Assembly (NCBI GenBank): GCA_013697245.1 | Contig: JACCXH010000044.1 | Location: 1-64,000, forward strand | DNA length: 64,000 bases | From: Bacteroidota bacterium | Lineage (GTDB): Bacteria > Bacteroidota > Bacteroidia > B-17B0 > Aurantibacillaceae | Direction: 5' to 3' | Shown: in pieces, positions 1 to 64,000 of the stretch | Layout: each line of letters starts with the position of its first letter | How positions within the stretch are numbered: the stretch's first letter is position 1 | The notes under the pieces: model-generated | What the model was told of the DNA's origin: nothing | Seen by the model: only the letters and a program-made list of their open reading frames with translations | Databases searched by the model: none | Position numbers and translations under genes: made by a program

Positions 1-584
1 CAACCTAATAAGGTTGGTGCAACAGCACGTCTTTACTTTTATTAAAAATGCTTTATATAAATTTAAAATAACCCTGCTAAATATATTTTATCCGAAAATA
101 TTTGTTGGACTTATTGAGTGAACCCTACTTAAAGCTTCTGTAACTAGAATCAAACATAACAGAAGATAGCTTGTATTTCAATAATTCTAGCTATTTTAGA
201 ACATCAATTGAAACTCATTTTAGGCAAATGCTAAAACTAATTCGAATAAATCATTGGATAAAAAATTTGTATGTATTTGCTCCGTTATTTTTTTTTCGGG
301 CCAAATGACTAATTCGGAAAAACTATTACAGCATCTCTATTAATACACAGCTCTTTAAACTTATTTATACTAAGATTTAAATACAAATCTGAAATAACAA
401 TAAGAATAATTATTTTATTATTTGTTTTTTGCCAAAAAAAATTTTTGACAATTACAATAAATTTAAAGTGCTAAAAAAGTCAAAAAGTATCAATTTGAGT
501 TAAAAAAATTGAAAGAATTAGATTAATAAACAATTTTATGATATTGCTTTTAAGCACTTAAATTATATTAGAATTATACTTAGA
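1..584. other. AT-rich intergenic region with gene relics
   Basis: No intact gene is visible. Frame 1 of the plus strand is open from the window edge to a TAA at 43-45, so the first 15 codons could be the 3' end of a gene lying outside the window; I do not recognise the product. Positions 1-16 form a 6-bp hairpin (CAACCT/AGGTTG) without a T-tract. A prenyltransferase relic lies at 228-343 and is listed separately. From 344 to 584 the sequence is very AT-rich and I see nothing coding. Confidence 0.5.
228..343 (+). pseudogene. Relic of UbiA-type prenyltransferase (N-terminal fragment)
   Basis: The ATG at 228 opens 26 codons reading MLKLIRINHWIKNLYVFAPL followed by FFFRAK and a TGA at 306. This closely resembles the N-terminus of UbiA-family decaprenyl-phosphate phosphoribosyltransferases, which start with a motif like LLRPxxWIKNxFVFAPLFF. 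In the +1 frame the similarity continues at 302-340 (QMTNSEKLLQHLY), matching the next family segment, and ends at TAA 341-343. The gene is thus frameshifted and has lost about 250 residues. Family assignment is from recognised motifs; a short functional peptide is very unlikely. Confidence 0.6.
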
Positions 585-2534
585 CTATCTCTCTGATTTA
601 ACAAACTCAACAATTAATTTTTTTTTCTGATGTCTTTTAGTATGAAAATAAATTCCATTTTCGGGAATTATCAAGTCTTCTTTAAAAGGAGTTGTAATAA
701 CATACTTATTTTGTCCCAGCGAATCTAAAATCATTCTTTCATTTACTTGAAATAAATAAGAGTCAAAAACAATTACCCCTCCAATATCTTCATGCGCACT
801 TGCAATCTTGCCATTAAGATCTTTTAATTGTGTTGTATGATTTGCAAATTTTGTAACTATAAATTTACTTCCATTTTTATCATTTAGAAACATCTTGCCA
901 TCATCAGATAGTTTTAAATATTTATTTTTATCTACTTTCATTTCAACAGTATCAATCCATACAATCCTATCCTGAACCCCTTTTACTTTAACTATACTTG
1001 TATCTTTTAAAATATCCGAAGGTAGTTTTCCATCGTCAATAATGGCGATTTTATATTTCTTTACTTTTGCCAAATTAATTTCAAATCTGTTTGGGATCTT
1101 TTGGTATCCTATATAATCGGTATAAAACATAAGCTTGACAAAATCAATATCATCACAATTAAACACTACATATTTTTCCTCTTTAAATTGCTTACTCATT
1201 TCTTTACAAGTGTAGAGCCAATCAATATTATGATTCCGAAAATTATGAAGTCCAAAATCCTTTTTTTGCCAAACTGTATGATTTTTTTGAAACTCTTCTA
1301 AATTGCATATGGAAATAACTGCATAAATTATAAGGCCAACAAAAAAAGTTTTTTTAATTGAATGAGAATGTATTTTAAGATAATTATATAATTGTTCTGC
1401 AATTGCTCCAAACCCGAGGAAAAAAACAAAAAAAACAATAAATGGAAAGCCAAGCATTTTAGTTGCGACATTAGTAAAAAATACATATACGATTACAAGA
1501 ATAGATATATAACTAATAAACATTTTTTTGTCTTTTATGAATTTGTTTAATAATATTATGCCAAATAAAATAAAAAATGGAGCCAGATATCCAATTACAG
1601 TTTCAATACCATCCATATAAAAAAAAGAATCACCTTTATGGCCGTCTAGTGGCTCGATAATGTGTTTAACATTAAAAGAATGCTCATAAGCTGCTTCTAA
1701 AGGAAAACGTATATATATATATATTTGCCAAACAAGCGGTAAAATTATTGCCAAACAAAAAGTTTTAAAAATATTCAGCCAGTCTTCTCTATACTTTTTA
1801 AATGTATTCTTTTGTTGAAGTAAATAAACAAACCATATACCGAAAACAAGGTAACCCGGTAACCATTTCGTTAGAACTGCAAATGAGCTAAATAATGCAA
1901 TCAGCAACATCCATTTAAAAACCCTCTCCTTTTTCTGATACTCAGTGTAAGCCCAGACACTGGCAATTATATAACACATAAAAATAATATCATTATGATC
2001 TGTTGGCAAAGCACCAACTATTAACACATTAAAAAAAGAATTCATACTAAATAGTAGGGCCCCAATAAACCCAATTCGCTTAGTAAGAGTATTCTCGCCA
2101 ATTTTATAAATGCAAAATGTTGCAAATGTAATACACAAAACGCTTGGCAATCTTACAGCAAATGCTGAAGACCCAAGTAATTTAATGCAAATAGCCATTT
2201 GCATTAGAAAAAATGGTTGTTTGTGCACCCATATATAATTAGACGTCCATGACCTGTAATCATAATGCAAAATAGGATCTGTATATAGTTTTGGGAAAAA
2301 GAAGTTTTTTGAAAGATTTTTCGCAACTAATGCATGATATTGTTCATCCCACAAATTAATATATTCATCGACAGAAATAACGAAAATCTTAAAAATAAAT
2401 GTTCCAAGTAATAAAAACAAAAGAGCAAAAGTTTGCTTTCTATTGAATTCGAATAGAAAAATAGAAATAAAATAAAATAAAAATGAACAAACAATTAGTA
2501 TCTGTTGGTAAGGAAGAAAATAGCTATCTAACAT
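585..2534 (-). CDS. GT39-family membrane glycosyltransferase (ArnT/PMT-like)
   Basis: The 649-residue protein has about ten hydrophobic segments in residues 8-450 and a soluble C-terminal part of about 200 residues. The first extracytoplasmic loop carries Asp63-Glu64 (LWDEQYHALVAKNL), the acidic pair typical of GT39/GT-C enzymes, followed by HKQPFFL at 104-110, like the ArnT KPPL motif. Such enzymes move a sugar from a polyprenyl-phosphate carrier to lipid, glycan or protein on the periplasmic side of the inner membrane; substrate cannot be predicted. It begins 38 nt after the scoB relic and is the last gene of the long minus-strand run. A (TA)7 tract at 1710-1724 lies inside the gene and encodes IYIYI. 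Confidence 0.8.
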   Translation of the reverse strand: MLDSYFLPYQQILIVCSFLFYFISIFLFEFNRKQTFALLFLLLGTFIFKIFVISVDEYINLWDEQYHALVAKNLSKNFFFPKLYTDPILHYDYRSWTSNYIWVHKQPFFLMQMAICIKLLGSSAFAVRLPSVLCITFATFCIYKIGENTLTKRIGFIGALLFSMNSFFNVLIVGALPTDHNDIIFMCYIIASVWAYTEYQKKERVFKWMLLIALFSSFAVLTKWLPGYLVFGIWFVYLLQQKNTFKKYREDWLNIFKTFCLAIILPLVWQIYIYIRFPLEAAYEHSFNVKHIIEPLDGHKGDSFFYMDGIETVIGYLAPFFILFGIILLNKFIKDKKMFISYISILVIVYVFFTNVATKMLGFPFIVFFVFFLGFGAIAEQLYNYLKIHSHSIKKTFFVGLIIYAVISICNLEEFQKNHTVWQKKDFGLHNFRNHNIDWLYTCKEMSKQFKEEKYVVFNCDDIDFVKLMFYTDYIGYQKIPNRFEINLAKVKKYKIAIIDDGKLPSDILKDTSIVKVKGVQDRIVWIDTVEMKVDKNKYLKLSDDGKMFLNDKNGSKFIVTKFANHTTQLKDLNGKIASAHEDIGGVIVFDSYLFQVNERMILDSLGQNKYVITTPFKEDLIIPENGIYFHTKRHQKKKLIVEFVKSER

Positions 2535-2572
2535 TTTAATATAGGTTTTGTTTCATAATTTAAGATGAAATA

Positions 2573-2689
2573 TTAAATTTTCATCTCAGTAATTGTGCCA
2601 TTTATAGTTAATTTGTCAGCTGTTGCATTTTTTATCTTATCAACACTAATACTAGTGACTCTATCTAATAATTTTAAGTGTCTTTTCAT
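2573..2689 (-). pseudogene. Relic of the scoB 3' end (CoA-transferase subunit B C-terminus)
   Basis: Reading minus from an ATG at 2689, 38 codons end in TAA at 2573-2575. The peptide contains LKLLDRVTSISVDKIKNATA and ends DKLTINGTITEMKI. The intact scoB at 3777-4433 ends FKLLERAPGISVDEIKNATA then GKLIVEGDIKEMSI. Length, order and stop position match with about 60% identity, and the similarity is visible in the DNA too. Upstream of the ATG the frame closes, so this is only the last 12-15% of a scoB gene. It lies just beyond the GT2-DUF2304 pair and so brackets it together with the intact copy. Confidence 0.8.
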
Positions 2690-2725
2690 TGAGTAGGATG
2701 TTCTTTAAAAAAAATTTAGTTGTGA

Positions 2726-3058
2726 TTATAAAGATTTTTCTTTTAATAACGATATTTCCTGTGCCAGTTTTTTAATTTGATCATGTTGTTTTGAGTTAAC
2801 AACTGATAAATGAATTAAAAAAATGAATATCATAAAAAAGAAAAATATGAAAATTAGTGATGGTGCATAATACACACCAAAAAAATTTGCTAACATATCC
2901 AAACTCTGCCTCCAAACCGAAAACACCAAAAAGATAACTGCCATTAATCCCCAAATAATTGAATATTCAGTTCTTAGTTTTCCTTTCATTATAAAACGGG
3001 TAATTAATCCTATAAAAAATAACACAGCAATTATTGCTATAATTTGAATTTTATCCAT
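2726..3058 (-). CDS. DUF2304 family small membrane protein
   Basis: A 110-residue protein with three hydrophobic segments (about residues 5-24, 33-50 and 66-88) and a charged, probably coiled C-terminal tail ending in KKLAQEISLLKEKSL. The RTEYSIIWGLMAVIFLVFSV segment is characteristic of DUF2304 (COG2456), small inner-membrane proteins nearly always encoded next to a GT2 polyprenyl-phosphate glycosyltransferase. Its ATG overlaps the end of the GT2 gene by 8 nt, indicating translational coupling. The likely role is an accessory to sugar transfer onto a lipid carrier; this is inferred from context, since no biochemical function is established for the family. Confidence 0.8.
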   Translation of the reverse strand: MDKIQIIAIIAVLFFIGLITRFIMKGKLRTEYSIIWGLMAVIFLVFSVWRQSLDMLANFFGVYYAPSLIFIFFFFMIFIFLIHLSVVNSKQHDQIKKLAQEISLLKEKSL

Positions 3059-3767
3059 TTGACCTCATTTTTAAATGTAAAAAAATCGAATTTAAAGAAA
3101 CTTTTACCATATAATAAATAGTTGAAAAACTTTTAATAGATGAGACACCCATAAGGCGTTCATTCATAACAACAGAAACTTCTTTAATTTTTAATCCTTT
3201 GTGAACTAAATAAACAATTGCCTCAGGCTCTGGATATTCATCTGGATAGTATTGGATGAGTTCAAGAATTGCTTTCTTATTATAAGCACGATAACCTGAC
3301 GTGGGATCCTTAATGGAAGCTCCAACTAAGAATTTATTTAAATGTGAGAAAAAATTAATTCCAAATCTTCTTAATGGCGATGACTGAAAACCTATTTTAT
3401 CAATAAAACGAGATCCAATAAGAACATCTGCTTCCTTATTAAAAAGAGGCGTTAATAATTTATTTAATTCTTTTGGCGGGTGCTGGCCATCACCATCAAT
3501 TTGAACCGCGAAATCAAAATTATTTTCTTCTGCATACATAAACCCAAGCTGGACAGAGCCACCAATGCCAATATTAATAGGGTTATCGAGAAATTTTACT
3601 TTCATCTCGGTAAGTTTTTCGTATGTGGAGTCGGTAGAATGATCATTTATAAATAAAGGTGAAATAGAACAGCCTTCCAATTTTAACATCTGAAGTTCAT
3701 AATACAACGGGGCAATATTTTCGGCCTCATTATAACAGGGTATAATTATTAATACTTTATGATCGAT
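3051..3767 (-). CDS. GT2 glycosyltransferase (DPM1-like), apparent non-AUG start
   Basis: The protein has the GT-A nucleotide-binding start KVLIIIPCYNEAEN, then DGQHPP (DxD-like region), IGSRF and DPTSGYRAYNKKA, typical of polyprenyl-phosphate sugar transferases. The first ATG-like codon usually chosen (TTG at 3707) would remove the essential PCYNEAEN motif. The frame is open back to the TAA that terminates scoB (3777-3779), yet contains no ATG, GTG or TTG there. The best start by family length is ATC at 3767, giving (I/M)DHKVLIIIPCYNE and 238 residues. Non-AUG initiation coupled to scoB termination, a mutated start, or a consensus error (ATG to ATC) are all possible. It overlaps the DUF2304 gene by 8 nt. 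Confidence 0.75.
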   Translation of the reverse strand: MDHKVLIIIPCYNEAENIAPLYYELQMLKLEGCSISPLFINDHSTDSTYEKLTEMKVKFLDNPINIGIGGSVQLGFMYAEENNFDFAVQIDGDGQHPPKELNKLLTPLFNKEADVLIGSRFIDKIGFQSSPLRRFGINFFSHLNKFLVGASIKDPTSGYRAYNKKAILELIQYYPDEYPEPEAIVYLVHKGLKIKEVSVVMNERLMGVSSIKSFSTIYYMVKVSLNSIFLHLKMRSNG

Positions 3768-3776
3768 CTTATTAAA

Positions 3777-4433
3777 TTAAATACTCATTTCTTTAATATC
3801 ACCTTCAACAATTAATTTCCCGGCAGTTGCATTTTTAATTTCATCAACACTAATTCCGGGCGCGCGTTCTAATAACTTAAATCCGCCACCTGGTACAATT
3901 TCATATACACCCAATTCAGTAACGATTTTTTTCACGCATTTAACTCCTGTTAATGGCAAGTCACATTTTGATAATAGTTTAGATTGGCCTGCTTTATTTA
4001 CTTGTTGCATTGCTACGATAATATTCTTTGCGCTGGCAACAAGGTCCATAGCGCCACCCATGCCTTTAACCATTTTACCGGGTATTTTCCAATTGGCAAT
4101 ATCACCATTCTCACTCACTTCCATTGCTCCAAGTATGGTTAGGTTTACTTTTTGCGAACGGATCATACCAAAACTCATGGCGCTATCAAAAATACTTGAT
4201 CCCTTAAGCAAAGTAATTGTTTGTTTACCGGCATTAATAAGATCGGCATCTTCTTTTCCTTCCTCAGGAAACGGCCCCATCCCTAGTATTCCATTCTCCG
4301 ATTGAAGCACCACATTAATACCATCGGGAATATAATTGGCAACCAATGTTGGGATTCCAATCCCTAAATTAACAAACATACCATCTTTTACTTCCCTGGC
4401 AATTCTTTTCGCTATTCCGTTTTTATCTAACAT
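3777..4433 (-). CDS. scoB: 3-oxoacid CoA-transferase subunit B
   Basis: The 218-residue protein carries the catalytic motif SENGILGMGP, with Glu46 expected to form the acyl-glutamyl intermediate, plus GIGIPTLV near the N-terminus. It matches the usual length of bacterial subunit B (about 215). With scoA it would transfer CoA from succinyl-CoA to an acetoacetate-type 3-oxoacid in the cytoplasm (ketone-body/butanoate metabolism). Unusually, its partner scoA is not adjacent: an MBOAT gene and its partner lie between them. The ATG sits 2 nt after the stop of the preceding gene. A diverged copy of its last 38 codons lies at 2573-2689. Confidence 0.92.
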   Translation of the reverse strand: MLDKNGIAKRIAREVKDGMFVNLGIGIPTLVANYIPDGINVVLQSENGILGMGPFPEEGKEDADLINAGKQTITLLKGSSIFDSAMSFGMIRSQKVNLTILGAMEVSENGDIANWKIPGKMVKGMGGAMDLVASAKNIIVAMQQVNKAGQSKLLSKCDLPLTGVKCVKKIVTELGVYEIVPGGGFKLLERAPGISVDEIKNATAGKLIVEGDIKEMSI

Positions 4434-4435
4434 AA

Positions 4436-5476
4436 TTAATAGGCTTTTATATATTCTTTTGAAAATTGATTTTTTAATGAGTTGGCCAAATTTTTAGCGA
4501 TTATCATTCTTCCTTTATAACCGTAATGTTCAGTCGTCCAGGTTTGATCTGTAAATTCACTCCCGTTTATCAATTCTAAATTATCTACAACAACACAGTT
4601 ATTTTTATTGTATCTTTTTATTAAGTAATCGCGATTTTGCCTCATTAAAAATACTAATTCTTTACCAACTAAACTATCTGCATATTCTATATTTTCGGCT
4701 AATAAATTAAGGTATAAATTGATGTTGTTCTTGTTACACCATTCTGCAATTTCATCAAAATCTTTAACGCGTGGATTATTTTCGTTTAAATTGAACGCAT
4801 ATGCCTTTATGTAATGACAAGTTAAAAGTATTTTATTTTTTTCAGGACTATCAGGCATATCCCAGCCATACTGACCATAGGATACATCCCAATCTCTTAC
4901 TGTTTTATATTTGAAATCAAAAGGGAAAACCAATTTTACAGTTTCCCAATCGTCCAACATTTCTTTAGTGCGTTGCTCCTCTGTTTTATTATCAAAAGCC
5001 TGGAGAGATAATAAAAAACGATTTACCAGGTTGGGATAAGGCTGCGTCAAAACCATAGATTCCTGCAATTGCGTCTCTAAATTAGAATGTATCCAGGCGG
5101 CATCAAACGATCGCATATTTAGTGTAACAACAATTGCTTTTGGTTTTTTTCTTTTTAAACTAATATTCTTTAACCAAACTTTATAAATTCCAGCATGTGT
5201 TGCGGGCTTATTTATTGAAGTTAGTTTTAACGAAGGAAAGAACATACCTGTCATCTCAGAGATCATGTACTGTATAGAATCACTTTCCCTTGTATTAAAG
5301 TTGGATGACTCTGCAAAATAAAAAATATCAGTACTATCTTGTTTTTTCCTTATTTCAACAACTTGTTCGCACTTTTCATAAAGGTCTTTTTTGTATAAGG
5401 TAGCATCATAAATAAAATTTAAGCCAATTAAAATTAAAATTAGCATGAAAATTTTTATGATAATTTTTTTTGCCAT
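4436..5476 (-). CDS. SGNH/DltD-like partner of MBOAT acyltransferase
   Basis: The start at 5476 is preferred over an in-frame ATG at 5560: it forms a TAATG overlap with the MBOAT stop, and the protein then begins MAKKIIIKIFMLILILIGLNF, a single N-terminal membrane anchor. The remaining 320 residues look periplasmic. FYFAESSNF at about residues 53-61 occupies the place of the nucleophile-bearing block in DltD/AlgX-like SGNH proteins, and a late TEHYGYKGR could supply the distal His; the catalytic assignment is inference. MBOAT genes of the AlgI/DltB/PatA type are commonly paired with such proteins, which pass the acyl group onto an extracytoplasmic glycan. The acceptor is unknown. It lies 2 nt before scoB. 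Confidence 0.7.
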   Translation of the reverse strand: MAKKIIIKIFMLILILIGLNFIYDATLYKKDLYEKCEQVVEIRKKQDSTDIFYFAESSNFNTRESDSIQYMISEMTGMFFPSLKLTSINKPATHAGIYKVWLKNISLKRKKPKAIVVTLNMRSFDAAWIHSNLETQLQESMVLTQPYPNLVNRFLLSLQAFDNKTEEQRTKEMLDDWETVKLVFPFDFKYKTVRDWDVSYGQYGWDMPDSPEKNKILLTCHYIKAYAFNLNENNPRVKDFDEIAEWCNKNNINLYLNLLAENIEYADSLVGKELVFLMRQNRDYLIKRYNKNNCVVVDNLELINGSEFTDQTWTTEHYGYKGRMIIAKNLANSLKNQFSKEYIKAY

Positions 5477-6879
5477 TAAAACTGGAAATAAATGAAGGTG
5501 AATTTTTGAGTGCCCGACAATGCCATTAAACAAAATAGTATAACTGTGTAAAACGCCCAACGGTAGGGTGTTTTAAAGGTAGCTAGTTTTTTATCAAACC
5601 TTGAATTATATAATAATATATCAAAAAAGATCATGACAGCTACAAAAACTAATGGTATAACAACATTGATCTTTTCAACGGCTTGATTATTTGTTAGTAA
5701 CGCAGTAAATATTTCTTTTACTTTTTCAAAACTCTCGGCCCTAAAGAACACCCAGATAAATGATGTAATAATAAATGTTTTTAAAACCAAAAGCACATTT
5801 ATTAAAGTCCATCCTTCTTTTATGCCGAAATTAAAAAGTTTAGAAAAAAACCTTTCCAATAAAAGCATTAAACCATGTAATGCACCCCAAGCTACAAATG
5901 TCCAACTGGCGCCATGCCACAATCCGCTTATTAAAAAAACTATTAAAATATTTAAACTCCATCGTGGTAATTTAACTCTATTACCGCCTAATGGAATGTA
6001 TAAATAATCCCTGAACCATGTGCTTAACGAAATGTGCCAGCGCGACCAAAACTCAGAAACACTTTTTGACAGGTAGGGTGTTTTAAAATTATCCATAATG
6101 TTTATACCCAGTAATCGAGCACTTCCCAAAGCAATAGTTGAATAACCGAAAAAATCAGCATAGATCTGGAATGAGAATAAGAACATACCAGATAAAATCC
6201 GCAACGAATTATATTTTAATGGCTCGGCATATATTTGATTAACGTATGGCGCAATATTATCTGCAACTGCCATTTTAATAAACAGGCCGAATAAAATAAG
6301 CCGAAACCCATCGGCAAAATTTTGATAAATAGGTTTATGTTCTGTCTTTAATCCTGTTCCAAGTGTTTCATATCTTTCAATTGGGCCGGCCACCATTTGC
6401 GGAAAGAATAAAACATAATTTGCAAAATAGCCCAAATGTCTTTCTGCTTTTTGTCTTCCCTTAAATACTTCAATAGTATAGCTCATTGATTGAAAGGTGT
6501 GGAAGGAAAGACCAATAGGTAAAATAACGCTTAAATTTATAGGGTGAATATCTTTCCCAAATAAGGAAAACAAAGTAGTTATATTTTCATTTAAGAAATT
6601 AAAATATTTAAAGAATGCCAGCAGGCCAATATTAGCAGTTAAACTGGCAATTAGGTAAAACAATTTTAATCGCCCGTTTACTTTTTCAATTGTAAGCGCC
6701 GCAAAATAATCAATAACAATAATTAAAAATAAAATAAGAATATATTTTGGAACGAATACCATATAAAAATAGCAACTGGCAATAAAGATGAGTATCCAGC
6801 GAAATTTTTGAGGCAATAAATAATATAATCCAACAACAATTGGAAGAAATAATAAAAAATGTAAAGAGTTAAATAACAT
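5476..6879 (-). CDS. MBOAT family O-acyltransferase (AlgI/DltB-like)
   Basis: This 467-residue polytopic protein has about ten membrane segments and the MBOAT signature: FWSRWHISLSTWFRDYLYIP (His282) followed by GLWHGASWTFVAWGALHG, with His322 the expected catalytic histidine and a second conserved His335. Members sit in the inner membrane and pass an acyl group, usually acetyl, from the cytoplasm to an extracytoplasmic acceptor through an SGNH-like partner, encoded here immediately downstream with a 1-nt stop/start overlap. The start lies 3 nt after scoA. Its position inside the sco gene pair is unusual; whether the CoA-transferase influences the acyl-CoA supply is speculation. Confidence 0.9.
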   Translation of the reverse strand: MLFNSLHFLLFLPIVVGLYYLLPQKFRWILIFIASCYFYMVFVPKYILILFLIIVIDYFAALTIEKVNGRLKLFYLIASLTANIGLLAFFKYFNFLNENITTLFSLFGKDIHPINLSVILPIGLSFHTFQSMSYTIEVFKGRQKAERHLGYFANYVLFFPQMVAGPIERYETLGTGLKTEHKPIYQNFADGFRLILFGLFIKMAVADNIAPYVNQIYAEPLKYNSLRILSGMFLFSFQIYADFFGYSTIALGSARLLGINIMDNFKTPYLSKSVSEFWSRWHISLSTWFRDYLYIPLGGNRVKLPRWSLNILIVFLISGLWHGASWTFVAWGALHGLMLLLERFFSKLFNFGIKEGWTLINVLLVLKTFIITSFIWVFFRAESFEKVKEIFTALLTNNQAVEKINVVIPLVFVAVMIFFDILLYNSRFDKKLATFKTPYRWAFYTVILFCLMALSGTQKFTFIYFQF

Positions 6880-6882
6880 TTT

Positions 6883-7596
6883 TTACTGCTTTTTTCTCAC
6901 AGTCCTTTGCTCTATTCGTTTTTCGTATTTTTGTCCCTGGAAAATTCTGTGAACATAAATTCCCGGAGTGTGAATCTGATCAGGATCTAATTCGCCGGCT
7001 GGCACTAATTCTTCTACCTCAGCAATAGTAACTCTTCCGGCCATAGCCATCATTGGGTTAAAATTGCGGGCTGTACTTCTATAAATTAAATTACCGGCAG
7101 TATCACCCTTCCATGCTTTTACAATAGCGAAATCAGCTTCAAAAGCTTTTTCCATTAAATATTCTTTTTCTTCGCCATTAAACATAAATTTCCTGGTTTC
7201 TTTACCAATGGCAACCTCTGTGCCTACACCTGCTGGCGTAAAGATCACCGGCATACCGTAACCGGCAGCCATACAACGTGTAGCCAATGTACCTTGTGGC
7301 ACCAATTCAACCTCCAATTCGCCACTTAACATCTGACGTTCAAACTCATCATTTTCGCCAACATAGCTAGAGATCATTTTTTTTATTTGCTTTGTTTGAA
7401 GCAGTAAGCCCAATCCAAAATCATCAACACCGGCATTATTACTAATACAAGTCAAGTTTTTTATACCCATTTTTACCAATTGTGCGATACTATTTTCGGG
7501 AATACCGCATAAACCAAAGCCACCCACCATTAAAGTATTTCCATCTTTAATATCCTTTAAAGCTTCTTCAACATTTTTTACAACTCTATTGATCAT
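6883..7596 (-). CDS. scoA: 3-oxoacid CoA-transferase subunit A
   Basis: The 237-residue protein contains the CoA-binding glycine motif [12 protein letters not shown] at residues 25-36 and later [10 protein letters not shown], both typical of CoA-transferase family I subunit A; length is normal. With ScoB it forms the heteromeric succinyl-CoA:3-oxoacid CoA-transferase. The start lies 1 nt after the PBP1A stop, so it looks translationally coupled to a peptidoglycan synthase gene. The partner scoB is about 2.4 kb downstream after the MBOAT pair. The function is well supported; the gene order is what is odd. Confidence 0.92.
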
Positions 7597-7597
7597 A

Positions 7598-9859
7598 TTA
7601 TTGTTCTTTTAAATTATCAAATTCATTTTCATCTCCCGAAACCTGGAAAAGATCGTTATCATATTTACTGCAATCCATTTCCAAATTCGGATCTAAATTT
7701 TTTGGTCGCGGAAAATCTCCTTTGCTTACTCTTAAATGTTTATCGGCATACACTTTGCTAAAAAATATACCCCAAATTGGTAAGGCCATCGTTGCACCTT
7801 GTCCTTCTACCATTGAGTTAAAATGTATACTCCTGTCTTCACCACCAACCCATGCACCCGCAGCAAGTTCCGGTGTTAAACCTATAAACCAACCATCGGC
7901 ATTTTTTTGAGTGGTGCCTGTTTTACCTGCTATCTGGTTCATTAATTTGTGTCGCGATCTTAAGCGACTACCTGTTCCACCATCCACCACGCCGCGCATC
8001 AACTGGATCATCACATAGGCTTTTTCTTCACTAAACACTTCATCAGTTGTAGGAATAACTTCCTCCAAAACTTTTCCATTTTTATCTTCAATGCGTGTAA
8101 TAAATGTTGGTTGAATATAAGTTCCTTTATTTGCAAAAGTTGAAATAGCACCTACCATTTCAAACACATTAATATCGGGTGTTCCTAAACAAATAGACGG
8201 CACCTCAGGAATTTCAGATGTTACACCAAGACGTTTTACCAATGTGACAACAGCATGTGGACCATATTGTTTCATGATCCATGCGGTAATGTAATTGATA
8301 GAATTGGCCAATGCCTTTTTCAAAGTGATCATCTTACCATTATTTTTATCATTAGGTCCGTCAGAATTACTCGGACACCAATCTTTTCCATCAGGCAATG
8401 CAATACAGGTTCTAACGTTTGGCACCTGGTGGCATGGCGAAAATCCTTCTTGAATAGCCAATGCATAAACAAATGGTTTAAAGGTTGAACCTACCTGCCT
8501 ACGACTAACTTTTACGTGGTCGTATTTAAAATGTTTGTGATTGATGCCACCCACCCAGGCTTTAACATAACCGGTTTGCGGCTCCATGGCCATAAAACCT
8601 GTTTGTAAAAAACCTTTGTAATATTTTATACTATCAAAGGGTGTCATTACTGTATCAATATCGCCACGTAAACTATAAACCGACATTTGTGCTGGCTTAT
8701 AAAAAGTAGCGATCGCCTCTGCATCACTCATCCCTAATTTTTTTGCAGAACGAAATCTATCGCTTCTTTTAATAGAAGAGTTCATGATATTTTCTATCTC
8801 TTGCTTATTTACATTCCAGGCAAAAGGCGCGTTCTTTTTTGTGTGAAGGTCTTTATCAAAGATCTTCTGAAGACTCTGCATGTGTTCATATACTGCTTCT
8901 TCAGCATATTTCTGCATACGCGAATCGATCGTGGTGTAAATCCTTAAACCATCTTTGTAAATGTTATAAGGTTTATTGGTTTCAGGATTGATATGTTTCT
9001 CGCACCAGCTTTTTAAATAATTATCGCGTATATACTCTCTTAGATATGGCGCTAAACCATCATTATGATCTTCAGGATGAAAACTCAGATCAAGCGGAAG
9101 AACTTTTAAACTATCGTATTTTTGTTTTGTAAGATAACCATACTTCACCATTTGATTTAAAACAACATTTCGGCGATGCATGGTTGTATCAGGATGACGT
9201 ATTGGATTAAACAAGGATGGATTTTTTGCCATACCAATTAACATGGCAGCTTGTTCTATCTTTAAACTATCCTGTGTGCGATTAAAATAAATTTGCGAAG
9301 CGGATTTTACACCTACTGCTAAATTTAAAAAATCGAATTTATTAAGGTAAAGTGCTAAGATCTCATCTTTGGTGTAATACTTTTCTAAACGCGTTGCAAT
9401 GATCCACTCTTTCATTTTACGAAACACCATTTGAAATTTGCTTAGCTTCTCGCGGGGAAACATCATTTTAGCTAACTGTTGTGTAATGGTACTGCCCCCT
9501 CCTTTGTTACCCCCTGTAAAAGCACCAACAGCAGCACGGCCCAAAGCTTTAATATCTACGCCATTATGATCATAGAAGCGTGCATCCTCTGTTGCAATTA
9601 AAGCATTTACAAGATCTTTATCTAATTGATTGAAGTTGACATTTACACGATTTTCGCTATAATATTTTCCTAAGATCTTCATATCGCCACTATAAACTAT
9701 GGTGGCCAAATTATTTTTAGGATTTACCAATTCTTCAACATTGGGTAAAGCGCCGAAAGTACCCATGCCTGTAAGGGTTACAACGATAAATATCATTAAA
9801 ACAGGACTTAAGAAAAGGATCCAGAGCCACTTTACGTATTTGCTTGATTTTTGAACCAT
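7598..9859 (-). CDS. Class A penicillin-binding protein 1A
   Basis: Start at 9859 is chosen because it places a short basic stretch directly before the membrane anchor ([17 protein letters not shown]); an upstream in-frame start at 9925 adds 22 unlikely residues. The 753-residue protein has a GT51 transglycosylase domain with the catalytic Glu91 in [12 protein letters not shown] and [11 protein letters not shown], then a transpeptidase domain with SxxK at Ser458 (GSTFKPF), SIN and KTGTT. It polymerises and cross-links peptidoglycan from the inner membrane. It follows rodA by 98 nt in the mre/rod cluster and is followed by scoA after 1 nt. I give no symbol because ponA/mrcA naming varies in this phylum. 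Confidence 0.93.
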
Positions 9860-9957
9860 ATTGAAAGGGTAAAAATAACAAAAAGCCTTAATGTAAAAAG
9901 TGAAATAAACTAAAAATAGTAACAATATTTTGCCTGAAAAAAGCCTTATTTGCTGAA

Positions 9958-11265
9958 TTAGCGTAATATTAGCAAACGGTTTGAATCTAACTTAATAAAA
10001 ATAAAAAGTAAAATAGTAAACGACCAGAGTGAAGAGCCCCCGTAACTGAAGAATGGCAAGGGAATACCAATAACCGGCATCAATCCAATGGTCATACCAA
10101 TATTTACGGCTAAGTGAAAAAATAAAACAGAGGCAACTCCGTAACCATAAATACGGCTAAAATCAGAACGTTGTCTTTCTGCTAAAAAAATAACGCGTAG
10201 TATTAAAAATAATTCTAAGAATATAACCACAGTACTTCCTGCAAAACCCCATTCTTCGCCAACGGTACAAAAAATAAAATCGGTATCCTGTTCGGGTACA
10301 AAATCGTATTTGGTTTGTGTACCCTGCAAATATCCTTTTCCTAAAAATCCGCCGCTACCAATAGCTATTTTTGCCTGGTTAACATTATAACCTTCTTTTT
10401 TAAGATCAACCGTTCCTCTTCCTAATAATACGTCTATTCTTACCTTTTGATGGTCTTCCAAATGATTATACACATAATTTGTTGTAAGCACCACGCCGGA
10501 AGCCGCAATCAGAACAAGAGTTACGATGATCAAGTTTTTACGACTTCGTTTTATAAACAAAAATGCAGAGGCCGCAATTACAGCTAATGTAATTAATAAA
10601 CCGCTAATGCTTGTTACCACCAATGCCATTACAAATAAAATGGCTGTAAGCAATCCAAAAATTAAAAATCCAACGCTTAAGCCTTCGCGGTAAAGAACAA
10701 TAATGTATGCAATAAAAACAATGGCCAAACCGGTTTCATTCTGCAATTTTATGATAAGAACCAAGGGGACAACAATAAATAAAAGTGCGAAAACGGTGTT
10801 CTTGTAATTTTTTATAAGATCTTTTAACCGTAACCTGAATTGCTGATTAACAATAATATTTTGGTTACTTAAAAATTTAGCCAGCGCCAGACCCGTAGCA
10901 AATTTCATAAATTCGGCAGGCTGTAAACCCGCACTACCAAACTTAAACCAGGAGTGACTGCCTTTGATCTCCTTTCCTAAAAATAAAACAAGAATGTTCA
11001 ATAAAAGAAAAAATCCATAAAATCCATAAGCAAAAGCGGTATAAAAATTCGCATCTATTAATAAAATACTAAAAGCTATAACCGCTGCACCACCAATCCA
11101 AATCAACTGCTTACCATACTTTTGCGTGGTATCAAAAATGTTTTGATGTTCTTCGTTATAAACAGCCGCATAAATATTTAACCAGCCCATAATAACAAGC
11201 AAAACGTATACTATCAGCGTGACTCTATCAACACCATAAAAAACACTATTTTCGTTACGAGCCAT
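9958..11265 (-). CDS. rodA: Rod-shape peptidoglycan glycosyltransferase RodA
   Basis: A 435-residue SEDS-family polytopic membrane protein. Diagnostic segments include AGLQPAEFMKFATGLALAKF, FVPEQDTDFIFCTVGEEWGF, and GIPLPFFSYGGSSLW near the C-terminus. RodA polymerises lipid II in the elongation complex together with PBP2, whose gene ends 8 nt upstream. Length is somewhat above the usual 370-420, with an enlarged central loop region. The pairing with mrdA and the mre genes selects RodA over FtsW. Confidence 0.94.
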   Translation of the reverse strand: MARNENSVFYGVDRVTLIVYVLLVIMGWLNIYAAVYNEEHQNIFDTTQKYGKQLIWIGGAAVIAFSILLIDANFYTAFAYGFYGFFLLLNILVLFLGKEIKGSHSWFKFGSAGLQPAEFMKFATGLALAKFLSNQNIIVNQQFRLRLKDLIKNYKNTVFALLFIVVPLVLIIKLQNETGLAIVFIAYIIVLYREGLSVGFLIFGLLTAILFVMALVVTSISGLLITLAVIAASAFLFIKRSRKNLIIVTLVLIAASGVVLTTNYVYNHLEDHQKVRIDVLLGRGTVDLKKEGYNVNQAKIAIGSGGFLGKGYLQGTQTKYDFVPEQDTDFIFCTVGEEWGFAGSTVVIFLELFLILRVIFLAERQRSDFSRIYGYGVASVLFFHLAVNIGMTIGLMPVIGIPLPFFSYGGSSLWSFTILLFIFIKLDSNRLLILR

Positions 11266-11273
11266 TTTATTTA

Positions 11274-13148
11274 TTAATGGTGCTTAATTTTTAGGGCATC
11301 TTTTTTATTATTCTTGGTGATCAGGTCTCCCTCCAACATTCTTTTTTCAACTTCGGGTCTTTCTGTTTTTCCATTTAAATATTTTTCGATCATTAATGTT
11401 ACAATCGGTGCACTCCATGTATTTCCAAAACCGGCATTTTCAACTATACAGGCAATAGCTATCTTTGGATTTTCGCGTGGCGCAAATGCTAAAAAAACTG
11501 CGTGATCATCGCCATGCGGATTTTGTGCTGTACCCGTTTTACCACAAACCACAATGCCTTTTAACCTGTTTGTAAAAGCAGTACCTCCCGGCTCTAAGGC
11601 ACCCTGCATACCATCAATAACATTTAAATAAGCGGTTTGATCTTGAACTGCGACATAATGTTTTGCTTTAAACCGCGCATCAAGTTTCCTTTCAATACCC
11701 ACACCTTTAATGCTGTGAGGCGTTAAATAATAACCCCTGTTTGCGATCGTAGCAACTACATTTGCCATTTGCAGAGGCACAAGGGTTAATTCTGCCTGAC
11801 CAATACCAAGCGACACGATCGTATTACTGCGCCAACCGTTCTTTCCAAAAACCTTATTGTAATATTCCACCGATGGCACATTACCGGGTTTATCATAAGG
11901 CAAATCGGTTCCAAGTCTTGTTCCCGGGCCAAATGTTTTAACGGTTTCTCTCCAATGATTGTAACCATCAATAAATTTTGGATATTTACGCTGATCAACA
12001 ATTTCTCTGAAAACATAACTGTAATAAGAGTTGCACGATGCAGCAATTGAACCCGTTAAATTTTTTCCACCGCCATGCGCGTGACATTTTGGTTTGCCAC
12101 CCATTGGCGGGTAACCCATTTGACAAGGAAAGGTAGTATTACGATTTATTAAACCATCGTTTTGCGCAATTAAAGCATCAATTAATTTAAAGATAGAACC
12201 GGGAGGATACATGGCAGTTAATGCACGATTGAACAGAGGCCTATTCAAGCTATCGTAATATAATTTTGTAAAATTCTTAGAGCGTTCTTTACCACCCACC
12301 AACAAATTAGGATCGTAAGAAGGCCCTGAAACCAAGCATAAAATTTCGCCGGTAGAAGGTTCGATAGCAACAATGGCACCTTTTTTTCCTTGCATTAGTT
12401 TTTCACCATACTCCTGTAGATCCCTATCAATAGTACAATACAAAGGTTTGCCCGCAATGGCAAGGGTATCATATTTTCCTTCCATATACCTACCAATAAT
12501 TTTATTGTGCACATCTGTAATGGCAATTTGCGTTCCTTTTTTTCCGCGCAACATATCCTCGTAACTTCTTTCTAAACCTGTAATGCCAATATAATCGCCC
12601 TCTTTGTAATAAGGATCTTTTTCTGCCTGCTCTTTTCCGATCTCACCAACATACCCTAAAAGATGCGCTGCTATTGGTTTTGGATATTTTCTTACGGTAC
12701 GTTTCTGAACAAAAAATCCTTTAAAGCGGTATAACTTTTCTTGCAATGCCGCATAAGTTTGAGCCGACATTTGCTTTTCGAAGATACTTTCTTTACGCGG
12801 TGAGTTAGGTGCCTGGCATGCACGCTTCATCCGCTTTAAATACTCTTGCTTTGTGATCTGCAGTACCTCGCAAACACCTATCGTATCGCAGCCCTTTGTT
12901 TCGCGGGGAATAACCATAAGATCATATGACGGCGCATTGAAAACCAACAGTTTTCCTTTTCGATCGTATATATAACCACGCACGGGATATTCGGTCATAT
13001 AACGAAAAGCATTCTTCTCAGCATCTAACTTATATTGAGGATCTATTACCTGGATATAAAATAAGCGACATAAATAAATAACAACGATCAGGCAAAAAAA
13101 TCCGCCGATAATTAATTTTCGATTTGCCAGTTGCGGATTAGTACTCAT
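11274..13148 (-). CDS. mrdA: Penicillin-binding protein 2 (elongation transpeptidase)
   Basis: The 624-residue class B PBP has one N-terminal membrane helix (about 13-30), a PBP dimerisation domain containing YPVRGYIYDRKGKLL and the transpeptidase domain with SxxK in PPGSIFKLIDA, SxN in SCNSYYS and KTGTAQNP. It cross-links peptidoglycan during side-wall elongation with RodA and MreBCD. Its start overlaps the mreD stop by 4 nt and rodA follows after 8 nt, so the genes are probably co-transcribed and translationally coupled. Confidence 0.95.
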   Translation of the reverse strand: MSTNPQLANRKLIIGGFFCLIVVIYLCRLFYIQVIDPQYKLDAEKNAFRYMTEYPVRGYIYDRKGKLLVFNAPSYDLMVIPRETKGCDTIGVCEVLQITKQEYLKRMKRACQAPNSPRKESIFEKQMSAQTYAALQEKLYRFKGFFVQKRTVRKYPKPIAAHLLGYVGEIGKEQAEKDPYYKEGDYIGITGLERSYEDMLRGKKGTQIAITDVHNKIIGRYMEGKYDTLAIAGKPLYCTIDRDLQEYGEKLMQGKKGAIVAIEPSTGEILCLVSGPSYDPNLLVGGKERSKNFTKLYYDSLNRPLFNRALTAMYPPGSIFKLIDALIAQNDGLINRNTTFPCQMGYPPMGGKPKCHAHGGGKNLTGSIAASCNSYYSYVFREIVDQRKYPKFIDGYNHWRETVKTFGPGTRLGTDLPYDKPGNVPSVEYYNKVFGKNGWRSNTIVSLGIGQAELTLVPLQMANVVATIANRGYYLTPHSIKGVGIERKLDARFKAKHYVAVQDQTAYLNVIDGMQGALEPGGTAFTNRLKGIVVCGKTGTAQNPHGDDHAVFLAFAPRENPKIAIACIVENAGFGNTWSAPIVTLMIEKYLNGKTERPEVEKRMLEGDLITKNNKKDALKIKHH

Positions 13149-13663
13149 GATCTTTTACGTTCTGTAAAAAATAAAAATTGTATCAAGTACACTAGAACGA
13201 AAGTGCCAATACTGCTTAATATGGCCCTGAAAAAAGTCCTGAAAAATTCAGAGAAACGAAACACTTCTATGTAAAAAAAGAAAAAGTGATGAATGATAAT
13301 TAAAGTACCGGCATAACTTAAGAACCATGCTAAGCCCATATCGCTAACTGTTGGCTGCACACCTACATCATAACCGTCGCGCGGCGAAATGAATTTTAGA
13401 ACGTAGTATCTGCTAAAGCCCATTAATGTGCAGGCGGAAGTATGGAGGCCGGATGAATCGAAAAAATAATCAATGCAAATGCCAAGAAAAAAAGATATTA
13501 ATAAGACTGTAACACGCGATAATTCAAACGGCAATAAAATAATTACCAAAACATAGGGCAACAAAATAATATAACTGGATAGGTTGATATTTTGAATAAT
13601 AACAACCTGCACCAAAATTAATAAGATGAAGCGAAAAATATTTTTAGCAATCTCAGTCGTCAA
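13145..13663 (-). CDS. mreD: Rod-shape determining protein MreD
   Basis: A 172-residue hydrophobic protein with about five membrane helices, matching MreD in size and in its place between mreC and the PBP2 gene. Sequence conservation in MreD is low, so the assignment leans on topology and gene order. It overlaps mreC by 11 nt upstream and mrdA by 4 nt downstream. It acts in the inner membrane, linking the MreB filament to the PBP2-RodA synthase. Confidence 0.9.
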   Translation of the reverse strand: MTTEIAKNIFRFILLILVQVVIIQNINLSSYIILLPYVLVIILLPFELSRVTVLLISFFLGICIDYFFDSSGLHTSACTLMGFSRYYVLKFISPRDGYDVGVQPTVSDMGLAWFLSYAGTLIIIHHFFFFYIEVFRFSEFFRTFFRAILSSIGTFVLVYLIQFLFFTERKRS

Positions 13664-14492
13664 TTTGTTTTTGTGTTATAGTTTCTAATGAATCGCGTTC
13701 TGTTTTAAATTTATTTTTGATCACGTAAACATGATTTACTTTTTTAAGATCAGCGCTTAATTTAATTTTTGCCGTATAAAAACCTTCATTCTGCCGGCGT
13801 TCAAAACTCTCCACTACACCCACCATAATGCCTTCGGGAAAAATACCCGACAGCTCACTTGTAATTACCGTATCGCCGGCTTTTATTTTTGCGTGTGTAG
13901 GAATATCCGTAAGTAAACAATAGCGATAATCTTTCCCATCCCATATTAACGGGCCATAGCTTCCATCTTTTTTTAACTGGCAGTTTACGCGCACATCTTT
14001 ATGTAAAATACTCATCACACTCGAAAAATTAGTAGATGCATTTGTTACGATCCCAACAATACCTTCACCGCTCATTACGGCCATGTCCTGGGCTATGCCC
14101 TGATCGGCACCCACGTTAAGCGTTAAAAAATTACGACGCTTGTTTACTGAGGAGTTAACTACTTTTGCGCTCATAAACGAATATTGTTGTTTGTATAGCG
14201 TATCGTTTTTTTTAAACTCACGCAATGGTAGAATAGAATAATTTGATTTTAAAAAATTTCGTAATACAGAATTTTCCAAAGCTAACTTATCATTCTCTTG
14301 TTTTAGCGAAAAATAATCTTTTGTGTTGGAAGCAACAGTATAAATATTTGCTACAACCTGGTTAGACGAATTAAGAACCTGCGAGCCCTGGTAACCATTA
14401 TTATGCACCATGAACCAAATACTTATTGTTTGCAGGAACAAAAAAATAAATATAAAATGGTGTTTTAATACAAATGCAAGTAAGTTTCTCAC
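13653..14492 (-). CDS. mreC: Rod-shape determining protein MreC
   Basis: The 279-residue protein has one N-terminal membrane helix (about residues 9-28), a coiled coil (about 60-92, rich in Leu/Glu/Lys) and the periplasmic MreC beta-domains with NVGADQGIAQDMAVMSGEGI and VGIVTNAS. MreC bridges MreB and PBP2 in the elongasome. It starts 66 nt after mreB and overlaps mreD. Confidence 0.94.
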   Translation of the reverse strand: MRNLLAFVLKHHFIFIFLFLQTISIWFMVHNNGYQGSQVLNSSNQVVANIYTVASNTKDYFSLKQENDKLALENSVLRNFLKSNYSILPLREFKKNDTLYKQQYSFMSAKVVNSSVNKRRNFLTLNVGADQGIAQDMAVMSGEGIVGIVTNASTNFSSVMSILHKDVRVNCQLKKDGSYGPLIWDGKDYRYCLLTDIPTHAKIKAGDTVITSELSGIFPEGIMVGVVESFERRQNEGFYTAKIKLSADLKKVNHVYVIKNKFKTERDSLETITQKQIDD

Positions 14493-14558
14493 GTGTTAAA
14501 TTATTAGCGAGTGAAACAAAAGATATCACTACTTAAAGCTACGATGCGCTTAAGGTTA

Positions 14559-15581
14559 TTACTTGATTAGGAAAGGGAATTTATGAACATTTTTAAGTGC
14601 AATTCCTGTGCCACGGGCAACGGCACGAAGTGGATCTTCGCAAACATGTACAGGTAATTTTGTTTTCATAGAGATACGTTTATCCAAACCTCTTAGTAAC
14701 GAACCACCACCAGCCATAAAAATACCTTTGCGATAGATGTCTGCAGCCAATTCAGGTGGTGTCATCTCTAACGCATTTAAAATAGCTTCTTCAATTTTAG
14801 AAATAGATTTATCCAAACAATGGGCTATCTCAACATAACTGATATAAACTTCTTTTGGGATACCGCTCATTAAGTCACGCCCTTGTACAGCAAAGTCCGC
14901 AGGAGGATTATCAATTTCAGTCATAGCCGCCCCTACCTCGATCTTTACTCTTTCTGCACTTCGCTCACCAATTAAGATATTGTGCTGACGACGCATATAT
15001 TCTTCAATGTTGGCGTTAAAATCGTCACCGGCAATACGTGTAGATTTATCACAAACTATACCACCCAACGCAATTACAGCGATCTCAGAAGTACCACCAC
15101 CAATATCAATGATCATATTTCCCATTGGTTCTTCCACGTCAATACCCATACCTATTGCGGCAGCCATAGGTTCGTGGATCATATAAACTTCTTTTGCACC
15201 GGCATGTTCTGCGCTATCTCGAACGGCACGTTTTTCTACCTCTGTAATTCCGCTTGGAATACAAATTACCATACGTAACGATGGTTTAAAAAAACGATTT
15301 CCCGGATTGATCATTTTGATCATGCCTTTTATCATTTCTTCGGCAGCCTGAAAATCGGCAATTACTCCGTCTTTCAGGGGACGAATTGTTTTTATATTCT
15401 CGTGTGTTTTTCCATGCATCATCTGTGCCTGGCGACCAACGGCTATAACTCTTCCGGTTGTTCTGTCAACCGCAACTATACTTGGTTCATCAACCACAAC
15501 CTTATCATTATGAATAATAATTGTGTTTGCAGTTCCTAAGTCAATTGCAATATCCTGCGTTAAAAAGTCAAATAAAGCCAT
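14559..15581 (-). CDS. mreB: Rod-shape determining actin MreB
   Basis: The 340-residue actin-fold ATPase has phosphate-1 motif IAIDLGTANTI near the N-terminus, phosphate-2 motif MIIDIGGGTSEIAVIALGG and the adenosine motif GIFMAGGGSLLRGLD. It forms membrane-bound filaments that organise lateral cell-wall synthesis. It is the first gene of the minus-strand cluster, so this organism is expected to be rod-shaped at least in part of its life. Confidence 0.97.
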   Translation of the reverse strand: MALFDFLTQDIAIDLGTANTIIIHNDKVVVDEPSIVAVDRTTGRVIAVGRQAQMMHGKTHENIKTIRPLKDGVIADFQAAEEMIKGMIKMINPGNRFFKPSLRMVICIPSGITEVEKRAVRDSAEHAGAKEVYMIHEPMAAAIGMGIDVEEPMGNMIIDIGGGTSEIAVIALGGIVCDKSTRIAGDDFNANIEEYMRRQHNILIGERSAERVKIEVGAAMTEIDNPPADFAVQGRDLMSGIPKEVYISYVEIAHCLDKSISKIEEAILNALEMTPPELAADIYRKGIFMAGGGSLLRGLDKRISMKTKLPVHVCEDPLRAVARGTGIALKNVHKFPFLIK

Positions 15582-15603
15582 AAAAAAATTAAAGAATAAG
15601 TTG

Positions 15604-15635
15604 TAAAGTTATAAAATAAGCAAGCCAGTTGCTAA
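15604..15635 (-). promoter_or_regulatory. Weak candidate promoter of the mre cluster
   Basis: On the minus strand TTAG (15635-15632) is followed after 20 nt by TAACTTTA (15611-15604), one mismatch each from the Bacteroidota -33 TTTG and -7 TAnnTTTG elements. Predicted transcription would begin about 15 nt before the mreB ATG. This is pattern matching only. Confidence 0.3.
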
Positions 15636-15707
15636 TGGAAAAACAGCATTTCCAAGAAAGATTTAAAGAAGAAGTTAACAATAAAATTGCCGGTTTTTTT
15701 ATTGACG

Positions 15708-15737
15708 ATTGACAATTTACCTCCGTAAATTGTCAAT
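15708..15737. repeat. Perfect 13-bp inverted repeat between mreB and the decarboxylase gene
   Basis: ATTGACAATTTAC at 15708-15720 and its exact reverse complement at 15725-15737 are separated by CTCC. Parts of the arm recur just downstream (GTAAATTG at 15747-15755 region). No T-tract follows on the minus strand, which argues against an intrinsic terminator for the decarboxylase gene; it may be an interspersed hairpin element. Confidence 0.6.
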
Positions 15738-15759
15738 TGATAAAATGTAAATTGTAAAT

Positions 15760-17157
15760 CTAATATCCTAATATTTTAAGCATGCTCTTATAGCTTTGTT
15801 CTTTTGCAAAAAGCCGCGTTGTAATTTCTCCATCCTCATCCTTATCTATCAAAACATGTTTGGGTGCCGGAATTAAACAATGTTGTGTTCCACCATAACC
15901 ACTTAATGCCTCCTGGTATGCCCCGGTATGAAAGAAACCTATGTATTGAGGTTGTTTTTGATTTTTCTCTATCAATGGCAAAAATACCTGATTGGTATGT
16001 GCTTCAGTATTGTAATAATCCATGCTATCACAGGTCATACCACCCAAATTGACCGGGCCGTAAGGTTTATCCCAATTATTAATAGCCAATAAAATAAAAC
16101 GTTGGTTAATGCCCCAGGTATCAGGCAGCGTTGTAATAAAACTACTGTCAATAAAATACCAGGTCTCACGATCGTTCTGTTGCTTTTGATCTACGACTGA
16201 ATAAAGGGTTGCACCGCTTTCTCCAACTGTATAAGAGCCAAATTCTGTAAAAATATTTGGTTCAGGAATATCGTTTTGTTTACAAAAAGCTTTTATCTGC
16301 TCAACGATCTCCTCTATCATATATTCGTAATCGTATTCAAAACTTAAAGAGGTGCGAATAGGCATGCCACCGCCAATGTTCAAAGAATCAAGAGTTGGGC
16401 AAACCATCCTTAATTCTTTATAGATCTGCAAACATTTGTTTAATTCAGTCCAATAATAAATAGTATCCTTAATACCGGTGTTAATAAAAAAATGAAGTAA
16501 CTTTAAACTGAACTTTGGGTTGGTTTTTATTTTCTCGTTATATAAGTTCATAATTTCGCTGTTGCGAATGCCCAAGCGCGAGGTATAAAATAAAAAAGAA
16601 GGCTCTTCCTCAGTGCTTATCCTTATACCAAGATTTAAATTTTCAGCTTTACTGTATTTTTTATAATAATCAATTTCATCCAAGTGATCCAAAACGGGAA
16701 TAACATTAAAGCCATCATTTATTAACTCTACAATGTTTTGTTTGTAGTTCTGTCGCTTATATCCATTACAAATAATATACGTATCTTTGCTTAATGCTTT
16801 TTTTTGAAATTGCTCTTTGATAATATTTAGGTCAAATGCCGATGAAGTCTCGATATGTACATCATTTTTGAGTACTTCATCGAGTACAAAACTAAAATGT
16901 GAGCTTTTAGTACAATAACAGTACACATATTTACCTTTATAATCAACCTTTGCCATTGCCACGTTAAATAAACGCTTGGCCTTTTGGATCTGGGAGCTTA
17001 TTTTGGGCAAATAGCTTATGCGTAAGGGGGTACCGTATTGTTTAATAATATCCATTAAAGGTATATTGTTAAAGTACAATTCGTCATCTACTACATCAAA
17101 ACCTTCCTGTGGAAAGTTAAATGTCTGGTTTATAAGGGTTGAGTACTGATTATTCAT
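15760..17157 (-). CDS. speA: PLP-dependent fold-III decarboxylase (probable biosynthetic arginine decarboxylase)
   Basis: The 465-residue protein belongs to the Orn/DAP/Arg decarboxylase group 2 (alanine-racemase fold). YCYCTKSSHF places the Schiff-base lysine at Lys84; LNIGGGMP supplies the glycine-rich phosphate loop, and CDSMDYYN near the C-terminus carries the active-site Cys-Asp pair. It would convert arginine to agmatine for polyamine synthesis. It is shorter than the E. coli enzyme (658) but matches the compact form usual in Bacteroidota. Divergent neighbour is an arginase-type enzyme. Another basic amino acid as substrate cannot be excluded from sequence alone. Confidence 0.75.
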   Translation of the reverse strand: MNNQYSTLINQTFNFPQEGFDVVDDELYFNNIPLMDIIKQYGTPLRISYLPKISSQIQKAKRLFNVAMAKVDYKGKYVYCYCTKSSHFSFVLDEVLKNDVHIETSSAFDLNIIKEQFQKKALSKDTYIICNGYKRQNYKQNIVELINDGFNVIPVLDHLDEIDYYKKYSKAENLNLGIRISTEEEPSFLFYTSRLGIRNSEIMNLYNEKIKTNPKFSLKLLHFFINTGIKDTIYYWTELNKCLQIYKELRMVCPTLDSLNIGGGMPIRTSLSFEYDYEYMIEEIVEQIKAFCKQNDIPEPNIFTEFGSYTVGESGATLYSVVDQKQQNDRETWYFIDSSFITTLPDTWGINQRFILLAINNWDKPYGPVNLGGMTCDSMDYYNTEAHTNQVFLPLIEKNQKQPQYIGFFHTGAYQEALSGYGGTQHCLIPAPKHVLIDKDEDGEITTRLFAKEQSYKSMLKILGY

Positions 17158-17254
17158 TTGTAATGCAAGTTAGTTACTTGGTTAAATATTATCTAAAGTA
17201 AGTTGTTTACTTTGTACAAAAATAAGGCTTATTATTAATAAAAAGTTAAATTAT

Positions 17255-18208
17255 ATGATAAAACCTATCAAAATTATAGAGGTTAAGAGTGAGATCGGTG
17301 CCGGTACCCGTGGTTCAAGTATGGGGGTTGATGCCATTAAGATAGCAGCTTTAGACTTTGGTAGCGCCTTTTTTAAACGGTATAAATCGGTTGAGATTCC
17401 TAACGAGAACAATTTGTTGTTGGAGCCGGTTGTACACGACTATGCCAAACGTATAAAAGGCGTGTTTAGCCTAAATGAGCGGATTGCCAAGGAAATTCAA
17501 AAAACATTAAAGGCAGATCAAGTCCCGATAGTGCTTGCCGGCGATCATAGTTCGGCACTTGGAACCATAAGCGGGATAAGGATGGCCTACCCTGATAAGA
17601 AACTCGGGGTGATATGGATTGATGCTCATGCCGACCTTCATAGTCCTTACACCACACCTAGCGGTAACATGCATGGCATGCCTTTATGCTGTGTTTTGGC
17701 CGAAGATAACCGTGACAGACAGATGAATAAACCGGATGATGAAACGGTTGAATATTGGGAAAAATTGAAGAATTTAGGTGGAATTTGTCCTAAGATCTCT
17801 TATCCAGATCTGGTTTTTATTGCTTTACGTGATTTTGAACCACCTGAGGATTACCTGATCAAAAAAAATAAAGTACGTGTTTTTAACCTGCAGGAGATCC
17901 GCAAAAAGGCTGTTGAACGTGTGGCGATAGAATCCTTAAACTACCTCGATCATTGCGACATTATATATGTAAGCTTTGATGTAGACAGTATGGATTCAAG
18001 AATATCTAGCGGAACGGGCACGCCGGTACCTAACGGAATAACTGAAAAAGAAGCCGGAAACCTGATCTATTATATCATGCGAAGTAAAAAGATCGTGTGT
18101 TTTGAAATGGTTGAGATCAATCCAACATTAGATAAAGAGAATTTAATGGCTGAAAATGCTTTTGAGATCCTTCAAAAAACAACCAATCAGTTAAGTAACG
18201 ATTTTTAA
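17255..18208 (+). CDS. Arginase (ureohydrolase family)
   Basis: The 317-residue ureohydrolase shows all metal-binding motifs: AGDHSSALG with His98, WIDAHADLHSP with Asp123, His125 and Asp127, and SFDVDSMDS late in the protein. PSGNMHGMPL and the end motif VEINPTLD favour arginase, which makes ornithine and urea, over agmatinase. It requires two Mn2+ ions. The gene is divergent from the arginine decarboxylase over a 97-bp shared upstream region, so two arginine-consuming branches face each other. Agmatinase remains a lesser alternative because of that pairing. Confidence 0.78.
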   Translation: MIKPIKIIEVKSEIGAGTRGSSMGVDAIKIAALDFGSAFFKRYKSVEIPNENNLLLEPVVHDYAKRIKGVFSLNERIAKEIQKTLKADQVPIVLAGDHSSALGTISGIRMAYPDKKLGVIWIDAHADLHSPYTTPSGNMHGMPLCCVLAEDNRDRQMNKPDDETVEYWEKLKNLGGICPKISYPDLVFIALRDFEPPEDYLIKKNKVRVFNLQEIRKKAVERVAIESLNYLDHCDIIYVSFDVDSMDSRISSGTGTPVPNGITEKEAGNLIYYIMRSKKIVCFEMVEINPTLDKENLMAENAFEILQKTTNQLSNDF

Positions 18209-18221
18209 TCAAACTTTTTTT

Positions 18222-18320
18222 GCCTCAGATTACGGTGATTTACACAGATAATTTTTTTGAATGTTAGGTTAACACAAAAATTTATCAAAAAAAATCTGCA
18301 GTATCTGTGAAATCTGTGGC
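18222..18320. repeat. Imperfect palindromic intergenic element
   Basis: The left end (GCCTCAGATTACGGTGATTT) and right end (ATCTGTGAAATCTGTGGC) are imperfect inverted copies that could fold into a long hairpin between the arginase and serine-hydrolase genes. A related element with the same GCCACAGATTT-like ends lies at 29248-29323. Such elements are common between genes in Bacteroidota; it may also help to end the two convergent transcripts. Confidence 0.5.
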
Positions 18321-19622
18321 TTAATCAATTACAATTTTTCTAACAAGGTTTATATTAGTTGACGAAGTGATCGTTAAAAAATACAGACCTTTTTGCAATT
18401 GAGAAACATCAATTGTGTTGTTTCTCAATTTTATTTCGAAAGATTGGCCAATACCATTTTTAATAGATATAGATCTCAATTCAACATCCGATTTGATTGT
18501 TATCATATCCTTTACAGGGTTTGGATAAATAGTAATTTTTTGTGAAAGATCATTTACATTAATTCCTGCATTAACGCAGTTTAATTTATTTATGTAGTCC
18601 CATAAGGTATTATCAAAAGTAGAAAGGGCAAAAGTTACATTCTCGGCAGAATTTCCTTGTCTTATTACCACCATACCCGTGCTAGGTATCACATAAATTT
18701 TTTGATCGTTCTTACCAAGCGCGGCAAACATGTCATTAGGGCAATTCGGAATTAAAGGTCCGTTTAAAACCAGTTGTATGCCAGGATTCATGTATGTTGC
18801 TTTGCCATTTAGCCACCATAAGTAACCGTAAGACTGATTAAAGTTCTGCGAGGTATTTATCATGGCTTTAAAGTATAAAGAATCCTTCATAATAGTATCC
18901 GTGTTCCATATACCTTTATTCAAATTCAATAAACCAAACCGCGCCATGTCTCTTGCAGTGCTATAATATACCTGTTGAAACCAAAAGCCGCTCATGCCTG
19001 TTTTAGACTCTATCCAATTATTGGTAACCGTATTGTAATTTAACCCTGCGCTTGTACTTATAACATCCTGCACTTTTTTATAGGCACCTGTATGATAGGC
19101 CCATCGCGTGCCTGCATTTACCTGGTATAACAAACAAGATTTTGCAGTATCTTCATTAGTGCATGGAAAGGGTGGCCCATCATCCAGCCCGCTTGTCATT
19201 TGCAATAAATTTTTAACCGTAATTAAATTTTCTTTTACCAGTGGCGCGCTTGTCCAGCCGGTGCCAATGTATTGAGATACTTTATTATTGATATTTATTA
19301 GGCCATTTTTTTGGGCAATACCGGTTAAAAAACTAGTCAGACTTTTGCTTGCTGAGGCCCAATAATGAAGAGAATCTACTGTATAAGAACCAAAATATTT
19401 TTCTAATACTATTTTACCATTCTTTAAAATAATGAAAGATCTTGTGTTTTTTACCTGGAGGTAATTATAAAGCGAATCAATACGCGCCTGGCACCAGTTA
19501 AGGCTTTGCGGCGAAATGGTATCCCAGGTGGAGCCGGTAAGTGGTGGGAAATATAAGGACTGTGCTTTTGTTAGTGTAAAGCAAAAAACAAATAATATAC
19601 TTGTAAAGTAAATTCTTTTCAT
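18321..19622 (-). CDS. Exported serine hydrolase (beta-lactamase class C fold) with T9SS sorting domain
   Basis: Start at 19622 gives the signal peptide MKRIYFTSILFVFCFTLTKA; an in-frame upstream start at 19649 adds nine residues with no support. The catalytic domain has SxxK in WASASKSLTSF, a YHTGAY segment at the expected Tyr motif position and a late VIRQG strand. Residues about 360-433 form a type A T9SS sorting domain (ITIYPNPVKDMITI ... GLYFLTI). The enzyme is therefore likely secreted or surface-bound. Members hydrolyse esters, peptides or beta-lactams; substrate cannot be told. Confidence 0.85.
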   Translation of the reverse strand: MKRIYFTSILFVFCFTLTKAQSLYFPPLTGSTWDTISPQSLNWCQARIDSLYNYLQVKNTRSFIILKNGKIVLEKYFGSYTVDSLHYWASASKSLTSFLTGIAQKNGLININNKVSQYIGTGWTSAPLVKENLITVKNLLQMTSGLDDGPPFPCTNEDTAKSCLLYQVNAGTRWAYHTGAYKKVQDVISTSAGLNYNTVTNNWIESKTGMSGFWFQQVYYSTARDMARFGLLNLNKGIWNTDTIMKDSLYFKAMINTSQNFNQSYGYLWWLNGKATYMNPGIQLVLNGPLIPNCPNDMFAALGKNDQKIYVIPSTGMVVIRQGNSAENVTFALSTFDNTLWDYINKLNCVNAGINVNDLSQKITIYPNPVKDMITIKSDVELRSISIKNGIGQSFEIKLRNNTIDVSQLQKGLYFLTITSSTNINLVRKIVID

Positions 19623-19724
19623 AAATGTTTGATGACTTAAAGATACCAAAGTTTAATGCTGTTTAATAATAATCTTGCATTTAAAATTAATTGTTACGTA
19701 ATTTGAAATATATCTGACACTTAC

Positions 19725-20177
19725 ATGGAAAGCTTATTTAAACCAGAAACTACACAAAAATTTATTGAAAGAATAAACCGTTTAACACCTCAAGCAAAGG
19801 CAGAATGGGGAAAAATGGACGTAGCTCAAATGCTAACACATTGCCAAAAACCTCTTGAAATTGCTTCTGGCGAATTAGTTCCAAAAGTTAGTCCTATTAT
19901 AAAATTATTATTTGGTAAAAGCGCAAAGAGATCTATCCTGCGCGATCCGCAATTCAAAAAAAATATTCCAACATTTGCCGAAGCAAAAATTGTTGACCAG
20001 CGTGTATTTGATACAGAAAAGAAAAAACTGATCGAGTACGTAGAAAGCTTCCAGAAAAAAGGGCCTAAAGGTATTACAAAAGCAGCACACCCTTTTTTTG
20101 GCCCAATGACCATTGAAGAATGGGATGCTTTACAAACAAAACATTTAGATCATCACTTGCGCCAATTTGGTGTTTAA
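19725..20177 (+). CDS. DUF1569 domain protein (DinB-like fold)
   Basis: The 150-residue cytoplasmic protein begins with FIERINRLTPQAKAEWGKMD and VAQMLTHCQKPLE and ends WDALQTKHLDHHLRQFGV. The spaced histidines (MLTHC, KHLDHHL) match the metal-site pattern of DinB/YfiT-like four-helix bundles, to which DUF1569 belongs. No substrate is known. It starts a short plus-strand pair with the enoyl-CoA hydratase gene 14 nt downstream. Confidence 0.75.
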   Translation: MESLFKPETTQKFIERINRLTPQAKAEWGKMDVAQMLTHCQKPLEIASGELVPKVSPIIKLLFGKSAKRSILRDPQFKKNIPTFAEAKIVDQRVFDTEKKKLIEYVESFQKKGPKGITKAAHPFFGPMTIEEWDALQTKHLDHHLRQFGV

Positions 20178-20191
20178 TTTTAAATAGTATT

Positions 20192-20968
20192 ATGAGTTAT
20201 ATTTTAACCGAACAAAAAAATAACGTTTTAATAATTACATTAAATCGTCCTGATAAATACAACAGCTTTAATCGAGAAATGGCTTTGGCTTTAATTGCAG
20301 AATTAGAAAAAGCCGAAAAAGATAAAACCGTTAGGGCAATTGTTTTAACCGGTGCAGGCAAAGCTTTTTGCGCCGGGCAAGATCTTGCAGAAGCCATAGA
20401 CCCAAACGGGCCTGGCATAAGGCGTATTGTTGAAGAACATTACAATCCCATCATCTTAATGATCAGGAATATTGAAAAGCCTATCATTGCCGCTGTAAAT
20501 GGCGTAGCAGCCGGAGCGGGTGCCAATATAGCCTTAGCCTGCGACATTGTTCTAGCCGGAAAGTCGGCAAGTTTTATACAGGCGTTCAGTAAAATTGGAC
20601 TAATACCCGATAGCGGCGGAACCTATACCCTACCCCGTTTAATAGGTTTTAATATGGCCAGTGCTTTGATGATAACCGGCGATAAAGCTACTGCCGAAGA
20701 AGCGTTTCATTACGGTATGGTTTACAAGGTGTTTGATGATAACAGATTATTGGAACAAGCTGTTGTTAACGCTCAGCACATTGCCGCAATGCCAACCAAA
20801 GCAATTGGCTTAACAAAACGATTATTGAATCAAACTTATAATAACACCCTCGCCCAACAATTAGTAGCTGAAAGAGATATACAGGTTGAAGCCGCAAATG
20901 GTTATGATTATAACGAAGGCGTAAAAGCTTTTTTAGAAAAACGTCAGCCCGACTTTAAAGGAGAATAG
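20192..20968 (+). CDS. Enoyl-CoA hydratase/isomerase family protein (PaaG-like)
   Basis: ATG at 20192 gives 258 residues, the family norm; an upstream in-frame start at 20120 would overlap the previous gene. Crotonase-fold motifs: LTGAGKAFCAGQDL (oxyanion hole), GVAAGAGANIALACDIV, and SKIGLIPDSGGTYTLPRLIG. The Asp in IPDSGG rather than the paired Glu of true hydratases fits the 2-(1,2-epoxyphenyl)acetyl-CoA isomerase (PaaG/PaaB) subgroup. No other paa gene is in the window, so a general enoyl-CoA isomerase role is possible. Confidence 0.82.
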   Translation: MSYILTEQKNNVLIITLNRPDKYNSFNREMALALIAELEKAEKDKTVRAIVLTGAGKAFCAGQDLAEAIDPNGPGIRRIVEEHYNPIILMIRNIEKPIIAAVNGVAAGAGANIALACDIVLAGKSASFIQAFSKIGLIPDSGGTYTLPRLIGFNMASALMITGDKATAEEAFHYGMVYKVFDDNRLLEQAVVNAQHIAAMPTKAIGLTKRLLNQTYNNTLAQQLVAERDIQVEAANGYDYNEGVKAFLEKRQPDFKGE

Positions 20969-21043
20969 AAGGATTGGAAAATGTAAGAGGTAAAATAGAA
21001 AATGTTATCGCCTCAGCTATAACTTCCACCTGCCCTTTTCCAT

Positions 21044-21556
21044 TTATTTGAACCAGCTGCTATACATTAAATAATTATTAGCGATTCGATCGATCTCACC
21101 ATTAATTAGTTCCTGAGAAATATCTTTTACTTTTTTTGCCGGCACGCCAGCAAATATACAACCGCTTGGCACAACGGTTCCCTCTGTTACAACAGCTCCA
21201 GCTGCTATGATGGTATTGCTTCCTATCTCACAATTATCCATAACGATGGCGCCCATGCCAATTAAAACATTATCGTGCACAGTACAACCATGTACAATGG
21301 CATTATGGCCAATAGAAACATTATTACCCAGACTTACTTTTGTTTTTTGATACGTACAATGTAATACGGCGCCATCCTGTATATTTACTTTGTTTCCAAT
21401 TCGAATACTGTTTACATCACCACGCACAACGGCATTGAACCAAACGCTGCATTCATTACCCATAATTACATCACCAACAATAGTAGCATTGGGCGCTACA
21501 AAACAATTTTCTCCGAACTGCGGGGAGATGCCTCTTACAGGTAAGATAACAGCCAT
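21044..21556 (-). CDS. Gamma-carbonic anhydrase family protein (YrdA-like)
   Basis: A 170-residue left-handed beta-helix protein with hexapeptide repeats (for example NATIVGDVIMGNECSVWFNA). The zinc histidines fall in HCTYQ and GHNAIVHGCTVHDN, as in gamma-carbonic anhydrases and YrdA. Catalytic activity of this subgroup is often unproven. It is the last gene of a minus-strand group with the YbaB-like gene and nadE. Confidence 0.88.
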   Translation of the reverse strand: MAVILPVRGISPQFGENCFVAPNATIVGDVIMGNECSVWFNAVVRGDVNSIRIGNKVNIQDGAVLHCTYQKTKVSLGNNVSIGHNAIVHGCTVHDNVLIGMGAIVMDNCEIGSNTIIAAGAVVTEGTVVPSGCIFAGVPAKKVKDISQELINGEIDRIANNYLMYSSWFK

Positions 21557-21567
21557 AATTTTATTTT

Positions 21568-21873
21568 TTATAATCCCGGCAATAATCCACCTGCCGCTTT
21601 TTTCATTTCTTCTTCGTTCAATTTATCCGCCGCTGCAATTGCTTTGTTAATTGTAACTGTTAATTATTCTTCCAGTTCTTCTTTACTGCCATGTTGCAGT
21701 GCCGCTGCTACTTTAATATTTTTAATTTTTCGGTTACCCGTAATTTCAATTTTAATATCTCCGCCCGCTCCTTCAACATTTAAAGTAATGTCGTCCAGTT
21801 TATTTTTTATCTCGTCGGCCTTTTGCTTCATTTCCTGGAGCTTGCCTAACATATCACCCATTTTTCCAAACAT
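21568..21873 (-). pseudogene. YbaB/EbfC nucleoid-associated protein with in-frame stop
   Basis: The ATG at 21873 opens MFGKMGDMLGKLQEMKQKAD and the family core NVEGAGGDIKIEITGNRKIK, then reaches a TAA at 21664-21666 after 69 residues. In the same frame the family C-terminus continues directly: LTVTINKAIAAADKLNEEEM, then KKAAGGLLPGL and a TAA at 21568. YbaB proteins are about 100 residues, and this total (101 codons before the final stop) fits exactly, so one nonsense codon interrupts an otherwise intact gene. Homologues have a Tyr- or Gln-like residue there. YbaB binds DNA as a dimer and the lost helix belongs to the dimer core. nadE lies 6 nt upstream. Confidence 0.8.
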
Positions 21874-21879
21874 GATTTT

Positions 21880-22656
21880 TTATTTTAAATTTTTTGGTAT
21901 TGTGCAAACAGGTATAGCATCTATTTTATGTTTGTTTGCATTGTGCCTTGTTTTATAAATATGTAATACTTCTTTTTGTCGTGTATTTAATTCCGTTGTT
22001 TCTTTTTTTGCAAGATATTCCATAGCCCACTCCAATTCGGGGTAACTTGCGCCTATCTGATCTTCATCATTTCTGCCATCATCAAATAAACCATCGGTTG
22101 GTTTTGCCTGCTGAATATTTTTTACAACGTCTAACTCTTTTGCAAGTTGATAAACTTCTGTTTTGTAAAGATCTGCTATCGGGCTTACATCCACACCGCC
22201 ATCGCCATATTTGGTAAAAAATCCAATTCCAAAATCCTCTACCTTATTTCCTGTTCCCGCAACCAATAATTTGTTATGGCCGGCGAAAGCATAAAGTGTG
22301 GTCATGCGTAAACGCGCACGGGTATTGGCCATCGTTAAAAAATCCTGTATTTCGGCTGGAAAAATTTTCTCAAGACTTTCTAAAGCTGCGGTAAGATCTG
22401 TTGTGGCGGTTTCTACATTTTTATAGTTGCTCATTAACCATTTTATATGCTCACTGCTAAGATCAAATTCGGCTTTAAACTGCCGGATGGGAAGATTTAA
22501 TACAATTACTCTTTTGCCTGTTAAAGCGCACAACGTAGAGGTTACAGCGCTATCGATTCCACCTGAAACGCCAACCACAAACCCATCTGTTCCGGATGCA
22601 TCGGAATAACTTTTTAACCAGTTAACAATATGATCGATTACGGCTTTTGTTTGCAT
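21880..22656 (-). CDS. nadE: NAD+ synthetase, ammonia-dependent type
   Basis: The 258-residue protein has the PP-loop VGVSGGIDSAVTS (31-36 core) and the NaAD-binding region with FGIGFFTKYGDGGVDVSPIADLYKTEV. It adenylates deamido-NAD and aminates it, the last step of NAD synthesis. No N-terminal glutaminase domain is present, so it would use free ammonia or ammonia from another protein. The defective YbaB-like gene follows after 6 nt. Confidence 0.93.
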   Translation of the reverse strand: MQTKAVIDHIVNWLKSYSDASGTDGFVVGVSGGIDSAVTSTLCALTGKRVIVLNLPIRQFKAEFDLSSEHIKWLMSNYKNVETATTDLTAALESLEKIFPAEIQDFLTMANTRARLRMTTLYAFAGHNKLLVAGTGNKVEDFGIGFFTKYGDGGVDVSPIADLYKTEVYQLAKELDVVKNIQQAKPTDGLFDDGRNDEDQIGASYPELEWAMEYLAKKETTELNTRQKEVLHIYKTRHNANKHKIDAIPVCTIPKNLK

Positions 22657-22729
22657 TTTAACTAAAATATGTTTGTAAAGTTACAATTTTGAGCAAAATA
22701 TTTATCCTAAAGATAATTAAATTTACATT

Positions 22730-23392
22730 GTGGATCAAAGAGCACTTCAATACCAACGCAATTCGGCAATATTAAAAAAATATTTGCCCGAAGAGACCGT
22801 TGGTCTTATTGCAGAATGGATCATAGATCTTGATTTTAAATTAAAAATCACCAAAGAGCGTAAAACAAGGCTGGGCGATTACATGTCGCCACACGCAGGA
22901 TTAAATCACACCATTACCATTAATCACAACTTAAATAAATACGCTTTTCTAATAACGCTTGTTCACGAAGTAGCACATTTGGTAACCTACAACGAGCATA
23001 AAAATTCGGTGAACCCGCATGGTATTGAATGGAAAAGAAATTTTCAAAAACTAATGCAGCCCTTTTTAAATACAGATATTTTTCCGGTAGAGATCTTTGC
23101 CGCACTCAGAAAATATTTGCAAAACCCGGCAGCATCAAGCTGTAGTGATATTCAATTATTAAGGACCTTAAAGCTGCATGACGAAGATACCGGCACTATT
23201 TTTTTAGAGCACTTACCTTTTAATACCTTGTTCTTATACAATGGCGAACGTATCTTTAAAAAAGGCGAGCGTGTAAGAAAAAGATTTAAATGTATTGAAG
23301 TTAACAGCGGAACTCTTTATTTATTTAATCCCTTAACCGAAGTGGAGTTGTTTGATTCGCCCACTAACACTAACGCTCAATTAACTTTGTAG
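22730..23392 (+). CDS. SprT-like zinc metalloprotease-fold protein
   Basis: Starts with GTG at 22730; no ATG is available upstream in frame. The 220-residue protein has the zinc motif LVHEVAHLVTYNEH (His79, Glu80, His83) and a following NPHGIEWKRNFQKL that supplies the third ligand region, as in SprT/Spartan-like proteins. The C-terminal third looks like a small beta domain (RIFKKGERVRKRFKCIEV). Cellular role unproven. Its 3' end overlaps the convergent LacI-type gene by 23 bp. Confidence 0.8.
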   Translation: MDQRALQYQRNSAILKKYLPEETVGLIAEWIIDLDFKLKITKERKTRLGDYMSPHAGLNHTITINHNLNKYAFLITLVHEVAHLVTYNEHKNSVNPHGIEWKRNFQKLMQPFLNTDIFPVEIFAALRKYLQNPAASSCSDIQLLRTLKLHDEDTGTIFLEHLPFNTLFLYNGERIFKKGERVRKRFKCIEVNSGTLYLFNPLTEVELFDSPTNTNAQLTL

Positions 23393-24380
23393 AAAGCACA
23401 ATATTGGATTTATTGGTTTGTTTTCCTTCCATAATATCCAGTATCAGTAACGAGGCATTCTTCCCTATCTCTTCTACCGGCTGCGATACAGATATTACCG
23501 GTTTATCAATAATATTAAACAGTTCAATATCATCAAAGCTGGCAATTTTTATTTTATTCCCTTTTTCTACAAATTGTTTTTTCTTTAAAACATTTAAGAT
23601 GGCGGTTGCAATATTATTATTTAAAGCAAATATGGCATCAAGATCGGGATTTGACTTTAACAGATCTGTAATAGCTTCTTCAACATCGCTTTGTACTTTC
23701 TCAAAATTAATAGGGCGTAAAAGCGCCGGATCGAATTTTAATTTATTTTTTGTTAAAGCATCTTTGTAACCATTTACACGATCTTCTATCGTACTAATAA
23801 AGGAAGGTGTAATAGAAAAACAAGCGATCTTTTTGCAGCTTTTTGCAACTAAATGATTTATTATTTCGAGTGCACCGCCATAATTATCAATAACCACGTA
23901 ATTGGTATTAAACAAAGGTAAAACCCTGTCAATAAAAACGGTGGGAATAGATGAATATCTTGGCTGATCGTAAAAAGATGAATCTTTAAAAGTAGAAGCT
24001 ATAATTAAACCGTCAACACCTTGCTGGTTGACCATCATTTCTACCAGGCGTTTTTCTTTCTCTTCATTTTCATCGGTGCTGCATACCATTAAATTATAGT
24101 TCTTTTCAAAAAGAACACCTTCAATATTTTTTGCTATTTTAGAGTAAAAAGGATTAGCAATGTCTGCTACGATCAATCCAATAAAATTACTTTTCCCCGT
24201 TCGAAGTGCTTTTGCAAATTTATTTGGCGTATAGTCTAATTTCGCAACGGCATCTAAAACCTCTGCTTGCGTTTTTTTACTAATACCATATTGATTACCC
24301 TTACCATTTAACACCATCGAAATAAGAGTTTTTGAAAACCCAAGCTGCTTCGATAGATCTTCTAACTGCAATCTTTTCAT
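23370..24380 (-). CDS. LacI-family transcriptional regulator
   Basis: 336 residues: an N-terminal LacI helix-turn-helix with LEDLSKQLGFSKTLISMVLN and a hinge helix (PNKFAKALRTGKS), followed by a periplasmic-binding-protein-like effector domain (FIGLIVADIANPFYSKIAKN, VDGLIIAS, KIASFDD). Members normally repress sugar or nucleoside genes and respond to small ligands. No carbohydrate-utilisation genes lie nearby; the divergent neighbour is an aminotransferase. A 15-bp palindrome at 24442-24456 in its own promoter region is a plausible self-operator. Confidence 0.9.
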   Translation of the reverse strand: MKRLQLEDLSKQLGFSKTLISMVLNGKGNQYGISKKTQAEVLDAVAKLDYTPNKFAKALRTGKSNFIGLIVADIANPFYSKIAKNIEGVLFEKNYNLMVCSTDENEEKEKRLVEMMVNQQGVDGLIIASTFKDSSFYDQPRYSSIPTVFIDRVLPLFNTNYVVIDNYGGALEIINHLVAKSCKKIACFSITPSFISTIEDRVNGYKDALTKNKLKFDPALLRPINFEKVQSDVEEAITDLLKSNPDLDAIFALNNNIATAILNVLKKKQFVEKGNKIKIASFDDIELFNIIDKPVISVSQPVEEIGKNASLLILDIMEGKQTNKSNIVLSTKLIER

Positions 24381-24436
24381 AATAAAAGGCTTTAAATTAA
24401 AAAGGTAAAAAACACATAATGAATACCTTTGTTATA

Positions 24437-24466
24437 CAAATCTAAATAAAATTTAGTGCAATTAAA
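24437..24466 (-). promoter_or_regulatory. Candidate lacI-type gene promoter with overlapping palindrome
   Basis: On the minus strand TAGATTTG (24444-24437) matches the -7 element TAnnTTTG exactly; the -33 side is only T-rich. CTAAAT-AAA-ATTTAG at 24442-24456 is a perfect inverted repeat overlapping the -7 element, as expected for an autorepressor site. Pattern-based only. Confidence 0.4.
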
Positions 24467-24550
24467 AGGATTTAGACGGGGCTTTGCTGGAAATAGACCA
24501 TTTAGGCTAAATTAAAGTTAAGAATTAATAATTAACATATAAAGTTTTTA

Positions 24551-24581
24551 TTTGAATACTTCTAAAATAAATCTAGGTTTG
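24551..24581 (+). promoter_or_regulatory. Promoter of the aminotransferase gene (Bacteroidota type)
   Basis: TTTG at 24551-24554 and TAGGTTTG at 24574-24581 are exact matches to the -33 and -7 elements used by the primary sigma factor of Bacteroidota, with a 19-nt spacer. Transcription would start near 24588, giving a leader of about 33 nt. Confidence 0.6.
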
Positions 24582-24620
24582 TAACCTTAATATAAAAAAT
24601 CAGCTCAAAAACACCCTAAA

Positions 24621-25877
24621 ATGAAGGTTTCTAAGTTAGCAGAGAATATAATTGGTTCTGAAATTATAAAATTGGCCGGTGAGGTTAATGAAAAGATAAA
24701 ACAAGGCGAAAAGATCTATAACTTGACCATTGGCGACTTTAACCCTAACGAATTTCCTATTCCTACAGAATTAAAAGAACACATCATAGAGGCGTATAAT
24801 GCCAACCAAACCAATTACCCTGCGGCAGATGGCATGGCTGAATTGCGCACCGCGGTTAGTAATTTATTAAAGCAGCGTGGTGGCCTTGATTATAAAGCTG
24901 ACGAGATCTTAATTGCCGGAGGCGCCAGGCCCATTATTTACAGCATTTTCAGGGCTTTGGTAGATGCTGATGACACTGTGATATTTGCGGTTCCATCCTG
25001 GAACAATAATCATTATACATACTTAAATGGCGCAAAGCCCGTGGTTATTGAGGCTACACCTGGGCAAAATTTTATGCCATTGGCAAAAGATATTAAACCA
25101 CATATTTCTAAAGCTACTCTATTAGCGCTTTGTTCTCCTCAAAACCCTACAGGCACCGTGTTCACAAAAGAGGGGTTGGAAGAGATCTGCGATATGATAC
25201 TGGAAGAAAATAAAAAACGTGACCCTTCGCAAAAACCGGTGTATCTGATGTATGACCAGATTTACTGGGCTTTGACCTTTGGTGATATTAAACATTACGA
25301 TCCGGTTAGTTTAAGGCCGGAAATGAAAAACTACACTGTATTTGTGGATGGGATCTCTAAATCGCTTGCCGCTACAGGCGTGCGCGTTGGTTGGAGCATG
25401 GGACCCAAATTCATTATCGATAAAATGAAAGCTATTTTAACGCATGTTGGCGCCTGGGCACCAAAAGCAGAACAAATGGCCACAGCAAAATATTTATCTG
25501 ATCTTAAAACCTATGACGCTTTTATAGTTCAACAAAAAGAAAAAGTTGATAAACGTTTACAGGGTTTTTATAAAGGCTTTCAACTATTAAAGGCAAATGG
25601 TTTTAAAGTAGATGCCATTACACCACAAGCTGCTATTTATTTAACGGTGCAGTTTAGTTTGCATGGACAAAAAACAGCTGACGGAAAAACACTGGCAACT
25701 ACAGCAGACATTACAAAATATTTATTGGATGAAGCAAAATTAGCCATTGTTCCTTTTTCGGCATTTGGTGCATCGGCCAATTCGAGCTGGTACCGCTTAT
25801 CAGTCGGCACCTGTAAGATAGAAGATGTTGAAGGTGTAATTACGAATTTAAAAAGTGCGTTGAGTAAATTATCTTAA
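24621..25877 (+). CDS. PLP-dependent class I/II aminotransferase
   Basis: The 418-residue fold-type I enzyme has SPQNPTGTVF, the MYDQIYWALTF segment with the Asp-x-x-Tyr pair that contacts PLP, and GISKSLAATGVRVGW, in which the Lys of SKSLA is the Schiff-base residue and a later Arg binds the substrate carboxylate (SWYRLSVG). It resembles aspartate aminotransferases of subgroup I-gamma; amino-acid specificity is not resolved. It is monocistronic, with its own good promoter, and divergent from the LacI-type regulator. Confidence 0.85.
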   Translation: MKVSKLAENIIGSEIIKLAGEVNEKIKQGEKIYNLTIGDFNPNEFPIPTELKEHIIEAYNANQTNYPAADGMAELRTAVSNLLKQRGGLDYKADEILIAGGARPIIYSIFRALVDADDTVIFAVPSWNNNHYTYLNGAKPVVIEATPGQNFMPLAKDIKPHISKATLLALCSPQNPTGTVFTKEGLEEICDMILEENKKRDPSQKPVYLMYDQIYWALTFGDIKHYDPVSLRPEMKNYTVFVDGISKSLAATGVRVGWSMGPKFIIDKMKAILTHVGAWAPKAEQMATAKYLSDLKTYDAFIVQQKEKVDKRLQGFYKGFQLLKANGFKVDAITPQAAIYLTVQFSLHGQKTADGKTLATTADITKYLLDEAKLAIVPFSAFGASANSSWYRLSVGTCKIEDVEGVITNLKSALSKLS

Positions 25878-25878
25878 T

Positions 25879-26736
25879 TTAATTTTGAAAAAGGTCACTT
25901 TCAAAATTGCGGGCTCTCTCTTTTATGATCTCACTTTCTAAAAAAGCATCTTGTCCATGATAGGTTGATTTTACAGCGCGATCAAATAAATTATTTTCTT
26001 TACTGATCTGTGATGAAAAATAATTCTTCTCAAAAACATCACGATAATTAATCTTTTGATCAGATAAATAATTTTTCGCTTCAAAAGCATTAAATAAACC
26101 CTGCCACTCAGGGTAATACAACCAAAATAGCGGAACAACTTTATCGGTTTTTTTATCTCTTACCAAAGGCGCAAGCGCAATAATATATTTTTCAAGCCTG
26201 CCCGAATAATTATTAATGATCCAATCTTCTTTGATTAAATAGTTCACTATATCCTTTGCCATAATGTATCTTTTTTCTACAACAATATTTTTCGTCTCAT
26301 TGCCATTGGCATCGAAGCTTGTTACTTTAGTGGAATCTTTAAGAGAAAGTGCGACAGATAATTGTTTTGCGCTCATTACATTCTTTTCTGCTTCATTAAA
26401 ATTATCGCTGTAAAAAGCGTTTAGTTTTTTTTCAAACAAGCCAAATTTTATGACTTCCATTAAACTTATTTGTTCACATTTTTTGTCAACTGAAAGCAAA
26501 AGTTTGTTCTTCTTGTTTTCTAAACTGATCGTGCGCCAAATAGGGCTTCCTTTTAACACATAATTTGGTTTGAACGGTTTGCTGCTAAACCCGGAATAAA
26601 AAAGTGAATCCCGAAAACAATCTGCAACATTGTATTCAGAATATGCACCCGGCCCGGCTGTACCTCCGCCAAATTGGCCGAAACCCTCGCCATATGCACA
26701 TAAAAAGACGAATATGTAATAATATTTAATCTTCAA
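25879..26736 (-). CDS. GldN-like type IX secretion/gliding protein (orphan copy)
   Basis: The 285-residue protein has a signal peptide (MKIKYYYIFVFLCAYGEGFG). GldN-like landmarks follow: SPIWRTISLENKKN, MEVIKFGLFEKKLNAFYSDN, IMAKDIVNYLIKEDWI, VPLFWLYYPEWQGLF, and the end ESEIIKERARNFESDLF. GldN forms periplasmic rings with GldK in T9SS. Normally it follows gldK-L-M, but here it stands alone between an aminotransferase and pheT, which suggests a paralogue. It ends 1 nt from the convergent aminotransferase stop. Assignment is from recognised segments rather than alignment. Confidence 0.72.
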   Translation of the reverse strand: MKIKYYYIFVFLCAYGEGFGQFGGGTAGPGAYSEYNVADCFRDSLFYSGFSSKPFKPNYVLKGSPIWRTISLENKKNKLLLSVDKKCEQISLMEVIKFGLFEKKLNAFYSDNFNEAEKNVMSAKQLSVALSLKDSTKVTSFDANGNETKNIVVEKRYIMAKDIVNYLIKEDWIINNYSGRLEKYIIALAPLVRDKKTDKVVPLFWLYYPEWQGLFNAFEAKNYLSDQKINYRDVFEKNYFSSQISKENNLFDRAVKSTYHGQDAFLESEIIKERARNFESDLFQN

Positions 26737-26817
26737 GAAATATATAACATAAGCACTTGAGAAAAGCTACATTTTTTAAGCGAAATTTTACTTATCTTTA
26801 GCTCTTATTTTTAATAC

Positions 26818-29241
26818 ATGAAGATCTCATTCAACTGGCTTAAAACCCTTGTAAATATTGATATTTCTGCGCAGGAAACCGCAGAGCTTTTAACCGCGTC
26901 AGGGTTGGAAGTTGAAGCTATTGAAAGTTTTGAGAGTTTAAAAGGCGGATTAAAAGGCCTGATAGTTGGCCATGTTTTAGAATGTATTAAACATCCTGAT
27001 GCCGATAAATTAAAATTAACCAAAGTAGATATTGGTGCGGCAGAACCTTTATCCATTGTTTGTGGCGCACCAAATGTTGCGGCCGGACAAAAAGTAATTG
27101 TTGCTACCATTGGCACAAAATTATATCCAACAGAAGGAGAACCTTTCGAAATTAAAAAATCAAAGATCCGCGGCGAAGTTAGCGAAGGAATGATCTGTGC
27201 AGAAGATGAATTCGGTTTAGGAAAAAGTCACGATGGAATTTTAATTTTACCGGCTGATACAAAAACCGGTTTACCGGCTGCCGACTATTTTCAAATTGAA
27301 AGCGATACTGTTTTTGAAATTGGGCTTACGCCTAATCGTAGCGACGCTGCTTCTCATCTTGGCATAGCGCGTGATGTTATTGCCATTGTAAATTCTGTAA
27401 AAGATACTGCCAATTACCAATTATATTTAAGTGGTTTAAATCAATTACCGGAAGCAAATAACTCTGCTAAAGTAGAAGTTGTAGTTGAAAATAAAGAAGC
27501 TTGTCCGCGTTATTCAGGACTTGTAATTAGCGGTATAAAAGTTAGTGAGAGTCCTGATTGGTTAAAGAACCGTTTAAAAGCAATTGGTCTGCGACCTATA
27601 AATAATATTGTGGATATCACCAATTTTGTGTTGCATGAATTAGGTCAGCCTTTACATGCTTTTGATTTTGAAAAAATAAAAGGCAATAAAATTGTTGTGA
27701 GAACAGCAACTGAAGGTGAGAAATTTAAAACATTGGATGGTGTTGATCGCATTTTGCATGCAAACGATCTGATGATCTGCAATGAAAAAGAAGCTATGTG
27801 TATGGCAGGCATCTTTGGTGGCCTGGAAAGTGGCGTGACAGAAAAAACAACTTCCATCTTTTTAGAGAGCGCTTATTTTGATGCAGGGTATATTCGCAAA
27901 ACGGCTAAACAACATATTTTAAAAACCGACGCGTCGTTTAGGTTTGAAAGAGGAACAGATCCGGACATGACAGTTACCGCTTTAACCCGCGCCGCAAATT
28001 TAATTTTTGAACTTGCCGGTGGTACTTTAAGCATGGGTGTTGTGGATATTTATCCTGAAACATTAGAACCTTACCGCGTTGCATTTTCTTACACCAATTG
28101 TAATGCATTAATTGGTAAAGAAATTGACAGGAGTATCATCAAAAATATTATTCTCAATTTAGGAATCACTATCGATTCGGAAGGATCGGACGGATTATTA
28201 TTATTAGTGCCCAGGTTTAAGACCGATGTCACCCGCGAAGCAGACGTTATTGAAGAAGTACTGCGTATTTACGGTTACAATAATGTAGAAGTTAGCAAAG
28301 CCATTTCATACACTGCATTTAATGAAGCGAAAAATAATGATGTGGCTTTAGAAAATAAAACAGCATCTTTATTAGAAGGATTTGGTTTTAACGAGATGAT
28401 GAATTTATCGTTGACAAAAGAATCTTATTACCCGGTAGAAAATAATAATGTAAAAATTGTAAATCCTTTAAGCAACGATTTAAATGTATTGCGCAGTGAT
28501 ATGTTATTTAGTGGCCTGGAAACAATTGCCTATAACATTAACCGTAAAAATGCAGATCTTAAATTTTTTGAATTTGGCAGAACCTATACTTTAAGCGATA
28601 AAGAAACTCAAAAATACACAGAGCAAAAACAACTGACCTTATTTGTTACCGGTAATGCCTTTAACGAAAACCCTTTTCATATTTCTCAAAAAGCAGATCT
28701 TTCATTCTTAAAAGCGGCTGTAAATAATTTATTACAAAAATGTGGCGTTATTAATTACAAGTGTTTAGAAAGTACTTACACTAATTTTGATTACGGTTTA
28801 AATTACCAGTTAAATACAAAGTCGTTAGTTGAATTAGGTGCTGTATCAAAAACACAATTAAAAGCACTTGATATTGCGCAGCCTGTTTATTATGCCACTT
28901 TTAACTGGGAAGTTTTAGTAAAAGCATTCTCAAAACAAAAAGTAGAGTTTGAAGAGATCAGCAAATTTCCTTCGGTTAGAAGGGATCTTGCCTTATTGAT
29001 AGATAAGGCCATAAAATATCAGCAAATAGAAGAGCTGGCATTTAATACAGAAAGAAAATTATTGAAAGAAGTAAACCTCTTTGACATTTACGAAGGCGAA
29101 AAATTAGGCAATAAAAGGTCTTACGCTGTAAGCTTTACTTTATTAAATAACGAAGCTACTTTAACCGATAAACAAATTGAAGGAGTAATGGAAAAATTAA
29201 TTTCTAATTACAAAGAGAAACTCGGAGCGGAATTGCGATAA
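26818..29241 (+). CDS. pheT: Phenylalanine-tRNA ligase beta subunit
   Basis: 807 residues with the standard order: an N-terminal tRNA-binding domain (about 40-155, HPDADKLKLTKVDIG and CGAPNVAAGQKV), the B3/B4 and B5 domains (about 215-480, including RPINNIVDITNFVLHELGQP), the catalytic-like core and a C-terminal anticodon-binding FDX-ACB domain starting near FEEISKFPSVRRDLALL. It pairs with PheS, encoded elsewhere, to charge tRNA-Phe. Length is typical. Confidence 0.97.
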   Translation: MKISFNWLKTLVNIDISAQETAELLTASGLEVEAIESFESLKGGLKGLIVGHVLECIKHPDADKLKLTKVDIGAAEPLSIVCGAPNVAAGQKVIVATIGTKLYPTEGEPFEIKKSKIRGEVSEGMICAEDEFGLGKSHDGILILPADTKTGLPAADYFQIESDTVFEIGLTPNRSDAASHLGIARDVIAIVNSVKDTANYQLYLSGLNQLPEANNSAKVEVVVENKEACPRYSGLVISGIKVSESPDWLKNRLKAIGLRPINNIVDITNFVLHELGQPLHAFDFEKIKGNKIVVRTATEGEKFKTLDGVDRILHANDLMICNEKEAMCMAGIFGGLESGVTEKTTSIFLESAYFDAGYIRKTAKQHILKTDASFRFERGTDPDMTVTALTRAANLIFELAGGTLSMGVVDIYPETLEPYRVAFSYTNCNALIGKEIDRSIIKNIILNLGITIDSEGSDGLLLLVPRFKTDVTREADVIEEVLRIYGYNNVEVSKAISYTAFNEAKNNDVALENKTASLLEGFGFNEMMNLSLTKESYYPVENNNVKIVNPLSNDLNVLRSDMLFSGLETIAYNINRKNADLKFFEFGRTYTLSDKETQKYTEQKQLTLFVTGNAFNENPFHISQKADLSFLKAAVNNLLQKCGVINYKCLESTYTNFDYGLNYQLNTKSLVELGAVSKTQLKALDIAQPVYYATFNWEVLVKAFSKQKVEFEEISKFPSVRRDLALLIDKAIKYQQIEELAFNTERKLLKEVNLFDIYEGEKLGNKRSYAVSFTLLNNEATLTDKQIEGVMEKLISNYKEKLGAELR

Positions 29242-29247
29242 TAATTA

Positions 29248-29323
29248 GCCACAGATTTCGCAGAGTACATAGAGTAAAAATAATATCAAAAATAAATCTG
29301 TGTGAATTTGTGTAATCTGCGGC
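29248..29323. repeat. Imperfect palindromic intergenic element
   Basis: GCCACAGATTTCGCAGA at the left and TTTGTGTAATCTGCGGC at the right are inverted copies matching at about 13 of 17 positions. The ends resemble those of the element at 18222-18320, so both probably belong to one interspersed family. Confidence 0.5.
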
Positions 29324-29336
29324 AAAAAATCTACTG

Positions 29337-30431
29337 GTGAAAGACACATTCAAAGATCTTAAAATTATTGAACTGGCGGGCGTTTTAGCCGGACCTTCGG
29401 TTGGTTATTTTTTTGCAGAGCTGGGCGCTAAAGTTATTAAGATCGAAAACCCGAAAACCAAAGGCGATATTACCCGCAGCTGGAAATTAAAAACAGAAGA
29501 TCCCAAAGAAGACAGCAGCGCTTATTTCTGGAGCGTGAATTCAAACAAAGAATTTTTATTTTTAGATATCTCTAACCCTTCCCAGTTACAAAAATTTTAT
29601 GATCTTGTTAAAGACGCCGATATTTTAATTACCAATTTTAAAGCGGGCGACGATGTTAAATTAAAAGTAGATCAACCTACCCTTTCTAAATTAAATCCAC
29701 AATTAATTTACGCATCAATAAATGGTTTTGGTAACAATAACCCGCGCACCGCTTACGATCTTATTTTGCAGGCCGAAAGCGGTTTTATGTTCATGAATGG
29801 CGAGCCAAATAGCAAGCCTGTAAAAATGCCGGTAGCTATAATCGATCTTTTAGCGGGACATCAATTAAAAGAAGCAATTTTAATTTCGTTGCTTAAGCGT
29901 TATAAAACTAAAAAAGGTTGTCACGTTTCTGTTTCTTTATTTGATAGCGCCATTGCTTCTTTGGCCAACCAGGCAACCAATTGGTTAATTGCAAAACAAC
30001 TGCCAAAAGCTACAGGCAGTCTGCACCCCAACATTGCGCCTTATGGCGAGTTGTTTGATACCAAAGATAACCAGCTTATTACTTTTGCCATTGGCAGCAA
30101 TGCACAGTTTAAAAGTTTGTGTGAGTTGATCCAATATCCCTCTTTGGCGTCTGATCCAAAATATGCCAACAATCAATTACGCATCCAAAATCGCATCCAG
30201 TTGTATCATCTTATTTATAATTACATAAAAGAATTTAATTTTAAGGACATTTATAAATTATGTTTGGAAAAAGAAGTCCCTATTGGCAAGATCAGGGATC
30301 TGAAAGAAGTTTTTGAATTACCCGAAGCAAAGGCCATGATCAATAAATTTCCTTACAACAAAAGCGAATTAAAAAATGTATCCGGCATTGCCTTTAAATT
30401 TTTATCTTATGGAAGTAAAACAGGCAAGTAA
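29337..30431 (+). CDS. Class III (CaiB/BaiF family) CoA-transferase
   Basis: Starts with GTG at 29337 (MKDTFKDLKIIELAGVLAGP), the usual family N-terminus where LAGP contacts CoA; 364 residues. GAKVIKIENP and NFKAGD(D) are further family landmarks, and the Asp in VAIIDLLAGHQ is the expected catalytic residue. The enzyme swaps CoA between carboxylic acids; substrates are unknown. The GNAT gene downstream overlaps its end by 23 nt, so the two are co-transcribed. Confidence 0.87.
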   Translation: MKDTFKDLKIIELAGVLAGPSVGYFFAELGAKVIKIENPKTKGDITRSWKLKTEDPKEDSSAYFWSVNSNKEFLFLDISNPSQLQKFYDLVKDADILITNFKAGDDVKLKVDQPTLSKLNPQLIYASINGFGNNNPRTAYDLILQAESGFMFMNGEPNSKPVKMPVAIIDLLAGHQLKEAILISLLKRYKTKKGCHVSVSLFDSAIASLANQATNWLIAKQLPKATGSLHPNIAPYGELFDTKDNQLITFAIGSNAQFKSLCELIQYPSLASDPKYANNQLRIQNRIQLYHLIYNYIKEFNFKDIYKLCLEKEVPIGKIRDLKEVFELPEAKAMINKFPYNKSELKNVSGIAFKFLSYGSKTGK

Positions 30432-30840
30432 TAAAAAGGAAATAGAAGCGATCATTGATCTGCGCGATAAGATCTTGCGTAAGCCCTGGGATCAAACAAG
30501 AGATACAGCTACAGACAGCCTGGAGGAAGTTAGTATTAACGCTTTTATCAGCGACGAGACCGGAATTGTACTTGCTTGCGGAAGATTACAAGAGAATGAA
30601 AATAAAACAGGGCAAATTCGTTTTATGGCGGTTGACAATTCACAACAGGGTAAAGGTTTAGGAAAAAAAATTGTAGAGTTCCTCGAAAAAAAAGGAAAAG
30701 AAATTGGCTTAAAAAAAATAGAATTACAAGCCCGCGAAAATGCGGTTGACTTTTATAAGAATGCAGGTTATACCATTAAAGAAAAGTCTTTTTTATTGTG
30801 GGGAATCATCCAACATTATTTGATGGAGAAGGAATTGTAA
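30409..30840 (+). CDS. GNAT-family N-acetyltransferase
   Basis: ATG at 30409 gives 143 residues beginning MEVKQASNKKEIEAIIDLRD; a longer in-frame start at 30376 lies further inside the previous gene. Motif A for acetyl-CoA is IRFMAVDNSQQGKGLGKKIV, and LQARENAVDFYKNAGY is the typical motif B region. It resembles the ElaA/YjcF subgroup of small GNATs. Acceptor unknown. Confidence 0.85.
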   Translation: MEVKQASNKKEIEAIIDLRDKILRKPWDQTRDTATDSLEEVSINAFISDETGIVLACGRLQENENKTGQIRFMAVDNSQQGKGLGKKIVEFLEKKGKEIGLKKIELQARENAVDFYKNAGYTIKEKSFLLWGIIQHYLMEKEL

Positions 30841-30883
30841 TGAATGCTTGGTACAAACCCTTTACAAGTTGACATAGTTTTTG

Positions 30884-30911
30884 ACTTTTTACACTTAATT
30901 GTATAAAAAGT
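30884..30911. terminator. Possible bidirectional terminator hairpin
   Basis: ACTTTTTACAC (30884-30894) and GTATAAAAAGT (30901-30911) form an 11-bp stem with one mismatch and a 6-nt loop between the convergent ends of the GNAT and OmpA-family genes. The stem is AT-rich and lacks a clear T-tract beyond it, so confidence is low. Confidence 0.35.
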
Positions 30912-30966
30912 TGAATTAGTTCAAGGGTTACCGGCATTAATTAATTTCAGAATAGTAAAACTAAGT

Positions 30967-32979
30967 TTATCGACTGATCACTTTAAATTCAACCCTTCTA
31001 TTCAATTGACGTCCTTTGGCTGTAGCATTTGTTGCAATTGGTTTTGATTCTCCATAATCTTTTAAATTCACATGGCTTTCTGCCACACCAATTTTATCTT
31101 TAAGGTATTTTGCAACAGATTCAGCTCGCTTATGCGATAATTCGTTATTATATGAAGCGTTACCAATATTATCTGTATGACCCGAGATCTCGACCTGCAT
31201 GGTTGGATTTTCTTTTAAAATGGTTGCCAACCGTTCTAATTCATAAAACGATTCTTTTTTTAATTCGTATTTATCAAAATCAAAAAAGATATTGTTGATG
31301 GCAATTGTTTGTCCTTCTTCAATTGGTGCAATGTAAAGGTCTTGCGTCATTTCTTTATATTCAGATAATTTACTTAGGTCCATATTTGCGTTAACAGAAA
31401 TAAAACCTTTTTTCTCGGCCAGGTAACCATAATTATTTCCTGATGGAAGCACAATGGCATATTCGCCGGTTGTTGGATTTGATATGGCAATACCGGCTTC
31501 TTTTCCGTTGGCAAGGTCTTCAAAAAATATCCGTACTCCCGAAACAGTTTCATTGGTTTTGCTGTTAAGTACTTTTCCTCTTACCAAAACCACAGGTGAT
31601 GGTTTTAATGTTTTGGGCAAGGCAAGCGAATAAAGATCAAAGTCTCCCGGAGTCTCACTTTCAGAGGTAAAATAAACCTTATTGCCGGAGGCAGATGTTG
31701 TAAAAAAAGATTCGTTATTAGACGTGTTTACTTTTGGGCCTAAATTTTCCGGCTCTGTCCAATTGGTCCAGCTGTCATCCAAACGGCGTGTCATATAAAC
31801 ATCGCTTCCACCATAACCTGTTAAACCGTCTGATGTATAATAAAGTGTTCTATCGTCAGCTGCTAAGAATGGCGCTGTTTCGGTGCCCTTTGTATTTACT
31901 TTTGGGCCAAGATTAATTGGTTTTGTCCAGGTGCTGTCTGCTTTCATTGTACTTACATAAATATCCAGGCTTCCATAATTGTTCTTTTTTATTTCCTGCG
32001 CCATTAATAAATATTTTTGGCTGTTTGAAAGGTAATAGGCCACAAATTCGCTCCTGTTAAAATCATCATCAATTTTCACAGTTTGCGGAAAGCTCCATCC
32101 CGTTGGTGTTCTATGACTTATAGAAACTCCCTGGCGCATTGACCCGTCGATACTATATTCGTTACCTAACAAAATAGTATTGCCATCCGGTGAAATTGAG
32201 TTTATAAAATTTGGATATTTATTATTTAAAGGAGAACCAATATTTTTTGCTTCGCCCCAGGTATTATTTTTATTGTCCCACTCTGCATACCAAATATCTT
32301 CATCATCATCTTTACCTCCCACATTTCCGGGATCGCGATAACGACTAAAATAAAGTGTGTTACCGTCAGGCGAGATCATTGGTCCCATTTCCGGATACTG
32401 GCTATTTACACCACCGGTTAATTTAGTGGCTATCATATTTGATTTAACCATATCTGATTCGCTTAAGGTGATCTGCATTGGTTTATCGGATTGTAAAATA
32501 CCAATGGCATCAATGGCTACAGCCACATCTTTGACAGATTGGAACATGATCTTTACCGCAGCTATTTTAAAATCAATAGCAGAGGCGTCAATATTTAAGA
32601 GCCTGCTACCGTTCAAACTTTTTTTAAAGGTATAGGAAGTCACTTCTTTTTCGTGATCCAACGAATCATACGCAAAAACTTTACTAATGAAACCAGGGTG
32701 ATTTGATTCTCCCACCAAAATATATTTTGATCTCATGGGAGTTAAAAAACTTACTTTAATGAACTCCACTTTTTCGCCGGTGCCTTTTGGTTCCCATGCA
32801 TTGGCATTTTTACCGTTGCGTGGTAATACGTTTGGTCTACCCAGTACCTGTTTTGCAGAGAATTCAGCAGTTCCAACCTGCGATGAGAAATCGACTACTT
32901 TATAGGCCCATTGTACATTTTGCGAAAAAATAAAAATTGGTAGAGATAATACAAGGACTAATAAGATAATTTTTTTCAT
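30967..32979 (-). CDS. OmpA-family protein with PD40 beta-propeller (PorE-like, lacking TPR)
   Basis: 670 residues with signal peptide MKKIILLVLVLSLPIFIFS. Residues about 20-150 form a discoidin-like beta domain, followed by TolB/PD40-type propeller repeats (GNTLYFSRYRDPGNVGGKDD, LYYTSDGLTGYGGSDVY), a carboxypeptidase-regulatory-like beta domain (VRGKVLNSKTNETVSGVRIF) and a C-terminal OmpA domain (VEISGHTDNIGNASYN ... LSHKRAESV) that binds peptidoglycan. The propeller-CRD-OmpA order is that of PorE in T9SS, but the N-terminal TPR domain is replaced. It probably resides in the periplasm or on the inner face of the outer membrane. Confidence 0.82.
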   Translation of the reverse strand: MKKIILLVLVLSLPIFIFSQNVQWAYKVVDFSSQVGTAEFSAKQVLGRPNVLPRNGKNANAWEPKGTGEKVEFIKVSFLTPMRSKYILVGESNHPGFISKVFAYDSLDHEKEVTSYTFKKSLNGSRLLNIDASAIDFKIAAVKIMFQSVKDVAVAIDAIGILQSDKPMQITLSESDMVKSNMIATKLTGGVNSQYPEMGPMISPDGNTLYFSRYRDPGNVGGKDDDEDIWYAEWDNKNNTWGEAKNIGSPLNNKYPNFINSISPDGNTILLGNEYSIDGSMRQGVSISHRTPTGWSFPQTVKIDDDFNRSEFVAYYLSNSQKYLLMAQEIKKNNYGSLDIYVSTMKADSTWTKPINLGPKVNTKGTETAPFLAADDRTLYYTSDGLTGYGGSDVYMTRRLDDSWTNWTEPENLGPKVNTSNNESFFTTSASGNKVYFTSESETPGDFDLYSLALPKTLKPSPVVLVRGKVLNSKTNETVSGVRIFFEDLANGKEAGIAISNPTTGEYAIVLPSGNNYGYLAEKKGFISVNANMDLSKLSEYKEMTQDLYIAPIEEGQTIAINNIFFDFDKYELKKESFYELERLATILKENPTMQVEISGHTDNIGNASYNNELSHKRAESVAKYLKDKIGVAESHVNLKDYGESKPIATNATAKGRQLNRRVEFKVISR

Positions 32980-33142
32980 AACACTTTTTTAGTGTGATAA
33001 GCAATTGTTATTCCCGTAAATCGTTTCTGCTTAGAAATGGGGAAATACCAAAATATCCCATTCGCTCTTCGGGAAGCGACTCTAAAGTGTGTAGACTAAT
33101 TGCCCCTATTTGAACGTGTGAGGTATTTTTGTCCTATCTAAA

Positions 33143-35506
33143 TTAAAATTCCAGCCTATAACTTAATAATGGCAACAATGGCGTTTGGTAATAATATTTT
33201 ATATTGCCTGTTTTAGGATCAAAATATTGCCCGCCAACATTTTTACGGTTCGTGGTATTTTGAATATCCAATGCTAAAGTGCTGGTTACTTTTTTATAAT
33301 TACGCTTTAAACTTATACGAATATCCAAACGGTAATAATCCGGGTTTTTATTTTCGTAGGTCTTTGAATTTATGACTTTAGTTTCACCACTCGCAATGGA
33401 AGCCGGCAGATCAATAGGCGTATAACGAAAACCACCCACATAAATAGATTTTATATTAAAACCAATAATGCGGCTTTTTCTTCTTTCAGAAAGTATCCAT
33501 TCTTTACCGGCAGTAAACGTAACCGCATAATTTGTATTGAAACGTGTATTGTACCAATTGTTATTCGCTGCTTTGTATTTTGAATCATAAAACGATGCAG
33601 ATAAAATATAATATAAGTTCCTGTTCAAAAAACGCTCATAGGTTAGTTCCGCACCATAATTTCTACCAAGACCTTTATTCACTAAGACCGTTGTGTTATA
33701 ACCTTCCACCGCGTTTAACATCGAAAAAGTGTTTGAGGTATCTGTACTTATAGGAATGTTGAATAAATGTTGGTAGTAGACCTCTGTTTTTATGTGTGAG
33801 TAATCATTAATGATGTGGTCAAAACCCAACACCAAATGATGTGCCTTACTTAAACCTAAATTTTTATTTGGCGTAGCGTAAGTTTTATCATCCATTTGCT
33901 TTTTCGCGAAATAAACACCAATTGGTTGCAACTGGCTGTGCAAGCCATAACCCATTGTAAAATTATTTCGCGGTGTAATTTCGTAACGCATAGAAGCCCT
34001 TGGCTCTAATGAATTAGAATTATTCAAGAATAACTGAAAATAATGCAAGCCTAAATTAGTAGTTAATTTTGGAGTTACTTTATAATTCCATTGAAAAAAA
34101 GCCTGTGCTGTTTGAGTACTGCCTTTCACATTTATTCTTTCTACAAGCACAGTTGTATCGCCATCATCACTTTGCGATAGGTCATAACCCAACTCGTTTA
34201 AAATAAAACCACTGCGCACACTGCTCTTGGCACTTATTTTTTGCGTGTAGGTAGAAGAGAGCGTTACTTTTGTTTGATTATATTTTTGCTGGTATTTTTT
34301 TTGTAGAGTAGTATAATCTTTTTGCAATTTTGATTCTATGTCACCATTCTCTGTTCCGGAAAAAACCAAAGCGGTTTTTAAATAAGATTGGTTCCTGAAC
34401 AATTTGGTATTGGTCAAACCCACAGCGCCGGTATTACTGTAAAACTTAGCCGTATATTGAAACCAATCGTCCTCTTTCCATTTTAAAGAATCTTTTTTGG
34501 CATATGAGGTTTGATCACTTATGCCACCAAAACCGAAAATACTAAATGCGCCAACTTTTTTTGTTGGCAATGAGATATTAAAAGAAAGGTCTTGGAAATT
34601 TGTAATAGCATCTCCCAAAGGCACACCAATCTTTCCAAGAACCGATAAAGTTGAATAACGGTAATTGATCAGGTACGATCCATCATAGCCTTTTTTAAAG
34701 GGACCTTCGGCTGCTATATCCGCACCCAAAACACCTAGTTGGAAAGTATATTCACGTTTTTGATTATTGCCTTTACGTAATTTAAGATCAAACACACCTG
34801 ATAAAGCGTTACCATATTCAGCAGCAAATGCACCCGTAGAAAAATCCGAATTATTTAAAAGCTGCGAACTTAAAATAGAAATACCGCCGCCCGAAGTGCC
34901 TACATTTGAAAAATGGTTTGGGTTTGGAATTTCTACCCCTTCCATACGCCATAATAAACCATTGGGAGAATTACCGCGAATGGAAATATTATTATTACCA
35001 TCAGGCCCTGATACCACACCGGCAAAAGCCAGTGCCATGCGAGCCGGGTCGTTGGCAGCTGCCGCAAATTTTTGAGTTTCTTCAACAGAAAAAGCACGAG
35101 TACTAACGGTTGACATTTCGTTCAGCGCTTTTGTTTTATCCGTTTTTGCTGTAACAACAATTTCGTTTATTTGTTTTACATCTTCTTCCAGATTTATATT
35201 CAACACTAATTCTTTACCTGCATTTACCGAAAGATTTTGTAAAGTAGATTGTTTGTAACCGATAAACGAAATGCTCAGACTTTGTTTACCAACCGGCACG
35301 TTGGCAAGGTAAAATTTTCCATTCTCATCGCTGGTAGCATAAATAGCAGGGTTTGAATTTAACACCTGCACAATTGCACCCGGCAATGGTGTTTGAGAAA
35401 CCTTATCCACTACTGTACCGCGTACAGTTTGAAAAATAGTTTGTGAACTTATACTACCAAAAATGATAGACAATAAAATAATATAAATATGTTTTTTACT
35501 AAGCAT
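33143..35506 (-). CDS. TonB-dependent receptor with N-terminal carboxypeptidase-regulatory-like domain
   Basis: 787 residues: a signal peptide, a CarboxypepD_reg-like domain (about 27-115, RGTVVDKVSQTPLPGAIVQV), a plug domain (AGVVSGPDGNNNISIRGNSP) and a C-terminal beta-barrel ending in aromatic LSYRLEF. It imports a ligand across the outer membrane using TonB energy. It has no STN domain itself. It is the last gene of an operon headed by an ECF sigma/FecR pair, 20 nt after the DUF2807 gene, which suggests its expression is sigma-controlled. Ligand is unknown. Confidence 0.9.
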   Translation of the reverse strand: MLSKKHIYIILLSIIFGSISSQTIFQTVRGTVVDKVSQTPLPGAIVQVLNSNPAIYATSDENGKFYLANVPVGKQSLSISFIGYKQSTLQNLSVNAGKELVLNINLEEDVKQINEIVVTAKTDKTKALNEMSTVSTRAFSVEETQKFAAAANDPARMALAFAGVVSGPDGNNNISIRGNSPNGLLWRMEGVEIPNPNHFSNVGTSGGGISILSSQLLNNSDFSTGAFAAEYGNALSGVFDLKLRKGNNQKREYTFQLGVLGADIAAEGPFKKGYDGSYLINYRYSTLSVLGKIGVPLGDAITNFQDLSFNISLPTKKVGAFSIFGFGGISDQTSYAKKDSLKWKEDDWFQYTAKFYSNTGAVGLTNTKLFRNQSYLKTALVFSGTENGDIESKLQKDYTTLQKKYQQKYNQTKVTLSSTYTQKISAKSSVRSGFILNELGYDLSQSDDGDTTVLVERINVKGSTQTAQAFFQWNYKVTPKLTTNLGLHYFQLFLNNSNSLEPRASMRYEITPRNNFTMGYGLHSQLQPIGVYFAKKQMDDKTYATPNKNLGLSKAHHLVLGFDHIINDYSHIKTEVYYQHLFNIPISTDTSNTFSMLNAVEGYNTTVLVNKGLGRNYGAELTYERFLNRNLYYILSASFYDSKYKAANNNWYNTRFNTNYAVTFTAGKEWILSERRKSRIIGFNIKSIYVGGFRYTPIDLPASIASGETKVINSKTYENKNPDYYRLDIRISLKRNYKKVTSTLALDIQNTTNRKNVGGQYFDPKTGNIKYYYQTPLLPLLSYRLEF

Positions 35507-35526
35507 ACTGATCTATGTTTTTATTT

Positions 35527-36246
35527 TTAAATATGAATTAAACTGCCGGAACCACTAATAGTTGAATTTATAACCGGAGTCCCTTTGTATTTTATATGTC
35601 CGCTACCGGAAATACCAGCAGTTAAACTTTCAAATACATTGATTGAAATGTTGCCTGAGCCGCTGATCTTTGCTTTAACAGTTGTAGAAAGCTCTTCTGA
35701 TGCATTAATATTTCCTGAGCCGCTTACCGAGAATTTTGCAGATGTAATAGTGCCGCCGGATATATTTATATTACCCGAGCCGCTAATGTTGCCATTTAAA
35801 TTTTGAACAGTTACAGAAGGTACAGAAATATTTCCCGAACCACTGATGTTGAGTTCAAGATCGTTTGCCGCCAAATTATTTTGCGCATTAATATTGCCGC
35901 TTCCACTTAATATAATGGCATTAAGGTCTTTTAAATGAATTATGATCTTAATTTTAGAATGCCACCTTACTCTTTTATTAAATTCAATAATTAAAGTAGT
36001 TCCTTCAATTTTTGTATCCAGCACGCGCAAAATATTTTCCTGTGCTGAGACATCGATGTTAAAGGTTGAATCGCTTATAATATCAACATCCGCATCGCAG
36101 CGCACTTCAACTTTATTGAACGTTCCGTTGTTCCTCGTTTCGCTAATGTTATTTCCTTTTCCGTGTATGCCCCACAAAGTTCCTTTGTTGCAAGCTTGCA
36201 AGGAGTAGATGAGTAGTAAGGCGAAAATGACTTTTAAAATTTTCAT
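35527..36246 (-). CDS. DUF2807 (head GIN domain) lipoprotein
   Basis: The 239-residue protein has a lipobox (MKILKVIFALLLIYSLQAC, Cys19). The mature part is a repeated beta-helix-like domain with at least six copies of an ISGSGNI(N) motif, characteristic of DUF2807 putative auto-transporter adhesin head GIN proteins. Role unproven; surface or periplasmic location is likely. It sits between the STN-domain protein (71 nt) and the TonB-dependent receptor (20 nt). Confidence 0.85.
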   Translation of the reverse strand: MKILKVIFALLLIYSLQACNKGTLWGIHGKGNNISETRNNGTFNKVEVRCDADVDIISDSTFNIDVSAQENILRVLDTKIEGTTLIIEFNKRVRWHSKIKIIIHLKDLNAIILSGSGNINAQNNLAANDLELNISGSGNISVPSVTVQNLNGNISGSGNINISGGTITSAKFSVSGSGNINASEELSTTVKAKISGSGNISINVFESLTAGISGSGHIKYKGTPVINSTISGSGSLIHI

Positions 36247-36317
36247 AAATTTGTTTTTAATGTTATACTAGAAAGACAACGTTAAAAGCAGTTACCCCTA
36301 CTTGTATGAAAAAAAAA

Positions 36318-38099
36318 TTAAAGGAAACGAATAGCTATTTTACCACCCACCCAGCCTTTAAGGTTATAACCGTCTGCAGCACTTATATTTGAAGTAAAAA
36401 GGAGATATGGCGCTACATTATCATATCGGAGATTATACCCGGGCGCATAAGTATTAGCCAGATATAAATTAAATACCGGTCCTGCTGCAATTGAAAATCT
36501 TTTTTTGAATTTATATTCCAAACCCCAATATAATTTATATAGTTCATTTTCGTTCGCATTAAACCCGCCAATACTTATATGATGCGCGCTTAATGTAACA
36601 TCACTTCGCAATTTATTTTTAATTTTAAAGGAAGTGCCAAGACCATACCCAAAAGACCAGAGTGGTTCATTTGCACTCGGAGTAATACCAACACTAAAAA
36701 TATTATAGAATTTATGCACCCCCGTTCTAAAAGAAAGATTGGCGTATTGTACCTCATCAGACGAAAATTCAATTTGATGCAAACCTTTTTTTACGAAACT
36801 AAAAATGCCAATAGCGGCACCTGCACATGTATCTGAAAAATTAAAAAATCCTACCTGTAACCCATTTACTTTTTTGGCATGATTAAAAAATCCTGATACC
36901 TGGATGCCATCCATATTACCTGCAGTATTATTTGCAAAACCGCTAACCTGGATCCCATCTAAACTTTTAGCATGGTTAAAGTAACCGGCAAGTTGCGCAC
37001 CCTTCATACTATCTGCGGCAATATTTACAAAACCAGCAAGCTGTGCCCCTTTTGTTTTACCCATATTTGTATTAACAAAACCGGCGGCGTTAACACCATT
37101 CGAATTTCCAATATTTAAATTCCAAAAGCCTGCCGCCTGTGCGCCCCACATATTTTTGCCGGTAATATTAAAGAAACCGGCAAGTTGCGCTCCTTTAACC
37201 GAATCGCCAACAATATTAAAGAAACCGGCTAATTGAGCGCCCTTGCTGTTTTCTCTATCGATATTAAAAAAACCGCCCAGCTCCAATAAATTTGTTCCGC
37301 GGGAGTATCCTCCAAAAACATTTAAGGAATATTTGTTATAAATATTTCCCGATAATAGTCCGTTAGTACCAACAAAAGGAATTAAAGACACTTGAAAATT
37401 TCGCGCCATGGTATCTTTTATGTTTAGGGTATTTACATAACCTTTAAATTTCCTGAACATGTTATTGGTGTAATGACTGAAGTCCTTTAATTTCGCTTTC
37501 CATAAAACAGAATCTTTATTTTTGATAGAGTCTGCTATCGGGTTTAAATTTATGAAAGTGATAAGATTATTTTTTAGATCGGAGATCTTAAGCACTGTAT
37601 CTTCATAATTTACTTTGTTCACAATAATACTTTGGTTCTTGGTTGGAATAGAAATGGAATAGAATCCATACTCATCGGTCGTTACCGACTGAAGACTTGT
37701 TTTATCGTAGATAGTTACATTCGCCAGTTTTTTATCCGTAGTTTTGTCATATACGTAGCCGCTTAGTTCAGTTTTCTTAGGATTCTTTTCTATAACCCGT
37801 TCTTTTAAAATAATGTAATTGTTCTTTGACCTAACCGTAATGTTGTTTGGAAGTAGTAGCGCTAATGCTTCGCGTACTGTTTTTTGTATTATGTTTACTG
37901 AGACCGGTGCAAGGTTATTAATGATGGAGGATGAATAGGAAAATATTAAACCGGTTTGTTGCTGTATTTTATTTAATCCTATGATCACCTGTTCATTGTT
38001 CAATGATAAGGAGATTTCCCGTTCCAATGGCGGAACAGCAGCGAAGCAAAAGTTGAAGCAACTTGCGACTAAACTACATAAAAAAATAAACCGTTGCAT
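36318..38099 (-). CDS. STN + carboxypeptidase-regulatory-like + surface-repeat protein (not a receptor)
   Basis: 593 residues. After a signal peptide, residues about 25-98 form a secretin/TonB short N-terminal (STN) domain (EREISLSLNNEQVIIGLNKI), next a CarboxypepD_reg-like domain (about 109-190, ELSGYVYDKTTDKKLANVTI), then from about 265 roughly ten repeats of about 20 residues with the core GAQLAGFFNI, as in LA_2272-type surface repeats, and a final beta-rich region like an outer-membrane barrel. STN domains of transducing receptors signal to FecR proteins; here the STN protein is encoded 6 nt after fecR but lacks plug and barrel of a TonB-dependent receptor. Confidence 0.8.
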   Translation of the reverse strand: MQRFIFLCSLVASCFNFCFAAVPPLEREISLSLNNEQVIIGLNKIQQQTGLIFSYSSSIINNLAPVSVNIIQKTVREALALLLPNNITVRSKNNYIILKERVIEKNPKKTELSGYVYDKTTDKKLANVTIYDKTSLQSVTTDEYGFYSISIPTKNQSIIVNKVNYEDTVLKISDLKNNLITFINLNPIADSIKNKDSVLWKAKLKDFSHYTNNMFRKFKGYVNTLNIKDTMARNFQVSLIPFVGTNGLLSGNIYNKYSLNVFGGYSRGTNLLELGGFFNIDRENSKGAQLAGFFNIVGDSVKGAQLAGFFNITGKNMWGAQAAGFWNLNIGNSNGVNAAGFVNTNMGKTKGAQLAGFVNIAADSMKGAQLAGYFNHAKSLDGIQVSGFANNTAGNMDGIQVSGFFNHAKKVNGLQVGFFNFSDTCAGAAIGIFSFVKKGLHQIEFSSDEVQYANLSFRTGVHKFYNIFSVGITPSANEPLWSFGYGLGTSFKIKNKLRSDVTLSAHHISIGGFNANENELYKLYWGLEYKFKKRFSIAAGPVFNLYLANTYAPGYNLRYDNVAPYLLFTSNISAADGYNLKGWVGGKIAIRFL

Positions 38100-38105
38100 G
38101 AATAT

Positions 38106-39107
38106 TTATTGCACTTTTGTTTTGCTTTTGAGAATAACCGAACTATCCCTTTTCTCGATATCCAGATCAAGTGTTTCGGCGATAATACTTATTACCACAT
38201 CTACCGGCTCGTTATTGAAGATCACTGATAATTTTTTATCGGCAAGCGCCTCATCATTAAGAGCAATATTAACATCGTAAACATCGTTGATCTGTTTGAT
38301 CACATTATCTAATGGTGTTTGGTTAAACTGAAAAATCTTAGAGTGATAGCTAACAGCGTTTTCAGAGGGGTCAAGTATACTTTGCACAAACTGTTTAGCA
38401 GTAATATTATAAATAGCTTTTTGTCCTTTTACTAAATTCAAGCCGGCATCAGTAGAAGTAAAAAAATGCACTTCGCCACTTTCAACTACTACTTCAATAT
38501 TGTTTGTACCCGGCAAGGCCTTTACATTAAATGCGGTTCCAATATCTTTTATTATCACATCATTTATAATTATTTCGAAAGGTTGTTGCTCATTGTGCAC
38601 TACTTCAAAAAAAGCTTCACCTTTTAATTTTACTTCGCGCACATTATCTTTATTTAAAGAATAAGTAATTTCTGAATGTTTATTTAAAAAAACCTTACTG
38701 CCATCGGGTAAGGTATTGGAAACAGTTTTGTTTAATGCCAAATATTGCAAGGACTGAACTTCTTTACCGGTAAAGATCCATTTCATTAAAAAACTTAAAG
38801 CAACAATTAGCATTAAGGAAGCCGCAATACGAATAACTGTTGTTCTTTTATAAAGCGGAATTACTTTTGTTGCATTATTGCTAATGCGCTCATCCAGTTT
38901 ATTCCACGCTGTGTTTATATTCACCGGATGCTCTAATTCTATTGAACTAATTGTATCCAATAATTTTTTGTTTAAAGTAAAATACTCCAGGTTCGCAACC
39001 GAGGCATTCTTCCAGATTTCCAATAGGGCAATTTCCTCACCATTGGCCTCTCCGGCAATAACTTTTGCAATTAGATCATCTTTATCTTCAAAATTTTTCA
39101 TATCCAA
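38106..39107 (-). CDS. FecR-family anti-sigma factor
   Basis: 333 residues: an N-terminal cytoplasmic anti-sigma region, one membrane helix at about 88-110 (TVIRIAASLMLIVALSFLMK), a periplasmic FecR domain (NTLPDGSKVFLNKHSEITYS ... VESGEVHFF) and a C-terminal DUF4974 domain (FNQTPLDNVIKQINDVYDVN), which resembles an STN fold. It should hold the ECF sigma factor until a periplasmic signal arrives. It overlaps the sigma gene by 10 nt; an ATG two codons later is an alternative start. Confidence 0.92.
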   Translation of the reverse strand: MDMKNFEDKDDLIAKVIAGEANGEEIALLEIWKNASVANLEYFTLNKKLLDTISSIELEHPVNINTAWNKLDERISNNATKVIPLYKRTTVIRIAASLMLIVALSFLMKWIFTGKEVQSLQYLALNKTVSNTLPDGSKVFLNKHSEITYSLNKDNVREVKLKGEAFFEVVHNEQQPFEIIINDVIIKDIGTAFNVKALPGTNNIEVVVESGEVHFFTSTDAGLNLVKGQKAIYNITAKQFVQSILDPSENAVSYHSKIFQFNQTPLDNVIKQINDVYDVNIALNDEALADKKLSVIFNNEPVDVVISIIAETLDLDIEKRDSSVILKSKTKVQ

Positions 39108-39676
39108 AAATTAATGTATAGCCAAAATACGGCAGGTAAATGATCTTTTAATTTTTCGCGTAATATTTTTAAGGCCTTGCCCATATGATTTTCAACTGTT
39201 TTAACAGAGATATTTAATTGTTCGGCAATCTCGGAATATTTTAAATTTTCGAAACGGCTTAACTTAAATACAATGCCGCATTGCTCAGGCAAAGCATCTA
39301 ATGCTTCATTTATTTGTTTACCAAGTTCTTTTGCTTGTAATGTTTTTGATGCGTCATCAAAACTACCGTTCATATTGTTCTTATAATCATCAGCATATTG
39401 AGTTCTTACCTTAATATGTTTTATTTTATTTAAGCAATCGTTGTGCACCGCCCTATACAAATACGATTTTAGTGAACCCGTAACTTGTATGGTTTCTCGC
39501 TTTGCACAAATATTATAAAATAAATTTTGCACTACTTCTTCCGATTCGTCAATATCTTTTATTACTGAGCAGGCATAATTACACAAAGGCTGGTAATAGG
39601 TTCTAAAAACGTTTTCAAATACGTTTTTATCGCCTTCGCTAATTAATTGCCAATATTGTTGTTCGTTTAATTGCAC
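39098..39676 (-). CDS. ECF RNA polymerase sigma factor (FecI-like, Bacteroidota family)
   Basis: About 192 residues with sigma region 2 (FRTYYQPLCNYACSVIKDID ... SYLYRAVHNDCLNKIKH) and region 4 (LPEQCGIVFKLSRFENLKYS, then EIAEQLNISVKTVENHMGKA). I take GTG at 39676 as the start: the frame extends to a TTG at 39697, but that codon falls inside a -7-like element (39695-39702), so it would precede the transcript start. It heads a five-gene operon ending with the TonB-dependent receptor. Confidence 0.88.
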   Translation of the reverse strand: MQLNEQQYWQLISEGDKNVFENVFRTYYQPLCNYACSVIKDIDESEEVVQNLFYNICAKRETIQVTGSLKSYLYRAVHNDCLNKIKHIKVRTQYADDYKNNMNGSFDDASKTLQAKELGKQINEALDALPEQCGIVFKLSRFENLKYSEIAEQLNISVKTVENHMGKALKILREKLKDHLPAVFWLYINFWI

Positions 39677-39694
39677 TTTTTGGAAAATCTCCAA

Positions 39695-39725
39695 CAAAGA
39701 TACATTTTAACCGAAATAAGAAAAC
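39695..39725 (-). promoter_or_regulatory. Candidate promoter of the sigma/anti-sigma operon
   Basis: TATCTTTG (39702-39695, minus strand) matches TAnnTTTG exactly; the -33 region is only T-rich (GTTT, 19 nt upstream). The predicted transcript starts near 39689, about 12 nt before the GTG start of the sigma gene. Confidence 0.35.
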
Positions 39726-39890
39726 GCAAAACAAATAATTTGCTAAACATTACTCTTTCCTTGTTTTCATAAACAAACAATACCTCATTTACAACCATAA
39801 GACAATTTAAAAGGAAGATACCCCTACCGGCCTTGTTATTTTTTTTTGAATTTTGGGTTAAATACCCAACCACATTACCATCCGGCGCTT

Positions 39891-42329
39891 TTAGCTTACT
39901 TTGCTAAAGGCTTTTTTGAGGTATAGGTAATCGATATAATACAATACTTTTACCGAGATCATATTATTTTGGGCGGTATTAAATGAACCTCTAAAATTAT
40001 CGTAATAATCATTGTTGACCGTATTCTCGCGTTTTAATACAGAGTTCTTCCACACCACATTTAATTCACTACCAGGCGCAAACTGCCAGTAATAAACCAT
40101 GTCAATATTAAATGCGTTAAAATTGACATTATGATCGGTTGGGTAATTCGTATACGGATTTAAATAACCGTCATCTCCTAATTGATAATAAGCGCTATAT
40201 TTTGCTTTAGACCAATAATGTCTTAAACGAAATGAAAGCGACATCTTATTTGTGAATTTGTAAACGCTCGAAAAAGTGTTGCTAACGGTTTGCATATTGC
40301 GACGACCAAAAGTAATTGTATCTCCATATGGATCGTAATGCACAAAACCAATATCATCGTTCCTAAGATTATTTGCAGCCTCATAAATGAACGATAGTTT
40401 ATTGTTTGCACGATAACGCGGCGAGACCGATAAATTAAAATAATGTCGATTGTTCTCATTAAAGATCCTATAGTTTGTGCTAACATCCAAAGCAAAAGGT
40501 TTACGGTAATCACTCGAAATAAAACCTCCTGCATTATAGTTTACAGGATAAGTATAAAACCTCCCAAAGATGCGTGGTTCATAATAATCATATGTAACTA
40601 CCGGCTCTATAGCATAATTAAGTCCGCAGGTAAAAAACCGTTTAGTAAACGTGGTAACATGGTTGCCATAAATTCCAAAATTCCAAAATGCGTTAGGCAC
40701 ATACATGCGTTGGTAGGCAATATTAACGCTGTTATAGGAGTTGTTTACTTTCCAAAAAGGTTTATACACGTTATAAATTAAGTTTAAACCTGTCTCCATA
40801 TTATTAGTCAGTAATAAAATACCCAAGTCGTTAGGATTATATTTATCGGTATTTAACGAGCCGTAAATATTCCACTTAAAATTGCCGCCATTCTTACCAA
40901 GATCTAAATTACAGCTGTAACCTGTATAAGGTTTTAAACTGTCAGGGTAAAAACGATTGCTCATAATGGCGCCGCCACCAATAGAATAAATATTTTTTTT
41001 GTTATTGAACCTAAAACCCGTTCCGGTAACATTTGCATCATAAAAATGTCCTTCTCTCGTAACATTAGTGTTTATAAGATTTACAAAGGAGTTATTTTTT
41101 AATGCCTGATCAAAAACAATGATATTATAATTTGTAAGCGGTGAGGTTAATATACTGCGGGTAACTCCTAAAGTATCCTGCACGGTGGCATACATATTAT
41201 TTGATACCGCATTAAAAACGCCGATACCCAATTTTTTATTGGTGCGGCCAGATAATTTTGTAGCATTTAATAATTGTGTTTGCGTGGGGTTCTTAATTAT
41301 TTTTTCGCCATCTTTTAATTCGGCAGCAACGGCATTATATTTAATTGGTGTACCGCCAACCCGTCGCGAATAAAACAAACCACCTTTATTGAACAACTCA
41401 GTTCCCTCTGTAAAAAAAGGCCGGCGCTCCTGAAACTGAACTTCAAACGGAGAAAGATTCAACACCTGATTATCAGATTGTACCTGGCTAAAATCAGGTA
41501 CTAAAGTCATATCTAACGTAAATGCATCCGAAAGGCCATATTTTACATCCATACCTCCGCTTAAATTATAGGTAAGGTTTTTTACATTGGCATCGTTATA
41601 AGGGTAATGATTAATGATACTGGCAATATATGGCGAAAAAGACAAACGCACAGGCGGCTTGATATTCTCTAGTCCAGTAAGATCGCCAAACTGCCTAACC
41701 AATGCATTTATTTTTGGATTAACCGGATTCCAAAAAGAATTTTCGCGCAAGCGGCGAACTTTACGAATGCTATTAAAGCCCCAGGTTTGTATCTCTTTTG
41801 CCGTAAAACGCACAGCGGAATAAGGAATACGCATTTCAACAGCCCAACCTTTTTCATTAATTTTTACTGAACTCATCCAAACCGCGTTCCAGTCAAAATC
41901 CTGCGTGTCCGTGCTGTAGCGGGCATCTATCTGGGTACCGGCAGATGTTACAAAAAAACCGTAAGCATTTATATCATCATTATACGTATCAAAAAAAACA
42001 CCAAACAGTTCAGCATTCGCCTCGTTATCGCGGGTGCTTAATTCACGCAAAATACTATCGGGTGATGTATCATACAACATAGCGCTGATGTAGAGCGCTG
42101 CATTATCATACAAGATCTTTACCTCTGTTTTTTGTTCGGTTGGAAGTCCGGGATGAAGATCGCGTTGAATAAAATCTCCGGCAATTTCTGCTTTTGCCCA
42201 GCAGGTATCATCTAACACACCATCAATTTTTGGCGAAACAAAAGTGCGAACAGCGTTCACCGATTTGTTTTGCGAAAAAATTCCGTTAAGGATACCAAAA
42301 AATAAAAGTATAATGTAGAGTTTTTTCAT
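39891..42329 (-). CDS. DUF5916 outer-membrane protein with CBM9-like domain
   Basis: 812 residues with signal peptide MKKLYIILLFFGILNGIFS. Residues about 25-215 form a carbohydrate-binding family 9-like beta sandwich (PKIDGVLDDTCWAKAEIAGD). The rest is the DUF5916 region with LVPDFSQVQSDNQVLNLSPF, RRPFFTEGTELF and many alternating aromatic strands, consistent with an outer-membrane beta-barrel. Function is unknown. It is transcribed alone; 193 bp separate it from the sigma gene. Confidence 0.85.
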   Translation of the reverse strand: MKKLYIILLFFGILNGIFSQNKSVNAVRTFVSPKIDGVLDDTCWAKAEIAGDFIQRDLHPGLPTEQKTEVKILYDNAALYISAMLYDTSPDSILRELSTRDNEANAELFGVFFDTYNDDINAYGFFVTSAGTQIDARYSTDTQDFDWNAVWMSSVKINEKGWAVEMRIPYSAVRFTAKEIQTWGFNSIRKVRRLRENSFWNPVNPKINALVRQFGDLTGLENIKPPVRLSFSPYIASIINHYPYNDANVKNLTYNLSGGMDVKYGLSDAFTLDMTLVPDFSQVQSDNQVLNLSPFEVQFQERRPFFTEGTELFNKGGLFYSRRVGGTPIKYNAVAAELKDGEKIIKNPTQTQLLNATKLSGRTNKKLGIGVFNAVSNNMYATVQDTLGVTRSILTSPLTNYNIIVFDQALKNNSFVNLINTNVTREGHFYDANVTGTGFRFNNKKNIYSIGGGAIMSNRFYPDSLKPYTGYSCNLDLGKNGGNFKWNIYGSLNTDKYNPNDLGILLLTNNMETGLNLIYNVYKPFWKVNNSYNSVNIAYQRMYVPNAFWNFGIYGNHVTTFTKRFFTCGLNYAIEPVVTYDYYEPRIFGRFYTYPVNYNAGGFISSDYRKPFALDVSTNYRIFNENNRHYFNLSVSPRYRANNKLSFIYEAANNLRNDDIGFVHYDPYGDTITFGRRNMQTVSNTFSSVYKFTNKMSLSFRLRHYWSKAKYSAYYQLGDDGYLNPYTNYPTDHNVNFNAFNIDMVYYWQFAPGSELNVVWKNSVLKRENTVNNDYYDNFRGSFNTAQNNMISVKVLYYIDYLYLKKAFSKVS

Positions 42330-42370
42330 GTTTTGCCGATACTAAATTATTTCAAAACCTCTTTCCTTTA

Positions 42371-42393
42371 CTCCCCCTTTTGAGGGGAAAAAA
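42371..42393. repeat. Short GC-rich hairpin
   Basis: CCCCT-TTTG-AGGGG at 42374-42387 followed by A6. It lies in the divergent region upstream of the DUF5916 and RND genes, so it is not placed as a terminator; it resembles hairpins often scattered between genes. Confidence 0.35.
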
Positions 42394-42552
42394 GTACCCA
42401 AAAAGTTCAATAATAAATAAATCACATTATTTAACGAAATAAATCTGCAAAACTGAAAGGAATAACAGCAGAAAATCCTTAAAAAAATACTAATATTAAT
42501 GTATATTTAGCCTTCAAAACAGAAGAAAACAGAACAACATTAAGTACTTAGT

Positions 42553-44904
42553 ATGTGGAAATATTTTTCGGGGATTTTATTAAGAAATAAATTAGCATTT
42601 ACCATAGGAGTTTTGCTCCTGACATTTTTTATGGGCTTTGAGGCTTCAAAAATGGAGTTGTCGTACGAGTTTGCTAAAATATTACCCGATACCGATAGCA
42701 CTTTTATTGAATACCAAACTTTTAAAAAACGTTTTGGTGAAGATGGAAATGTAATGGTAATGGGTTTTGAAGATAAAAACCTTTTTAAATTAGATAAATT
42801 TAAAGATTGGGTTAAATTAAACAACGATCTTAAAAATATTCAGGGTGTTAAAGCGATCATGTCGTTACCAACCTGTTTTAGATTGGTAAAGAATGATAGT
42901 TTAGAAAAATTTGAATTTGTACCACTTATTCAAAATCCAATAACTACACAATCAGAAGTTGATAGTTTAAAGAAGCAGATCTTAAATATGCCTTTTTACG
43001 AAGGTATCATTTACAATAAAGAAACAGGCGCCAATTTAGTGGCCATTACTTTCACAAAAAAAGACCTCGACTCGAAACGCCGCTTGGATATGGTAAAAGA
43101 GATCAGAGCGCTGGGCGATGTTTACTCTAAAAAATATAATGTAGACATGCATTATTCGGGCATGCCTTATATCCGTTCGCAATTAATGACGAAGGTAAGA
43201 GCCGAAATGACCTTGTTTTTAATTCTTGCAGTAATTGTAACAGCAATTATACTTTGGTTGTTCTTCCGATCTTTATCTACTGTGCTGTTCTCACTTATTG
43301 TTGTAATAATGGGCGTAGTGTGGTCTATCGGTATCATGTATCTTTTTGGATATAAGATAACGGTACTCTCCGGTTTAATTGCGCCATTAATAATGGTGAT
43401 AGGTTTGCCAAACTGTATCTTTCTTATTAATAAATATCAAAGCGAATTTTTAGCGCATGGTAATAAAATAAAAGCACTTGCCAGAAGTATTGAAACGATT
43501 GGTGTTACTTTATTTTTAGCAAACATTACAACAGCCATTGGCTTTGGTGTTTTGTATTTCACAAAAAGTTCGATGTTGGTAGAATTTGGTATTGTTGCCG
43601 CTATTAGTGTTTTAGCAACCTATGCCATTACCTTAATATTAATACCTGTTATTTTAAATTATTTACCAACCCCAAAACCAAAACATACCAAACACCAGGA
43701 AGGTAAACGTATCAATAAGATCCTTGATATTATTGATATGCTTGTACAAAAACGCCGCAAAGCAATTTATACGATCTCTGCTATTATTACTGCCGTATCA
43801 CTATGGGGAATGATGTCGATAGACATGAATGGCTATGTGGTAGATGATCTGCCGGAAAAAGATCCTGTTTATACTGATCTTAGTTTTTTTGAAACTAATT
43901 TCAAAGGTGTGTTACCGTTTGAGATCTCTATTGATACAAAAGTGCCGAACGGGTTATTTAAAAATAATGCCAAAGCTATTTACAAAATAAAATTATTACA
44001 AAAAACATTAGAGCAGTACTCCATTTTTTCAAAACCATTATCCGTTGTAGAAGGAATTAAATTTTCTTACCAGGCTTATAATGATGGAAAACCTAAGTTT
44101 TATAAAGTACCGAGTATTGGCGATCTTAAAACACTTTCAGAATATTCTGGTACGTTAAAGGGGCAGAACAATCGTTTACAAACTTTTATGGATACTGCCA
44201 AACAGATCACACGCGTAAGTTACCAGGTGGCAGATATCGGTTCAAAAAAGATGAAAGCTCTGATGAAGGAATTACGTCCAAGAATAGATTCTATTTTCGA
44301 TCCTAAGGAATATAAGGTTAGTACAACGGGCCACAGTTTAGTGTTTTTAAAGAACAACGATTATTTATTATCTAATTTATTAGAGAGTTTATTAATTGAG
44401 ATCCTTTTAATTGCCATTGTTGGCATTGCTTTATTTCGTTCGGTGCGCATTATTGTATTGTCTAAAATACCTTGTTTAATTCCTTTAGTTATAACGGCCG
44501 GTATAATGGGTTTTTTAGATATTCGTTTTAAACCCTCTACCATTTTAATTTTTAGTATTGCTTTTGGTATTTCCTCCGACGGTACTATTTATTTTTTAAC
44601 CAAGTACAGGCAGGAGTTGAAAAAAATGAAGAGCGCGGCAGAAGCTATCTCTGCAGCCATTCACGATACCGGTTTAAGTATGGTATACACTTCTATTATT
44701 TTATTTTGTGGTTTTGCCATCTTCGCTGCTTCCAGTTTTGGCGGTACGGTTGCTTTAGGTGTTTTGGTTTCGTTAACTTTATTAATGAGCATGTTCACCA
44801 ATTTAATTTTGTTGCCTGCCATTTTACTTTCTATCCACACCAAAAAAACAAAAAAGGAAATAACGGAAGCACCGTTAATAGATATTGATGAGCATGAGGA
44901 TTGA
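42553..44904 (+). CDS. RND/MMPL-family transporter
   Basis: 783 residues with the RND duplication: one helix (about 13-30), a large periplasmic loop, five helices (about 220-370), a second loop and five helices (about 625-775). GLPNCIFLINKYQSEF and ISSDGTIYFLTKYRQEL are the paired helix-4 signatures of MMPL/SSD-type exporters. It is shorter than tripartite AcrB-type pumps (about 1040), so it probably exports lipids or hydrophobic compounds alone. Substrate unknown. The cupin gene follows after 42 nt. Confidence 0.87.
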   Translation: MWKYFSGILLRNKLAFTIGVLLLTFFMGFEASKMELSYEFAKILPDTDSTFIEYQTFKKRFGEDGNVMVMGFEDKNLFKLDKFKDWVKLNNDLKNIQGVKAIMSLPTCFRLVKNDSLEKFEFVPLIQNPITTQSEVDSLKKQILNMPFYEGIIYNKETGANLVAITFTKKDLDSKRRLDMVKEIRALGDVYSKKYNVDMHYSGMPYIRSQLMTKVRAEMTLFLILAVIVTAIILWLFFRSLSTVLFSLIVVIMGVVWSIGIMYLFGYKITVLSGLIAPLIMVIGLPNCIFLINKYQSEFLAHGNKIKALARSIETIGVTLFLANITTAIGFGVLYFTKSSMLVEFGIVAAISVLATYAITLILIPVILNYLPTPKPKHTKHQEGKRINKILDIIDMLVQKRRKAIYTISAIITAVSLWGMMSIDMNGYVVDDLPEKDPVYTDLSFFETNFKGVLPFEISIDTKVPNGLFKNNAKAIYKIKLLQKTLEQYSIFSKPLSVVEGIKFSYQAYNDGKPKFYKVPSIGDLKTLSEYSGTLKGQNNRLQTFMDTAKQITRVSYQVADIGSKKMKALMKELRPRIDSIFDPKEYKVSTTGHSLVFLKNNDYLLSNLLESLLIEILLIAIVGIALFRSVRIIVLSKIPCLIPLVITAGIMGFLDIRFKPSTILIFSIAFGISSDGTIYFLTKYRQELKKMKSAAEAISAAIHDTGLSMVYTSIILFCGFAIFAASSFGGTVALGVLVSLTLLMSMFTNLILLPAILLSIHTKKTKKEITEAPLIDIDEHED

Positions 44905-44946
44905 TCGATCTATTTTAATTTATTCTTAAAATTATTTGAATCTAAA

Positions 44947-45288
44947 ATGACTAAAATACCTTTTACAACCATAGACTGGGCTGCGATCGAGAAAACAGAA
45001 TACAAAGGCGAAACCGGAACTTCTTATTGGCAAACATTACAGTTTGGCGGATTGCGCGTTCGCATTGTTGAATATTCGGAAGGTTATCTTGCCGACCACT
45101 GGTGCGAGAAAGGTCACGTGGTACATTGCCTGGAAGGAGAATTTTTGACCGAATTAAAAACGGGCGAAAAAATTTCACTTTCTAAAGGAAAAAGTTATGT
45201 TGTGTCGGATGAATTAAGCTCACATCGTTCTTTCTCAAAGAGTGGCGTAAAATTACTAATCGTTGATGGCGATTTTTTGAAAGCTTAA
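44947..45288 (+). CDS. Small cupin-fold protein (DHCW-motif type)
   Basis: The 113-residue single-domain cupin has ADHWCEKGHVVHCLEGEF (residues 49-66), which carries the family hallmark Asp-His-Trp-Cys block and the first cupin motif, and a closing SSHRSFSKSGVKLLIVDG. It probably binds one metal ion; no activity is established. It follows the RND gene and overlaps the convergent DUF2306-like gene by 4 nt. Confidence 0.78.
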   Translation: MTKIPFTTIDWAAIEKTEYKGETGTSYWQTLQFGGLRVRIVEYSEGYLADHWCEKGHVVHCLEGEFLTELKTGEKISLSKGKSYVVSDELSSHRSFSKSGVKLLIVDGDFLKA

Positions 45289-45957
45289 GCTGCTTCAACT
45301 TTAAATTTTCCTGCTTTTTTCTTGTGCTTTCTTACTTCAAAAATAATTAGCGGAACAATCAGCGCGGCCGGACCTAACCACAAAACAATTGGTGGCGCAG
45401 GTATTATTCTTGAGTTATTTACTACAAACGCAGTAATAGCACCAATGTAACTTCCCAGCATGCCACCAATGTGCGCCAACAACCAATAATTTTTGTAAAT
45501 CAATTTTTTTTCTGAGGCGTTTGATGGTTATATAATTGCTTCTAATGCCTAGGATACCAAATACCAAACTAATAATGGCGAAGGTGGTGTTGGTTCCTAT
45601 AAAGCAAATAATGCCAAAAGTTATAAAGGCCAAATGCATCAATCCAAAAAATATCTCAATAGCCCAATCGTACCAATAAGGTTTTTGGTCTAAATGCAAT
45701 TTTTTAAGTTTTAAGGCGCGATAAGCCGTTAAACAAGAATAGTAGGTGAAGAATGCTACACAAAATAAAAAAACATTATCATGTTCGATAGACATATAAA
45801 TGGCACTAACAAAGATCACTGTCATGGCCCAAAAATAGATCTTCCCAATGGGGCGATGGATCTTTATTTTACTGCGAAAAATAATGGCAAATAAGCCGGC
45901 CAAAAGTGCCAGCGAGCCGGTAAAAATGTGAATGATGAGAATAATTTTAAATGTCAT
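45285..45957 (-). pseudogene. DUF2306-like membrane protein interrupted by a frameshift at A8
   Basis: The upstream frame from ATG 45957 (MTFKIILIIHIFTGSLALLA) gives four hydrophobic segments, then after RLRKKIDL turns into a non-hydrophobic tail. The expected C-terminus lies in another frame: KNYWLLAHIGGMLGSYIGAI, then TAFVVNN, and continues to 45285. The switch falls at an A8 run (T8 on the plus strand, 45502-45511 region). Removing one A joins the frames to RLRKKLIYKNYWLLAHIGGM, the normal family arrangement of about 223 residues. It is either a recent frameshift, transcriptional slippage at A8, or a consensus error. Function of the family is unknown. Confidence 0.75.
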
Positions 45958-46084
45958 ATTGTTTTTGTTTGTACAAATGTAATTTGCTTTTATCTCCAAT
46001 ACAAATTAAAGGGTTAATTAACAACAATTTGGGATATATATCAAACTTTTGGGACAAAAAACAAAGCGTGGGTCGGATAACATT

Positions 46085-47026
46085 TTACTGTATAGCTTTT
46101 AATGCTGCGATTACTGTTGGTCCATAATTTCTTGACACCGGAACTTTATCTTCTGCGTTATCAATATATAAATTATAGCCTGCAGCATTGCCTTCAATTT
46201 TATTTACTTTATGCAGGTTGACAATAAAAGCGCGGTGACAGCGCAAGATGTATTTATCCTTTATTTGAGATTCAATTCGTTTTAAACTGCTTCGGATCAT
46301 TTCTTTTTTAAGGATATTTTTTTCAATAAAAACTACTGTAGAATAATTACTTGCAGAAAATATATAAAGTATCTGTTCGGGAAAAATCTCTAATTTATCT
46401 TTTTCATTATCGGCAACAAAACTAATTTTAGTTTTAACTTCATCGGCAACCGTGCCGGGTTCATTTGGAAGCATTCCTTCATCCTGTGGTGCCGCTATGA
46501 GGTGGTTGCTACTTTTATTTTCAACCACTACAGGATGTAGGTGCTTATTTACAATAATGGCCTGTTCTAAATTGATTTTTAAAAGTTTATTATGCTTTCT
46601 AAGTACATGAAGCGTTACCGGAAAAATACCAATCAATAAAACAGACATAAAAGCAAATAAAAAACCATTCCAGGTAAATGGCATTATATAAAATAGTCTA
46701 CTATAGAGCATATTTGCAAAGGCAATGCATAATAATATTATAAGTATTACAATTATCTCTTTACCTATAGTCCAGTTATCTTCAACAGGTTTTTTATGAA
46801 TAATGCGGGCAATAATACTACTTACTAAAATAGGTATAACAAAAGATACAAGACCAAACCCAATTAATTTTAATTCTTTTTTATCTGTTTGCCATTGAGC
46901 AATATCAAATGGCTCAAAAACAATTAAAAATAAAGCAACAAAACAACCCACAAAAAAATTGGTGATAAATGATCGTTTATCGACCTCAGATCTTGGAAAG
47001 GGTTTATTTAAAAAAGTGAAAAACAT
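46085..47026 (-). CDS. Membrane-anchored LytTR-domain transcriptional regulator
   Basis: 313 residues: four hydrophobic helices in the first 145 residues, a linker and a C-terminal LytTR DNA-binding domain (about 205-310; ILYIFSASNYSTVVFIEKNI, LRCHRAFIVNLHKVNKIEGN, VPVSRNYGP). There is no receiver domain, so any signal would be sensed through the membrane part. Its target is not visible, but it is divergent from the cold-shock gene across a 453-bp region containing two inverted repeats. Confidence 0.88.
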   Translation of the reverse strand: MFFTFLNKPFPRSEVDKRSFITNFFVGCFVALFLIVFEPFDIAQWQTDKKELKLIGFGLVSFVIPILVSSIIARIIHKKPVEDNWTIGKEIIVILIILLCIAFANMLYSRLFYIMPFTWNGFLFAFMSVLLIGIFPVTLHVLRKHNKLLKINLEQAIIVNKHLHPVVVENKSSNHLIAAPQDEGMLPNEPGTVADEVKTKISFVADNEKDKLEIFPEQILYIFSASNYSTVVFIEKNILKKEMIRSSLKRIESQIKDKYILRCHRAFIVNLHKVNKIEGNAAGYNLYIDNAEDKVPVSRNYGPTVIAALKAIQ

Positions 47027-47153
47027 GATGTATGCGACACCCGAAAATACCTAAACAATTTGTAAAGCAAGCCTGAATTTTTTAATTTATCCGCAATAAA
47101 ACAAGGTTCAACAATCTTAGGATGATCATTTTTTTACTAAAAACTTACTAGAA

Positions 47154-47199
47154 ATGTTAAAAAAACTAATTTTAACATATTACTAATCAATATATTAGT
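47154..47199. repeat. Two inverted repeats between LytTR regulator and cspA promoter
   Basis: ATGTTAAAA/TTTTAACAT (47154-47162 and 47170-47178, 9 bp, 7-nt loop) is followed by ACTAAT/ATTAGT (47182-47187 and 47194-47199). The second ends 7 nt before the -33 element of the cold-shock promoter. They could be regulator-binding sites. Confidence 0.45.
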
Positions 47200-47205
47200 C
47201 AAGTT

Positions 47206-47237
47206 TTTGCAAATTAATCCCTTTTGCAATATATTTG
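47206..47237 (+). promoter_or_regulatory. Promoter of the cold-shock gene (Bacteroidota type)
   Basis: TTTG at 47206-47209 and TATATTTG at 47230-47237, both exact consensus, with a 20-nt spacer. Transcription would begin near 47244, giving an untranslated leader of about 235 nt. Confidence 0.6.
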
Positions 47238-47243
47238 TTTAAT

Positions 47244-47479
47244 CTTTAAAACGAATAAAATTTAAATTCTTCAATACAGTCAACAATCCCTCCACCATTT
47301 GCAATTCGTTTAATTTTTTAAAATTTATTGGATTTTTAAACATTGCAAATACGTTTGGAAAAATGTTTTGCCTTGAAAAATTTAAAAATAAATAAAGAAA
47401 TAAATGGTTTTGGGTCACACCCTTTTTCTCAAAGCCGTTTTAATTAAATAAAGAGGGAAAAAATAAAAAAATAAAAAAA
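47244..47479 (+). promoter_or_regulatory. Long structured 5' leader of the cold-shock gene
   Basis: No coding potential is visible. ATTTGCAATTCGTTTAA (47297-47313) pairs with TTAAACATTGCAAAT (47336-47350): a 15-bp stem with a 2-nt bulge. The stretch just before the start is purine-rich and nearly U- and C-free. Long leaders that refold with temperature control cspA mRNAs in enteric bacteria; the analogy is inference. Confidence 0.5.
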
Positions 47480-47671
47480 ATGGAAAAAGGAACAGTAAAG
47501 TTTTTCAACCAAACAAAAGGATTCGGATTCATTAAAGTTGAAGGATCTGGAAAAGAAGTATTCGTGCATGTATCTGGCATTAAAGAAGAAATTCGCGAGA
47601 ACGACGAAGTAGTGTTTGAAATTCAAGATGGCAAAAAAGGATTGAATGCCGTTAACGTTAAGTTAGCATAA
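47480..47671 (+). CDS. Cold-shock domain protein
   Basis: A 63-residue single cold-shock domain: MEKGTVKFFNQTKGFGFIKV contains the RNP1-type KGFGFI and EVFVHVSGI the RNP2-type motif. These proteins bind single-stranded RNA and DNA and act as RNA chaperones. It has its own promoter, a 235-nt leader and a strong terminator, so it is monocistronic. Confidence 0.95.
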   Translation: MEKGTVKFFNQTKGFGFIKVEGSGKEVFVHVSGIKEEIRENDEVVFEIQDGKKGLNAVNVKLA

Positions 47672-47750
47672 TTCTTTTTTAGTTAATTAAATAATTGCGA
47701 TTACAAAATTTATAAATATATAATATCAATTCACAATTTTAATTAACAAA

Positions 47751-47784
47751 AAAACCCTCTCGGTTATACGAGAGGGTTTTTTTT
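47751..47784. terminator. Strong intrinsic terminator (bidirectional)
   Basis: AAAACCCTCTCG (47751-47762) and CGAGAGGGTTTT (47769-47780) form a perfect 12-bp stem with loop GTTATA, followed by further T residues to 47784 on the plus strand; A-rich sequence on the other side makes it work for the convergent frr gene too. Confidence 0.92.
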
Positions 47785-47810
47785 GTGAATCTTATTTTGT
47801 TCCGAAATAA

Positions 47811-48371
47811 TTAAACCGTCATTATCTCTTTTTCTTTTTGTTCAATATGCTTATCAACTTTTACAACAGATGCATCCGTTAAAGTTTGGATCTTTGTTTC
47901 ACCACTTTTTGCTTCATCTTCCGGTAATCCATCTTTTTGTAATTTTTTAATTTGATCGATACAATCTTTACGCACCGTACGTATACCCACCTTCGCATCT
48001 TCACCAAAACTTTTTGCTGTTTTAGATAATTGTTTACGACGCTCTTCTGTTAATGGCGGAACCATGATACGAATGATTATACCATCGTTTTGCGGGTTGA
48101 ACCCTAAGTTAGCGGCTTGTATTGCTTTTTCAATTGGCGTTAACATACTTTTTTCCCAGGGTTGAATAATTAAAGTACGCGAATCCTGCGTGTTTACACT
48201 TGCCGTGTTGCTTAATGGCACCATGCTTCCATAATAATCTACCTGGATGTTCTCAAGCATTGCAGGACTTGCTTTGCCCGCTCTTACTTTTTGAAGTTCC
48301 GCTTCTAAATGGTTAATGGCTTTTTCCATCGCATTTTTTGCATTATCTAATACCGTATTTATATCGCTCAT
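47811..48371 (-). CDS. frr: Ribosome recycling factor
   Basis: 186 residues of typical length: HLEAELQKVRAGKASPAMLE at the N-terminal helix and PPLTEERRKQLSKTAKSFGE in the central region are diagnostic. RRF splits post-termination ribosomes with EF-G. pyrH, its common neighbour, is absent; here it follows a cysteine desulfurase gene after 20 nt. Confidence 0.97.
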   Translation of the reverse strand: MSDINTVLDNAKNAMEKAINHLEAELQKVRAGKASPAMLENIQVDYYGSMVPLSNTASVNTQDSRTLIIQPWEKSMLTPIEKAIQAANLGFNPQNDGIIIRIMVPPLTEERRKQLSKTAKSFGEDAKVGIRTVRKDCIDQIKKLQKDGLPEDEAKSGETKIQTLTDASVVKVDKHIEQKEKEIMTV

Positions 48372-48391
48372 AATTTTTATTGTTTACAAAT

Positions 48392-49546
48392 TTAGTGATT
48401 TACTTTTTCTTTGGCCTCTACTTTAAATAGTTCTATTAAATGTTTTACTGTATGATCAATTTCTTCTTTGGTGGTATATTTACTAAAACTAAAACGAACC
48501 GATGGCCGTTCCATATCACTGCCAATACCTCTTAACACATGGCTACCCTGGTTACTTCCGCTACTGCAGGCACTTCCACCACTAGCGGCAATTCCCAATA
48601 TATCTAAATTGAACAGCAACATTTCGGCATCTGGATGTTTGGGAAAACAACAATTTAAAACGGTGTACAAAGATTTTTCATCCGAGATCTCTCCGTTAAA
48701 ACTCATACCCGGAATATTTTTTTCTAATTGCTCACGCATATAATTTTTTATTCCTCTAATGTGTTTTTGATGTTCTTCCATTTCATCAAAACAGATCTCG
48801 AGTGCTTTTGCTAAACCAACAATGCCATACACATTTTCTGTTCCACCACGCATGTTACGCTCTTGCGCACCGCCATGTATAAATGGTGAGATCTTATGCA
48901 AATGATTAATGTATAAAAATCCTACGCCTTTTGGTCCGTGAAATTTATGTGCCGCACAAGTAACAAAATGTACTTTTAATTCGCGAAGGTCCATTTTATA
49001 ATGTCCCATGGTTTGCACGGTATCACTATGAAAGATGGCATTGTATTTTTCGCACAACTCCCCTACTTCTTTTAAAGGTAATAAAGTTCCGAGTTCATTA
49101 TTGGCATGCATTAACGATACAAGGCTGCGGGAATTATTTTTTAAGAGATCTTCAAGATCAGCAAGATCAACATTCCCCTTTTTATCTAATTTAACCCAGC
49201 TCACTTTTACCTTACCGGCTTTTTCAAGCATTTTTAAAGTATGTTCAACCGCGTGATGTTCAATAACACTCGATATAACATGGTTGATACCGTAAGTCAC
49301 AATAGATTGATTAATGGCCATATTATCAGCCTCTGTTCCACCAGAAGTAAAAAATATTTCAGCAGGCGTTACGTTCAATAGTTTAGCAACAGTTTTTCGA
49401 GCTGTTTCAATCGCAGCACGGGTCTTGCGCCCAAACGCGTGAATAGAAGATGGGTTACCAAAATCTTCTAACATCAAAGGCATCATGGCCTTTAGAACGT
49501 TCTCGTCTAATTTGGTGGTTGCAGCGTTATCTAAATATATTTTCAT
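48392..49546 (-). CDS. Cysteine desulfurase (NifS/IscS family)
   Basis: 384 residues of class V PLP aminotransferase fold. CAAHKFHGPKGVGF gives the PLP lysine Lys201, and GGSACSSGSNQGSHVL contains the catalytic cysteine on the flexible loop. It mobilises sulfur from cysteine for Fe-S clusters or tRNA thiolation. No isc/suf genes are adjacent, so the partner pathway is open. It lies between glmM (27 nt) and frr (20 nt). Confidence 0.92.
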   Translation of the reverse strand: MKIYLDNAATTKLDENVLKAMMPLMLEDFGNPSSIHAFGRKTRAAIETARKTVAKLLNVTPAEIFFTSGGTEADNMAINQSIVTYGINHVISSVIEHHAVEHTLKMLEKAGKVKVSWVKLDKKGNVDLADLEDLLKNNSRSLVSLMHANNELGTLLPLKEVGELCEKYNAIFHSDTVQTMGHYKMDLRELKVHFVTCAAHKFHGPKGVGFLYINHLHKISPFIHGGAQERNMRGGTENVYGIVGLAKALEICFDEMEEHQKHIRGIKNYMREQLEKNIPGMSFNGEISDEKSLYTVLNCCFPKHPDAEMLLFNLDILGIAASGGSACSSGSNQGSHVLRGIGSDMERPSVRFSFSKYTTKEEIDHTVKHLIELFKVEAKEKVNH

Positions 49547-49573
49547 TATCCTGTTTTTGATCCTTAACGGATC

Positions 49574-50971
49574 TTAATTTTTAATGATCTCTTTTATGTC
49601 TGAAATAATTTTATTCGCCAACTTATCGGCAGTTGTTGCCGATTGGCTTTCGCTATAGATTCGAATGATAGGTTCGGTATTGCTTTTACGTAAATGTACC
49701 CACTCTTTATCAAATTCTATTTTTACTCCGTCGATACTATTGATAGGTTGTTTTTTATATTTTTCTTTTACCTGTGCTAAAACATTATCTACATTTATTT
49801 GTGGTGTTAGCTCTATCTTATTCTTAGAGATAAAATAACCCGGGTAAGATCCGCGCAACATGGAAACCGTTTTTCCGTATTTAGCAAGATGCGTTAAAAA
49901 TATAGCAATACCAACCAGCGCATCTCTTCCGTAATGGAGCTCAGGCAAAATAATTCCACCGTTACCTTCGCCACCAATTACAGCATTGGTATCTTTCATC
50001 ATTTTTACAACGTTCACTTCACCTACGGCAGAGGCAGAATAGCTGCCGCCCTGCGCTTCCGTTACATCGCGTAAAGCACGGGTGCTGGATAAATTACTAA
50101 CTGTATTTCCTTTTTTATTCTTTTTTAAAATATAATCTGCTACAGCAACTAACGTATATTCTTCGCCAAACATTTCGCCATCTTCACAAACAAAGGCCAA
50201 GCGGTCAACATCCGGATCTACACTAATTCCTAAATGCGCTTTTTGTTTTTTAACCGCTTTACTCAGGTCGGACAAATGTTCAGGCAATGGTTCAGGATTA
50301 TGCGCAAAATTTCCGGTTGGTTCGCCATGAATAACTGTAATATTTTTTACACCCAATTTTTCCAATAATGCCGGCACAACAATTCCACCGCTGGAATTGA
50401 TAGCATCTACCACAATAGTGAAATTTGCCTTTTTTATGGCTGCCACATCTACATATTGCAGGTCGATAATTTTTTTGAAATGCGTATTTATAAAATCGGT
50501 ATTGATAGAATAAGAACCAAGGTCTCCAACCTCTGCGTAATTAAAGTCAGCTTTTTCAGCCAACTTCAATATATCCTGGCCATTTAATTCGCTAATAAAC
50601 TCACCTTTTTCATTCAATAATTTTAGGGCATTCCATTGTTTTGGATTATGACTTGCGGTTAAAATAATTCCGCCATGCGCCTTTAACTCCGTAACGGCCA
50701 TTTCAACGGTTGGCGTCGTGCTGAGTTCAAGATCAACTACATTAATACCCAGTCCAATAAGGGTTCCGGTAACAATACTGGAAACCATTTGCCCGCTAAG
50801 TCTGGCATCGCGACCAATAATTACGGTAATTTTTGTTTTTTTAGGGTGGTTATTTAAAACCCAGGTTCCATACGCAGAAGTGAACTTAACCACGTCTAAA
50901 GGTGTTAACCCATTATCGGGCTTACCGCCGATAGTACCCCTGATCCCTGAAATGCTTTTTATAAGAGTCAC
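49574..50971 (-). CDS. glmM: Phosphoglucosamine mutase
   Basis: 465 residues of the alpha-D-phosphohexomutase family: LTASHNPKQWNALK carries the phosphorylated Ser107, DPDVDRLAF binds Mg2+, GEGNGGIILPE binds sugar and RKSNTEPIIRIY the phosphate. It converts glucosamine-6-phosphate to glucosamine-1-phosphate for UDP-GlcNAc. Other hexomutases share the motifs, but the start SISGIRGTIGGKP and overall form favour GlmM. Confidence 0.87.
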   Translation of the reverse strand: MTLIKSISGIRGTIGGKPDNGLTPLDVVKFTSAYGTWVLNNHPKKTKITVIIGRDARLSGQMVSSIVTGTLIGLGINVVDLELSTTPTVEMAVTELKAHGGIILTASHNPKQWNALKLLNEKGEFISELNGQDILKLAEKADFNYAEVGDLGSYSINTDFINTHFKKIIDLQYVDVAAIKKANFTIVVDAINSSGGIVVPALLEKLGVKNITVIHGEPTGNFAHNPEPLPEHLSDLSKAVKKQKAHLGISVDPDVDRLAFVCEDGEMFGEEYTLVAVADYILKKNKKGNTVSNLSSTRALRDVTEAQGGSYSASAVGEVNVVKMMKDTNAVIGGEGNGGIILPELHYGRDALVGIAIFLTHLAKYGKTVSMLRGSYPGYFISKNKIELTPQINVDNVLAQVKEKYKKQPINSIDGVKIEFDKEWVHLRKSNTEPIIRIYSESQSATTADKLANKIISDIKEIIKN

Positions 50972-51124
50972 AATTAATAAAATTTTGAGTCGTAAAGATA
51001 AGAAAACTGCAGCATCTTTAAAATCAATTTAGAGCCTCATAGTTAACAAAATTTGTTCATTTTTTGTTTAAAATACCTCTATTACAAGCATTATTATTAC
51101 GAATTTTAAGCCTATTCCGCTTTC

Positions 51125-51559
51125 ATGAGCATTAAAACCATTATACTAACCATTTGTGTTCTTTTCATACAAAAGACCGGTTTTGGTATGCTCCAAACTA
51201 CACAAAAAATTTATTTTTTAAATGCCAATCATGAAATAATTGATTCTGCCTGCAGTTCTGAAATAAATATTGAGATCCATCATAAAAAAAGGCCAAACCC
51301 TTTATTAAGTTTTTTTAAATCGCGACAAAAAAAGAATAAAAGAATTACCGCCGCAATTTTAGCTTTTCCTTTTCCGTTTGGTATTGTTGGTTTGCACCGT
51401 ATTTATTTAGGAACTGCACCTTATGTGCCGGTTGCGTATATTGCAAGCTTAGGTGGTGTTTTTGGCGTGTTGCCCTTTATTGATTTTTGTGTGTTGCTTT
51501 TAGATAAGGATGAATCGCGCTACGTTGGTAATAAGAAAGTATTTATGTGGGTTAATTAA
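51125..51559 (+). CDS. TM2-domain protein with signal peptide
   Basis: 144 residues: a signal peptide (MSIKTIILTICVLFIQKTGF), a short variable region with a basic KKRPNPLLSFFKSRQKKNKR stretch, then two membrane helices around GIVGLHRIYLGTAPYVPVAY and a final Asp-containing segment, the TM2 layout. Function unknown. It precedes asnB by 12 nt and may be co-transcribed. Confidence 0.78.
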   Translation: MSIKTIILTICVLFIQKTGFGMLQTTQKIYFLNANHEIIDSACSSEINIEIHHKKRPNPLLSFFKSRQKKNKRITAAILAFPFPFGIVGLHRIYLGTAPYVPVAYIASLGGVFGVLPFIDFCVLLLDKDESRYVGNKKVFMWVN

Positions 51560-51571
51560 TCCAAAAAAATT

Positions 51572-53488
51572 ATGTGCGGTATTGCTGGAATAATTTTAAA
51601 ACAAAGAACCGGTTTTGAGCTTGGTAAAAAAATAGCGGCAATGACCAATGCTATTAGCCATCGCGGACCAGACGGCGAGGGTTTTATTTTAGCAAACGAT
51701 CAAAAAATTACACCACATTTTAATACTTTACAGCAAAATTATCAGCGCAAAGATCTAAATTACATTCCAAAAAATTCTTTAGAGAATGGTGATCCAGCCT
51801 CGTTCTTAGCGTTTGGCCATAGAAGATTATCGATCATAGATCTTAGTGAGACCGGTCACCAACCAATGTGCGAAAAAGGAGCAGCTACATGGATAACCTA
51901 CAATGGAGAGATTTATAATTATATTGAAGTAAGAGCAGAATTAAAAAAACTTGGCCACAGCTTTATTTCAGAAAGTGATACAGAAGTAATATTAGCTGCT
52001 TATAAAGAATGGGGTTTTAATTGCGTTGAACGATTTAACGGCATGTGGGCTTTTTGTATTTACGACAGCGAAAAAAAAATATGCTTCGCATCGCGCGATA
52101 GGTTTGGCGTTAAGCCTTTTTATTTTATTAATGACAATACCATTTTTTCTTTTGCCAGCGAGCAAAAAGCTTTTGTAAAAGCTGGTTTAATACACACAAA
52201 AACAGATCAGGCTGCTTTGCACAGTTATTTAATTAACGGCTTGTTAGAGGTAAGTGCTTCTAATTTTTTTGAAAGCATAAACGAATTAATGCCCGGCAAT
52301 AATTTAGTTTACAATTTAAAAACACAAGAACTAAAGATCAATAGCTATTATAATTTAACGGATCACATTACTTTAAGGAATGATCGTTTAAGCGAGAGCG
52401 AACTGATCGAAAAAATAACTGATGCGTTTGAGAACTCAGTGAAATTAAGATTACGGAGTGATGTTGAAGTTGGCACCTGTTTAAGCGGAGGTATTGACAG
52501 CAGTGCTTTAGCTGTTACCATTTCTGAACTTACAAAACAACCATTATCTTGTTTTACTTCCATATTTAAGCATAACGAAATTAATGAAGAGCATTTTGCC
52601 GACAGTGTTGCAAAAAAAATAAAAGCAAAGCATTATAAAGTTGAACCAACACTTGAAAACTTTTTAAAGGAAGTTGATGACCTTATTTATTCGCAGGATG
52701 TACCCATTTGGGATACCAGTACTTATGCGCAATACAAGGTAATGGAGTTAGCAAGCAGGCATAAAATTAAAGTTGTTTTGGACGGACAAGGTGCCGATGA
52801 ATTATTTGCCGGCTATCACCATCATTTTTTAGCCAAATGGAATAATTTATTTTCGAATGGAAATTATGTTTCGGCTATGAAAGAAGTTACGGCTAGTAAA
52901 AAAACAATTTCAAACCCTTTACAATTTTATTTAAAGGAAAAGGCAAAACAGAAGAATTACTTTAATAAAAAACATTTTAATTTATTTTTTAAACCGGGCT
53001 TTTTAAATTCGTCTGAAATAAAAAACCCATCTGTTTATTTTAATTCGGTTAATGAGCAGCTGGTAGATGATATTTATCAAACCAGGTTAAAATCTTTTTT
53101 AAAATGCGAGGACCGCTGCGGCATGTGGCACAGCGTGGAAAGCCGGACCCCTTTTGCTGATGACATTGAATTAATTAACTTATTGTTCTCGTTTAACGGT
53201 AATAAAAAAATAAAGAATGGGGTTTCAAAATATCTATTGCGTGAAGCAGTGAAAAATAAATTGCCAAAAGAAATATACAACCGTTACGATAAAAAGGGTT
53301 TTGAAACACCGATGCAGGAGTGGATGAAAAAACTACGTCCGCAACTAATTTTAGAAATTAAACTAGCTAATTTTGAATTTGTGAATTATACAGATCTTGA
53401 AAAAGCAGATGCGACTAGTTCTTTCCACAACAAATTACTGTTCAAATTATTTGTGTTAAGCCGCTGGCAAAAATTGTTTAACGCTTAA
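51572..53488 (+). CDS. asnB: Asparagine synthetase (glutamine-hydrolysing)
   Basis: 638 residues. MCGIAGIIL exposes Cys2 as the glutaminase nucleophile; SHRGPDGEG, ITYNGEIYNYIEVR and SDTEVILAAY complete the class II glutaminase domain. The synthetase part has the PP-loop CLSGGIDSSALAV, and VVLDGQGADELFAGYHHHF. It could make asparagine, or act as an AsnB-type amidotransferase in surface glycan synthesis; no glycan genes are adjacent, so the metabolic role is favoured. Confidence 0.93.
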   Translation: MCGIAGIILKQRTGFELGKKIAAMTNAISHRGPDGEGFILANDQKITPHFNTLQQNYQRKDLNYIPKNSLENGDPASFLAFGHRRLSIIDLSETGHQPMCEKGAATWITYNGEIYNYIEVRAELKKLGHSFISESDTEVILAAYKEWGFNCVERFNGMWAFCIYDSEKKICFASRDRFGVKPFYFINDNTIFSFASEQKAFVKAGLIHTKTDQAALHSYLINGLLEVSASNFFESINELMPGNNLVYNLKTQELKINSYYNLTDHITLRNDRLSESELIEKITDAFENSVKLRLRSDVEVGTCLSGGIDSSALAVTISELTKQPLSCFTSIFKHNEINEEHFADSVAKKIKAKHYKVEPTLENFLKEVDDLIYSQDVPIWDTSTYAQYKVMELASRHKIKVVLDGQGADELFAGYHHHFLAKWNNLFSNGNYVSAMKEVTASKKTISNPLQFYLKEKAKQKNYFNKKHFNLFFKPGFLNSSEIKNPSVYFNSVNEQLVDDIYQTRLKSFLKCEDRCGMWHSVESRTPFADDIELINLLFSFNGNKKIKNGVSKYLLREAVKNKLPKEIYNRYDKKGFETPMQEWMKKLRPQLILEIKLANFEFVNYTDLEKADATSSFHNKLLFKLFVLSRWQKLFNA

Positions 53489-53535
53489 AATATTAAACAC
53501 ATAGGAATTTATTTAGTAAAAAAATGTTGTGTTGA

Positions 53536-54219
53536 TCAATTATGCATGGGCTTGGTGCTGCCGCCCTTATTATCCAAAAAACAATATTGAATACCAAAAC
53601 CCATTCCAAAACCTTGGCCTTTCCATTTTGTAATGGCAATGTATTTATTAAAATCTTCGTTGTTGGTGGTAAGCTTGTTATAATTGGTAAATGGCGCATA
53701 GATCTTAAAGTTTATACCAAACTTTCCAAAGTAAATACGTGGATTGGCATATAACGAAATATAACTCCCGCCACCGGAAAGCACAAGATTTAAACTATCG
53801 TTGGCTTTATATTTAAATGTAGAGTAACCAACATCTGCACCTAACACAAGATCAAAATGTTTTGTTACAACAGGGTGGTAGTTTAACAGAACTACAATGT
53901 CATTGGTTCTAACCTCCGGCTTATTATGCGTTACCTCATCTCTCGAAGTAAAATATTTATTATTCTTATAACGTAAACCAACACCAAAACGCTTGTGTAA
54001 ACCATATTCTGCCGCTAAGCCAAAGTTGGTATTACCCGCTTTATCGTTATACGATGTATCCCTGGTGCGATTAGGGTCTTTTATTTTAACCTTTAAAACG
54101 GTATTGTAAATTTCAAAACCGGTATTTAGCTCTGTTACCAGAGCGCCTTTATAAAATGACTGAGCATTTAAAGCAATTGAAACAATAATAAAGAGAACAA
54201 TTAGGTGGGATTTTTTCAT
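53536..54219 (-). CDS. Outer-membrane beta-barrel protein
   Basis: 227 residues with signal peptide MKKSHLIVLFIIVSIALNAQ and alternating amphipathic strands (FGVGLRYKNNKYF, LVLGADVGYSTFKY, KGQGFGMGFGIQYCF), consistent with a small 8-stranded barrel. No specific family is recognised. It ends the operon led by the CPBP protease gene, 65 nt after the PorE-like gene. Confidence 0.72.
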   Translation of the reverse strand: MKKSHLIVLFIIVSIALNAQSFYKGALVTELNTGFEIYNTVLKVKIKDPNRTRDTSYNDKAGNTNFGLAAEYGLHKRFGVGLRYKNNKYFTSRDEVTHNKPEVRTNDIVVLLNYHPVVTKHFDLVLGADVGYSTFKYKANDSLNLVLSGGGSYISLYANPRIYFGKFGINFKIYAPFTNYNKLTTNNEDFNKYIAITKWKGQGFGMGFGIQYCFLDNKGGSTKPMHN

Positions 54220-54284
54220 GATCTTTAATTTAGTTTTATATTATATGTCGTTTAAAAAACAGCATACCCTATCAAAAAATGAGA

Positions 54285-56261
54285 TTATTTGGCTAAAACT
54301 TTAAACTCTGTGCGCCTGTTCCTGGCCTTGTTTTCAGGCGTATCGTTCTTTACCTTCGGTTTAAGGTCGGCATATCCTTTGTATTTTAAACGGGCCGCAT
54401 CGATCTTACTTGTGGTGATCAAATAATCATATACCGATTTAGCACGATTTTCGGATAATGTAATATTATTCTTTCTTATACCGTCGCTATCCGTATGCCC
54501 GCTCAATTCAATTTTAAGTGTAGGGTTCTTGGTTAAAAAAGATCCAAGTTTATCCAATTCTGCTTTACTTTCAGGTTTAAGGTCCCATTTATTTACGTCA
54601 AAGAAAACGTTCTTTAATTCCACTACGCTTCCTGTATCAATTGGATCTAATGGAATATCCAATAAAAAAGGTTTTGTAAAATCGGTTACTTTTCCTTTTA
54701 AGCTAAAGTTATCGCTGTAAAATAAAAAACCATCTTTATTTACGTTTACTAAATAGTTTTTATTAGCAGTAAGCGTTATAAAAAACTCGCCATTCTTTTG
54801 CGTGTATGATTTTGTAACCGATTGCTGCGTTTCAAGATCTAACAATTCAAAACTTGCTTCTAGGGTCTCTTTTGTTTTTGAATTATAAATTTTGCCCTTT
54901 ACATAGGTAATTTTTTCAGGCCTAAGATCTTCCGGTAATTCAAACTGGTAAATATCCAGTTTACCAAAACCACCAGGTCTGCTGCTTGCAAAGTATGCCA
55001 AATTACCGGCAGGATCTACCAATAAGCTATTCTCGTCTTCAAATGTGTTAATAGGGTAACCTAAATTTACTGCCGGCCCCCAATCACCATTTGGTTGTCG
55101 TTTGCTCATAAAAAGATCTGTACCACCCATTCCGGGATGACCATCACTAGCAAAATAAAGTGTCATATTATCAGGATGAATAAAAACAGATTCTTCGTTA
55201 CCTGTTGAATTGACATTTGTATTAAGTTTTACGGCAGGTTTAAATTTTCCATCATCACTAATCACGCTCATATAAATATCCACATCTTTATTCATACCTC
55301 CTCTTCCCCTAAACCCCTTAATAAAATAAAGGGTCTTTCCATCGCTGCTAAAACTTGGCTGCGTTTCCCAATTAGCACTATTTATGGCTTCACCGGCGTT
55401 TCTTGGGCGCGTCCATTTTCCATTTATTTTTTGAGAATAAAAAATATCGCAACTGCCGGCACCTTTACGTTCAGGTGAACCATAATCGCCAAACTGATCA
55501 GAGCAGGAAGCAAAGAACATGATGTTACCATCAGATGATAAAGTTGGCGCGCCTTCGTTACCTGTGCTATTTATATTTGTTATTGGTGTGGCAGTTTGCC
55601 AAACGTTGTTTACCTTATCACTGGTATAAAAATCTTCGTTGAACTCTCCTGGCAAATCTGCTCTTGGAAGCGCTCTTGTGAACATAAATTGTTTACCATC
55701 ACCTGTAATAGCGGGAAAATATTCTCCATTCTCTGTATTGATACCTTGGCCAACGTTAACAGGTTTAAAAGGTTTTGGGTTTTTGATCGCCTCTTCGCCA
55801 AACTTAGCGTTCACTAAAAATTGTTGCGCACTCTCTTTTGTGTTAGGGTTGATGCGGTCAAACTTTAAAAATATTTCCAGATTGGTCTTTGCTTCTCCAT
55901 ATAATCCGGTAGCTAATTGCGACAAGGCTAAAAAATAAAAACTGCTCGGAAAAAATTTCGGATTGATCTCGATTGCCTTTTTAAAATAAGTAATTGCTTC
56001 GGAATGCCTGCCTGTAACCTGATACAAATTTGCAAGGCCTAAAGCTGCTTCCACAAAATTTTTGTCTTCTTCTAAAGCTTTTTTTAAATTCTTTTCCGCA
56101 ACATCGTCTTTTTTAACTTCATAAGCGGCTTTACCTTCTTCCAGATACTTAATAGCCTTTTTATTAGTACTGGTGTATTGGCCCGGAGGCATCTGACCCT
56201 GGGCATAATTAAAATTAAATACAAAGGTCAAACAAATAACTATTATCCGTCTTAAAAACAT
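54285..56261 (-). CDS. PorE-like T9SS-associated OmpA-family protein (TPR, propeller, CRD, OmpA)
   Basis: 658 residues: signal peptide, TPR repeats (about 35-150, AAYEVKKDDVAEKNLKKALE), PD40/TolB propeller (about 170-455; GNIMFFASCSDQFGDYGSPE and similar), a CRD-like beta domain (VKGKIYNSKTKETLEASFEL) and C-terminal OmpA domain (KIELSGHTDSDGIRKNNITL). This is the full domain order of PorE, which links the T9SS machinery to peptidoglycan. It has a shorter relative at 30967-32979. Other OmpA/WD40 proteins of Bacteroidota share this layout, so PorE orthology is not certain. Confidence 0.82.
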   Translation of the reverse strand: MFLRRIIVICLTFVFNFNYAQGQMPPGQYTSTNKKAIKYLEEGKAAYEVKKDDVAEKNLKKALEEDKNFVEAALGLANLYQVTGRHSEAITYFKKAIEINPKFFPSSFYFLALSQLATGLYGEAKTNLEIFLKFDRINPNTKESAQQFLVNAKFGEEAIKNPKPFKPVNVGQGINTENGEYFPAITGDGKQFMFTRALPRADLPGEFNEDFYTSDKVNNVWQTATPITNINSTGNEGAPTLSSDGNIMFFASCSDQFGDYGSPERKGAGSCDIFYSQKINGKWTRPRNAGEAINSANWETQPSFSSDGKTLYFIKGFRGRGGMNKDVDIYMSVISDDGKFKPAVKLNTNVNSTGNEESVFIHPDNMTLYFASDGHPGMGGTDLFMSKRQPNGDWGPAVNLGYPINTFEDENSLLVDPAGNLAYFASSRPGGFGKLDIYQFELPEDLRPEKITYVKGKIYNSKTKETLEASFELLDLETQQSVTKSYTQKNGEFFITLTANKNYLVNVNKDGFLFYSDNFSLKGKVTDFTKPFLLDIPLDPIDTGSVVELKNVFFDVNKWDLKPESKAELDKLGSFLTKNPTLKIELSGHTDSDGIRKNNITLSENRAKSVYDYLITTSKIDAARLKYKGYADLKPKVKNDTPENKARNRRTEFKVLAK

Positions 56262-56296
56262 ATTTCAAAAATTTTAGATCAAGAATTTATAAATAT

Positions 56297-58150
56297 TTAA
56301 ACGCCAACCCAGGCCCTTAAAGTTTGTTTTTGTTTTTCTGTAATGTCTTTCTTCAAAGCAATTTGATTCTTTCGTGTTACTTTAATTTTTTTTGCAATTG
56401 CCGATAATGTTTTTACTTTATATTTTCCTTTTCTTCCGGGCCTGTAAATTTCGATGGTTACCTTATCGCCTTCTTTTAAACTTTCATAATAATTGGTGAT
56501 GATATCTTTTATTTCTTCCATCTTTAATTCTTTGCCATTTAACCTGCTTAACTCGTCGTTCTTTTTAAAACCTAAGGCTTTTCCAAATTCATCCATATCA
56601 TCCGTACCGGCAATGTATAAGCGATTTGTTTTTTCGTTATAGTTAAGATCTGTGCTGCCTAAAGAAAATTCGTAAGTAACCGATTCTTTCGAGAAATCAA
56701 TGCCGATCTTTTCCATCACCTCCTGCATTGGCAAAGGCGTTGTGCCTGAAACATATTTTCTTAAAAACTCACCAATTTGCGGATAGGTGAATTTTTCGAT
56801 ATCATTAAAAAGGTCTTCGTCATTAAACGATTTATTCTTTCCGTATTTTGTGGCAAGATCTTTCATTAAATTTTGTGTACCGTATTTTCCATCACTATAA
56901 TGTCGCAATAAAATATCCAGACACATGCCAATTACAGCCCCTTTTTCGTATACGTTCGCATATTGTGTGTGAATTTTATCTTCCAATACATGTTTGCTCA
57001 TATAAGTAAAACTCATGGTATCATTATATCCTGTGATACTGTTCTCATATTTTTGCATCATGGTACCTATCAGCTTATCAATATCTGTAATACCGCCTTT
57101 TGTTTGCGCATGATGTGCAGCATATTCCGTCATCCCTTCATACAGCCACAAATGCTCGCTCATTTTTGGATTTGAAAAATCAAAATCACCTATTTCTTTT
57201 GAGTGAATGTTTAAGGGTGTTACAATATGAAAAAACTCATGTGCCGAAACATCTCTTACTTCTTGTTTCAAAAGTGTGCTATCATATTCCTGCAAAACAT
57301 AAAAAGAAGAATACGAATGCTCTAAAGCACCACTGGCGCCAGAAAGTGTAGCCTTATCGGTGAAATAGAACAGAAAAGCATATTTGCTTACCGGTAGTTC
57401 TCCGCCTAAATAATCTTTTTGCGCGTTCAACAATTCTTTTAAGGTTGAAGCAATATAGTGTGAGTTTATTTTTTTGTTTGGCGAATAACTTGCAACTAAC
57501 ACTTTTGTGTTTGCTACTTGAATCGTTGTTGTATCCGGTATTGAATACATAATCGGAGAATCAACAAGATCATGATAATCAAACACTGAAATAACATCTT
57601 TAGTATCGCCTAATTTTATATCGGATAGCCCGGTTGAAGGATAGAAACCTTTTGGTTTTTCGAACTCTAAAATAAAATTTTTGTTCAACATACCTTTAAT
57701 GAAACCAAACATGCTATGTGTATTCATGGCAAAGTTCTTTCCATCTTCAAAATTTGTTCCACCGGGTTCAAAAACAATTTTATCTTTTGTATCAGGCAGA
57801 TCTGTTTTATCCCAGGTATCATCTACATCATAAGTAATTTTATCAATGGATGCTGCGGGAGAGATCTTATACGTGTTTACATCTGATTTTGTAACCTTAA
57901 TTACCACGCCATTTTTACCGGTAACTTTAAAGTTAGATATAAACCTTCCAAAATTATATACCTCGTATGTACCCGGCACCATTGCAGGAAATGAAAACTC
58001 AATTTCGTTTTGCGTAACAGTTGGTGGCACTAACGATACTGATACTTTATCGTTTACCACCTTAACAAGGTTTATAGAGTAACGGTAATTATCGTCGGCA
58101 ATTATAAAACCACTCAACAAACAAGAAACAACAAGAATTAAATTCTTCAT
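56297..58150 (-). CDS. M61-family metallopeptidase with PDZ-like domain
   Basis: 617 residues with a signal peptide. An N-terminal beta domain (about 20-180) precedes the thermolysin-like domain with VSAHEFFHIVTPLN (His304, Glu305, His308) and Glu338 in YEGMTEYAAHH as third zinc ligand. A PDZ-like segment (about 520-600) contains GKALGFKKNDELSRLNG. M61 enzymes are glycyl aminopeptidase-like and probably periplasmic. It starts 5 nt after the CPBP gene. Confidence 0.9.
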   Translation of the reverse strand: MKNLILVVSCLLSGFIIADDNYRYSINLVKVVNDKVSVSLVPPTVTQNEIEFSFPAMVPGTYEVYNFGRFISNFKVTGKNGVVIKVTKSDVNTYKISPAASIDKITYDVDDTWDKTDLPDTKDKIVFEPGGTNFEDGKNFAMNTHSMFGFIKGMLNKNFILEFEKPKGFYPSTGLSDIKLGDTKDVISVFDYHDLVDSPIMYSIPDTTTIQVANTKVLVASYSPNKKINSHYIASTLKELLNAQKDYLGGELPVSKYAFLFYFTDKATLSGASGALEHSYSSFYVLQEYDSTLLKQEVRDVSAHEFFHIVTPLNIHSKEIGDFDFSNPKMSEHLWLYEGMTEYAAHHAQTKGGITDIDKLIGTMMQKYENSITGYNDTMSFTYMSKHVLEDKIHTQYANVYEKGAVIGMCLDILLRHYSDGKYGTQNLMKDLATKYGKNKSFNDEDLFNDIEKFTYPQIGEFLRKYVSGTTPLPMQEVMEKIGIDFSKESVTYEFSLGSTDLNYNEKTNRLYIAGTDDMDEFGKALGFKKNDELSRLNGKELKMEEIKDIITNYYESLKEGDKVTIEIYRPGRKGKYKVKTLSAIAKKIKVTRKNQIALKKDITEKQKQTLRAWVGV

Positions 58151-58155
58151 AAAAA

Positions 58156-59130
58156 TTATTTTAGTATTAATTTAAAATTAGTCCAACGGTATTTAGTCCA
58201 AAGAATTCCAAAAGTGATAGCGGCCATACAAAACCATAATACAATTTCCACGTATGGGTTACCGCTTTTTGTCTCAAAAATAGAATATGTTTTAATTACC
58301 GAATTAGGTTCGCTTATTAAAACACTACTAATTAAATTATTTGCAAAGTGAATACCAAACGCTAGTTCAAGACCCTCGTCCAATAAAGTAAGTGCACCCA
58401 TAAACAAAGCAAAGAAAACAAAATACGCAAGCATAATGGGCCAGCCATAGGCCTGCACTTCGGGGTTGCTCATATGTGCCAGGCCAAACAAAAAAGATGT
58501 GATTATTAAAGGCGCCAAACCATTTTTAAATACTTGCGCTAAACCCTGGATCAAATAACCCCTAAAGATCACTTCCTCTATACCCGTTTGTATTGGCATA
58601 AATACCAACATCAATAACAGCGAAATTAAAAATCCGGGTAAATTAAAATTGATCGTCACGTTAGCGGGATCTGAAATATAATCAACCACAACCACTACCA
58701 TTAAAAGTACTGCCCAAACAGTAAACGCAAATGCAAAACGTTTGAACCTGAATTTTTGGTAACCTGTTAAAATACTTGTAAATGTTTTTTTATGCAGATA
58801 TTTTAAACCTAATAAAAAACCAAGCGCTGCAAAAACAAAAAGGCCAAACTGTATTAATAAAATAATATTGCGATCGAGCTTAACAATATTGCTGTCGAAT
58901 AAAATATTGGCATTTTCTCTTAATTGCAATAAAGTAATACCATTTTCCATCGCTCTTGAAATGAGAGGGATAGTTAATAAAGACCCAAAAGCAACATAGC
59001 CAATTATAAGTAATATAAGTGTGAAGGCATACATCCAAAATGCATTGTAACCGGTAACCAAGCCCGATAACAAATACAAATTATTAAATGGAGGCTCTTT
59101 TTTGAGAATATCTTGCTCTGTATTATCCAT
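58156..59130 (-). CDS. CPBP-family intramembrane metalloprotease
   Basis: 324 residues with about eight membrane helices. GIEEVIFRGYLIQG holds Glu185-Glu186 and Arg190, and SFLFGLAHMSNP the first His (219), the CAAX-protease/bacteriocin-processing pattern. Substrate unknown. First gene of the minus-strand group with M61, PorE-like and barrel genes. Confidence 0.88.
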   Translation of the reverse strand: MDNTEQDILKKEPPFNNLYLLSGLVTGYNAFWMYAFTLILLIIGYVAFGSLLTIPLISRAMENGITLLQLRENANILFDSNIVKLDRNIILLIQFGLFVFAALGFLLGLKYLHKKTFTSILTGYQKFRFKRFAFAFTVWAVLLMVVVVVDYISDPANVTINFNLPGFLISLLLMLVFMPIQTGIEEVIFRGYLIQGLAQVFKNGLAPLIITSFLFGLAHMSNPEVQAYGWPIMLAYFVFFALFMGALTLLDEGLELAFGIHFANNLISSVLISEPNSVIKTYSIFETKSGNPYVEIVLWFCMAAITFGILWTKYRWTNFKLILK

Positions 59131-59220
59131 TAAATTTAAAAATCAGCAATAGCTGGTTTTTTAATAAATTTGTGATTAATTATATCGTATAAATATATCT
59201 AAAATTTAGTAATCTCAACC

Positions 59221-60192
59221 ATGTACAGTCTTAAAAAACATGAAATCTTCACAATTTTAATACCTATAATTTGCCTTGTTTTTTCATGCGTTGAAGTAAA
59301 AAAAGAAAGCTTACTTGCTACTGAAGCTGAATTGGGCGAAGCGTTATATTTTGACCCTATGTTATCGCGCGATAGCTCGGTTAGCTGCGCCAGTTGCCAT
59401 AAACCCGAGTTTGCATTTGCAGATAATACACCGGTAAGCACCGGTATTTATCATAAAAAAGGCACAAGAAACACGCCCACCTCTATGAACCAAAGCAACC
59501 GAAACGCTTATTTTTGGGATGGTCGCGCCGAAACGCTGGAAGACCAAGCTCTTGGCCCAATTGAGAACCCAATAGAAATGGACCTGCCAATTTCGATAGC
59601 TGTTAGGCGCTTGATAAGAAACGAAAGATACAAGAACGCCTTTATGAGTATTTATGGTAAAATGCCCGATGCTAAATTATTGGCGCAAGCTTTATCGGGC
59701 TTTGAAAAAACACTGGAAACAAATAATACCGCTTTTGATAAATACATGAGCCAAAGTGATACAACTTTATTTACAGAAAGCGCAAAGCGCGGTCTGAATT
59801 TATTTAATGGCAAAGCCAAATGCTTTGATTGCCACTTTGGTGTTGACTTTAGCGGCAATGATAAATTTAAGAATATTGGATTATATAATGGTAAAGAATT
59901 AAATGATAAAGGTCGTTTTGAGATCACACACAACCCAAAAGAGCTGGGAGCCTTTAAAACACCGGGCTTACGGAATATTGCACAAACAGCGCCATACATG
60001 CATAACGGTATGTTTAAAACATTAAAAGAAGTAATAGAGCATTATGACCAGCCCGATAAATTTGTAAAAGGTGCCATTAACCGCGACACCAGTATGAACA
60101 AGCCTTTGGGTCTGACAGCAAACGAAAAAAAGGATATTGAGAATTTTATGCTTAGCCTTAGTGATGAAAGATTTAACAAAAAAATTAAATAA
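59221..60192 (+). CDS. Di-heme cytochrome c peroxidase lipoprotein (CcpA/MauG family)
   Basis: 323 residues with a lipobox (IPIICLVFSC, Cys23) and two c-type heme sites, CASCH at 56-60 and CFDCH at 201-205. FKTPGLRNIAQTAPYMHNGM is the conserved family segment with the distal Met ligand. It would reduce H2O2 in the periplasm, anchored to a membrane. It stands alone, divergent from the CPBP operon. Confidence 0.92.
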   Translation: MYSLKKHEIFTILIPIICLVFSCVEVKKESLLATEAELGEALYFDPMLSRDSSVSCASCHKPEFAFADNTPVSTGIYHKKGTRNTPTSMNQSNRNAYFWDGRAETLEDQALGPIENPIEMDLPISIAVRRLIRNERYKNAFMSIYGKMPDAKLLAQALSGFEKTLETNNTAFDKYMSQSDTTLFTESAKRGLNLFNGKAKCFDCHFGVDFSGNDKFKNIGLYNGKELNDKGRFEITHNPKELGAFKTPGLRNIAQTAPYMHNGMFKTLKEVIEHYDQPDKFVKGAINRDTSMNKPLGLTANEKKDIENFMLSLSDERFNKKIK

Positions 60193-60233
60193 ATAATTCT
60201 GCTTAAAACATTGGTTTAAATACCTTAAAACTA

Positions 60234-60265
60234 TTAGCAATAAATTAGAAAAAATTGTAATTTTG
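60234..60265 (+). promoter_or_regulatory. Candidate promoter of the RCC1-repeat gene
   Basis: TAATTTTG at 60258-60265 matches TAnnTTTG exactly; TTAG at 60234-60237 is one mismatch from TTTG, with a 20-nt spacer. Confidence 0.4.
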
Positions 60266-60310
60266 GTTAAAGATGTGAACTAATATAAATTCACCTTTAA
60301 ACCGTTTGAC

Positions 60311-61675
60311 ATGAAAAAAATATTTACTCTTTTATTGATTGCTTTTCTTAGTATTAATATACAGGCACAATGTTGGAAAGCAATTGCCGGAGAAAGTGAT
60401 ATTTCATTGGCAATTAGGGCAGACGGCACACTGTGGTCATGGGGTAATGGTTATCATGGAAACGGGCAAAATTTAAACTCTAAATTAACTGCCGAACAAG
60501 TTGGTACAGATAATAACTGGAAATCGATAGCAGCAGGATCGTTTAATATTTTAGGCATTAAGAACGATAATACATTATGGGCATGGGGGGCTAATTATAA
60601 CGGACAGTGCGGTAACGGAACCTATAATACAATATTAACCACACCAACTCAGATAGGTACCGATAATAACTGGAAAACAGTTTCTGTTGGTGTTTACCAT
60701 TGCGTTGGAATTAAAGCAGACAGTACATTATGGGTTTGGGGCGGCAATTATTCAGGACAACTTGGTGACGGCACTAACATCGATAAAAATACGCCCATTC
60801 AAATTGGCACTTCGCACGATTGGAAATCTATTGCTACCGGACATTATCATACTGTTGCCATTAAAACAGATGGAACCATATGGGCATGGGGAAATAATAC
60901 CTATGGACAAATTGGAGATTTTAGTTCATCAAACAACAGGTACAATCCTGAAAAGCTGGGTACAGATACCGATTGGAAAACTTGTGGTGCAGGTTTAAAC
61001 CATAGCATGGCCATTAAAAATAATGGTACATTATGGATGTGGGGCGCTAATAACGCAGGTCAATTAGGAAATGGTGCAACAACTGCAACCTATAACCCGA
61101 CACAATTAGGAACTGCTACCAACTGGCAAACTGTTTCCGGCGAAACAGATCAAAGCTTTGCAATTAAAACCGATAGCACCTTGTGGGCCTGGGGTTATAA
61201 CGCATATGGCGATTTAGGTGATGGTACAAATTCAAATAAATTAACGCCAACACAAATAACTACCAACACAAATTGGAAATATATTAATGGTGGCCGCGAT
61301 CATACGCTTGCTCTAAAAACAAACGGTGATCTTTGGAGTTGGGGAAGAAATATTTTTGGACAACTTGGTGATGGCACAACAACAGATAAAATAACCCCAA
61401 CGTTTGTTAGTTGCCAAACCCTTGGTATAAAAGAAACCGCGGCAGATAAAGGCCAATTCTCATTTTATCCAAACCCTGCAACAGATGTGATCTATTTTGC
61501 AAATCCAAATAACCAAACAATAAATAAAGTGATGGTTCTTGATCTTTCAGGAAGAAAAATACTGGAAACAAATGAAAATGCAAATTCGGTGAACATTCAA
61601 CATCTTGAAAAAGGAATGTACCAATTACAAATGTTTTCAGAAGGCCAACAACATGCTTTTAAGTTTGTGAAGTAA
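60311..61675 (+). CDS. RCC1-repeat beta-propeller protein with T9SS type A sorting domain
   Basis: 454 residues: signal peptide MKKIFTLLLIAFLSINIQAQ, then seven RCC1-type repeats of about 50 residues with a TLWAWGANYNGQCGNGT pattern, forming a seven-bladed propeller, and from about 375 a type A T9SS sorting domain (FSFYPNPATDVIYF ... LEKGMYQLQMF). It is exported to the surface or medium. Repeats are highly alike, suggesting recent internal duplication or strong structural constraint. Ligand unknown. Confidence 0.9.
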   Translation: MKKIFTLLLIAFLSINIQAQCWKAIAGESDISLAIRADGTLWSWGNGYHGNGQNLNSKLTAEQVGTDNNWKSIAAGSFNILGIKNDNTLWAWGANYNGQCGNGTYNTILTTPTQIGTDNNWKTVSVGVYHCVGIKADSTLWVWGGNYSGQLGDGTNIDKNTPIQIGTSHDWKSIATGHYHTVAIKTDGTIWAWGNNTYGQIGDFSSSNNRYNPEKLGTDTDWKTCGAGLNHSMAIKNNGTLWMWGANNAGQLGNGATTATYNPTQLGTATNWQTVSGETDQSFAIKTDSTLWAWGYNAYGDLGDGTNSNKLTPTQITTNTNWKYINGGRDHTLALKTNGDLWSWGRNIFGQLGDGTTTDKITPTFVSCQTLGIKETAADKGQFSFYPNPATDVIYFANPNNQTINKVMVLDLSGRKILETNENANSVNIQHLEKGMYQLQMFSEGQQHAFKFVK

Positions 61676-62081
61676 TCCTACTCTCTTTAATTGTATTTAT
61701 CCAAGCTAAGGCCGAAACCTCATTTGAGAAAAGTTTAATTTTTTGTTCAGGCCGGTTTACTTTCATATAAAAATTTGCCAATAAACGAATGGCCAAATTA
61801 TTTATAACAATGGCTTCAGCTATCACATTTTTACCTTTTTGTTTTGCAGCATATTTTCGTGCTTCTTGAGATGAGCTGCTTCCAATACCAGGAAAAACGA
61901 TCAAATAACATGGCTTGTCTTCCACCAAAGATCTTAGGTGTTCATTCAATTCATTAATCTGAGGGATCTCAATTTCTGCGTCCTCAACAGTATGAATGTA
62001 AACAACATCTTCAAATTTGAGTTCCATTTTACAGATGGATGTAGATACATTTGTTTTAGTTCCGGAGTTTCGATCGAGCAT
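61659..62081 (-). CDS. STAS/SpoIIAA-like small protein (DUF7793-like)
   Basis: 140 residues. TSICKMELKFEDVVYIHTVE and the end block VIAEAIVINNLAIRLLANFY ... LFSNEVSALAWI follow the pattern of a Bacteroidota family with a STAS-like fold (SSSSQEARKYAAKQKGKNVI in the middle). No function is known. The longer start at 62081 is kept because the family begins before the ELKFED strand. It overlaps the RCC1 gene tail by 17 bp. Confidence 0.55.
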   Translation of the reverse strand: MLDRNSGTKTNVSTSICKMELKFEDVVYIHTVEDAEIEIPQINELNEHLRSLVEDKPCYLIVFPGIGSSSSQEARKYAAKQKGKNVIAEAIVINNLAIRLLANFYMKVNRPEQKIKLFSNEVSALAWINTIKESRITSQT

Positions 62082-62156
62082 TGTTAAAAATAATATAATT
62101 CTTATTTAAAGCAAAGCTTATTACGGAAAATCTAGAAAAAAATCAGGATAATTTTA

Positions 62157-62909
62157 TCAAACAACCTTATACAAAACCGGCTTACTAGGACTGGCATCAT
62201 TTTCAAAAGGAGCTATTTGTAAATTTAAAATGTAAGTGCCATCATCTACTTCGTTAGGAACGTAAATAAATTCGGTAATGGTCTTGTGTAATTGCGTATT
62301 GTTTGGGTAATTCCAAAAAGTATGATGCGCTTCCAGCTTGCCGCCGTCTTGCTCTTTATCGATGCTTGGCATATCGATCAATAAATGCATGACGCCCAAT
62401 TCATTTAAAAATTCAATTGCCTCTTTTAAAACATAAGGCGGATTGGTGTTGCTGTAATGCGCGCTCAATTTATTTAAACCATTGCCTAAGGTTCTAATAA
62501 CAAGGGCTTCAGGCTTTCCACTATTCTTTAATAATGTTTCAAGAGCTTTGCGTGTAATAACATAATCCCCATTTTCTAATTGTTCCGGAAGAATAGTTAC
62601 AACCTCAGCAACAAACATAAAACGGTCTAAATTTTTATTGATGGTATAAAACTCTTTACTAATATGGCCTACGCATTCTGTATGCGTACCGTTACCATGC
62701 GGATTAAATGTAATGTTCCTGAAATTTACGCTTCCTCCTTTATTTACATCCCCTACCCAATCGCCCATAACAACAGTCTCTAATTTCATTGGCTGCACAT
62801 ACCAGGCACTGGCGCAATCCTGGCCGGTATGTAAAGGAATGGAAATATTTATCGGCTTAAAAAAATCGATCCTGTATTCTTTTCCTCTATGAAAGATTGT
62901 TGCTATCAT
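62157..62909 (-). CDS. Cyclase-family hydrolase (kynurenine formamidase-like)
   Basis: 250 residues. PHGNGTHTECVGHISKEFY corresponds to the family metal motif HxGTHxDxPxH with Glu in the Asp place, and LLIDMPSIDKEQDGGKLEAH carries the catalytic end motif (DxPSID...H). Members hydrolyse amides or lactones such as N-formylkynurenine. The Asp-to-Glu change makes substrate assignment unsafe. Confidence 0.8.
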   Translation of the reverse strand: MIATIFHRGKEYRIDFFKPINISIPLHTGQDCASAWYVQPMKLETVVMGDWVGDVNKGGSVNFRNITFNPHGNGTHTECVGHISKEFYTINKNLDRFMFVAEVVTILPEQLENGDYVITRKALETLLKNSGKPEALVIRTLGNGLNKLSAHYSNTNPPYVLKEAIEFLNELGVMHLLIDMPSIDKEQDGGKLEAHHTFWNYPNNTQLHKTITEFIYVPNEVDDGTYILNLQIAPFENDASPSKPVLYKVV

Positions 62910-62951
62910 ACCTTAATTTAAAATTTTCGATTTAATTATTTACAAGTTTAA

Positions 62952-63036
62952 GCCACGAATTTCACTAATTCCACAAAACTATTTTTTCAAATTATTTTTC
63001 TATTAATTGAACCTGCCTGCGGCAGATTATTAATTA
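62952..63036. repeat. Intergenic stretch with repeat-like segments
   Basis: Contains GCCACGAATTTCACTAATTC near its left end and ATTACACTAATTAAAC near its right, in direct rather than inverted orientation, plus a short CTGCC-TGC-GGCAG hairpin. It resembles decayed interspersed elements. Confidence 0.3.
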
Positions 63037-63042
63037 CACTAA

Positions 63043-63837
63043 TTAAACTGCTACTGCTGCTTTAATATGCGGATGCGGATCATAATTCTCTAAAGTAAAA
63101 TCTTCGAATTTAAAATCAAAAATAGATCTGACATCCGGGTTTATCTTCATTATTGGTAATGGTCTTAGATCTCTTGATAGCTGCAGTTTAGTTTGCTCAA
63201 TATGGTTAGAGTATAAATGCGCATCTCCTAAAGTATGAATGAAATCGCCTACTTTTAAATTACACACTTGTGCTACCATCATGGTTAATAATGCATAAGA
63301 TGCAATATTAAATGGCACGCCTAAAAAAATATCAGCACTGCGTTGATATAATTGACAACTTAATTTTCCATCAGCCACATAAAATTGAAAGAAGGCATGG
63401 CATGGTGGTAATTTCATGTTATTGATATCTGCTACATTCCAGGCGCTAACAATTAAACGTCTTGAATCCGGATTTTTTTTGATCATGTCAATTACCTGTG
63501 TTATCTGGTCGATGTGCCCACCATTTGGTGTAGGCCAATTGCGCCATTGGTAGCCGTATACCGGACCAAGATTTCCTTTTTCATCTGCCCAATCATCCCA
63601 AATACTTACACCATTATCTTTTAAATATTTAATATTAGTGTCACCTTTTAAGAACCACAGTAATTCGTGAATAATACTTTTTGTATGTAATTTTTTAGTG
63701 GTGCATAAGGGAAAACCATCCTGTAAATTAAAACGCATCTGGTAACCAAAAACACTAACTGTACCGGTTCCGGTGCGGTCGGTTTTGGTGGCGCCAACAT
63801 TTAAAACATGTTGCATTAGATCGTGATACTGTTTCAT
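63043..63837 (-). CDS. thyA: Thymidylate synthase
   Basis: ATG at 63837 gives 264 residues, exactly the E. coli length; an upstream in-frame start at 63858 adds seven. [13 protein letters not shown] places the catalytic cysteine at Cys146, the same number as in E. coli. [16 protein letters not shown] binds phosphate and [12 protein letters not shown] folate and dUMP. It methylates dUMP with methylene-tetrahydrofolate. Confidence 0.97.
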
Positions 63838-63864
63838 AATTCTATAAGTAAAATACAAAAATAA

Positions 63865-63894
63865 AAATCCCCCGGTTTAATAACAGGGGGATTT
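63865..63894. terminator. Intrinsic terminator between thyA and the edge gene
   Basis: AAATCCCCC (63865-63873) and GGGGGATTT (63886-63894) form a 9-bp stem with a 12-nt loop, between the thyA start side and the 3' end of the edge gene. On the minus strand it would end the edge gene before thyA, with A/T-rich flanks. Confidence 0.7.
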
Positions 63895-63916
63895 ATAAAA
63901 AGTTTTTAGATTTTAA

Positions 63917-64000
63917 CTATCGTATGAGATTAACATGGCCAACGTACTCCTTATATCCCTCGCCATGGGCTCCCAGCACTTTTATCTTGTAAGTATAGGT
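63917..64000 (-). CDS. 3' end of a protein with a T9SS type B-like C-terminus (partial)
   Basis: The minus strand is open from the window edge to TAG at 63917-63919. The 27 visible residues start TYTYKIKVLG and end GYKEYVGHVNLIR, the usual last strand pair of type B (gliding-motility C-terminal, CHU_C-like) sorting domains. The rest of this probably large secreted or surface protein lies outside the window. Confidence 0.65.
   Translation of the reverse strand, partial: TYTYKIKVLGAHGEGYKEYVGHVNLIR

Follow-up and report, generated by a model that had tools for sequence, protein, structure and literature searches.

A decayed second scoB 3′ end in a Bacteroidota genome, probably left where two versions of a gene-turnover locus were joined

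The stretch of DNA analysed here, a 64,000-nt window on contig C21 of a 4.44 Mb assembly (genome G000; the other G numbers denote relatives from its family or genus), carries the end of one gene in two copies. The gene is scoB, which encodes 3-oxoacid CoA-transferase subunit B; its final 33 to 38 codons are present twice, 1.2 kb apart, and the genes for a GT2 glycosyltransferase and a DUF2304 membrane protein lie in between, as an earlier reading of the sequence alone had claimed (Table 1). The scar is real, and the second tail is a decayed copy of the scoB end. We consider it likely that G000 holds a joint between two versions of one turnover locus, produced by one illegitimate join. One version would have run scoB-GT2-DUF2304 and onward, the order present today in G013 and G023; the other would have run scoB-GT39, the order present today in G009. 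Joining the DUF2304 end of the first version to a point about 33 to 50 codons before the scoB stop of the second would yield one complete scoB and a functionless scoB tail that has decayed since, and homologous recombination in the shared flanking genes would complete the exchange. We infer both the single illegitimate join and this route of entry.

Table 1. Features of the scoB locus in the G000 window (strand: -, minus; +, plus;., none assigned).
Feature	Position	Strand	Basis or remark
scoA, 3-oxoacid CoA-transferase subunit A	6883..7596	-	TIGR02429, 261 bits (cut-off 128.5)
MBOAT acyltransferase, between scoA and scoB	5476..6879	-	PF03062, 100 bits
SGNH-like gene, conserved, between scoA and scoB	4436..5560	-	Label given by us; ORF start mechanical; gene present in relatives
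scoB, 3-oxoacid CoA-transferase subunit B, intact, 218 aa	3777..4433	-	TIGR02428, 313.5 bits (cut-off 243.6); PF01144
GT2, polyprenyl-phosphate-sugar synthase type	3051..3776	-	PF00535, 67 bits; PDB 5mlz, E 3.5e-16
DUF2304 small membrane protein, 110 residues	2726..3058	-	PF10066, 93.6 bits
Spacer, with the joint in or beside it	2690..2725	.	scoB match no better than shuffles
Decayed second scoB 3′ end (relic)	2573..2689, solid over ~2576-2674	-	tblastn, blastn, shuffles
GT39/PMT_2-type membrane glycosyltransferase, frame intact	585..2534	-	PF13231, 64 bits
UbiA prenyltransferase 5′ remnant, frameshifted	228..340	+	Only match to UbiA in the assembly

Read in the direction of transcription on the minus strand, the locus consists of scoA, MBOAT, the SGNH-like gene, scoB, GT2, DUF2304, the scoB relic and GT39. 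Open reading frames were called mechanically, and the clusters of downstream genes used for comparison with relatives were formed by blastp at 1e-8. The SGNH-like gene had no Pfam or NCBIfam match, and GT39 is assigned by Pfam only, as PMT_2-type. GT39 starts 38 nt past the stop of the relic, and the contig ends 584 nt beyond GT39, which puts the far side of the locus out of view. Position 1 of the window is the contig end; contig C3, which ends about 1 kb after its purQ gene at 75806-76483, may adjoin it.

The ungapped comparison of 3777-3893 with 2573-2689 gave 74 identical nucleotides out of 117. Within the window, scoB and the relic share 21 of 33 residues by tblastn (E 3e-7) and match by blastn at E 1e-9, and none of 1000 shuffles of 2535-2725 reached the observed score (257, against a shuffle maximum of 249). 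A chance match, one of the explanations that could have undone the sequence-only reading, fails. With scoB as the query, the whole 4.44 Mb assembly returned two places only, the intact gene and the relic, the latter at E 1.2e-4. The stretch of solid homology is about 2576-2674, and blastn extends it to 2729; the 36 nt adjoining the DUF2304 stop matched the scoB tail no better than shuffles did. The tail length of 38 codons first proposed therefore stands for 33 of them, the remainder being less solid. Microhomology at the joint was not above that of shuffles, and the joint can be placed no more closely than in or beside these 36 nt. For a control, 50 window ORFs of at least 120 aa were taken and their C-terminal 40 residues compared with the window; besides scoB, one similar ORF pair (36% identity) was recovered, and the N-terminal 40 residues of the same 50 ORFs gave zero second copies in the window. 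The ORFs at 30967-32979 and 54285-56261, both on the minus strand, have a C-terminal stretch in common at 36% identity, perhaps a shared domain.

The second tail is also rare. A scoB match was obtained in 83 of the 87 genomes of the family set, and a second tail in G000 alone at E up to 0.01, a threshold that more decayed tails would escape. When 40 scoB tails were run by tblastn against the downstream stretches of the 40 genus genomes (G000 and the 39 relatives for which the scoB surroundings were fetched), a second tail appeared solely in G000; blastn on the same stretches added short scattered hits outside G000, all at E 0.001 or worse. No second scoB tail (E ≤1e-4) was seen in 80 loci from named genomes, a sample that partly overlaps the G set and contains some loci cut by contig ends; the nine nearest named records are all metagenome-assembled. 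A plasmid collection contained 90 matching records, and among the 20 listed, even the best match spans no more than 22% of the query, those with an annotation being scoB-type genes. Elsewhere in the family, scoB of G015 is split across two contigs, and G060 has a second partial scoB match that spans residues 1-142.

Downstream of scoB lies a gene-turnover hotspot, probably one related to the sugar coat: its gene content differs between relatives beside conserved flanks. The first ORF of at least 80 aa downstream of scoB fell into 13 classes across 39 of the 40 genus genomes, G000 included; G033, with 6 nt remaining after scoB, was left out of this count. The largest classes were the GT2 cluster (11 genomes) and F5 (11 genomes), a short protein with no Pfam match. 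Family F2 or F9, which by eye are purQ and the gene of a HerA-like ATPase, was located within 9 kb after scoB in 17 of the 40 genomes, several of the others being cut by contig ends. Twenty proteins of the region from relatives were scanned against Pfam. Nine had no match and three contained PMT_2; the other families were GT2, DUF2079, HAD, methyltransferase, UbiA, acyltransferase and polysaccharide deacetylase, and one protein was AlgX-like, below the family cut-off. Mobility families were absent from these 20 proteins. Upstream of scoB, MBOAT and the SGNH-like gene were present in 22 of the 28 genus genomes with scoA in view and were not found in the other 6; a second variable slot may thus exist between scoA and scoB. 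The sco operon as a whole might then serve surface-glycan genes as an exchange site with two slots, one in the scoA-scoB gap and one after scoB, at which lineages would swap glycosyltransferases by ordinary recombination in the sco genes and so come to a lineage-specific glycan type. G000 would then represent a half-finished swap, with GT2-DUF2304 and GT39 side by side. We put this wider proposal forward as speculation that we doubt more than we believe.

Both proposed parental arrangements exist in close relatives. A species tree was built with FastTree from four window neighbours, scoA, PBP1, RodA and PBP2, as far as these had been fetched. G000 adjoins G013, G003 and G031 in this tree, the sister clade consists of G009 and G012, and G023 and G032 follow; support for G013, G003 and G031 as a group apart from G000 is only 0.60. 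In G013 and G023, scoB is followed by GT2, DUF2304, F10, F12 (HAD) and F13 (methyltransferase) and then by UbiA and an acyltransferase, with an MBOAT gene and another gene preceding UbiA in G013; neither genome has a second tail. In G003 and G031, scoB is single and leads directly to F10, the GT2-DUF2304 cassette being absent. In G009, scoB is followed by GT39 after a spacer of 36 nt, compared with the 38 nt between relic and GT39 in G000, and the two GT39 proteins are 64% identical. About 125 nt of a GT39 5′ end remain after scoB in G012 at the same distance (0 of 200 shuffles as good), and 41 nt of a GT39 5′ end lie between scoB and GT2 in G023 (0 of 5000 shuffles as good). To judge from the G009 order, the G012 remnant and the G023 stub, GT39 was probably an early neighbour of scoB in this clade and was displaced by GT2-DUF2304 at least in G023. 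Since scoB-GT39 and scoB-GT2-DUF2304 are both extant, we read G000 as a joint of the two versions. Two further traces that had been suspected by eye, one of GT39 in the G013 spacer and one of GT2 in the G031 spacer, were rejected, as 617 and 628 of 2000 shuffles, respectively, equalled them. The sequence-only reading had asked for relatives that lack GT2-DUF2304 and have one scoB, and G003 and G031 fit that description. It had also held that a cassette always present without a duplicated tail would count against it; G013 and G023 do have the cassette and no second tail, and the "always" fails with G003 and G031.

As to which half was resident, we lean slightly to GT2-DUF2304 as the resident and to the scoB tail with GT39 as the newcomer. 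The intact scoB 3′ end of G000 is 83-84% identical to those of G003, G013 and G031, and the 5′ part 84-86%; the two parts have similar nearest relatives, with synonymous sites near saturation. The 3′ end, having an affinity similar to that of the 5′ part, gives no sign of foreignness, in a test that is weak because the more distant G019 is equally close to the G000 3′ end (83%). Had the cassette supplied a fresh scoB end and stranded the previous one, a shift of affinity would be expected in the intact tail, and this weak test did not detect one. In blastn (E 1e-31 to 8e-25), window positions of about 45-405 matched G003, G013 and G023 over the UbiA start and the DNA preceding it. The UbiA remnant shows agreement at 77-81% of aligned bases, and intact UbiA starts agree with one another at 82-83%. 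F10 and F12 had no match in the G000 assembly, and F13 had a single 28% match on another contig. By gene content, G000 resembles a G013/G023 block whose middle part has been replaced, GT2-DUF2304 remaining at one end and the UbiA remnant at the other.

Evolutionary distances were less easily read. GT2 dN is nearly equal in the three pairs of G000, G013 and G023 (0.086, 0.096 and 0.106; for G000 and G013, dN 0.086 and dS 1.37), DUF2304 dN likewise (0.066, 0.066 and 0.070), and the ratio of GT2 dN to SGNH-like dN in these pairs is 0.70, 0.68 and 0.66. This constant ratio was considered as proof of a resident cassette and was downgraded to a weak hint, because PBP1 and MBOAT disagree with it. In PBP1, G000 is far nearer to G013 than to G023 (0.028 vs 0.069), and by such other yardsticks GT2 does not behave as a simply inherited gene. 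MBOAT dN is larger between G000 and G013 (0.122) than between G013 and G009 (0.082), contrary to the tree of the neighbouring genes; an exchange may therefore have affected the upstream side as well. The relic itself was of little help as to its origin. Its best tail match was 79 of 117 nt (G018), followed by 76 for both G009 and G032 and 74 for G000, values too flat to point to a donor, and nearest-tail identity was dropped as a guide. In the tree suggested earlier, likelihood placement of the relic was flat: the 40 best positions differ by no more than about 1.5 log-likelihood units, and they include those beside G000, G009 and G012. Decay has gone further in the relic than in the UbiA remnant; a single simultaneous replacement would therefore need a diverged donor, or else there were two events.

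The opposite direction, proposed in the sequence-only reading, is a special case of the two-version joint: a relative would have supplied a scoB-GT39 ancestor with GT2-DUF2304 and the scoB 3′ end attached to it, one side entering through homologous recombination in scoB and the far side through an illegitimate join, and the old tail would have stayed beside GT39. Within the joint we give this direction slightly less than an even chance, and overall we hold it possible but clearly less likely than not. GT39 is old beside scoB, as G009, the remnants in G012 and G023 and the tree indicate, which leaves room for a resident GT39 and an incoming cassette; the greater decay of the relic, the existence of a relative with the cassette beside scoB (G013) and GT2 distances unlike those of PBP1 agree with this. 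Against it are the like affinities of the 5′ and 3′ parts of scoB, on the weak test above, the lack of an especially close GT2 or DUF2304 donor among the genomes compared, and the requirement that F12, F13 and most of UbiA were lost separately. What fits in that reading is recombination in a locus of glycan type; cassette gain as its direction does not follow. An event within one genome would involve no foreign DNA at all: a tandem duplication that copied a scoB segment and then mostly deleted the second copy would also leave a duplicated 3′ end, and partial scoB copies do occur in the family, as in G060. Such a duplication would leave unexplained why the two halves are alternative scoB neighbours in relatives and why G023 has a GT39 stub, and we judge it rather improbable.

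Two other accounts seem to us very improbable, and about equally so. Some elements integrate at icd in E. coli and bring their own 3′ end of the gene, and an element with its own scoB 3′ end might likewise have inserted at scoB by site-specific integration and lost its integrase later; a new gene end next to a displaced old one is the expected footprint. The search for tyrosine recombinases (PF00589 only, in 8 genomes, contig ends hiding some neighbours) gave 11 matches in G000 and none on C21. The earlier statement that no integrase is present is thus borne out for this family up to the contig end, 584 nt past GT39. In seven relatives, the only PF00589 matches on the scoB contig were those of G012, about 39 kb away, and of G013 and G032, over 400 kb away, and the lack of mobility families in the 20 scanned slot proteins speaks against integration as well. 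The relic might alternatively be a small gene of 38 codons with an ATG that has been kept, rather than debris. Its frame is open and has a start codon, and codon positions 1 and 2 account for a 0.43 share of its changes against the intact G000 tail, a value just mildly higher than in intact pairs with 30-34 differences (mean 0.36, maximum 0.5). Against this account, no counterpart was found among the 39 genus relatives.

The joint of two locus versions, our preferred reading, makes the scar an instance of an ordinary process class that is already published. Gene-turnover hotspots without mobile elements, with recombination at flanking core genes, were described by Oliveira et al. (2017, PMC5635113). 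The scoB locus resembles the hotspots described there in having variable genes beside a conserved gene, no integrase in sight and a content that varies by relative; theirs are within species, whereas the variation here is between species of one genus. In Vibrio cholerae T6SS effector arrays, gene ends are displaced in a manner akin to homology-facilitated illegitimate recombination (PMC5361080), and the displacement of rhs C-terminal ends is comparable (PMC2935791). As in those accounts, the conserved gene keeps a complete end, and another 3′ end or neighbour lies further down. In these sources the displaced parts are effector ends and immunity genes, of which some persist; at scoB, where homology on one side may have helped the join, the displaced part is the tail of a metabolic enzyme and is debris-like. 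If the reading is true, alternative gene sets of different species have been physically joined in G000, and variability of the locus would come from recombination between relatives and not from loss alone. The locus after scoB would then be one in which to search a Bacteroidota group for switches of glycan type.

The genes between the two scoB ends suggest what one of the gene sets does. The best PDB match of GT2 is 5mlz, a dolichol monophosphate mannose synthase, and judged from the sequences the GT2-DUF2304 pair likely makes a lipid-linked sugar for a membrane transferase. A DUF2304 gene that immediately follows a gacI-type GT2 has been described for GacI-GacJ of the streptococcal Group A carbohydrate (PMC8327497). 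The present pair has the same order, a GT2 of the lipid-linked-sugar type and then DUF2304; it differs from the pair in that source in belonging to another phylum, in having scoB and GT39 as neighbours and in being known from its genes alone. The GT2 frame continues directly after the scoB stop and contains no in-frame ATG, GTG or TTG ahead of the first strand; GT2 of G013 also lacks a usual start, though dN lies far below dS. One possibility is a rare start codon, ATC or ATT, which would occupy the same position in G000, G013 and G023. DUF2304 of G000 is slightly shorter than its counterparts, which have 115 to 123 residues in the nine other genus genomes with the gene in view.
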